A model generated the notes under the pieces. It was not told the origin of the DNA, made no database searches, and worked only from the letters and a program-made list of their open reading frames with translations. A DNA stretch of 28,573 nt from a virus: positions 1 through 28,573 of the IMG/VR virus record IMGVR_UViG_3300009788_000255, one strand, 5' to 3'. The position numbers and the translations under genes are program-made. Of the stretch, positions 1 to 28,573 are shown piece by piece (the first letter of the stretch is position 1; the number at the start of each line of letters is the position of its first letter).

Positions 1-1
1 A

Positions 2-388
2 CTTAATGCGCTTGGTTTAGTTGAGGAAATTATAACCAACAACCAATTAAGAGGAAACTTAGGTTTTGCAATTTCCAATACAATTTATACTGAGTACTGG
101 ACAGCAGTACAAGCTACTGGCGTAAGTCCATTGATAAATGAAAGTACAATGACTATTCAAGGATATCCATTCTTCTTCTCTAGTCAGATTGCAGATATAG
201 CAGTAGGCGAGGAAGCAACGTATTTTGGTGACTGGTCTAAATTCTATATGGCAAGTTTTGGTGGAGTTGAGATATTAACAGACCCATTCACTCAAGCAAT
301 TGGAGGTAAAGTACGATTAGTATTAAACTCATATTGGGATTTTGTACTAGCACAAGATAGTGCTATCTCAGTATCAGGATTAGTATAA
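2..388 (+). CDS. major capsid protein, HK97 fold (C-terminal part only)
   Basis: The open frame runs in from before the window, so only the last 128 residues are visible and no start codon belongs here; the TTG at 131 is internal. The fragment carries a GYPFFFS segment, an FGDWSKFYMA stretch and a closing LVLNSYWDFVLAQDSAIS strand. These match the C-terminal A-domain part of HK97-type major capsid proteins, which form the hexamers and pentamers of the head shell. It is followed by a strong terminator and then connector genes in the usual siphophage order, which supports the call. The family is judged from motif style and gene order, not from a search. Confidence 0.85.
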   Translation, partial: LNALGLVEEIITNNQLRGNLGFAISNTIYTEYWTAVQATGVSPLINESTMTIQGYPFFFSSQIADIAVGEEATYFGDWSKFYMASFGGVEILTDPFTQAIGGKVRLVLNSYWDFVLAQDSAISVSGLV

Positions 389-417
389 TACATTCTATTC
401 AACTTAAATAATAACTG

Positions 418-446
418 GGGTGGGGCTTATACCTCACCCTTTTTTT
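418..446 (+). terminator. rho-independent terminator after the capsid gene
   Basis: The stem GGGTGGGG (418-425) pairs with CCTCACCC (432-439), with one G-T wobble and a six-base loop, and is followed at once by seven T (440-446). It stands 30 bases after the capsid stop. A GTG start at 420 for the next gene would lie inside this hairpin, so the ATG at 453 is preferred. It probably lowers transcription past the abundant capsid message rather than ending it, because essential head genes follow without a visible new promoter. Confidence 0.85.
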
Positions 447-452
447 GATAAC

Positions 453-992
453 ATGGAATTAATAACAGCACCAGCAGGAACAGCCATAACACTAACAGAG
501 GCAAAAGAACATCTTAGAATATTAGATGATTCATTTGATACTATTATACAGCTTGAAATAGAAGCGGCACAAATAGCGATGATGAGACTAATTAGCGTAT
601 TGCCGTTTGTTGGCACAGTGGCATTCTATGAACGTGATTTTGATAATATTATATTAGATGTATCAAAAATAGCCACTATTGTAGTTAAGTATTTTGATGA
701 AAATAACGCAGAACAAACATTAGACGCTAGTCGGTATAACTTCTTTATTAATGCTTATCCATGTAGTTTAAATGTAACAGATGCACCTAGTCTATTTGAA
801 AGACCAGATGCAGTAACAGTAGAATGTACTACATCAACAGCTACAAATGAAATGATTAAACAAGGTTTAAAGATGATAGTTGGTGATCTTTTCGAGACTC
901 GCCAAACAGACGCATCAGGGATGACAATAAGCCAGTTTTCTATAAACACACAATTCCAATTAAGCCTAATAAGTAAACGGATAGAGGTATGA
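453..992 (+). CDS. head-tail connector protein (HK97 gp6-like)
   Basis: This 179-residue protein opens with a segment typical of phage gp6-like connectors: a LTEAKEHLRI helix, then the acidic DDSFDTIIQLEIEAAQ helix. These proteins form the ring that joins the portal to the neck. The ATG at 453 is chosen over the in-frame GTG at 420, because that GTG sits inside the terminator stem. The stop overlaps the start of the next gene (ATGA at 989). The position between capsid and head-closure genes is the standard one. The family call rests on the N-terminal helices and on gene order. Confidence 0.75.
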   Translation: MELITAPAGTAITLTEAKEHLRILDDSFDTIIQLEIEAAQIAMMRLISVLPFVGTVAFYERDFDNIILDVSKIATIVVKYFDENNAEQTLDASRYNFFINAYPCSLNVTDAPSLFERPDAVTVECTTSTATNEMIKQGLKMIVGDLFETRQTDASGMTISQFSINTQFQLSLISKRIEV

Positions 993-1306
993 ACATTAAC
1001 AAGTTAGATAGAAAGATAATAATTCAAGAAAGGGACACAGATGTCGTAACTAACGATGTTGGTGAAGTAATACCTACTTGGACTACCTTTTTAACTACTT
1101 ATGCTCATATACAAAGAGCAGGCGGTCGTGAACAATTAGAAGCAGATAAAGATACAGCTACAGTAAAGAGAAGGTTTAAAATTAGGTTTTTTGCTGGTAT
1201 TGATGAGACTATGCGGATAGTATACGACAGTAAAAACTATGATATTGAAACTATACAAGAATTAGATAGAGAAGGATTGTGGATAACAGCAACTTATAAA
1301 AAATAA
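989..1306 (+). CDS. head closure / head-tail adaptor protein
   Basis: This 105-residue protein has the layout of the phage head-tail joining family (SPP1 gp16-like). It starts with NKLDRKIIIQERD, has a central acidic turn, the segment AHIQRAGGREQLEADKD, and ends with a YDSKNYDIETIQE strand. Members close the connector pore after packaging and give the tail its docking surface. The gene overlaps both neighbours by a few bases, so it is translationally coupled within the neck operon. Length and motifs agree well with the family. Confidence 0.78.
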   Translation: MNINKLDRKIIIQERDTDVVTNDVGEVIPTWTTFLTTYAHIQRAGGREQLEADKDTATVKRRFKIRFFAGIDETMRIVYDSKNYDIETIQELDREGLWITATYKK

Positions 1307-1767
1307 TGGCTACCACGTTTAAAATAGAGGGGATGGAAGGTGTTATTAGGGAGATTAGAAAACTTCCTGATAGAGCCAAGCGCTTAGAAGTTTTAAAGAT
1401 ATTAAGACCACAAGTAAAACCATTAAAAGCCGCCATTAAGGTAGAAGCCGATAAAACCAACCCAGAAGGACGAGTTTATACGATAAGAGGCGGCAAAAGG
1501 GTAGAACCAGGTAATTTGGGTGATTCTATTAAGATATTTACAGGTAGAAACAAAGAATTTCCATCTGTATTTATAGGTCCGGATATGGGACCAAAAAAGA
1601 GAAATGATGCGTTTTATGCCTTTTTTCTTCAATATGGCACCATTTATATAGCGCCTAACGACTTTATAGACAAAGCCACTAAATCACTACTCCCAGGAAT
1701 ATCAAAAAAGATAAGCAATGACTTAAAAAAATATTTAGAACGTAAAATTAAAAGATTAAATTTATGA
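1306..1767 (+). CDS. neck / tail-joining protein (HK97 gp10-like)
   Basis: The protein has 153 residues and is rich in lysine. It opens with FKIEGMEGVIREIRKLP and an amphipathic helix, followed by a central 'GNLGDSIKIFTGR' strand and an FIGPDMG turn. This pattern and the place after the head-closure gene fit the HK97 gp10 family, which takes part in finishing the tail or attaching it to the head. The C-terminus is very basic (KKYLERKIKRLNL). It starts on the last base of the previous stop. The family is inferred from pattern and position, and a related tail-completion protein is encoded much later, at 11453. Confidence 0.65.
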   Translation: MATTFKIEGMEGVIREIRKLPDRAKRLEVLKILRPQVKPLKAAIKVEADKTNPEGRVYTIRGGKRVEPGNLGDSIKIFTGRNKEFPSVFIGPDMGPKKRNDAFYAFFLQYGTIYIAPNDFIDKATKSLLPGISKKISNDLKKYLERKIKRLNL

Positions 1768-1997
1768 GAGTTAAATTATTAAAAAAACACACACCTGAAT
1801 CACATTCAAGAGCTTTGCCAGTAGGCACAGAAATAAGGGTATTAAACAGCATAGCAAAGGAATGGATAAAAAAAGGTATAGCCGAATATTTAGATGGCGT
1901 TACCAAAGAAGAAATAGAAACGCTAGACGCATCTATAGAACAGTTGGAAGATAAGCCAGTAAAAAAAGTTACTAAGAAAAAAGAGAGTAAAGAGTAA
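1764..1997 (+). CDS. small lysine-rich protein of the tail operon
   Basis: This is a 77-residue protein of unknown function. The first third reads as a compact beta unit (MRVKLLKKHTPE ... PVGTEIRVLN). The C-terminal half is strongly charged: an acidic helix followed by a lysine-rich tail (KPVKKVTKKKESKE). The next gene encodes a shorter protein with the same plan, so the two may be paralogues. Small proteins of this kind often sit before the tail tube gene in Bacteroidota phages, but I know no tested role. It overlaps the previous gene by 4 bases. Confidence 0.65.
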   Translation: MRVKLLKKHTPESHSRALPVGTEIRVLNSIAKEWIKKGIAEYLDGVTKEEIETLDASIEQLEDKPVKKVTKKKESKE

Positions 1998-2006
1998 AAT
2001 TGTATT

Positions 2007-2150
2007 ATGAAAGTAATTCTTAAATCAAGTTGGACACACCCTCAACAAGGGAAAACATATCCAGCTGGGACAGAACTAGATATAAATGATGTCTTTTTTA
2101 ATAAGGACTATCACGAGAAGAAAAAGAAATCAACACCTAAGAAAAAATAA
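2007..2150 (+). CDS. small lysine-rich protein, possible paralogue of the upstream gene
   Basis: This 47-residue ORF fills an otherwise empty gap between the 77-residue protein and the tail tube gene. It begins MKVILKSSWTHPQQGKTYPA, continues with GTELDIND and ends in a lysine run (KKKKSTPKKK). The order 'V-L-K ... P-x-GTE ... basic tail' repeats the plan of the upstream protein. It ends 3 bases before the tail tube start. The function is unknown; the coding call rests on the tight packing and the shared plan. Confidence 0.6.
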   Translation: MKVILKSSWTHPQQGKTYPAGTELDINDVFFNKDYHEKKKKSTPKKK

Positions 2151-2153
2151 ATT

Positions 2154-2567
2154 ATGGCACAAACAGTAGGACCGGTAAACGGCACATTAGCAACGATAAA
2201 TATAGCTGGGACAGTAGTTTCACACTTAGTAAGTAATGGATTGACTAGAGAAATGTCCACAAGAGATACCTCTAGTAAAGATTCAGGAGGCAACAAAGAA
2301 AGTTTAGAAGGACAAAAGTCATTTGGTGGCGATTGTAGCGGATGGATGGCGGATGATGCTACTTATGGGTATATAGATTTGGAAGTTTTATTTGAAGCCA
2401 GGCAGGCAGTAGAAGTAGTATGGTCTACAGAAGCAACAGGCGATACCTCATATACAGGCCAATGTTTCCTCACTTCACTTACCAAAACAAGCGGACTAGA
2501 AGAAACAGTAACCTTTGATTGTACATTAGAAGGAACTGGAGCAGTAACAGCGGCAGTAATAGTATAA
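2154..2567 (+). CDS. major tail protein (tail tube subunit)
   Basis: This 137-residue protein is rich in Ala, Thr, Gly and Val. It contains 'TRDTSSKDSGGNKESLEGQKSF', a typical flexible loop region of TP901-1-type tail tube proteins, followed by 'DCSGWM' and alternating beta strands. Such subunits stack as hexamers to form the non-contractile tail tube. The place just before the tail assembly chaperone pair and the tape measure is the usual one. A hairpin terminator follows directly, as it does after the capsid gene. The call is secure as to role; the subfamily is inferred. Confidence 0.82.
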   Translation: MAQTVGPVNGTLATINIAGTVVSHLVSNGLTREMSTRDTSSKDSGGNKESLEGQKSFGGDCSGWMADDATYGYIDLEVLFEARQAVEVVWSTEATGDTSYTGQCFLTSLTKTSGLEETVTFDCTLEGTGAVTAAVIV

Positions 2568-2573
2568 TATAAC

Positions 2574-2595
2574 GGGGCTTAACGGCCCCTATTTA
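2574..2595 (+). terminator. probable terminator after the tail tube gene
   Basis: GGGGC (2574-2578) pairs with GCCCC (2585-2589) around a six-base loop and is followed by an AT-rich stretch (TATTTAATT) that has only a short T run. It lies between the tail tube stop and the tail chaperone start. It is probably leaky, because the tail genes downstream need the same transcript. Confidence 0.55.
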
Positions 2596-2602
2596 ATTAC
2601 AT

Positions 2603-2878
2603 ATGATAACAATAGAAATAAAAGGTACAAAGTATACCGTAACCCCAGGCAACAAAGCTATGATGAATCTGACAACTACAATAGGAGTTGATAAGTTGAC
2701 AAAGGGCGAAATAACATTTGCAGCAACAGTAGATTGTTATTGGGATGGTATACGAGAAAAAGGTAAACTTAAAAAAGAGGATTTAGAGGATTATGTAGAT
2801 ATGACCCCAAACGCTGGGGATGAAATATTTACTGAATTAATAGCCTTTAAAAAACTAGCAGAAGAAGCAAAAAAGTAA
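2603..2878 (+). CDS. tail assembly chaperone, short form (G-like)
   Basis: This 91-residue protein is encoded between the tail tube and the tape measure, the position of lambda G. It begins MITIEIKGTKYTVTPGNKAM and ends in a lysine- and alanine-rich helix. Its last codons are GCA AAA AAG followed by TAA, so the gene ends on a slippery heptamer that sends part of the ribosomes into the -1 frame. In the lambda-like family the short form coats the tape measure before the tube polymerises. The sequence is not recognisable by itself; the call comes from position, size and the frameshift signal. Confidence 0.75.
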   Translation: MITIEIKGTKYTVTPGNKAMMNLTTTIGVDKLTKGEITFAATVDCYWDGIREKGKLKKEDLEDYVDMTPNAGDEIFTELIAFKKLAEEAKK

Positions 2879-3216
2879 ACTGCGAACCTTTTGCCTTCAT
2901 AAGAGGATTTGCTTACACTGTATTAGGGGCTACCCCTTTAACATTGGAGGATTATACAATGACTTCAATTGGCGAGTCTTATAGTTACTATTGGAATAGT
3001 CAGTATTTAAAGGAAAGAAGTAATTGGGAAATAGGGCGTTTTATAGCTTTGTATACCGCGGGTCCTCATAGTAAAAAAATTAACAGGGTAGAAGATATTT
3101 GCATATTCCCTTGGGAAGAAAACAAAAACCAACCTTTAACCGTAGAACAACAAAAACAACTAATAAAATCGGGTAAACACCCTTTGGTAGATAAAGATGG
3201 CAAGAGAAGGAATTAA
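2603..3216 (+). CDS. tail assembly chaperone, long GT form made by -1 frameshift
   Basis: The -1 frame is open from 2851 through the slippery site to the stop at 3216. The reading frame between 2878 and 2943 has no ATG, and the segment it encodes there (CEPFAFIRGFAYTVLG) looks like real protein. A slip at 2869-2875 joins 91 residues of the short form to 113 residues of the T part, giving about 204 residues. The T part ends WEENKNQPLTVEQQ plus a basic tail and overlaps the tape measure start. Lambda G/GT provides the precedent: T recruits the tail tube subunits. The T part could otherwise be a separate gene starting at ATG 2959, which is less likely. Confidence 0.75.
2869..2875 (+). promoter_or_regulatory. 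-1 ribosomal frameshift slippery site A_AAA_AAG
   Basis: In the frame of the short chaperone the bases read gcA AAA AAG TAA. This is the heptamer known from E. coli dnaX, and the zero-frame stop follows immediately. The -1 frame is open on both sides. A small hairpin, AGGGG-CTA-CCCCT, lies about 50 bases downstream, which is probably too far to act as the usual stimulator. Confidence 0.75.
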
Positions 3217-5665
3217 CATATTTGCTGGGTTCGATCTCAAAGCGTTTAGCACATCGGCTCAGAATTTAGAGCGTAAACTAAAAAAAACAGGCAGAAATCT
3301 AAAAAAAACAGGTAAAAATCTTGCAAGAAGCTTAACAGCACCAGCAGTAGCTTTAGGAGGTCTCGCAGTTAGGGAATTTGCAATGTTTGAGCAGTCAATG
3401 GCTAAAGTCCAAGCTGTTTCTGGTGCCACAGCTAAACAGTTAGGAGAACTAACAGATCTTTCTAAACAATTAGGACTAACAACACGATTTACAGCTTCAG
3501 AGGTTGCTAATTTAGAGTTGAATTATGCTAAGTTAGGTTTCTCAGTTGATGAGATTAAGCAAATAACCGAGGCTACTTTACAATTAGCATTAGCAACAGG
3601 CGAGGATTTAGCACAATCAGCAGAGGTAGCAGGGCAAACATTAAGAGGATTTAATCTTGATGCTAGCGAAATGCAAAGGGTTGTTGATTTGATGGCTAAC
3701 TCATTTTCTAGTTCAGCATTAAACTTAGAACGGTTTAGTGTGTCAATGGGTAAAATAGCTCCAGTAGCAAACGCAGCTGGTGTAAGTTTAGAGAAAACCG
3801 TTGCTTTACAATCTGCGTTAGTAGATAGTGGGGTAGAGGCATCAATAGCGGGTACATCACTAAGGAGAATATTTGTAGAATTGGCTACAGGTGGGTTATC
3901 TTATAATGAAGCTATGGAGAAAATCCGTAACTCTAGTAATAAAGTTACTACTGCTACTGAATTATTTGGTAAACGTGCTTTTGCGGCTGCTATTATATTA
4001 AGTGACCAGGGAGATAAGGTAGCAGAATTAACAGAAAAATATGAAAAGAGTGGTGGTGCAGCTAAGAAAATGGCTGACATTATGGATAAAACCTTACAAG
4101 GGAGTTTATTTAAGTTAAAAAGTGCAGTAGAAGGGTTAGCTATTAGTTTTGGCGAAAAGCTAGCACCTTTTGTATTAAAGGTAGCTGACAAAGCAGCCAG
4201 TTTAGCTAAAAAGTTTTCTGGGTTGTCATCAGAAACAAAAACCCTAATAATAAAAATATCTGGGTTTTTAGCTATTTTAGGGCCAGTGTTGTTAACTCTT
4301 GGGTTACTGTCAACACTTATGGCGTCTATTGTAGCAGGTCCAGTAGTTGCATTAATAGCAGGATTGGCGGCATTAGTTGTTGGTCTTGGATTGTATAATA
4401 CTGAGTTGTCAAATTCAGTAAAAGAAACTGTTAAACTATCTGTGTCTCAACAGATTTTAGCAGATAGTACTGAGGAATACGTCAGACAGGTAAAAAACGA
4501 GGAAGATGAATTAAAATCATTATTTAAAGAGTTAAAGAAAACCAAAAAAGGAACTAAAGAAAGAAATGATTTATTAGCTTTTGCAAATAAAATATATGGT
4601 ACCACTTTAAAGAACATTAAAGATGAGGGTACATTTATAAAACAACTCGATACAGCTTACACCGACTTAGTTAAGTCGATGAAGAAAAAAATTGTTATTC
4701 AATTACAAGAGGATAAATTAGCTCCTTTAATAGCAGAACAAATATCATTACAAGAGACTCAGGATGGATTATATAGGAGACTAGAAGATTCATCAGGTGA
4801 TGCAGGGGAAGGGGCTTTTGATTCTTGGAGAACTATAACAGCTGCTATTGCAGAAAATACTGGCATGATGGGCGATAACTTAGCAGCACAAGATAAATTG
4901 CTAAGTGGGGATTTATTTAAAGAACCCCCTCCTATAAAAACCACTAATGAATTATTTGGTTTAGGTGATGCAGCTGATGAAGCCAAAGATAAAGTTTTAG
5001 CTTTGGTAGGGAAATTAAAATTTGACGCTACTCCATTAAAAACCTTTACAGACGATTTAAAGGAGTTTTCTGAGGGTCTCCCAGAAATCAAACTTAAAAC
5101 ATCCGTAGACTTAGATGATTTTAAAAATTCAACAAATAGTTTTAGGACAGAACTAGAGTTATTAGCGGCAGATGCAGCAGCGAAAGCAAAAGTTATTGGA
5201 GATTCTATATCTGATTCTATTAAGTCAGGTTTACAAAGTTTAGCAACAGAATCATTATCAGTATTAAGTCAATTCTTAGGACAGGCATTAGCAGGAAACG
5301 AAGATGCCCTTGAAAATTTAGGTCAAGGATTATTAAATGCGGTTGGTGGGTTTATGACTCAATTTGGTGAGGCTATGATAGCTTTAGGCTTAGCTCAAAG
5401 TGCTTTAGGAACAGCAATTTCATTAGGACCAGCAGGCGCACCATTAGCAATAGCAGCTGGTATAGCATTAGTAGCGGCTGGATCAGCTATATCAGCACTT
5501 AGTAAACAAGGTGTTGAGGGTGGCTCAGGAGTTTCGCCAGGCGGTTTTGCAAGTTCAAGTTCTGGAGGTGTTGGGTTTGAAACAGGAACCATTGTACAAG
5601 AGGTTAGAATAAGCGGAAGGGATTTAATTCTAGTTGAGCAAAGAGAAAGAAGGTTAAAACGATGA
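3197..5665 (+). CDS. tail tape measure protein
   Basis: This 822-residue protein starts with a Lys/Leu-rich helical segment (NLERKLKKTGRNLKKTGKNL). It continues into a TP901-type tape measure core at about residues 75-290, with ATAKQLGELTDLSKQLGLTT and later EVAGQTLRGFNLDASEMQRV. Hydrophobic stretches follow at about 348-400 and 728-769, typical of tape measures that enter the host membrane. At the usual 0.15 nm per residue the tail would be near 120 nm (inference). The last 18 residues (ISGRDLILVEQRERRLKR) recur almost unchanged at the end of the 68-residue protein at 13063. It overlaps the chaperone gene before it and the tail tip gene after it. Confidence 0.92.
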   Translation: MAREGINIFAGFDLKAFSTSAQNLERKLKKTGRNLKKTGKNLARSLTAPAVALGGLAVREFAMFEQSMAKVQAVSGATAKQLGELTDLSKQLGLTTRFTASEVANLELNYAKLGFSVDEIKQITEATLQLALATGEDLAQSAEVAGQTLRGFNLDASEMQRVVDLMANSFSSSALNLERFSVSMGKIAPVANAAGVSLEKTVALQSALVDSGVEASIAGTSLRRIFVELATGGLSYNEAMEKIRNSSNKVTTATELFGKRAFAAAIILSDQGDKVAELTEKYEKSGGAAKKMADIMDKTLQGSLFKLKSAVEGLAISFGEKLAPFVLKVADKAASLAKKFSGLSSETKTLIIKISGFLAILGPVLLTLGLLSTLMASIVAGPVVALIAGLAALVVGLGLYNTELSNSVKETVKLSVSQQILADSTEEYVRQVKNEEDELKSLFKELKKTKKGTKERNDLLAFANKIYGTTLKNIKDEGTFIKQLDTAYTDLVKSMKKKIVIQLQEDKLAPLIAEQISLQETQDGLYRRLEDSSGDAGEGAFDSWRTITAAIAENTGMMGDNLAAQDKLLSGDLFKEPPPIKTTNELFGLGDAADEAKDKVLALVGKLKFDATPLKTFTDDLKEFSEGLPEIKLKTSVDLDDFKNSTNSFRTELELLAADAAAKAKVIGDSISDSIKSGLQSLATESLSVLSQFLGQALAGNEDALENLGQGLLNAVGGFMTQFGEAMIALGLAQSALGTAISLGPAGAPLAIAAGIALVAAGSAISALSKQGVEGGSGVSPGGFASSSSGGVGFETGTIVQEVRISGRDLILVEQRERRLKR

Positions 5666-8600
5666 GCGCACTAATATTTTCATCGGACCAAATGTGGAGC
5701 CTCTCAGGCCCATTACCGCTAAGATATAAAGTAGAAATAAGCGGAGAGGGTTATGTAGGATTAAATGCAGACATAATAGGAGGTATAGGTCCATCAACAT
5801 TTTATGTAGCTGGAGATTGGAGGGATTTCATACAAAATGGACAAGGAGTACTGCTTACCGAGACGGGGGTAGGAACGTTTGCTGCTTTGGTGGTAAATCC
5901 CGCAGTTTATAACTCAGGGGAAGACAGAACAGAAATAGACTTAAATACTGCCTTTGATGCTAAATGGGACACTATAGAGGGTACAGATTTTGCACCCATT
6001 TTTGAGCCTTTAATAAAAGAATTAACAACAGAATGGGAAGATCAAGGAGATATATTATTATCAGCTATTAAACCTAGTCATAGTTTGCTAACTTATTACA
6101 ATGATGATGAGTGGTTTGAAAGGTTTTATCAAGATCTATTTTTAAACTCAAATGATGATGAGTGGAAAATGGTTATCTATCGTAGAAATGATGCTGATAC
6201 TGATTGGAATTTAGAATGGGTGGGCAATATGACCCTCGATTTAACAGAGTGGGACAACATGGATAAGCCTAGACCATATACGTTTAAGGCGTATGATGGG
6301 ATTAACATGTTAAAAACAGTTCACTATGCAGAGGCATTAACCGGAACAGCAGATCAACCATTAATTTCGCACTTATTAACAGCGCTAAGTTATATTAACA
6401 CCTCACAATTTTGGCCTACACCAGATCCGTATATAAGAGAATCAAACGAATACGTAAGCACAGATATTGCTGGATTAACAGATAGTGACAGTGCGTTTGA
6501 ATACGCCTTTTTTGATGATAGGGTTTTTATTGAACGCAATGATGATGATATTATACAAGGGATATTTGTATTTGATGTTATAAAGGCTATTATGGAGATT
6601 CTCAGTTGTAGAATTTTCTTGGCAGAAGGTGTATGGTGGGTACAACAAATAAGAAATTTTGCTAATCCTACTACTATAGTTTATAGAGAGTTCACAAACT
6701 CATTAGGTGTACCATCAACTAGAGGCACATACAGCCATAAAAAAACAGTAGGTCAAGGAGATAGAGCTAAGGATTTAGTTCAAATGGTTGGAGGAAAATT
6801 TAACAACCATAAAGGACTTTTAAATGTAAAAATATTAGCAGAACAACCAGGACTTATACAAAGTACTGTTGCAGATACAATAGGTCGCTTAAGCCATGCA
6901 ACAACCACATTTCAAAGAACATACGAATTAGGGAATACATCAGGAGGTGTTGGCTCAGATGCAAAAATAAGGATTGAATTTATGGTTGATGAACTTATTA
7001 ATCCCGAGCCATTAGGAACTTATTTTTTTGAATGTCAATTAAAGATAATTGGTGGTGGAAATTTTATAGCAGGCAGTGATGTTGTAGATCCTTTTTGGGG
7101 GGGATTTATAAATGATGACATTATTGGTGGTGTTCTGCCTTTTACTTTTTTTATTGATGGCGATAGAACTAGCGATTTAACAACATCAACGTTATTACTA
7201 TTAGTAGATAGCCCTAATCCAGACACGCCGGCTAATGTAACATCGTTTTCATACAACGCAGGGCAAGATAGAACAGAAATCGTAACAGATGTGGCTTTTG
7301 ATTCAAAATACGAACACATGGTTTCAGTGGTTGCCAATAGTTTTTGGAGTAAAAAAATTAACTCAACAGCTAAAGGGAATAAAACTATGATGGTGTACGA
7401 AACACCAGAAATACCATACAACGAAGATACCACAATAATACTTGACTTCTTCTTAACTGGGAATACTTCAGTAGGTTTTGAGTATTGGAGGGTATACGAT
7501 TTAAAAACTTTTGTACCTAGTGATGATGGAGATATAGCGGACATTGAATATAATGTTGGTAACCCAAATTCTGATTTTACAGATGAACTTGATTTAGGGA
7601 CATTATTAATAGATGATGAAAGTAAAGTAGTAGCTGTAAACGCATTACAAGTAGATGAAGAGTTTACTACAGCAAACCCACAAGAGTTAGTAAAATCAAC
7701 CGTATGGGATGCAGATTTCCCTACAAATGAAACTTTAACAGGAACTAGAGCTTTAGAAGCCATGAGCTTACAAGTTACGCCTGTAGAGATATTAAGAAGT
7801 AATATAGAAGGGGATTATTACCCCTTCTATTCCCTTAGTTATAATGATAAAATATATGTGTTCGCTGGTTATAAATTCGACTATACAACAGATGAACAAG
7901 ATGGTGAATGGTTTGAGGTTGCCACAGCTAGATTAGGTGTAGGTGCAACAGTAATAAAAAAGATCAAAAACCCTGGGGAAACCGTTATAAGTGGTGAAAT
8001 TAAAGTACACACAAAGAACACGGTTGATAATACACAAGTACTGACAACAGCAACAGGAATAACGCCAGCAGGACTTATAACAAGCATTGCTATTAATGCC
8101 CCCAATAATGATAGGTTAAGGTCTGGAGACACAGTAGATGTTGTACATCCTGTAAGTCACGCTATTGTAGAAACCATTGTTTTATCAGCAGACGTTCAGC
8201 CCACTGATATTACTATATCTATAGCAGAACAAACTACTGTAAACGATATTACAGAGGGCATGTATCTATCCTTTAAAAAAGGGGAGGTTGTAGATGCTAA
8301 GATAATCCGTGGTGATCAAATTGTAGGTGCAGGAGGGGTAACTAATGAAATGCTGTTTAATAATGCCGGCCTTGTAGATGGTACAGAGTTTCTAACAGTT
8401 GACGAAGCACTAAAAACATTTAGATTCTCATCTGATTTAGTTGGTTATTTAGATGTTAAAGGGAATGATTTAACATCTAATCAAGACATAAATTTAACAA
8501 GTGGAGCCACATTTGATATTAATTTACTATCTGGTAGTAATAAAGTAGGTGTTAACACAACAGTAGCTACAGCGGTACTAGATTTAGATGGAGCTACAAG

Positions 8601-9711
8601 TGGCAGAGCATCACTAAGAATCAGAGATCAAGTCGCTGTTTCAAGTCCTAATGATGGGGATGTTTATAACGACACAGCAGATAATAAACTTAAATTCTAC
8701 AATGGTACAGTTACAGATATTTTAAGCGTAGCTGGTTTAGATACAGAAGTACAATTCAATAACGGGGGCATTAGAAGCACATCAACTTCCTTTATATATG
8801 ACCATACTAATAATAGGTTAAAACTAGGAGGATCTGTATTAACAGCAGTGTTGAATGTGAAAGGAGCTAATGCGTTAAACGGATTTTCTGCATTAAAAGT
8901 AGAAAACAGTGCAGGAACAGTATTGTTAGACACTCAAAATGATGGTGAGTTTCTAATAGATGGTAGAATTGAACAAACAGGGTTAGGGGATAGTGTTTTT
9001 ATTGGTAAAGATGCAGGGAAACTAGATGATGGAACAGGCAATAAAAATATAGGCTTAGGATTTCAACCTTTATTTGCGGTAACAAGTGGATCAGGTAATT
9101 TTGCAGGTGGATGGCAAGCATTAGGAGCTTTAACTATAGGAGGCAATAATTTAGCTTTTGGTCAGTTTGCGTTATTAAGCATTACAACCACCTCAAATCT
9201 TATAGGACTTGGCAGAAATGCTGGCAGGTTTCTTGATGATGGGGTTACAGCTAATCAAACATCATCTAATAGTGTTTATATAGGCATTGATACGCGTTCA
9301 GGGGCTACAGCAAGTAGAACCAATGAAACAGTTATAGGTTATCAGGCTATTAGCAATGGGTCTAATACAGTAACATTAGGGAATAGTAGTGTAACAGATG
9401 TTTTTATAGCTGGGGATTGGCATGTGGGGGACAGATTATTATATTCAGCTACCATAACATTAGGCAATAACGCCACCCCGACAGTTGCAGAAGGGAATGT
9501 TTTTGTAACAGGAGGAACAACGGCAATCACTGATTTTGATGACGGTGTTGTAGGTCAAACTATCCAAATATTAGCAGAACATACTATAACAATTACCGAT
9601 GGAACACCTATACAATTAATGGGGGGAGATGATTTTAATATGGTGTCACAAAATTCATTAACTTTGACTATGTTTAACGATCAAATTTGGCATGAAACTG
9701 CTAGAACATAA
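5662..9711 (+). CDS. large tail tip / tail fibre protein
   Basis: This 1349-residue protein directly follows the tape measure. Residues about 30-108 and 470-555 hold two copies of one unit (DIIGG, then TF..(D/G)GD, then YN-G-DRTEI and FD-K). The region between looks like a baseplate hub. From about residue 865 there are fibre-type repeats (NEMLFNNAG..., EVQFNNGG...). Residues about 1113-1255 contain a beta-roll stretch (KNIGLGF, GNFAGG, NNLAFGQ, SVYIGID, ETVIGYQA, TVTLGNSS) like YadA-type trimeric heads. The protein ends in a small beta domain (QTIQILAEHTITITDG). It probably joins hub and receptor-binding roles. A 10-bp perfect hairpin lies inside the gene at 7804-7830. Confidence 0.8.
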   Translation: MSALIFSSDQMWSLSGPLPLRYKVEISGEGYVGLNADIIGGIGPSTFYVAGDWRDFIQNGQGVLLTETGVGTFAALVVNPAVYNSGEDRTEIDLNTAFDAKWDTIEGTDFAPIFEPLIKELTTEWEDQGDILLSAIKPSHSLLTYYNDDEWFERFYQDLFLNSNDDEWKMVIYRRNDADTDWNLEWVGNMTLDLTEWDNMDKPRPYTFKAYDGINMLKTVHYAEALTGTADQPLISHLLTALSYINTSQFWPTPDPYIRESNEYVSTDIAGLTDSDSAFEYAFFDDRVFIERNDDDIIQGIFVFDVIKAIMEILSCRIFLAEGVWWVQQIRNFANPTTIVYREFTNSLGVPSTRGTYSHKKTVGQGDRAKDLVQMVGGKFNNHKGLLNVKILAEQPGLIQSTVADTIGRLSHATTTFQRTYELGNTSGGVGSDAKIRIEFMVDELINPEPLGTYFFECQLKIIGGGNFIAGSDVVDPFWGGFINDDIIGGVLPFTFFIDGDRTSDLTTSTLLLLVDSPNPDTPANVTSFSYNAGQDRTEIVTDVAFDSKYEHMVSVVANSFWSKKINSTAKGNKTMMVYETPEIPYNEDTTIILDFFLTGNTSVGFEYWRVYDLKTFVPSDDGDIADIEYNVGNPNSDFTDELDLGTLLIDDESKVVAVNALQVDEEFTTANPQELVKSTVWDADFPTNETLTGTRALEAMSLQVTPVEILRSNIEGDYYPFYSLSYNDKIYVFAGYKFDYTTDEQDGEWFEVATARLGVGATVIKKIKNPGETVISGEIKVHTKNTVDNTQVLTTATGITPAGLITSIAINAPNNDRLRSGDTVDVVHPVSHAIVETIVLSADVQPTDITISIAEQTTVNDITEGMYLSFKKGEVVDAKIIRGDQIVGAGGVTNEMLFNNAGLVDGTEFLTVDEALKTFRFSSDLVGYLDVKGNDLTSNQDINLTSGATFDINLLSGSNKVGVNTTVATAVLDLDGATSGRASLRIRDQVAVSSPNDGDVYNDTADNKLKFYNGTVTDILSVAGLDTEVQFNNGGIRSTSTSFIYDHTNNRLKLGGSVLTAVLNVKGANALNGFSALKVENSAGTVLLDTQNDGEFLIDGRIEQTGLGDSVFIGKDAGKLDDGTGNKNIGLGFQPLFAVTSGSGNFAGGWQALGALTIGGNNLAFGQFALLSITTTSNLIGLGRNAGRFLDDGVTANQTSSNSVYIGIDTRSGATASRTNETVIGYQAISNGSNTVTLGNSSVTDVFIAGDWHVGDRLLYSATITLGNNATPTVAEGNVFVTGGTTAITDFDDGVVGQTIQILAEHTITITDGTPIQLMGGDDFNMVSQNSLTLTMFNDQIWHETART
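7804..7830 (+). other. perfect intragenic hairpin in the tail tip gene
   Basis: ATAGAAGGGG (7804-7813) and CCCCTTCTAT (7821-7830) are perfect complements around a seven-base loop ATTATTA. No T run follows, so it is not a standard terminator. The coded residues are IEGDYYPFYS. Confidence 0.7.
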
Positions 9712-10601
9712 TGGGATTTAGAGGATATTTACCACAAAATGAAAACTTATCACACACTGTAAATACTAGAGTGTATGAGGCCCAAATTGACACGGTTGCA
9801 ATAGTGTTGACAGGTATGCCAAGGGTAGTGTTTGTGACAACAGAAGGAGCAAGCACAAGACAAATTAAAGAAATAGTGCCAAAAATTAAGGTTTCAGATA
9901 TAACAGACCTAACAACACTACCTCCTACAGGAGTTATTATAACAGACGGTGCAGCAGACGCTATTGTGGATGTTTGTCAAAGCGGTTATGTAGGTGGGTT
10001 TGACACTAGCTCACTAGCTGCTAATGATGTGTTATATTTAACCACAAACGGTAATCTAACAACGACAAGACCCAAAGAAGATTTTGTTGTACAGATGGGT
10101 AAAGTTGCAACAGTAGACGCTAGTAATGGTATTATAATGATCGACCAACAAGTTTATCCTAATCCTGAGCGATACTACGGAGGGTTAAGTGTGGATGGCA
10201 ACGCAACAGCAACAACATTTGCATTAGATACATTAACACAATTTGAGGAATTTGATACCGTTGAGGTTAAAAGTAACACAGTACCAAGTGTAGCAGAGAG
10301 CCATATAGAAATAGAGAAAGATGGTGTATATGAGGTTCATTGTGTAATCACAGCTACAGGAGGTAATCAAAAGATTTTTGTGTTCCAAATATATAAAAAC
10401 AATGGCGCTACTGCGTTAGATAATTTAATAAGTTCGGAAAGGGTAGTACAAATAAATGACCCTGCAACCGTAACGTTATCAGGGCAAATAGAAGCATTGG
10501 ATGGCGACACCTTAGAGTTATGGATAATTTCTGCCAATGGTACTAGTGTAACATTAACCGAAGTGTCATTTGATTTAAACAGAATAGCACCAATTCCATA
10601 A
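9711..10601 (+). CDS. tail protein, probable receptor-binding or upper-baseplate subunit
   Basis: The protein has 296 residues and is nearly all beta in character. Its start overlaps the stop of the tail tip gene (TAATG). The C-terminal half, from about residue 160, reads like a jelly-roll of the C1q/TNF type found in phage receptor-binding tips: strands YEVHCVITATG, KIFVFQIYKNN, and TVTLSGQIEALDGDTLELWI. The N-terminal half carries VVFVTTEGASTRQIKEIVP and a 'GYVGGFDTSSLAANDVLYL' stretch. A carbohydrate- or surface-binding role is an inference from fold style and position; no close family is recognised. Confidence 0.6.
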   Translation: MGFRGYLPQNENLSHTVNTRVYEAQIDTVAIVLTGMPRVVFVTTEGASTRQIKEIVPKIKVSDITDLTTLPPTGVIITDGAADAIVDVCQSGYVGGFDTSSLAANDVLYLTTNGNLTTTRPKEDFVVQMGKVATVDASNGIIMIDQQVYPNPERYYGGLSVDGNATATTFALDTLTQFEEFDTVEVKSNTVPSVAESHIEIEKDGVYEVHCVITATGGNQKIFVFQIYKNNGATALDNLISSERVVQINDPATVTLSGQIEALDGDTLELWIISANGTSVTLTEVSFDLNRIAPIP

Positions 10602-10605
10602 TGTG

Positions 10606-10613
10606 TATATTTG
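10606..10613 (+). promoter_or_regulatory. promoter -7 box TATATTTG
   Basis: The sequence exactly matches the Bacteroidota -7 consensus TAnnTTTG and lies between the tail protein stop and the next ATG, which is only 7 bases downstream of the box. No TTG occurs at the expected upstream distance, so it may be weak or need an activator. Confidence 0.55.
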
Positions 10614-10620
10614 TAGTGAT

Positions 10621-10758
10621 ATGACAATAATATTAAAAGATTCAGCCATTGACGAAATAGATGCGCTATTAAAAACATTACCTATTAACACATTGCCAGT
10701 AGTTGAAAGAGTAATGAAAGTATTAAAAGATAATCTTCAAAAAGAGAAAAAGAAATGA
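10621..10758 (+). CDS. small helical protein downstream of a promoter box
   Basis: This ORF of 45 residues begins MTIILKDSAIDEIDALLKTL, has a short LPINTLPVVER segment and ends with a basic helix (NLQKEKKK). It starts 7 bases after a TATATTTG box, and its TGA overlaps the next ATG (ATGA), so it is probably translated and coupled to the next gene. The function is unknown. The size and helical character would allow a tail accessory or chaperone role, but nothing in the sequence shows that. Confidence 0.55.
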   Translation: MTIILKDSAIDEIDALLKTLPINTLPVVERVMKVLKDNLQKEKKK

Positions 10759-11123
10759 TAGCATTTAAAACAAAACAAGCGCACTTAATTGATCCTTTTA
10801 ATCAGATTACAGATAAAGTTGTTGCAGCAGTGACAGAGATTAATATTAACAAACTATCAGGTGACTACCTGTTGAAATGGAATTACTTTTTAATAGTCGA
10901 AGAAGACGGAGAAGAGAAATTAGTTAAATTGGATCCGCATAAGAGAGACAACTTTAAAGAGTACACATTACAGCAAGTATTAGATTATCATACGGCAAAC
11001 CCAACAACAGAGACATTGTTACCAGAGATAGAAGATAAACTATTTTTTAAGTCTTTAAAAAGTCAGGTTGTAGCAGATGGGATATTAGGATTAAGTGCAT
11101 CAGATTGGGAGCCTCATGCCTAA
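10755..11123 (+). CDS. hypothetical protein of the late operon
   Basis: This 122-residue protein is acidic and not recognised. It begins MIAFKTKQAHLIDPF and contains NYFLIVEEDGEEKLVKLDPH and a TLQQVLDYHTAN helix. It has no signal peptide or membrane helix. It sits after the tail protein and before the HNH gene. The HNH start at 11116 falls within its last codons, so the two are co-translated. A structural accessory role is possible only by position. Confidence 0.65.
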   Translation: MIAFKTKQAHLIDPFNQITDKVVAAVTEININKLSGDYLLKWNYFLIVEEDGEEKLVKLDPHKRDNFKEYTLQQVLDYHTANPTTETLLPEIEDKLFFKSLKSQVVADGILGLSASDWEPHA

Positions 11124-11433
11124 AATGCCAGACAAAAAATATCGAATACCAGAAGCTAAAAGGGTACATAATAAGCCTAAAAACTGGCTAAAAAATCAGG
11201 AGCATTCTAATATATACCACTCTACAAGATGGAGAAAGTTAAGAGACTGGTATATGATGAATAACCCTGTTTGTATAATACCTGGATGTTCAAGGGCTGC
11301 TAAGTTTTTAGACCATAAAGACCCTATTGGTGACGGTGGTGCAATATGGGACACAAACAACCTACAAGGCTTATGTTCAAGTTGCAACGGTAGAAAAACA
11401 GCAAAGCAAAAAAGTTACACAAAGAAAATTTAA
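11116..11433 (+). CDS. HNH endonuclease
   Basis: This 105-residue protein has the features of phage HNH nucleases. There is a zinc pair C53-x4-C58, a metal-finger D66-H67 (FLDHKDPIGDGG), an asparagine segment NNLQGLC at 81-87 and a second Cys pair C87-x2-C90. A basic N-terminus and the helix STRWRKLRDWYMMNN precede the domain. Such enzymes nick or cut DNA, and many siphophages need one during packaging, though that one usually sits near terminase. The ATG at 11116 is preferred to the GTG at 11095, which would lengthen the overlap. It could instead be a free-standing homing enzyme. Confidence 0.82.
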   Translation: MPKMPDKKYRIPEAKRVHNKPKNWLKNQEHSNIYHSTRWRKLRDWYMMNNPVCIIPGCSRAAKFLDHKDPIGDGGAIWDTNNLQGLCSSCNGRKTAKQKSYTKKI

Positions 11434-11452
11434 CCTTAATTATTATTGTACA

Positions 11453-11869
11453 ATGATTACGCAGGCTATATATGATCTTCTAAATGTTGCCAACATAACA
11501 GTTTTAGTAGGTACTAATATATCGCCAGTAGTAGCAACTCCTGGGGTATCATTACCTTGGGTTGTATTTAATGAGCGTGGAGTACCAGAGGACTTTAAAA
11601 AAGGCACAGATAGCACCCATTCAATCGTATCAAACTTTGACGTACAGATAGATATCTATTGTGAGAAAGGCAAGGATGGTAATGGTGGTTTCTTAGAGTG
11701 TAACACTATAGGAGACGCAATTAAACTAGAACTAGACGGGTTAACACCTCAATTAATCGGTGGTGTGAATATAGAGGAAGTAGTATTAAGAGAAGAACAA
11801 AACATTTACGACCCCATTAGTGAGGCCGCAAGACAAATATTAGAATTTAATTTTAGAGTAAGACCGTAA
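11453..11869 (+). CDS. tail completion protein (DUF3168-like)
   Basis: This protein of 138 residues begins MITQAIYDLLNVANITVLVG. It continues with SLPWVVFNERGVPEDFKKG, a DVQIDIYCEKG strand, the helix TIGDAIKLEL, and ends with ILEFNFRVRP. This order (short N-terminal helix, 'P-x-VVF' strand, 'V-DIY' strand, C-terminal strand) is that of the DUF3168 family, which includes tail terminators such as lambda U-like proteins. The longer frame from a GTG at 11327 overlaps the HNH gene and is rejected. It is unusual that the gene lies downstream of the tail fibre genes and not in the neck region. Confidence 0.68.
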   Translation: MITQAIYDLLNVANITVLVGTNISPVVATPGVSLPWVVFNERGVPEDFKKGTDSTHSIVSNFDVQIDIYCEKGKDGNGGFLECNTIGDAIKLELDGLTPQLIGGVNIEEVVLREEQNIYDPISEAARQILEFNFRVRP

Positions 11870-12183
11870 TGACATCAAACGAAACAGGATATAAAAACTT
11901 CCTGAAAAACCAATCACCTTCTAACGCAGCTTTAAGCGTAAGTAATATACTAGCTCACAACACACCATTTACAGGGCCAGAGGATGACTATTATCAAGAT
12001 TGGAACATCCTTAACGCAGCTGATAAAGAAACAAGCGAGAACCTTATTACAGATGCTTTGTTTGCAGAGATAGCAGAGGTGGATCATGTAGTATGGGAGG
12101 GTGAATTTGAGACAGTTGGTGTAGTATTTACAGGAGGCGAAACATTACCAGATAAATGTAGGAAACGAAGACCCCAAACATGA
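11869..12183 (+). CDS. hypothetical protein
   Basis: This protein of 104 residues shares one base with the previous stop (TAATG). It has a polar N-terminal half (NETGYKNFLKNQSPSNAA) and a DDYYQDWNILNAAD stretch, then an ALFAEIAEVDHVVWEGEFE segment and a basic end (CRKRRPQT). No membrane segment or known motif is seen. It lies between the tail completion gene and the membrane protein genes, so it may be the last virion-related gene or the first of the lysis block. Confidence 0.6.
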   Translation: MTSNETGYKNFLKNQSPSNAALSVSNILAHNTPFTGPEDDYYQDWNILNAADKETSENLITDALFAEIAEVDHVVWEGEFETVGVVFTGGETLPDKCRKRRPQT

Positions 12184-12602
12184 TACGAATTGTGATCATA
12201 AAGTTAGTATTTGACTGGATTTACCATTATTTAGCAGGCGTATATCCTGCAATTATGATGTCTGTAAATTGGTCAATTGCATACAACTTTATTGATTACA
12301 TGTTTCTTTCAGCTGTTCTACTTCATATATTTTTCTTAATTGATTCACAGAAATTAAAACGTAATTGGGTAACAAAATTTAAGACCATTACAAAATTCTT
12401 TTTCTTCATGGGATCTATGAGTTATTGGCTTATAGCATGGATGGAAACGTGGTTTATTAACGCCTCTCTTGAAGAATTTCAAGCAGGGTTGTTAATTGAC
12501 GGGATTTATTGGACACATATTGCTAGTGCTATTATTGGGTTAATAACATTTATGGCTACTTACGAATTTAGACGGCTTTACAGCCAGTACAGATATATAT
12601 GA
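12180..12602 (+). CDS. four-helix membrane protein next to the holin-like gene
   Basis: This 140-residue protein has four hydrophobic stretches, at about residues 1-27, 38-55, 70-88 and 107-127, separated by short charged loops such as DSQKLKRNWVTKFK. It overlaps the preceding gene by 4 bases and the following holin-like gene by 4 bases. The location suggests a second membrane component of the lysis block, for example a holin partner or antiholin. The sequence itself names no family. Confidence 0.6.
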   Translation: MIRIVIIKLVFDWIYHYLAGVYPAIMMSVNWSIAYNFIDYMFLSAVLLHIFFLIDSQKLKRNWVTKFKTITKFFFFMGSMSYWLIAWMETWFINASLEEFQAGLLIDGIYWTHIASAIIGLITFMATYEFRRLYSQYRYI

Positions 12603-12943
12603 AAAACACAGTACTAACATGGTTAAGCGAACACGCACAAATATTAATAGCCTCTTTTATAGGGGGGTGGATTCAGGTATACTTTGCAAAGAAGCGTAAG
12701 AACGTGAAATTTAGTTTCTTTGATTTAGTAATGAATATTCTAATAGCTATGTTTGTTGGATGGGGCGTAAGTGAGATAGCAACCTTAATGAATAAAGCCG
12801 AATGGGCAACCGTAGCGGCTATGTTAGCAAGTATATCAAGTAATTCAATACTTAACACTTATTTAAACAATGAGAAAGGTATATGGAGGCAGATATTACA
12901 GCTTAAATTTAACATCAAGTTAGATGATAAAGAAAAAGATTAG
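12599..12943 (+). CDS. holin-like membrane protein
   Basis: This 114-residue protein has three hydrophobic segments: AQILIASFIGGWIQVYF at about 13-29, LVMNILIAMFVGWGVSEI at about 44-61, and WATVAAMLASISSN at about 69-82. It has a basic first loop (AKKRKNVKF) and a charged C-terminus (DDKEKD). Size, helix count and basic loop fit phage holins of the LydA type, which form inner-membrane lesions at lysis. The probable endolysin lies about 0.8 kb downstream. The last coding bases contain one copy of an 18-bp direct repeat whose second copy lies beyond the stop. Confidence 0.6.
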   Translation: MKNTVLTWLSEHAQILIASFIGGWIQVYFAKKRKNVKFSFFDLVMNILIAMFVGWGVSEIATLMNKAEWATVAAMLASISSNSILNTYLNNEKGIWRQILQLKFNIKLDDKEKD

Positions 12944-12999
12944 TATATTGCGAGTGCAATTTTTGATAATAATTCATAGTTTTTAACATCAAGTTAGAT
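12908..12999 (+). repeat. 18-bp direct repeat pair
   Basis: TTTAACATCAAGTTAGAT occurs at 12908-12925, in the 3' end of the holin-like gene, and again at 12982-12999, just before the terminator stem. The copies are exact and start 74 bases apart, which suggests a duplicated gene end or a recombination scar. Confidence 0.8.
12947..12964 (+). terminator. weak terminator-like hairpin after the holin-like gene
   Basis: ATTGC (12947-12951) pairs with GCAAT (12956-12960) around GAGT and is followed by four T. The stem is short and AT-rich, so this is only a possible site. Confidence 0.3.
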
Positions 13000-13003
13000 T
13001 TAG

Positions 13004-13028
13004 ACCATCCTTTACGGGGTGGTTTTTT
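13004..13028 (+). terminator. rho-independent terminator of the late operon
   Basis: ACCATCC (13004-13010) pairs with GGGTGGT (13017-13023), with one T-G wobble and a six-base loop, and runs into six T (13023-13028). It closes the structural/holin transcript just before a promoter box at 13033. Confidence 0.82.
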
Positions 13029-13032
13029 ATTG

Positions 13033-13040
13033 TATATTTG
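13033..13040 (+). promoter_or_regulatory. promoter -7 box TATATTTG
   Basis: The box lies directly after the terminator and 22 bases before the ATG at 13063. There is no TTG about 19 bases upstream; the terminator stem occupies that place. It restarts transcription for the gene at 13063. Confidence 0.6.
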
Positions 13041-13062
13041 TATAAATCATTGAAACAGAAAA

Positions 13063-13269
13063 ATGGTAACTTATTACAACACAAAAGACCTGACAAAATT
13101 CGGCGAATACCTCTTGTCAGATGAGCGTAAGAAGCGCACAAGCAAAGCCGCTAGGCAAAATGTAACCCACGCAGACGTATTAAACTGGAAGGAAACCCTA
13201 AAGGAAGGGGTAATATCTGGTAGGGATTTAATTTTAGTCCAACAAAGAGAGCGTAGACTTACAAGATAA
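13063..13269 (+). CDS. small protein with the C-terminal tail of the tape measure
   Basis: This protein has 68 residues. The N-terminal two thirds (TKDLTKFGEYLLSDERKK ... VTHADVLNWKE) look like a small helical family that recurs in Bacteroidota phages, with no known function. The last 18 residues, ISGRDLILVQQRERRLTR, match the last 18 of the tape measure at 16 positions, although most codons differ, so the match is maintained as protein. It has its own promoter box and stands alone between a terminator and another promoter. A role in binding the same partner as the tape measure end is an inference. Confidence 0.65.
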   Translation: MVTYYNTKDLTKFGEYLLSDERKKRTSKAARQNVTHADVLNWKETLKEGVISGRDLILVQQRERRLTR

Positions 13270-13276
13270 CTTTAAC

Positions 13277-13284
13277 TATATTTG
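13277..13284 (+). promoter_or_regulatory. promoter -7 box TATATTTG, almost no leader
   Basis: The box ends 4 bases before the ATG at 13289. If transcription starts about 4 bases after the box, as in Bacteroidota promoters, the message would be leaderless or nearly so. No upstream TTG is seen at the usual distance. Confidence 0.55.
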
Positions 13285-13288
13285 TATT

Positions 13289-13492
13289 ATGGATTACGAT
13301 AAAAACAAATGGAATTTCAACTTTGAAGAAACTGTAGCTATTTTAGACTCACTAACTGTCTATTCGACAGATGGATACAAACCCAATACATTCACTGGCC
13401 TTCTTAATTTAGTTCAAGACATAGATAAACTAGGTGAAACCCCTATACAAGTTACAGACAACCAACCACTAGAAAGAGGCAGAGTACACTAA
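13289..13492 (+). CDS. hypothetical protein at the head of the lysis operon
   Basis: This protein of 67 residues is not recognised. It begins MDYDKNKWNFNFEETVAILD, has a central GYKPNTFTGLLNLVQDIDKL helix and ends with NQPLERGRVH. Its ATG is 4 bases after a promoter box, so its message is probably leaderless. Its stop shares a base with the next start (TAATG). As the first gene of the transcript that includes the probable endolysin, it may be a lysis accessory, but only by position. Confidence 0.6.
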   Translation: MDYDKNKWNFNFEETVAILDSLTVYSTDGYKPNTFTGLLNLVQDIDKLGETPIQVTDNQPLERGRVH

Positions 13493-13779
13493 TGAAACGA
13501 ACAAATTTAATAAAAACAGACGTACATTGTTATGAATCATATTCTTTAGAGGATGATGGGGTGGTGTACAATATTGATGTAAGGTCATCAAAAAAAGAGG
13601 GATATAAAAAGTATGTTATTAGTTGCCAAACTGAGCATGGACTTTTTACATCATCCTCTGTAGTAAATGACCAATTAATCCTAATTCAAAGTAAAGAATG
13701 GTTCCATAAATACCTACTAAAGGTATATAAAACACATCTGAATAAGGAAGTTGAAAACAAAACCTACTTACAAGGATGA
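13492..13779 (+). CDS. hypothetical protein, paralogue of the gene at 17129
   Basis: This 95-residue protein begins MKRTNLIKTDVHCYESYSL and continues with VVYNIDVRSS, a KYVISCQTEHGLF strand and a C-terminal helix (WFHKYLLKVYKTHLNKEV). The same plan appears in the early-region protein at 17129: DV(H/Y)C-x-ES(Y/F), then YNIDV, then a KY strand, then a closing helix. Two diverged copies in different operons suggest useful but distinct roles. The function is unknown. It overlaps the next gene by 4 bases. Confidence 0.65.
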   Translation: MKRTNLIKTDVHCYESYSLEDDGVVYNIDVRSSKKEGYKKYVISCQTEHGLFTSSSVVNDQLILIQSKEWFHKYLLKVYKTHLNKEVENKTYLQG

Positions 13780-14360
13780 GCCACACACAAGTAAAAAGCT
13801 ATACTGATAAACAACTATTAGAGCACGTAATTAATATAAATGGTTTCAACGGTTTACCACAAGGTTACTGGATCTTAGCTATAAGAAGCAATGAAGATGT
13901 CTTTGATGTGTTTGATGATAAATTCTACATATTCAAAGGTAGTGAGTTTATTGATGTAATGACCGGCACAACTAATACAGGGAGCTATGGTTTAAAAGCT
14001 TTTACTAAATGGAATAAGAACGGTGCAGCCATTATTAAATCAAATGAGTGGTACTATGATGTTTACCAAAAAGGATTGCACAGGGGTAAAATGACAGCCC
14101 TTAGACAAGTAGGTAAAATGAAATATTACAGAGATGGTAATAAGGATAAAAAGATTGATGAGGTAGGAACAATCTACGAGGACAACTATTATACTAACTT
14201 CCACACTAACGATTACACAATGACTAAAGGAATTAAAACCTGGGTAATTGGTGGTTGGTCAGTAGGGTGTTTAGTGTCTAATAATATAGAAAAGTATTAT
14301 AATTTCTTATCTAAAGTTGGGTATAATAAAGTAAGTCTATGTTTGATTAAAGAGTTTTAA
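13776..14360 (+). CDS. probable endolysin with an L,D-peptidase-like His/Ser-x-Gly-Cys motif
   Basis: This 194-residue protein lies between the holin-like gene and a spanin-like gene, the position of the lysis enzyme. Its C-terminal half contains NFHTND with H143, followed by IGGWSVGCLV with S162 and C165. The order His ... S-x-G-C resembles the active site of L,D-transpeptidase/carboxypeptidase-type peptidoglycan enzymes. There is no signal peptide, so export would need the holin. The N-terminal half (DKQLLEHVININGF, GYWILAIRS) may bind substrate. A structural role without catalysis cannot be excluded. The role is inferred from context plus motif. Confidence 0.55.
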   Translation: MSHTQVKSYTDKQLLEHVININGFNGLPQGYWILAIRSNEDVFDVFDDKFYIFKGSEFIDVMTGTTNTGSYGLKAFTKWNKNGAAIIKSNEWYYDVYQKGLHRGKMTALRQVGKMKYYRDGNKDKKIDEVGTIYEDNYYTNFHTNDYTMTKGIKTWVIGGWSVGCLVSNNIEKYYNFLSKVGYNKVSLCLIKEF

Positions 14361-15020
14361 ATGGCTTGGATTAGAGTAGAAGATGGCAAAAAAACAAACT
14401 GGCTGCAAAGAAATTGGCAACTTGTGCTGTTTTGTATATTTTTATTCTGGTTAGGTAGATCTAGTTTTTTAAGACAAACTACAGTAGACACAGTAGCAAG
14501 CGTTGAAGATGTTGTTGATAGTCTATTAATAGATAATCGTATAAAATCTATAAATGATGTACATGATAGTTTAGAGATTGAGGAATTAAAGCAAGATACA
14601 GCCAATATACAAGCAGAGAATAGAGAGTTAAAAATTCAATACGCTAACATAAGCTACAAATTAAAGGTCCAAATGTTAGAGGGCATAGTAGGCGATGTAG
14701 TAGTACATGATAATTTAGTGTGTTTAAACGAGTCCCAGATAGATAGTGTTAATATCCTATCAATGGACAAAGAAGAGTGTGAGGAAGTGCTAGAAATAGC
14801 CAAGAACGTAATAGTTTTAAAGGATAAAATCATAGATTCTAAACAAGAGCAGATTATTAACTGGAGAATCATACACGATACCACTACAGTAGAGATAACC
14901 CAATTAAGGAATGTCTACCAAGCTAATAAAAAGGATAAGAAAAAGATTAAAAGGAACAGAAAGTTTGCGATAGGTGCTATTATTGTGGCAGTTTTAGAGG
15001 GGTGGTTACTCTCTATTTAA
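14361..15020 (+). CDS. spanin-like coiled-coil protein with a membrane helix at each end
   Basis: This 219-residue protein has a membrane helix near the N-terminus (QLVLFCIFLFWLG, about 20-32), a long charged coiled-coil region (about 45-185) and a second hydrophobic helix at the very end (GAIIVAVLEGWLL, about 205-217). A basic stretch (KKDKKKIKRNRK) precedes the last helix. Phage Rz proteins have the first two parts. Unimolecular spanins have a lipobox and a C-terminal helix, and no lipobox is seen here. It directly follows the probable endolysin, and hairpins with T-rich ends follow. A spanin role is an inference. Confidence 0.5.
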   Translation: MAWIRVEDGKKTNWLQRNWQLVLFCIFLFWLGRSSFLRQTTVDTVASVEDVVDSLLIDNRIKSINDVHDSLEIEELKQDTANIQAENRELKIQYANISYKLKVQMLEGIVGDVVVHDNLVCLNESQIDSVNILSMDKEECEEVLEIAKNVIVLKDKIIDSKQEQIINWRIIHDTTTVEITQLRNVYQANKKDKKKIKRNRKFAIGAIIVAVLEGWLLSI

Positions 15021-15033
15021 GGTACACCCCTTT
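14996..15033 (+). terminator. possible hairpin across the spanin-like gene stop
   Basis: AGAGGGGTG (14996-15004) can pair with CACCCCTTT (15025-15033), with one G-T wobble, around a 20-base loop that contains the stop codon. Only three T follow, so it may be a first, weaker member of a tandem terminator. Confidence 0.35.
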
Positions 15034-15060
15034 GTCATATCGTAATCTCATGGGGGTTTA

Positions 15061-15091
15061 AGGGGGATCAAACGCGGTCTCCCTTTCTTTT
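15061..15091 (+). terminator. rho-independent terminator between late and early regions
   Basis: AGGGGGATC (15061-15069) pairs with GGTCTCCCT (15076-15084), with two G-T wobbles and a six-base loop, and is followed by TTTCTTTT. It separates the lysis genes from the promoter at 15104, so it insulates early transcription. Confidence 0.72.
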
Positions 15092-15103
15092 ATAAAGTTT
15101 TTC

Positions 15104-15133
15104 TTGTATTAATAAATTATTGTATTATATTTG
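15104..15133 (+). promoter_or_regulatory. strong Bacteroidota promoter TTG-N19-TATATTTG (early region)
   Basis: TTG at 15104-15106 and TATATTTG at 15126-15133 are 19 bases apart, the Bacteroidota sigma-factor pattern. CTTGTATTAATA around the -33 element and the downstream ACGATATGACAGAA are shared with the promoter at 22528. The predicted start leaves a leader of only about 7 bases before the ATG at 15144. Confidence 0.85.
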
Positions 15134-15143
15134 TACTAACGAT

Positions 15144-15560
15144 ATGACAGAAACAATAAATATAAGGCTTTGGTTTATGGGAAGTTTACCAGAACATGTA
15201 GACTTTACAAGTCAAGAAGCTAAAGATTTTATAAAATACGTTAAAACAATAAAACCAATAGATAATATACGCGAATCTAAACACCCACATGACCTTTTTT
15301 TATGGTATATTGAAGTAGGCAACCATGTAAAATTAGATTATGACTTTTATAATAACTTAAAAAGAGGGGCAGTATTTCAACCATCTTGTTTTATTATAGC
15401 ACCAAGCACTAAATTTGATAAATGGTTATTAGAACAGTTTGAGGGTATTTATTTTGCTATTAATTTAGAAGAATGGGAATCTCCCAATAGCTTAATATTA
15501 CATCTTGAACATAGTGATGATTGGTTTGGTTTAAAAGACTTTATATTAAATATAAAATGA
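15144..15560 (+). CDS. hypothetical early protein, first gene after the early promoter
   Basis: This 138-residue protein begins MTETINIRLWFMGSLPEHVD. The longer frame from TTG 15120 would overlap the -7 box, so the ATG at 15144 is used. It is rich in aromatic residues: HDLFLWYIEVGNHVKLDYDF in the middle and NLEEWESPNSLILHLEHSD near the end. No family is recognised. First genes after strong early promoters often act on host functions, but nothing in the sequence shows a target. Confidence 0.7.
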   Translation: MTETINIRLWFMGSLPEHVDFTSQEAKDFIKYVKTIKPIDNIRESKHPHDLFLWYIEVGNHVKLDYDFYNNLKRGAVFQPSCFIIAPSTKFDKWLLEQFEGIYFAINLEEWESPNSLILHLEHSDDWFGLKDFILNIK

Positions 15561-15808
15561 GCAAATTACAAGCAGAGGCAATTTACAACCAAATGATAGA
15601 TCAAATGCCATTCAAATTAAGTGATGACATAAAGCCATACATAATAGAGGCGATGGAAGTGTACAGTTATTCACAACTATGTGCCAGAAAAGACGCAATA
15701 AAAGAAGAACATATTTTAAGTGGGCTAAACAATGTGATAGAAAATGGAATATATAGAGATGGGCAAAAAGCCATGAAAAAGCGTATTTTAACAAAATTTA
15801 ATAATTAA
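15557..15808 (+). CDS. hypothetical helical early protein
   Basis: This 83-residue protein begins MSKLQAEAIYNQMIDQMPF at an ATGA overlap with the previous stop; the upstream TTG at 15521 is rejected. It is mostly helical, with YIIEAMEVYSYSQLCARKDA followed by an IKEEHILSGLNNVIENGIY helix and a basic end (KKRILTKFNN). The function is unknown. It lies in the early operon before the Erf gene. Confidence 0.65.
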   Translation: MSKLQAEAIYNQMIDQMPFKLSDDIKPYIIEAMEVYSYSQLCARKDAIKEEHILSGLNNVIENGIYRDGQKAMKKRILTKFNN

Positions 15809-15814
15809 AATCTT

Positions 15815-15979
15815 ATGACCTTCACACAACTACATAAACACACTACAGTATCAATACACAACATGTGGTTAGATGCAGATAGATTTCAAAGAGAGTTTTT
15901 AGAAGCCTTTATGATGCTGCATAGAGCAGAGGAATATGGGGCATTAGAATCGGAAAGATTAAGACATAAAAATGTATAA
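15815..15979 (+). CDS. small early helical protein upstream of erf
   Basis: This 54-residue ORF begins MTFTQLHKHTTVSIHNMWLD and is helical and charged to the end (ALESERLRHKNV). It fills a 160-base gap and overlaps the Erf start by 8 bases, the usual packing of this operon. The function is unknown. The helix MWLDADRFQREFLEAFMMLH could be a partner-binding segment. Confidence 0.55.
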   Translation: MTFTQLHKHTTVSIHNMWLDADRFQREFLEAFMMLHRAEEYGALESERLRHKNV

Positions 15980-16547
15980 AAAACTAGAGAAAGTAAAAGC
16001 AGAATTAGAAGCCATTTCAAAGGACAGTAAAAACCCGTTCTTTAAAAGTGCCTATTTTGATATAAACCAACTATTAAAACACGTTGAGCCTATCATACAA
16101 AAACATGGTTTAGTGTTATTGCAGCCTATTAAAAATGGTATAGTGTCTAGTATTATACATGATAATGAAACAGATGATTTTGTTTCAAGTGAATTAGAGC
16201 TACCAAAATTAGACGATCCACAAAAATTAGGATCTTGTATTACTTATTACAGAAGATATACACTACAGAGTTTATTAGCTTTACAGGCAGAGGATGATGA
16301 TGGTAATAAAACAACACAAAATAAAGACACACAAACTAGAGGTGCAGTACCTCTACAAGTAGGTAAAAAGTTTCCAGATAAATGGTTAAATATTAAAGAC
16401 CAACAAGGCAATGCTACTAGAGAATGGAAGAATCTATTAAACTCTATTAAAGAGGCTAAAATAACCACCTTAAAACAAGTTACAGATGTTTATAAGGTAA
16501 GTAAAGTAAACCAAGAATTAATATTAAAAGAATTAAATAATGAATAA
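15972..16547 (+). CDS. erf: Erf-family single-strand annealing protein
   Basis: This 191-residue protein has the ERF hallmarks: NPFFKSAYFDINQLLKHVEP at residues 21-40, HGLVLLQP at 45-52, then LGSCITYYRRYTLQSLLAL at 86-104, closed by EDDDGN (107-112). Erf proteins form rings that anneal complementary single strands in phage recombination and genome circularisation. The C-terminal part (KLEK-type helices, residues 135-191) is variable in the family and probably contacts partners. It is the best anchor for the recombination module. No exonuclease partner is obvious beside it. Confidence 0.9.
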   Translation: MYKKLEKVKAELEAISKDSKNPFFKSAYFDINQLLKHVEPIIQKHGLVLLQPIKNGIVSSIIHDNETDDFVSSELELPKLDDPQKLGSCITYYRRYTLQSLLALQAEDDDGNKTTQNKDTQTRGAVPLQVGKKFPDKWLNIKDQQGNATREWKNLLNSIKEAKITTLKQVTDVYKVSKVNQELILKELNNE

Positions 16548-16911
16548 AGAATTAGAAAAAACATTGCAAACTATTTTAGATAAATCTATTGAGGTTGCAG
16601 AAAAAACAGGAGAATTTGTAGTAGAACAAGCCCCATTATTATTACAAGAGTTTTATAAATGGCATATTGCAAGTGCTATGTTAGGGATATTGTTGGGTAC
16701 TTTTTTTGCTGTTTGTACATATAAAGGGTTTAAACGTCTTATGTTTTTAGAAGAAAAAAATAGTTATGCAGATTATGATGTTTTTGCATACGTTTTAGCA
16801 ACAATAGGAGGTATAACTTCAATAGTTATATTTTGTGTAAATACTTATGATTTAATATTTATACTAGTAGCGCCTAAATTGTATTTAATAGAATATTTTA
16901 TGAAAGATTAA
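16540..16911 (+). CDS. membrane protein downstream of erf
   Basis: This 123-residue protein has an N-terminal acidic amphipathic helix (KELEKTLQTILDKSIEVAEK). Three hydrophobic segments follow: SAMLGILLGTFFAVCTY at about 44-60, VFAYVLATIGGITSIVIFCV at about 80-99, and LIFILVAPKLYLIEYF at about 104-119. It overlaps the erf stop by 8 bases. The function is unknown. Membrane proteins of this size in early phage operons can be superinfection or host-envelope factors, but this is only a possibility. Confidence 0.6.
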   Translation: MNKELEKTLQTILDKSIEVAEKTGEFVVEQAPLLLQEFYKWHIASAMLGILLGTFFAVCTYKGFKRLMFLEEKNSYADYDVFAYVLATIGGITSIVIFCVNTYDLIFILVAPKLYLIEYFMKD

Positions 16912-16914
16912 CAT

Positions 16915-17142
16915 ATGAAATTCAACATAAATAAGCTAATAAAAGACTACCAGAAGAGAACCGGCAAGGATGATAGAATGGTAGCTATTGAGATGTTCCC
17001 TAAATTCACACCTAAGCACGCAATGGAAACACTGCGCAGAGTAAGATTAAAACAAAAGATTTTAAGAGTAGAGTTTATAATACACTGTTTAGAGGTATTT
17101 AAAGTATCACCTAATGAAGCGTTTGGTTATGAAAAGAGTTAA
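16915..17142 (+). CDS. small DNA-binding-like protein
   Basis: This 75-residue basic protein begins MKFNINKLIKDYQKRTG. It has a helix-turn-helix-like order: DRMVAIEMF, TPKHAMETLRRVRLKQKILR, and then FIIHCLEVFKVSPNEAFGY, which resembles the last helix of XRE-type repressors (a '-ll-vsp-elfgy' pattern). It could regulate early transcription. The DNA-binding call is tentative because the recognition helix is not distinct. Confidence 0.5.
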   Translation: MKFNINKLIKDYQKRTGKDDRMVAIEMFPKFTPKHAMETLRRVRLKQKILRVEFIIHCLEVFKVSPNEAFGYEKS

Positions 17143-17419
17143 TGTGCCTATAAGAGATGTTTATTGTATAGAATCATTTATCTTAAAACATGAAGGAATA
17201 GAATACAATATAGATGTAAAAGATTCTTTTATTTCTAATTGCTCTAAATATACTATATGGACTAATACCGATTTTGGGCCTTTTATAAGTAATCAAGATG
17301 TAAGTCATGAATTTATAAAGGTTGTACCTAAAAGAAAATTATATGATGCTATAGTAAGAAATTACAAATACTCACTAGAGGCAGCAATTAAACAAGTATC
17401 TGAAAAGAGTAAGTTATGA
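17129..17419 (+). CDS. hypothetical early protein, paralogue of the gene at 13492
   Basis: This protein of 96 residues begins MKRVNVPIRDVYCIESFIL. The ATG at 17129 is preferred to the one at 17114 because it lines up with the start of the paralogue (MKRTNLIKTDVHCYESYSL). Shared elements are DV-x-C-x-ES, YNIDV, the KY strand and the C-terminal helix (KLYDAIVRNYKYSLEAAI). It overlaps the end of the upstream DNA-binding-like gene by 14 bases. The function is unknown. Confidence 0.65.
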   Translation: MKRVNVPIRDVYCIESFILKHEGIEYNIDVKDSFISNCSKYTIWTNTDFGPFISNQDVSHEFIKVVPKRKLYDAIVRNYKYSLEAAIKQVSEKSKL

Positions 17420-17700
17420 CCCAAACAACCCTACAATTCCACCACAGCACAGCTCAAACAAACGAAGAACGTTTAAGAGAGACTGTAAAAGCAACATCTC
17501 AAACAGCTCAAATATGGGCTTTAATGAGTGACGGACATAAAAGAACATCAGTTCAAGTGTCAGACGCTCTTAAACTTAATTTAAACAGCACCAGGAGAGC
17601 TTTAACCGATCTAATGAATAAGTTTAACTTGGTTCAAAAGTTAGAAGAGGGCAAAATAGAGAGGTTTGGAGGGTTTAACCATTATTATTTGAAGGTATGA
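17416..17700 (+). CDS. winged-helix-like DNA-binding protein
   Basis: This 94-residue protein has a polar N-terminal arm and, from about residue 30, a winged-helix pattern. TAQIWALMSDGHKRTSVQVS gives the first helix and turn, DALKLNLNSTRRALTDLM the second and recognition helices, and LEEGKIERFGGFNHYYLKV the wing strands. Phage proteins of this kind act as regulators or replication accessory factors. It is coupled to both neighbours by 4-base overlaps. The fold is inferred from the helix-wing pattern only. Confidence 0.6.
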   Translation: MTQTTLQFHHSTAQTNEERLRETVKATSQTAQIWALMSDGHKRTSVQVSDALKLNLNSTRRALTDLMNKFNLVQKLEEGKIERFGGFNHYYLKV

Positions 17701-17909
17701 AATCAGTAAAAGAATTTATAAAAAGTGCAGGTTATACTGAAAGTAGAAGTTTAACATTTGTAGATTTAGAATATATGGTGAAGGCTTATGCAATTCATAT
17801 AATAAATCAAGCATCAGAAGAGGCAAGAGTTACTAGCACAGGGGAATATTATAACCGACATTTTGAAATAGATAAAGAATCAATTTTAAAACTTAAAACA
17901 AAATTATGA
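17697..17909 (+). CDS. hypothetical early protein
   Basis: This 70-residue protein begins MKSVKEFIKSAGYTESRSLT, with a middle DLEYMVKAYAIHIINQASEE helix and a basic end (KLKTKL). Small proteins with a 'lVdLEYMvkAYA.-.ii' helix are, as far as I recall, common in Bacteroidota phage early operons, and none has a known function. It overlaps both neighbours by 4 bases. Confidence 0.6.
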   Translation: MKSVKEFIKSAGYTESRSLTFVDLEYMVKAYAIHIINQASEEARVTSTGEYYNRHFEIDKESILKLKTKL

Positions 17910-18157
17910 ATTACAAACCAAAATCATCATTAGTATTTATGACAGTGTTATTTATAATACTAGGTATAATAATAGTAGGACCTTTTTACTTAGGGCAGTT
18001 TAGTAATATAGTTTTAGGGGCTGAGTGGGTAGAACCTATTAATTTATATACTTATGTTTGGGTTTATTCAATGGGAGCGTTATCGCTTATGTATTTATGT
18101 GGTGGAGTTGTAGTTTTATACCTTTTATATAAGGCTTTTACAATGGTATTTTATTAA
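17906..18157 (+). CDS. two-helix membrane protein
   Basis: This 83-residue protein has a first hydrophobic segment at about residues 9-27 (SLVFMTVLFIILGIIIVGP) and a second at about 48-77 (YVWVYSMGALSLMYLCGG and beyond). The short loop between them is acidic (LGAEWVEP). There is no catalytic motif. It probably sits in the host inner membrane, and its role is unknown. It starts at an ATGA overlap with the previous gene. Confidence 0.6.
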   Translation: MNYKPKSSLVFMTVLFIILGIIIVGPFYLGQFSNIVLGAEWVEPINLYTYVWVYSMGALSLMYLCGGVVVLYLLYKAFTMVFY

Positions 18158-18167
18158 AGAAAAAATT

Positions 18168-18521
18168 ATGAAATCAGAAGAATTAAGATTAGGTAATTAT
18201 TACAACCGAACGGACGGTAAAGACAAAAGTGTTCAAGTAAATATTAATGACATGGTTGCATGGTCGAAGGGGGCTATATATGGCAAACCCATCCCATTAA
18301 CAGAAGAATGGTTAGTTAATTTTGGGTTTGATTTAGATATTGGGGTAGGTGTTTGGTTTGGTAATAAATTTGGGGATTATCGTTTTACTATATGGGATAA
18401 ATACGAAGGTGTGGAATATAAATTCAGTATAGAAAATTCATTATATATTCAATTAAAACACGTCCATCAACTCCAAAACCTATACTTCGCTTTAACAGGA
18501 GAGGAATTAGAAATTAATTAA
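18168..18521 (+). CDS. hypothetical protein of a common Bacteroidota phage type
   Basis: This 117-residue protein has a recognisable layout: MKSEELRLGNYYNR at the start, PIPLTEEWLVNFGFDLDIG in the middle, and VHQLQNLYFALTGEELEIN at the end. Proteins with the same start, 'PLTEEWL-FGF' centre and 'VHQLQNLYFALTGEEL' end recur in Bacteroidota phages and prophages, to my knowledge without known function. It is the last gene before the promoter and structured RNA element at 18523-18635. Confidence 0.7.
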   Translation: MKSEELRLGNYYNRTDGKDKSVQVNINDMVAWSKGAIYGKPIPLTEEWLVNFGFDLDIGVGVWFGNKFGDYRFTIWDKYEGVEYKFSIENSLYIQLKHVHQLQNLYFALTGEELEIN

Positions 18522-18522
18522 C

Positions 18523-18530
18523 TATATTTG
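18523..18530 (+). promoter_or_regulatory. promoter -7 box TATATTTG for the structured RNA and nuclease operon
   Basis: The box begins two bases after the previous stop codon. If transcription starts about 4 bases beyond it, the RNA begins at about 18534, the first base of the S1a arm. An 8-bp inverted repeat, TTTGTGAT (18527-18534) with ATCACAAA (18549-18556), overlaps the box and could be an operator. No TTG lies 19 bases upstream. Confidence 0.6.
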
Positions 18531-18533
18531 TGA

Positions 18534-18635
18534 TGCAGAACGTATGAAATCACAAACAATATTTATTAAAACATTAGACCTTAGAGCGGTTACATCATCT
18601 AGTTTTGTATGTTCTGCACCCCGCTCTTTAGGTCT
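18534..18635 (+). ncRNA. putative pseudoknotted RNA: mRNA leader or small phage RNA
   Basis: Two stems interleave. S1 pairs TGCAGAACGTA (18534-18544) with TATGTTCTGCA (18608-18618), with one G-T wobble. S2 pairs AGACCT-T-AGAGCGG (18576-18589) with CCGCTCT-TT-AGGTCT (18621-18635), 13 pairs around a 1-by-2 internal loop. The order S1a-S2a-S1b-S2b is that of an H-type pseudoknot; S1b and S2b are 2 bases apart and could stack. GC-rich arms stand out in AT-rich surroundings. An A-rich stretch (ATAAAAAAAGC) then leads to the nuclease ATG at 18656. A 53-codon ORF (18544-18705) crosses the element but uses rare codons (CCC CGC) and overlaps the nuclease gene, so I prefer RNA. Stem S2 is convincing; S1 is suggestive. 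Confidence 0.55.
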
Positions 18636-18655
18636 ATACATAAAAAAAGCAGAGC

Positions 18656-19165
18656 ATGAGATTTTTAGAAAAAGATTTAGAGGATATTATTCATTCAACT
18701 TCTAATAGACAATTAGAAGATAGGGGTTTAATAATTAAAGGGTTTAAATTAAGGCAAGTAAGGATAGGAAACTATGGTGTTGCAGATTTAATTACAATAC
18801 AAAAATTTGCTAATTTAATGAAAAATCAAGAGGGTAAAGAAAACTCTTATTGTAATGGACACAGAATAAAAGTAACAATATTTGAGTTAAAAAAAGATCA
18901 AATAACTTCAAAAACTTTAAGCCAAGCACTGAGATATTTTAAAGGTGTTAGTGAATATATTAATTCAGTTGTTGTAGATAAATATGAGTTGCTGGATTAT
19001 GATATAGATTTAGTTTTAATTGGTAGCCGTATAGAATCAGACATGTATTATGCTGGAGATTTTTTTGATAATTTGACTATTTATAAATATGAGTATAATC
19101 TTAATGGTTTATATTTTAAAAAGTTAAATAATTATAGTTTAGTTGAAAATGGATTTAAGCTATGA
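18656..19165 (+). CDS. PD-(D/E)XK-type nuclease-like protein
   Basis: This 169-residue protein begins MRFLEKDLEDIIHSTSNRQL, a helix with an acidic pair typical of this fold. It then has D44 in GVADLIT, E77-x-K79 in TIFELKKD, and a following helix SQALRYFKGVSEYI. The series acidic helix, D, E-x-K, and Q-containing helix fits the PD-(D/E)XK core found in NucS- and restriction-type nucleases. It is followed directly by replication genes and preceded by the structured RNA, so it may process replication or recombination intermediates. Activity is inferred from the motif set. Confidence 0.6.
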   Translation: MRFLEKDLEDIIHSTSNRQLEDRGLIIKGFKLRQVRIGNYGVADLITIQKFANLMKNQEGKENSYCNGHRIKVTIFELKKDQITSKTLSQALRYFKGVSEYINSVVVDKYELLDYDIDLVLIGSRIESDMYYAGDFFDNLTIYKYEYNLNGLYFKKLNNYSLVENGFKL

Positions 19166-20031
19166 GTAAATTAAGGAGTATAAGCACAGCCTTTTGGAGT
19201 GATCCATTTATAGAGAAGTTAAAGCCAGTAGAAAAACTCTTATTTATTTATCTGATTACTAATGAAAAAACTAATATGCTTGGTATTTATGAGGCGTCTA
19301 TTGGTAAAATGGCATTTGAAACAGGTATAAATGAGGGTTTGTTAGTTAATGCTTTGAAAGGCTTTGAAAAGATAGGTAAGGTTAAATATATCAATCATTA
19401 TGTAATATTAGTAAATTTCTTGAAGCACCAGAATTTCAATACCAACATGAAGAAGTCAGCTATTGATGTATATAACTCACTACCTAATGAATTAAAGGAT
19501 AAGAAGTTGTGTGTAACAAAAGATAACCCTTCTAAAGGCTTCGAAACCCTTTTAAACCATTACGGTATGGTTTCGAAAGTTGAAGTAGAAGTATTAGAAG
19601 ATGAATCTAATTTAATATATTTAAAAGATGTATCATCTCCACCTGACGGTGTAGACATATTACATTTTTATATTGCTAAAGGCTTTTACAATCTATTCCT
19701 ACTCAAAGGAGAAACTAAAACCCTATTAAAAGCTAAAGTAGTTCATTGGGTAAAGATAATACGCTTACTAATCAACGAGGATAAAGTAACCCTAGAACAG
19801 TTAGTAGCTATTAAATACTACTTTGAGAAATGCCAGCAGGGAGACCGGCAGGTAAAAGATTGGTGGTTTAATAACATCAATAGCGTAGCAGCATTTAGAA
19901 AGAAGGATAAGGATAACGAATATCATTATGATAAAATAACTAAGGACATTAAGGTATGGGTAAAATCTAATCCAGATATTCAGGCAGAGGTAATAACACG
20001 AACTAAAAAACTTAAAGAGAAAACAAAATGA
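19162..20031 (+). CDS. replication initiator-like protein (replisome-organiser type N-terminus)
   Basis: This 289-residue protein begins SISTAFWSDPFIEKLKPVEK, then LLFIYLITNEKTNMLGIYE and a winged-helix-like segment ending KYINHYVILVNFLKHQN. This is the pattern of phage replisome organisers and O-type initiators, which bind the origin and recruit the helicase. The C-terminal region (ALKYYF-like helices, EKCQQGDRQVKDWWFNNINS) may contact the helicase. The downstream ATPase is a likely partner. It overlaps the nuclease stop by 4 bases. Confidence 0.65.
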   Translation: MSKLRSISTAFWSDPFIEKLKPVEKLLFIYLITNEKTNMLGIYEASIGKMAFETGINEGLLVNALKGFEKIGKVKYINHYVILVNFLKHQNFNTNMKKSAIDVYNSLPNELKDKKLCVTKDNPSKGFETLLNHYGMVSKVEVEVLEDESNLIYLKDVSSPPDGVDILHFYIAKGFYNLFLLKGETKTLLKAKVVHWVKIIRLLINEDKVTLEQLVAIKYYFEKCQQGDRQVKDWWFNNINSVAAFRKKDKDNEYHYDKITKDIKVWVKSNPDIQAEVITRTKKLKEKTK

Positions 20032-20336
20032 ATGAAAAATTAAAAAAACAATTTGAGAAAGAGACTCATTCAATAGAGCCTAGATTTATAAATTATGATA
20101 TACCTCCAAAGTTTGAGGATTACAGATTAGATATGTATAATTATCAACAACTTTATTATACATGGATTGAATACAAACTACTTCACGCGTCTATTAATAA
20201 TGAAGAAATAGACGATATAATTGAAAAAGTTTCGTTTACAAGTATACACTCTGATTCTCATATAGCATTCGCTAAAACAAGGGGTGATGTTTATTTGAAG
20301 ATAATAAAATGGTTACAAAAATTAAAGATTAGATAA
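20028..20336 (+). CDS. hypothetical protein between initiator and helicase genes
   Basis: This 102-residue protein is charged and aromatic. It begins MNEKLKKQFEKETHSIEPRF, has DYRLDMYNYQQLYYTWIEYK in the middle and ends with VYLKIIKWLQKLKIR. No family is recognised. Its place between the initiator and the RecA-type ATPase would suit a loader or adaptor, but this is only positional. A 25-base A-rich gap separates it from the next gene. Confidence 0.6.
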   Translation: MNEKLKKQFEKETHSIEPRFINYDIPPKFEDYRLDMYNYQQLYYTWIEYKLLHASINNEEIDDIIEKVSFTSIHSDSHIAFAKTRGDVYLKIIKWLQKLKIR

Positions 20337-20361
20337 AATAAACTAATAAAACACCAACCCC

Positions 20362-21174
20362 ATGTTAACCCCCGACCAAAAAGAGCTACACATTAAGCTA
20401 GAAGCAGAGCTTTATAGGATTAGATTGGATCCTAAGAAGGACATAGATCGACCACCATCTATTTTATCAGTAGTAGAACGTAAGGGCACAACCTCAACAT
20501 ATATTCCGGTATTCTCATTAGGTGATTTAAGTTTAATACAAGGCCGTCAAAAGTCCAAGAAAACATATTTTACCTCTACATTAGTATCTCAAATGATGAG
20601 TAAACGATATAAGAAACTACACGCAGAACCACCAAAAGAAACCACAATAGCAGTGTTTGATACTGAACAGTCAGATTACTATGCACAAATAACTAATCAA
20701 CGTATAAACAAATTAAGTAATTCAAAACAGGAGTATTATTATTTCCCTATGAGAGAGAAGAACCCAAAGGAGCGTAAAGACTTAATAGAGTTCTTCATTA
20801 GAGGCCACAAAGATAAAATTAGCCTACTTTTGATAGATGGGGTTGTAGACCTTTTGTTTGATTTTAATGACCTGAAAGAATGCACACTGCTGGTTCAATG
20901 GATAATGACAATAACTAAAGAATGTAATGTTCATATAGTTTGTGTACTCCATGAGAACCAGGGAGATGGTAAGGCAAGGGGGCATATAGGCACACTACTA
21001 GCACAAAAAGCTGAGACAGTACTAAGAATAGAGAAGAACGCCACAGATTGGTCAAGATCAACTATAACAGCTAAAGACACAAGAGGCAAGCAATTTATGG
21101 ATTTTGATATAGTAATTGACGGTAATGGAATCCCACATTTAACAGAAAAAGAAGAACAAGCAGAAATATTTTAA
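20362..21174 (+). CDS. RecA/DnaB-superfamily ATPase, probable replicative helicase
   Basis: This 270-residue protein has a Walker A motif G61-RQKSK-K67-T68, a sensor-like strand TIAVFDTEQSD (95-105) and Walker B LLLID (155-159). It also has a VHIVCVLHENQGDGKARGH stretch with the His/Gln pattern of RepA- and DnaB-like hexameric ATPases, and a TITAKDTRGKQF segment near the end. It resembles the RepA-like AAA_25 proteins that serve as phage replication helicases. It lacks a primase part. It is encoded just after the initiator-like gene. Confidence 0.8.
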   Translation: MLTPDQKELHIKLEAELYRIRLDPKKDIDRPPSILSVVERKGTTSTYIPVFSLGDLSLIQGRQKSKKTYFTSTLVSQMMSKRYKKLHAEPPKETTIAVFDTEQSDYYAQITNQRINKLSNSKQEYYYFPMREKNPKERKDLIEFFIRGHKDKISLLLIDGVVDLLFDFNDLKECTLLVQWIMTITKECNVHIVCVLHENQGDGKARGHIGTLLAQKAETVLRIEKNATDWSRSTITAKDTRGKQFMDFDIVIDGNGIPHLTEKEEQAEIF

Positions 21175-21177
21175 CCA

Positions 21178-21828
21178 ATGAATTACACAGAAAAATCAAT
21201 TCAAAAGGGATTGTGGAGTTGTTTTAGGAGTCACAAATATAGGATGATGAATATTCATTTCTTCCCTTATGCCGAAGCTGATTGGTTGAGTTGGTTACAA
21301 AGTGGTTATTGTTGGGAGATTGAAATAAAAGTTAGCCGTAGCGATTTTAAAGCTGATTTCAAAAAAGAAAAGCATGATAGGTTTAAGAATTGTATGCGAG
21401 GTAAATTCTTAGGAGTTAAAAAGGGTTATGTATCAAAAAGGTACCCTAAAAGTCCCAGTCAAGCGTATTTCCCAGAGCTACTTACTATTATAAAAAGAGA
21501 TAGATATAATAGAGAATTAGGGGTTAGGGAAAATGTGGTAGTACGATATGATGAGGAAAGCTACACATCAATATCTTATGTGGATAGTAAAGATACCCCA
21601 AATAAATTTTGGTATATAGTGCCAGAAAATTTAATAGAAGCTAATGAAGTTCCTGACTACGCGGGGTTAATGTATATTGATGATAAAAATGGAATTACCA
21701 TTATTAAGAATGCTCCTTTTATTCATAAAAAGAAACATGATGTTACCAAAAGTTTCAATAAAATGTATTATTGTTATGAACATCAAGTTAGACAATCATT
21801 ATTCCCTAAACCATTAATATTATTTTAA
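21178..21828 (+). CDS. MmcB/PD-(D/E)XK-like DNA repair protein
   Basis: This 216-residue protein carries EADWLSWLQSGYCWEIEIKV at about residues 33-52 and SRSDFKADFKKEKHDRF after it. The D35 ... E49-x-K51 set with the 'EIK-SRSDFKAD-KK-KH' continuation is what I associate with MmcB-like proteins, which belong to the PD-(D/E)XK group. A zinc or DNA role in repair of replication forks is plausible. The C-terminal half (KFWYIVPENLI, GLMYIDDKNGITIIK) completes the restriction-endonuclease-like sheet. It is the second such candidate in this operon. It starts 3 bases after the helicase stop. Confidence 0.62.
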   Translation: MNYTEKSIQKGLWSCFRSHKYRMMNIHFFPYAEADWLSWLQSGYCWEIEIKVSRSDFKADFKKEKHDRFKNCMRGKFLGVKKGYVSKRYPKSPSQAYFPELLTIIKRDRYNRELGVRENVVVRYDEESYTSISYVDSKDTPNKFWYIVPENLIEANEVPDYAGLMYIDDKNGITIIKNAPFIHKKKHDVTKSFNKMYYCYEHQVRQSLFPKPLILF

Positions 21829-21830
21829 TT

Positions 21831-22133
21831 ATGACAGACGAAAAAGCAAAAGAGATATTGGCAGAAGGCAATGAGTATTTAAAAGAGACTAAGTTATTAA
21901 TTAACGATTTAAAATTTAGATTATCCACGGCTCCAGAATCAAAGAAGGAGTTATTAAAACAATGGGTTAATACGTTAGAAAATGTTTATAATTATACCCT
22001 AATTCAAGAAATTAGAGTAGAGGATAAAGATTCAGCGCTTGCTAGAAGGGCTATTAAAATATATGAACAGAAGTTAAAAATAAATGAATTACAATGGGAA
22101 TTACAAAAAGCAGAGAAAATAGAACAATTTTAA
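21831..22133 (+). CDS. hypothetical coiled-coil protein
   Basis: This 100-residue protein is almost wholly helical and charged: MTDEKAKEILAEGNEYLKET, a KELLKQWVNTLENVYNYTLI segment, and the end ELQWELQKAEKIEQF. Heptad-like spacing in the C-terminal half suggests a coiled coil. There is no known motif. It follows the MmcB-like gene after 2 bases and precedes a small zinc protein. Confidence 0.6.
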   Translation: MTDEKAKEILAEGNEYLKETKLLINDLKFRLSTAPESKKELLKQWVNTLENVYNYTLIQEIRVEDKDSALARRAIKIYEQKLKINELQWELQKAEKIEQF

Positions 22134-22152
22134 CAGATAAAGCAAAAGAGTT

Positions 22153-22368
22153 ATGACATATTCAATAAAAATACCAAATGGGATTATGACATTTGTTGAG
22201 TCAAAGGCAGAATGTCCACATTGTGAAAGACATATCCCGTTTGATGAAATAGAAGAAAAGTGGGTGAAACAAGAAAAACATTATATGAGAATGAAGTGTA
22301 AGTGTAAGCGGTTTATTGGAATTACTTGTATGATGAATGGAGATTTTGTAGCTTATAGCCTTAAATGA
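22153..22368 (+). CDS. small zinc-binding protein
   Basis: This 71-residue protein holds C21-PH-C24 followed by H27, and a second group C49-K-C51 with C59. The spacing is that of a zinc ribbon, although the second pair is C-x-C and not C-x2-C. The strands around it (HYMRMKCKCKRFIGITCM) are typical of such ribbons. It may bind DNA or RNA or join a complex. It overlaps the next small ORF by 4 bases. Confidence 0.6.
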   Translation: MTYSIKIPNGIMTFVESKAECPHCERHIPFDEIEEKWVKQEKHYMRMKCKCKRFIGITCMMNGDFVAYSLK

Positions 22369-22523
22369 CCACCTACACTATAACCTACACCCAATATAAA
22401 TATACTACCATAGTATCAGGTTTGTCGCAAGATCAATTAAAGAGGCAGCAAAAGGTATTAGAGAAGCAAAATATCATCTATTGTGATGAGCCATTTAAAA
22501 GAATTACAGGAAACATTAAATAA
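22365..22523 (+). CDS. small hypothetical protein, end of the first early transcript
   Basis: This 52-residue ORF begins MTTYTITYTQYKYTTIVSGL, continues with a SQDQLKRQQKVLEKQNIIY helix and ends DEPFKRITGNIK. It starts at an ATGA overlap with the zinc protein and ends 4 bases before the TTG of the promoter at 22528. Such close packing supports coding. The function is unknown. Confidence 0.6.
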   Translation: MTTYTITYTQYKYTTIVSGLSQDQLKRQQKVLEKQNIIYCDEPFKRITGNIK

Positions 22524-22527
22524 AAAC

Positions 22528-22557
22528 TTGTATTAATACAAAATAATATTATATTTG
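22528..22557 (+). promoter_or_regulatory. strong Bacteroidota promoter TTG-N19-TATATTTG (second early operon)
   Basis: TTG at 22528-22530 and TATATTTG at 22550-22557 are exactly 19 bases apart. Flanking bases match the promoter at 15104 (CTTGTATTAATA upstream, ACGATATGACAGAA downstream), so the two are copies or under shared selection. The ATG at 22567 leaves a predicted leader of about 6 bases. Confidence 0.85.
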
Positions 22558-22566
22558 AAGAACGAT

Positions 22567-23022
22567 ATGACAGAATTAAAATTAAAACACTTAACACCTT
22601 ACCTTCCTTATGGATTGAAATTACAGCACAATAATGGTATAATAAAACCTTTTTATGGTATAAGTGAACAATACAAAGACGGGACTTTTATGTTATACTG
22701 GCCAGAAAATGATGGTACAATTAACGCATCATCAAACTATAAACCCATCCTACACCCTTTATCTGATTTAACTAAAGAGATAACAGTTAACGGGGAAACG
22801 TTTGTTCCTATGAAAAGATTCTTTTCTATGAAATCAAAAGATTGGGATAAATGCAATAGAAAGAAAGTAATGAAGAAGTCGTTTATTAGAGATTTAAAAA
22901 ATGGGGATTTACCATATATGTACATTGAACAGCTACACAAATGGAAGTTTGACGTTTCTGGACTTATAGAATTAGGTCTTGCTATCTCTGTAACAAATTT
23001 AGAAGCTAATCCTTATGAATAA
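22567..23022 (+). CDS. hypothetical protein of a common Bacteroidota phage type
   Basis: This 151-residue protein begins MTELKLKHLTPYLPYGLKL. The in-frame TTG at 22555 lies within the promoter box and is rejected. Proteins opening with a 'LKHLTPYLPYGLKL' segment and carrying a later 'LHPLSDLTKEI' stretch are frequent in Bacteroidota phage early regions, as far as I recall, with no known function. The C-terminal part includes WDKCNRKKVMKKSFIRDLKN and a LHKWKFDVSGLIELGLAI helix. It is the first gene of its transcript. Confidence 0.7.
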   Translation: MTELKLKHLTPYLPYGLKLQHNNGIIKPFYGISEQYKDGTFMLYWPENDGTINASSNYKPILHPLSDLTKEITVNGETFVPMKRFFSMKSKDWDKCNRKKVMKKSFIRDLKNGDLPYMYIEQLHKWKFDVSGLIELGLAISVTNLEANPYE

Positions 23023-23158
23023 GACACAACATTTTTTTCGTCAAAGCGTAAATCCAAAGCTATGCAGAAGGTGTAACCAACCTAAAAATTCAGTTAAACA
23101 TATTATGTACCCTAAATTTAAAGAAGATGAACGAAGTACAGAAAGAATTAGAAGTTGA
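23015..23158 (+). CDS. small Cys-pair protein
   Basis: This 47-residue ORF begins MNKTQHFFRQSVNPKLCRRC and has the pair C17-x2-C20 followed by NQPKNSVKH, half of a zinc-knuckle pattern. It overlaps the previous gene by 8 bases, and its last 32 bases overlap the next small ORF. That double overlap lowers confidence, but the gap would otherwise be empty. The function is unknown. Confidence 0.45.
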   Translation: MNKTQHFFRQSVNPKLCRRCNQPKNSVKHIMYPKFKEDERSTERIRS

Positions 23159-23300
23159 TTTTGACCTTTATTGGGCTGAATTTGGTAATACCTACCCATT
23201 AGTAGTAGATATAGAAGGCGTTAAAGCTGTTGCACAAAACGCATTTATTGGCGGGGCATTAGCTCGCCAAGCTATTGCAGAAAGAGAATTAGGATTATGA
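23127..23300 (+). CDS. small hypothetical protein upstream of the NinB-like gene
   Basis: This 57-residue ORF begins MNEVQKELEVDFDLYWAEFG and ends GALARQAIAERELGL. Its TGA overlaps the next ATG (ATGA), and its composition (acidic start, Ala-rich helix) looks like real protein. The function is unknown. The start overlaps the previous small ORF, so one of the two starts may be further downstream in life. Confidence 0.55.
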   Translation: MNEVQKELEVDFDLYWAEFGNTYPLVVDIEGVKAVAQNAFIGGALARQAIAERELGL

Positions 23301-23710
23301 AATACGATTTATCTATAACTAGAGACAGATTAGAATTTATAAATAAAACTAGTAGAGTAATCCATGAAGGGGTAAAAGTAGAGCTGACTAAAACTAGAAA
23401 AAAGCGTACAGTAAAACAGAATGCTTACCTCCATATAGTTTTTAATCTCTGGGCTATCAATTATGGCGACACACTTTTAGAGGCTAAGACGGACTTAAAA
23501 AGGGACTATGGTATGTTTTATACTAAAAACGGCAAACGTTACTTAAAAAGCACCGCAGACCTCAACACGAAGGAATTAAGCACCTTTATTGAGTGGATTA
23601 GAAACCGTGCAGCAAAAGAGGGTGATTTTTACATTTGTACAGCAGAAGAATATTTAATAGATCAATTTAATATAGATAAAGAAATACAATCTAACAGACA
23701 ATATTTATGA
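23297..23710 (+). CDS. NinB-like recombination protein
   Basis: This 137-residue protein has KKRTVKQNAYLHIVFNLWAI near residues 35-54, then EAKTDLKRDYGMFYTKNGKR and LNTKELSTFIEWIRNRAAKE, closing with EYL. The 'KRT-QNAYLH' start of a helix and the late 'T-EL--FIEWIRN-A' helix resemble the NinB (lambda Orf) family, which aids loading of recombination proteins on single strands. With Erf encoded upstream, a recombination role makes sense. The name is a pattern judgement. Confidence 0.6.
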   Translation: MKYDLSITRDRLEFINKTSRVIHEGVKVELTKTRKKRTVKQNAYLHIVFNLWAINYGDTLLEAKTDLKRDYGMFYTKNGKRYLKSTADLNTKELSTFIEWIRNRAAKEGDFYICTAEEYLIDQFNIDKEIQSNRQYL

Positions 23711-23931
23711 ACATAGCAAACAATAAAGAATTAAAGATTGGTGATGAAGTGTGTTACCAACCTCAACATCATAGTAAATATGAAAATGGCATAGTAAAAA
23801 GTATCCCAACTCATACTGATCAAAGTGTATTTGTAGTTTACAATTGCGGAGGTAAATGGCATAATTTCACAGATTATACTGCGGCATTAACAAATATAAG
23901 AGACTTAACTAAAGGATGGAAATATAATTAA
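23707..23931 (+). CDS. small beta-barrel-like protein
   Basis: This 74-residue protein reads as a short SH3-like barrel: LKIGDEVCYQPQHHSKYENG, a IVKSIPTHTDQSVFVVYNC strand pair, and GGKWHNFTDYTAALTNIRDL. This 'GDEV-Y-P-HH---ENGIVKSI' pattern is one I have seen in several Bacteroidota phage and prophage proteins of unknown function. It overlaps the NinB-like stop by 4 bases. Confidence 0.65.
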   Translation: MNIANNKELKIGDEVCYQPQHHSKYENGIVKSIPTHTDQSVFVVYNCGGKWHNFTDYTAALTNIRDLTKGWKYN

Positions 23932-23943
23932 AATCACAACATT

Positions 23944-24363
23944 ATGAACTATTTCCACATACCAGGTTTAAAAGATTTTGTAATTATGAAGCAATTGAGT
24001 AAACTAAACACAATTGAGTCAATAGAATTACGTATTGTAAAGCAGAAAATGAACGACCCACAGGTTAAAAAGAAATTAGATGTAGATAACCCAGAGCAGT
24101 TATTACAACTTCTTAAAACACGATCAAGACTAAGACCATTACCATTCATTAAGACTATTATTTACTACTTTGTACACGAAATACACCCTAATTTTGGATG
24201 TATATCAATGGGCCGGAGGTTTAATCGAGACCATTCTACTGTATTAGTGGGTAAAACTGAGTATATGAACAGAGTTAAAACAAACAAGAAGGTATTTAGC
24301 CAACATTTAGAGTTTTGTCACAGTTTTGGTATAAAAAATAAATTACAATTAATATTAAAATAA
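23944..24363 (+). CDS. DnaA domain IV-like DNA-binding protein
   Basis: This 139-residue protein ends in a segment much like the DNA-binding domain IV of DnaA: IYYFVHEIHPNFGCISMGRR at about 73-92, then FNRDHSTVLVGKTEYMNRVK at 93-112. The (G)-R-x-F-x-x-R-D-H-S-T-V-x signature contacts DnaA boxes in cellular DnaA. No ATPase part is present, so it cannot act as a full initiator. It might bind DnaA boxes, either to recruit or to block host DnaA. This is an inference from motif and known DnaA structure. Confidence 0.68.
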   Translation: MNYFHIPGLKDFVIMKQLSKLNTIESIELRIVKQKMNDPQVKKKLDVDNPEQLLQLLKTRSRLRPLPFIKTIIYYFVHEIHPNFGCISMGRRFNRDHSTVLVGKTEYMNRVKTNKKVFSQHLEFCHSFGIKNKLQLILK

Positions 24364-24506
24364 TGAAGAATTTATTATGTAAAATTTTTGGACACAATAT
24401 GTTTCTTGTTGTAGAAATAGATAATGGGCGTTCTAAATATGGTGACCATAAATGTTCAAGATGTGGGAAGGTAGAGCATTACCAGTATGATTATAGTCAA
24501 TTTTAA
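24363..24506 (+). CDS. small zinc-finger-like protein (DUF1660-like)
   Basis: This 47-residue ORF begins MKNLLCKIFGHNM and has the pair C31-SR-C34-G near the end. The pattern 'LLCKIFGHK ... C-x2-CG' is that of short DUF1660-type phage proteins. It shares one base with the stop of the DnaA-like gene (TAATG). The role is unknown. Confidence 0.65.
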   Translation: MKNLLCKIFGHNMFLVVEIDNGRSKYGDHKCSRCGKVEHYQYDYSQF

Positions 24507-24515
24507 ACAATTAAT

Positions 24516-24806
24516 ATGAGTAACAAATATTACACATCAGACGGCATGGGAGTAAGTAAACCAGCAATAGATCAGAGAATTAGAAGAGCTAAAGAAACTA
24601 AGCTAGAGCAGCAAAGAACGGATGAAGGTTTTAACTTCTGCGAGCAATGCGGGTTGGCTACAGGTAGATTAGATTGCGCCCATACAATAAGTGTAGATGA
24701 GTGCCAAAAGACACGCAGAGTTGAATTAGCATGGGATGTTGAGAACATAAAAGTGAAATGTCGTAATTGTCATCAAATACAAGATAAATTAAACCTAAAC
24801 CCATGA
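24516..24806 (+). CDS. HNH-like / NinG-like zinc protein
   Basis: This protein has 96 residues. It has FCEQCG (C42, C45), then LDCAH with H56, then an ENIKVKCRNCHQIQDKL stretch with C82, C85 and H86. Two Cys pairs around an AH motif, with N77 before the second pair, match the treble-clef core of NinG and HNH-type phage proteins. The basic N-terminus (RIRRAKETKLEQQR) may bind DNA. Catalytic activity is uncertain because the metal-binding His set is incomplete by eye. Confidence 0.6.
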   Translation: MSNKYYTSDGMGVSKPAIDQRIRRAKETKLEQQRTDEGFNFCEQCGLATGRLDCAHTISVDECQKTRRVELAWDVENIKVKCRNCHQIQDKLNLNP

Positions 24807-25276
24807 AAGAATTTATAGATAAAATAGATAGGTTAATGATTAAGATCGGAGATCTTGAGAAAGTAACGGTTGATTTAAGAGCCATTAATCACAATTTAGG
24901 GTACAGCAAGAACCATACAGAATATTTACTATCAAGAAGTGAAGAAGAAAACCAAGAGTTAAAAGACCAACTAAAGCAATTTGAGTTTCAATTAAGGGAT
25001 AAAACTAATTCAGTAGAAGGGGGAGCAGAAGAGTATTACAATAACTTAGAATATAAAATGCAATTCACCAAGCTAACAAAAACAGGCATAAACAGTAATT
25101 ATGAACGTGTATTTGATTTTGCAGAAGATTATTCTACATCCCAAATAAAGAAGAAGGTGGGGGAGATAATAAAATCATTAAATATTCCAGAGTGGGATGG
25201 AGATTATGAAAATTTACCAGAAGGATATGCAGACGGAATCATGTGGAGAGATATTTTAACCCAACTAACTAAATGA
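24803..25276 (+). CDS. coiled-coil protein
   Basis: This 157-residue protein is helical over most of residues 1-75 (IDKIDRLMIKIGDLEKVTVD, later SEEENQELKDQLKQFEFQL), with clear heptad spacing. A compact C-terminal region follows (FAEDYSTSQIKKKVGEIIKS, then DGDYENLPEGYADGIMW). It overlaps the previous gene by 4 bases. The function is unknown. Confidence 0.6.
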   Translation: MKEFIDKIDRLMIKIGDLEKVTVDLRAINHNLGYSKNHTEYLLSRSEEENQELKDQLKQFEFQLRDKTNSVEGGAEEYYNNLEYKMQFTKLTKTGINSNYERVFDFAEDYSTSQIKKKVGEIIKSLNIPEWDGDYENLPEGYADGIMWRDILTQLTK

Positions 25277-25277
25277 G

Positions 25278-25394
25278 ATGAACAAAGAAGAATTTTGGAA
25301 AGACATACCCGGATATGAGGGATTGTATCAAGCGTCAAGTATGGGGCGTGTAAGAAAACTGCTTGCAGCCAACTTACAATATTGTATAATTTAA
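25278..25394 (+). pseudogene. NUMOD4 fragment of an HNH homing endonuclease
   Basis: This ORF of 38 residues opens MNKEEFWKDIPGYEGLYQAS and continues SMGRVRKLL. That is the NUMOD4 motif (E-W-K-IPGYEGLYQ-S--GRV), which normally stands at the N-terminus of phage HNH homing endonucleases of about 150-200 residues. The frame ends within about 10 codons of the motif and no HNH core follows, so this is a remnant of a decayed or deleted mobile gene. The start is taken as ATG 25278. Confidence 0.8.
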
Positions 25395-25406
25395 AGAAGT
25401 AGAGAA

Positions 25407-25595
25407 ATGAAAGTAGTAAATTTAGATAATATTGACAACATCGTTTTTGATGGCATTAACCACAAAGACGCACCTGATTATTGTGACACTTATATTGTGT
25501 CAGCAGATTATAATGGTGTTCCAATGACTGAAAATGAAATTGCAGAACTGCCATCAGAATTTATACATGAACAATTAATAGAACATTTAAGTTAA
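25407..25595 (+). CDS. small hypothetical protein of a common phage type
   Basis: This protein of 62 residues reads MKVVNLDNIDNIVFDGINHK, then DAPDYCDTYIVSADYNG, and MTENEIAELP near the end. The series 'DNIVFDGI--KD-PDYCD-YI-SAD--G--MTE-E---L' is a widely distributed phage protein type that I recognise without a known function. It follows the NUMOD4 remnant after a 12-base gap. Confidence 0.7.
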   Translation: MKVVNLDNIDNIVFDGINHKDAPDYCDTYIVSADYNGVPMTENEIAELPSEFIHEQLIEHLS

Positions 25596-25599
25596 AATT

Positions 25600-25758
25600 A
25601 TGAGTGAGTCATTAGAATATGCAATAGATAGCTACTTAGACGGTTTTAATTCAGAAATGAAAAAATATACGATTAAAGAAATGTATGAAAAGGTTAAAAC
25701 TTGGACAGACCCAGAGGCAGCAAAAAAATACTTAGACACTTTAAATAACACAGCGTAA
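25600..25758 (+). CDS. small hypothetical protein
   Basis: This 52-residue ORF begins MSESLEYAIDSYLDGFNSEM and continues KKYTIKEMYEKVKTWTDPEA to a short end. It is helical and acidic. It starts 4 bases after the previous stop. The function is unknown. Confidence 0.55.
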   Translation: MSESLEYAIDSYLDGFNSEMKKYTIKEMYEKVKTWTDPEAAKKYLDTLNNTA

Positions 25759-25770
25759 GCCTAAAAGAGT

Positions 25771-25863
25771 ATGATAGAAGTAACATGGTTAAAAACAACA
25801 GTATTAATAATAGGCTTTATAGCTGGATTCATAGCAGGGGTCTATGTTGGGAGAAAGAAGTAA
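25771..25863 (+). CDS. single-helix membrane micro-protein
   Basis: This 30-residue ORF has one hydrophobic segment (TVLIIGFIAGFIAGVYVG) with a basic end (RKK), so the C-terminus should face the cytoplasm. Glycines spaced along the helix could permit helix packing. It is plausible but unproven as a gene. Confidence 0.5.
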   Translation: MIEVTWLKTTVLIIGFIAGFIAGVYVGRKK

Positions 25864-25872
25864 CTTTGCCGC

Positions 25873-26049
25873 ATGGTAATTTATAAACAATTAGCCAAAG
25901 ATGGACATAAGCTAGTTAATGATGCCATTGGGGGCTTAAACATGTTAGATAGCGCAATAGATGATCGTGCTATCCATGACGCAATACAAAGAATGAGAAA
26001 TGATGCAGCTGTACTAGAATTGCTGCTTGATAGAGACGAAAATAATTAA
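25873..26049 (+). CDS. small hypothetical helical protein
   Basis: This 58-residue ORF begins MVIYKQLAKDGHKLVNDAIG, continues with HDAIQRMRNDAAVLELLLD and ends DRDENN. It is helical. The sequence TAACTTTG, which fits TAnnTTTG, ends 4 bases before the ATG, but it overlaps the previous stop codon and lacks an upstream TTG. The function is unknown. Confidence 0.55.
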   Translation: MVIYKQLAKDGHKLVNDAIGGLNMLDSAIDDRAIHDAIQRMRNDAAVLELLLDRDENN

Positions 26050-26060
26050 AAAATTAAATA

Positions 26061-26243
26061 ATGGATGACAGTAAAGGAAATTTTGAAGTAATTGAATTAT
26101 CAACGTTTAATAAGCAAATGGAGACGCCAGACCCTAAAGTGTTTCAGGTAGGTGAAATTATTGAAGTTAGAGGTAGTAGGCTTAGGGTTGAAAAGATTTA
26201 TAAACGTAAGATTATGTTTAAACTTTTACCTCAATTAAAATGA
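26061..26243 (+). CDS. small beta-rich hypothetical protein
   Basis: This 60-residue protein has a polar N-terminal half and a short SH3- or KOW-like beta unit at the end: VFQVGEIIEVRGSRLRVEKI followed by YKRKIMFKLLPQLK. Such units often bind nucleic acid or proteins. It overlaps the next micro-ORF by 4 bases. The function is unknown. Confidence 0.6.
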   Translation: MDDSKGNFEVIELSTFNKQMETPDPKVFQVGEIIEVRGSRLRVEKIYKRKIMFKLLPQLK

Positions 26244-26326
26244 ACCTACTAATATTAATAACAGTATTCCTCTATTTATGTTATGATAGAACAATAATGG
26301 AGCGTAGACATAAACCACATGAGTGA
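26240..26326 (+). CDS. single-helix membrane micro-protein
   Basis: This 28-residue ORF is mostly one hydrophobic segment (MNLLILITVFLYLCY) followed by a charged tail (DRTIMERRHKPHE). It overlaps the previous gene by 4 bases and the next by 1 base (TGATG), which supports translation. The function is unknown. Confidence 0.45.
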   Translation: MNLLILITVFLYLCYDRTIMERRHKPHE

Positions 26327-26505
26327 TGAGTATGATTAGAATAACATTGAATGACAAAATATATCAAGATTTAATGAATGATCTTGCTGAGCTTGAAGTT
26401 AAAGAAATGATTGAACAAAAATGGTATATTCAACAAAAGAAAGACCTTAAAGATAAAATTAAAGCACGTTATAATTTAATTAATCCTAACATAATTAGAC
26501 CATGA
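26326..26505 (+). CDS. small helical protein
   Basis: This 59-residue protein begins MSMIRITLNDKIYQDLMNDL and is helical and charged, with IEQKWYIQQKKDLKDKIKAR in the second half. The ATG at 26326 (TGATG overlap) is preferred to the GTG at 26323; ATG 26332 is also possible. The function is unknown. Confidence 0.55.
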   Translation: MSMIRITLNDKIYQDLMNDLAELEVKEMIEQKWYIQQKKDLKDKIKARYNLINPNIIRP

Positions 26506-26975
26506 ACATAACTAAAACAGAACTACCCACAAGACCCTTTACAGTTAAGAAGTTTAAGCTAGAGTGTGAGGGGAAGGAGTATATTGTGGTGGAGTACCAA
26601 TATTATAGCACTATAGAATCGCTTGTTTATGGTCAAGATTGGCAAAATAGTAAATTAGAATTAATACATAACTTACATTATGGTACACGCCACACACATG
26701 AGGAGTTAATATATGTATGGCGTAATACGAATCCTGTTAGTTTAGGGTTAGATGTTTGGGCAAAAGAAGGGGTTCATTGGGATAATAAAACAATTAAGTT
26801 AGATTTTATGAGTGGTGTTACAGTTAAACATAAGCCAGATTTATTTGATGAAAACAAACCATTGCCACCAACACCACCTAAACCTAGAATAATAAAATAC
26901 CCATCACTATTTGATATACAATGGCTATCCACCTTACTACAAAGAATAAAGAACCTATTTAAAAAGAAGTTATGA
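26502..26975 (+). CDS. hypothetical protein with a proline-rich hinge and basic end
   Basis: This 157-residue protein begins MNITKTELPTRPFTVKKFKL. It has strands CEGKEYIVVEYQYYS and KTIKLDFMSGVTVKHK, then a proline-rich hinge (KPLPPTPPKPR at about 119-129). It ends in an amphipathic basic helix, LLQRIKNLFKKKL, that could sit on a membrane surface. No family is recognised. It overlaps both neighbours by 4 bases. Confidence 0.6.
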   Translation: MNITKTELPTRPFTVKKFKLECEGKEYIVVEYQYYSTIESLVYGQDWQNSKLELIHNLHYGTRHTHEELIYVWRNTNPVSLGLDVWAKEGVHWDNKTIKLDFMSGVTVKHKPDLFDENKPLPPTPPKPRIIKYPSLFDIQWLSTLLQRIKNLFKKKL

Positions 26976-27178
26976 AACCAATATTTATAATAGAGACTCC
27001 AATGGGGCTTTTGGATGAAGAAATAAGAGTTGCAATACGTCAAAAACTAACTGAATTTATGCCTGATTATCATTGTTTAGTAATAGATGGAACCAGCAAT
27101 GAGCATAGATATTTCCTAACATCAAAAGAAGGTTTAAATGTAGAACAATTAGAGCAGCTAAAAGCTATAAATTTATGA
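26972..27178 (+). CDS. small hypothetical protein
   Basis: This 68-residue protein starts MKPIFIIETPMGLLDEEIRV, has the helix AIRQKLTEFMPDYHCLVIDG and ends GLNVEQLEQLKAINL. The mixed beta-alpha order suggests a small globular fold. The function is unknown. It overlaps both neighbours by 4 bases. Confidence 0.6.
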   Translation: MKPIFIIETPMGLLDEEIRVAIRQKLTEFMPDYHCLVIDGTSNEHRYFLTSKEGLNVEQLEQLKAINL

Positions 27179-27330
27179 CATCTCCTAACACATACGCTAA
27201 TAAAGAACTAATAGCTTTACAAATAATGTACCCTAAGACTAACACAGGATTATTATTAATAAGCAAAGAGGATATGATTAAGATCTTGGAGATGGCGTAT
27301 ATTGATGGAGCAATTAATAGAAGAGTATGA
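27175..27330 (+). CDS. small hypothetical protein
   Basis: This 51-residue ORF begins MTSPNTYANKELIALQIMYP, has TNTGLLLISKEDMIKILEMA in the middle and ends INRRV. It is joined by ATGA overlaps to the genes on both sides. The function is unknown. Confidence 0.55.
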   Translation: MTSPNTYANKELIALQIMYPKTNTGLLLISKEDMIKILEMAYIDGAINRRV

Positions 27331-27437
27331 AAGAAGAAAGAAACGACGAAATATTTGCGGGTATTACTACAATTGTATTGATATTGGTGTTTATATGGTC
27401 GATGGTGTATTTGTTAAAGACATATTCAATATTATGA
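27327..27437 (+). CDS. single-helix membrane micro-protein
   Basis: This 36-residue ORF has a charged start (MKEERNDE) and one hydrophobic helix (GITTIVLILVFIWSMVYLL). The acidic N-terminus and the basic residue after the helix suggest an outside-to-inside orientation. The function is unknown. Confidence 0.5.
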   Translation: MKEERNDEIFAGITTIVLILVFIWSMVYLLKTYSIL

Positions 27438-27470
27438 TACTACCCACCTGTATACAAACAGAATGATATA

Positions 27471-27596
27471 ATGTTAATAGATAAGCCTATAGAGGACTAC
27501 ACAGTTAAGGAGATGATAGCACTCAATGATTATGTTAAGCAATTATTAAAAGAGAATGCAGCGTTGAAAGAAAAAGTTAATAGATTAAAGATATGA
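27471..27596 (+). CDS. small coiled-coil-like protein
   Basis: This 41-residue ORF begins MLIDKPIEDYTVKEMIALND and continues with heptad-like QLLKENAALKEKVNRLKI. Its stop overlaps the next ATG. It might form a helical bundle with the similarly short next ORF. The function is unknown. Confidence 0.5.
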   Translation: MLIDKPIEDYTVKEMIALNDYVKQLLKENAALKEKVNRLKI

Positions 27597-27676
27597 GTAA
27601 ACAATTAGAAGCAGCGGAACGGTTAATAAAAGATAAACAGGAGTTAATAAATCAACTAAAAGGGATTAGAGTTTAG
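27593..27676 (+). CDS. short coiled-coil ORF, possibly the N-terminus of a frameshifted gene
   Basis: This ORF of 27 residues (MSKQLEAAERLIKDKQELIN, then QLKGIRV) ends at 27676. Another frame, open from 27660, codes plausible protein with no start codon until 27729. A +1 shift near 27659-27662 would join the two. Alone it is very short. Confidence 0.4.
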   Translation: MSKQLEAAERLIKDKQELINQLKGIRV

Positions 27677-27728
27677 TGAGTGGTTAGAGCATCTTAAAGG
27701 AGGATTTTACGACAGCCATCAGTTACCA

Positions 27729-27923
27729 ATGAGTTATTGGGTAAGAAAAGCCAACCTAATAACTGTGTGGAAAGGTATAGAGGATGTAGAGAATTGGTTA
27801 GATATTAAGATACCCACAACCAACCAACGTAAGACAAAGGTAACAGTAACCATTAACGATATAGCCTTAATAGCTGAGTTATGGAGTGAGGATATAGAAT
27901 TATATAATAGATTAAGTAAATGA
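27729..27923 (+). CDS. hypothetical protein, perhaps missing its N-terminus
   Basis: From ATG 27729 it has 64 residues: MSYWVRKANLITVWKGIEDV, a KIPTTNQRKTKVTVTINDIA segment and an end helix ELWSEDIELYNRLSK. The same frame is open back to 27660 and codes GLEFSEWLEHLKGGFYDSHQ before the ATG. That looks like genuine protein but has no ATG, GTG or TTG. The gene may begin in the ORF at 27593 through a +1 shift. The function is unknown. The stop overlaps the ligase-like gene start. Confidence 0.55.
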   Translation: MSYWVRKANLITVWKGIEDVENWLDIKIPTTNQRKTKVTVTINDIALIAELWSEDIELYNRLSK

Positions 27924-28498
27924 AGAAGATGACAACACTATTCAAGAAAGACCCTAACGATCTAGGTAGAGTTATTAATGAAGTTGACCCATTAAATGAG
28001 TGGGCATTAACAAAGGGAGTAGTAACGATTAAGCGGGATGGTACAGCATGTGCAGTGATAGATGGTTTATTATACAAACGATTTGATTTAAAGAAAGGAA
28101 GAACATTACCATTGCTTGCAATACCATGCCAAGAGCCTGATTTAATCACCGGCCATCACCCTCATTGGGTGCCTTGTATTAGAGACAACCCAGCAGATAA
28201 GTATCATTGGGAGGCTTGGGACAGGTTTATGAATGCAGAAGGTAATAGAAGGTTTCAGGATGGCACGTATGAGTTGTGTGGTCCTAAGGTAAATGGTAAC
28301 CATGAACAGTTAAACATACATGTACTGATTAAACATGGTAATGGAGAAGTAATCTTTGGTGATGTAACATATGAGTCAATACAAAAGTATTTATTAAGAG
28401 AAGATATTGAGGGCTACGTGTTTCATCATCCTGATGGTAGGATGTGTAAGATAAGAAAGAAAGACTTTGGTATGAAACGAGGGGATATAAAAGTTTAA
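27920..28498 (+). CDS. RNA/DNA ligase-fold nucleotidyltransferase
   Basis: This 192-residue protein has the ligase motifs in order. Motif I is K38-RDG-T42 in TIKRDGTAC, with K38 the likely adenylated lysine. A Y-K-RFD strand follows at 52-56. The motif III-like GTYELCGPKVNGN lies at 115-127, motif IV EGYVFHHPDG at 164-173 and motif V CKIRKKDFG at 176-184. This fits a compact RNA ligase-like family (I recall DUF5565), which seals RNA or related ends using ATP. There is no obvious C-terminal binding domain. No kinase-phosphatase partner lies in the window. Specificity is not decided by the sequence. Confidence 0.75.
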   Translation: MKKMTTLFKKDPNDLGRVINEVDPLNEWALTKGVVTIKRDGTACAVIDGLLYKRFDLKKGRTLPLLAIPCQEPDLITGHHPHWVPCIRDNPADKYHWEAWDRFMNAEGNRRFQDGTYELCGPKVNGNHEQLNIHVLIKHGNGEVIFGDVTYESIQKYLLREDIEGYVFHHPDGRMCKIRKKDFGMKRGDIKV

Positions 28499-28573
28499 GG
28501 AAGATATAACTATATGATATTCAATACAATAGGTAGGGGGTATATAAAGTCTACAGCCCAATGAAAACGTAAA
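28499..28573 (+). other. window end without a clear gene
   Basis: Only very short frames occur here (one of 16 codons from 28515). I see no promoter box, hairpin or terminator. Confidence 0.4.

Follow-up and report, generated by a model that had tools for sequence, protein, structure and literature searches.

Bacteroidota phages almost certainly share a family of leader RNAs in which two hairpins are predicted to kiss, the loop of the first (H1) being complementary to the loop of the second (H2). As judged from comparison of the sequences, this pairing is kept while the letters change almost completely, and we take these leaders to be an undescribed RNA family, for which we propose the name "loop-locked leaders". 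A TAnnTTTG promoter precedes the leader of roughly 100-130 nt, and the first replication-operon gene follows it; the RNA probably controls the switch-on of the replication genes and of some nucleases. The element found in the stretch of DNA analysed here (28.6 kb, in the following called the window) is very likely a divergent member of this family.

The window is a fragment of a Bacteroidota tailed phage. It carries tape measure, head, endolysin-like, Erf-like recombinase and DnaD-like replication genes, and its nearest named relatives are Tenacibaculum and Cellulophaga phages. A 192-aa protein encoded at 27920-28498 shows a weak match to Pfam RLIG1 (RNA ligase 1) with an E value of 1e-4, which is below the curated cut-off. 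The features of the leader and of the genes following it are:

18523-18530, + strand: Bacteroidota-type -7 promoter box TATATTTG, from the sequence and the homologous leaders
18527-18556, + strand: 8-bp inverted repeat, TTTGTGAT at 18527-18534 and ATCACAAA at 18549-18556, flanking S1a and overlapping the promoter; equivalent of H1
18534-18544, + strand: S1a TGCAGAACGTA, 5'-terminal arm of the loop-pairing helix, extending to 18550 with wobbles
18544-18705, + strand: 53-codon frame without relatives, overlapping the leader and the nuclease start
18545-18575, + strand: A/T-rich linker, from the sequence
18576-18589, + strand: S2a AGACCTTAGAGCGG, 5' arm of hairpin H2, from the sequence and shuffles
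18608-18618, + strand: S1b TATGTTCTGCA, in the loop of H2, partner of S1a, extending to 18602 with wobbles
18621-18635, + strand: S2b CCGCTCTTTAGGTCT, 3' arm of hairpin H2, followed by ATACATAAAAAAAG and no U-run
18649-18658, + strand: nuclease start region GCAGAGCATG, with which S1b can pair instead (10 pairs including wobbles, -17.2 kcal/mol)
18656-19165, + strand: nuclease of the PD-(D/E)XK fold (NucS/EndoMS-like), first gene after the leader
19162-20031, + strand: DnaD-like/replisome-organiser replication protein (PHROG 6251 and 1701, E about 1e-14)

An earlier sequence-only reading of the window had placed the box and all four arms at exactly these coordinates, and its count of 11 pairs with a wobble in S1 and 13 pairs around a small internal loop in S2 was confirmed: S1 contains one G-U pair and can be extended with wobbles to 17 pairs (18534-18550/18602-18618), and S2 consists of 6 and 7 pairs flanking a 1x2 internal loop. 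The S1a/S1b and S2a/S2b arms interleave, so that the H-type pseudoknot proposed at the time is right in its topology; with 18 nt in the loop between S2a and S1b, the fold is better described as the 5' end of the RNA pairing with the loop of hairpin S2. The high GC content that had been noticed holds for the arms (45-50%) and not for the region as a whole, which at 34% is like the genome. An HDV-like ribozyme topology was considered and dropped, since S1b and S2b have no hairpin between them and Rfam gave no match.

With -24.9 kcal/mol S1 is the top stem (span of up to 110 nt) of the whole window, the runner-up having -19.9 kcal/mol, and S1 together with S2 is the best-scoring interleaved pair in the whole window. 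When the whole window was shuffled, a stem equal to S1 was seen in 3 of 60 shuffles and the combination of S1 and S2 was matched in none of the 60; by these shuffles alone the strength of S1 is only suggestive. At the position predicted from the homologues S1 was equalled in 0 of 4000 shuffles and S2 in 0 of 2000, and at this position the significance is decisive. RNAfold analysis of 18520-18720 forms the 8-bp inverted repeat TTTGTGAT/ATCACAAA. Its 5' arm overlaps the promoter box, and transcripts begun at this promoter should therefore lack most of that arm.

The box TATATTTG follows directly after the stop codon of the upstream gene and lies 133 nt 5' of the nuclease ATG; in the relatives the distance between box and start codon is 106-169 nt. 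The same box is present in 41 of 58 homologous leaders and TATCTTTG in 7 of 58. The box positions are partly biased by the search pattern, and the flanking nucleotides are unbiased: the 58 leaders conserve a T/C in the position next to the box and, five nucleotides past the box, a purine, which in the window is 18535. We therefore place the predicted transcription start of the window at about 18534-18535, the beginning of S1a. Taken with the chance tests, these conserved nucleotides support the proposal of a real structured phage RNA which starts from its own promoter and heads the nuclease and replication genes.

For comparison we gathered phage loci with homologues of the downstream nuclease or of the DnaD-like protein and inspected the stretch upstream of the first gene; the homologous positions come from some 70 further genomes of Bacteroidota phages. 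Most of these loci cannot be aligned with each other at the DNA level, yet one layout recurs: the TAnnTTTG box, H1 with a loop complementary to the H2 loop, H2, usually a U-run, and the start codon. A T-run of at least four nucleotides comes right after H2 in 51 of 58 leaders; because 7 of the 58 have no U-run, we do not treat it as family-defining. Between the U-run and the start codon there are 8-40 nt, and the counterpart of the A/T-rich linker in the relatives is 2-35 nt long (median 17). The kissing loops are for example GGAAT[GTTCAGG]ATTCC with GCA[CCTGAAC]TGC in leader L142 and GGTTT[GGTCTCAC..]AAACC with GCTG[AAGTGAGACC]CAGC in L163, and the same plan is found in L047, L053, L122 and others.

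The complementarity of the loops was assessed with H2 picked by stem energy and T content alone, that is, blind to loop pairing. Our routine left 15 of 73 leaders unparsed, some because the element is absent. In every one of the 58 parsed leaders the two loops can form an uninterrupted run of six pairs or more, and S1a occurs in 50 distinct sequences. When 50 representatives were analysed, pairing of a leader's own loops compared with shuffled loops gave a combined Fisher p of about 1e-36, and a foreign H2 loop paired equally well in a median of 2% of the cases.

For the analysis of covariation a 12-sequence subfamily was aligned on sequence only (alignment A3). Here the seven kissing pairs are intact in 83 out of 83 cells, and five of them show double compensatory changes, with as many as four pair types; when the register is displaced by one column, the pairing falls to 31-39%. 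A covariance model containing H1 and H2 only and no kissing information (R1) was run over 0.5 Mb and gave 34 matches with E<=1; each lies on the plus strand at a leader position, and 12 of them are training sequences. Model R2 gave 74 matches at E<=10 over 88 sources, nearly all at leaders, and recovers the leader in the isolated Tenacibaculum phage JQ (predicted at 35947-36063 of MT002873.2), whose loops AGCATCCTAC and GTAGGATGCT pair perfectly. In the R2 alignment pairing in H1, H2 and the apical helices is at 80-92%, and each of the 20 pairs has changes on both sides; since this alignment was fitted to the structure, we base the family claim on A3 and on the model-blind loop pairing. Compensation in relatives had been named beforehand as a check on the two stems, and the corresponding stems do change in this way. 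Several weak matches of model R3 elsewhere in the phage genomes (L242, L243, L245, L247, L248, L251, L252, L255 and L257) show no leader-type loop pairing and look like plain terminators or chance.

Two forms of the leader can be distinguished. S1a mostly lies in a hairpin loop (H1), and in a few members it lies at or near the 5' end. This bare-5'-end form comprises the window, both copies in L003, L109 and L127, and its S1 is longer (10-17 pairs). One copy in L003 has a TTTGTAA..TTACAAA repeat analogous to the promoter-overlapping repeat around S1a of the window. Because the repeat overlaps the promoter, transcripts started upstream would fold S1a into a hairpin and locally started ones would not. 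Such a start-site-dependent fold of S1a recalls the T4 I-TevI transcripts, which differ by start site (PMC2988022).

Further structural details recur among the relatives. Below its kissing loop H2 often has an internal loop with sheared G.A pairs. The AGUA/GAA signature of the bulged-G type (sarcin-ricin/loop E) is present in 8 of 80 leaders and was obtained for none of the permutations tried; it lies just below the kissing loop in H2 of L016, L026, L027, L122, L130, L135, L227 and L237. Many other leaders have UGAU/UGAU-like tandem-GA loops at the same place, and UGAA/GGAU also occurs there. An outer H1 stem, e.g., TTAAGT/ACTTAA, is formed in several members of one group. A small hairpin that covaries lies over the start codon in 23 of 50 leaders (ATAC-NNAAN-GTAT / TAAC-NNAAN-GTTA) and is a possible translational operator, perhaps for the nuclease itself. 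It appears as ATAC-GGAAN-GTAT(G) or TAAC-GGAAN-GTTAT(G) in the last ~15 nt before the nuclease start (in L163 up to position 1223), and the string CGGAATGT is found again in the 5' arm of H1 in several leaders without a start hairpin.

We assign the window element to this family because of its position, promoter, start nucleotide, topology and the chance tests, and not by covariation in its own leader, which has no close relatives. Like the other leaders it has a TAnnTTTG box with a predicted start downstream, ahead of a replication operon, and a 5' element complementary to the downstream H2 loop (S1 equalled in 0 of 4000 shuffles); the inverted repeat around S1a has a promoter-overlapping 5' arm which is probably not transcribed. 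A U-run directly after H2 is absent in the window, the longest T-run near the end of H2 being 3. Model R2, trained with the window left out, finds a match starting exactly at 18523, but with an E value of 8.6 and with H2 misaligned; R3 was trained with the window included, and its match to the window is circular.

Rfam 15 searched at the gathering score gave no match in the window or in the loci of 23 relatives, and at a relaxed threshold only chance-level matches appeared; the earlier statement that the RNA falls into no recognised class thus stands. A DNA-level search with the element itself found no match in named phages or viral contigs, as would be expected when the fold alone is conserved. 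In a literature search that covered few subscription journals, no kissing-loop or pseudoknot regulatory leader was found for Bacteroidota phages. The 53-codon frame is probably not a conserved protein: conservation of this frame as protein had been named as an observation that would speak against the RNA, and no relatives of it exist in the loci or in viral contigs. A conserved translated leader peptide coupled to the pseudoknot, as in the IncI-type repY/repZ arrangement, was thus not found either; among the other short frames in some relatives' leaders no conserved peptide is apparent by inspection.

The leader is usually present once per genome, heading the replication operon. The first gene behind it varies and encodes a PD-(D/E)XK nuclease, an HNH protein, a ~70-aa protein or a DnaD-like protein, which argues for control at the level of the operon and not of a specific gene. 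The nuclease of the window has invariant residues D44, E77-x-K79, Q90 and Y94 across its relatives. It gave no Pfam or PHROG match; its structure model (pLDDT 89.6) matches NucS/EndoMS in Foldseek with a probability of 1.00, an E value of 1.6e-3 and a TM score of 0.46-0.50, and by this modelled fold it is a NucS/EndoMS-like PD-(D/E)XK protein. Relatives of the nuclease are common at the same place in Bacteroidota phages, often followed by a DnaD-like gene. One relative was found in bacterial genome contigs, on a Maribacter MAG contig with the same leader as L003. In 299 genomes of the bacterial family of this MAG there are four borderline model matches, none with loop pairing, and from this near-absence we conclude that the leader is a phage RNA.

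Second copies with loop pairing stand directly 5' of NUMOD4-HNH or HNH_3 endonuclease genes in L236, L237, L238, L249 and L250 (the endonuclease of L249 was assigned by inspection, the others by Pfam). Another, L254, lies directly 5' of a GIY-YIG nuclease gene; for L240 the GIY-YIG gene follows some 350 nt further on, L253 precedes the gene of a 137-aa predicted membrane protein, and L244 has no close frame. It looks as if homing-type nucleases carry or recruit the leader control element. In Cellulophaga phage Nekkels_1, with its leader predicted at 48430-48580, a second model match (L239, 13565-13689) has a strong complementary pair TCGTCCACTAC/GTAGTGGACGA and terminator-like hairpins with no gene close 3', and could be a stand-alone RNA. 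In phage JQ (L059, 2386-2777 of MT002873.2) a non-coding stretch of ~390 nt opens with a TATATTTG box and contains several terminator-like hairpins and a CTTTAAAA..AAACAG motif repeated at intervals of tens of nucleotides.

How could such a leader work? The order of promoter, about 110 nt, terminator-like hairpin and start codon is the plan of an attenuator or of a short RNA with read-through. The constant feature is the 5' element matching the H2 loop, and the loop contact must therefore be the working part. On these grounds we favour, with about even confidence, a promoter-proximal loop-locked attenuator acting in cis that would give both a short RNA and a read-through mRNA. RNA polymerase would start at the TAnnTTTG promoter, and H1 and the H2 loop would kiss in the nascent RNA. 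The locked H2 with its U-run would then halt most transcripts, leaving a stable RNA of ~100-120 nt, and the nuclease/replication mRNA would come from the read-through fraction only. Each loop is the perfect antisense of the other, so that short RNA, once accumulated, could also bind to new leaders; this would create a feedback that depends on dose, much as in copy-number control by antisense RNAs. In the window, which has no U-run, the lock would have to work through mRNA stability or translation, or else H2 would have to be released by the overlapping start region. We found no conserved antiterminator: pairing of the 5' region with either H2 arm reaches p<0.05 in 2-3 of 77 leaders, as expected by chance. 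Lengthening of the linker with H2 length, looked for as a sign of an end-to-end intramolecular fold, was not found (correlation -0.43).

A bolder reading, which we think less likely than not, is that the leaders form an RNA switch of a new class, where the intramolecular kiss of a 5' hairpin with the loop of an intrinsic terminator would govern this terminator. Such a switch would need no ligand, protein or separate antisense RNA, and its loop sequences would be free to diversify. Its terminated product would be the antisense of the next transcript and might in this way sense the phage gene dose and throttle the replication and nuclease genes.

The leader could instead be a stand-alone sRNA with H2 as its 3' end, whose gene lies ahead of the replication operon by coincidence. 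It would act in trans, either on RNAs of the host or the phage or, like the short IsrK RNA, on the read-through mRNA of its own locus. The own promoter, the terminator-like 3' end in 51 of 58 leaders and the compact conserved fold would suit such an RNA, as would the lack of an antiterminator and the varying downstream genes, and the IsrK RNA of prophage Gifsy-1 is a published precedent for a phage RNA that serves as a short RNA and also as leader of a read-through mRNA (PMC4825925). We nevertheless consider this rather unlikely, as the leader almost always lies a few nucleotides 5' of the start of the replication operon or of a nuclease gene, which would be needless for a free sRNA gene. Moreover no conserved single-stranded seed is apparent, the candidate seed loops being tied up with each other and varying freely. 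Less probable still is that the fold is an element of translation or mRNA stability that protects the 5' end or hides and exposes the start codon in the manner of the T4 and Aeh1 homing-endonuclease hairpins. Such a function is suggested by the covarying start-codon hairpin in 23 of 50 leaders, by the ability of S1b of the window to pair with the nuclease start (p about 0.02), by the lack of the U-run in the window and by the second copies in front of homing-type endonucleases, whose translation in T4-like phages is controlled by hairpins (PMC2988022). Pairing of the H2 loop with the start region reaches p<0.05 in only 5 of 50 leaders, however, and is not a feature of the family, and most H2 hairpins have a U-run exactly where a terminator expects one.

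For the window alone one might suspect chance inverted repeats, or coding sequence of the 53-codon frame, unrelated to the family; the borderline detection by R2 and the lack of the U-run would fit. We regard this as very unlikely given the shuffles at the homologue-predicted position, in which neither stem was equalled, the presence of promoter and purine start, the lack of relatives of the 53-aa frame, and the same bare-5'-end layout in L003, L109 and L127.

Phage RNA regulation outside the T4 and lambda models is little charted. The family spans dozens of diverged phages including two growable isolates, Tenacibaculum phage JQ (host Tenacibaculum geojense) and Cellulophaga phage Nekkels_1 (host Cellulophaga sp. 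HaHa_2_1), and with a leader at the switch-on point of DNA replication and homing-type nucleases RNA control by phages in Bacteroidota becomes directly testable. If the kiss sets termination, the leader would be a compact module of RNA control whose specificity can be exchanged, given the about 50 different loop pairs already made by nature.

Several known systems share single aspects with the loop-locked leaders. In phi29 pRNA and in RNA I/RNA II of ColE1, hairpin loops (7 nt long in ColE1) are complementary to each other, and their sequence may change freely provided that they still pair. There the contacts are made between separate molecules and serve packaging or plasmid copy control, whereas here they lie in one RNA. 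The leader of T4 gene 32, a replication gene, begins with a pseudoknot close to its 5' end and continues with A-rich RNA, and the phage leader described here is similar in these respects. The parallel drawn in the sequence-only reading to a gene-specific translational operator of this kind did not hold up: the gene downstream is not fixed, none of the first downstream genes encodes a single-stranded-DNA-binding protein, and the second stem is terminator-like in most relatives.

Leader RNA structures 5' of phage HNH and GIY-YIG endonuclease genes are also known from T4 and Aeh1, where the homing endonuclease genes I-TevI, segB and mobE have simple leader hairpins hiding the ribosome-binding site (PMC2988022). 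These hairpins have no kissing loop and do not form a unit with an own promoter and a terminator. From the IsrK promoter of prophage Gifsy-1 two kinds of transcript arise, a short RNA that stops at a terminator and an operon mRNA that passes it; IsrK is a single locus acting on its own read-through mRNA, and the source abstract describes no covarying family of a 5' hairpin and a terminator loop (PMC4825925). The leader of repC in the staphylococcal plasmid pT181 has hairpin loops and an intrinsic terminator and is controlled by loop-loop kissing between hairpins with interior loops (PMC4878617). It thus resembles the phage leaders in having hairpin loops and a terminator directly 5' of a replication gene, loop-loop kissing and interior loops. 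The mutually exclusive anti-terminator and terminator of the pT181 type were not found, as in 77 leaders the corresponding pairing does not exceed chance. The kissing partner in pT181 is a second molecule, an antisense RNA, and what is sequestered there is a defined anti-terminator, whereas both loops of the loop-locked leaders are part of one transcript.
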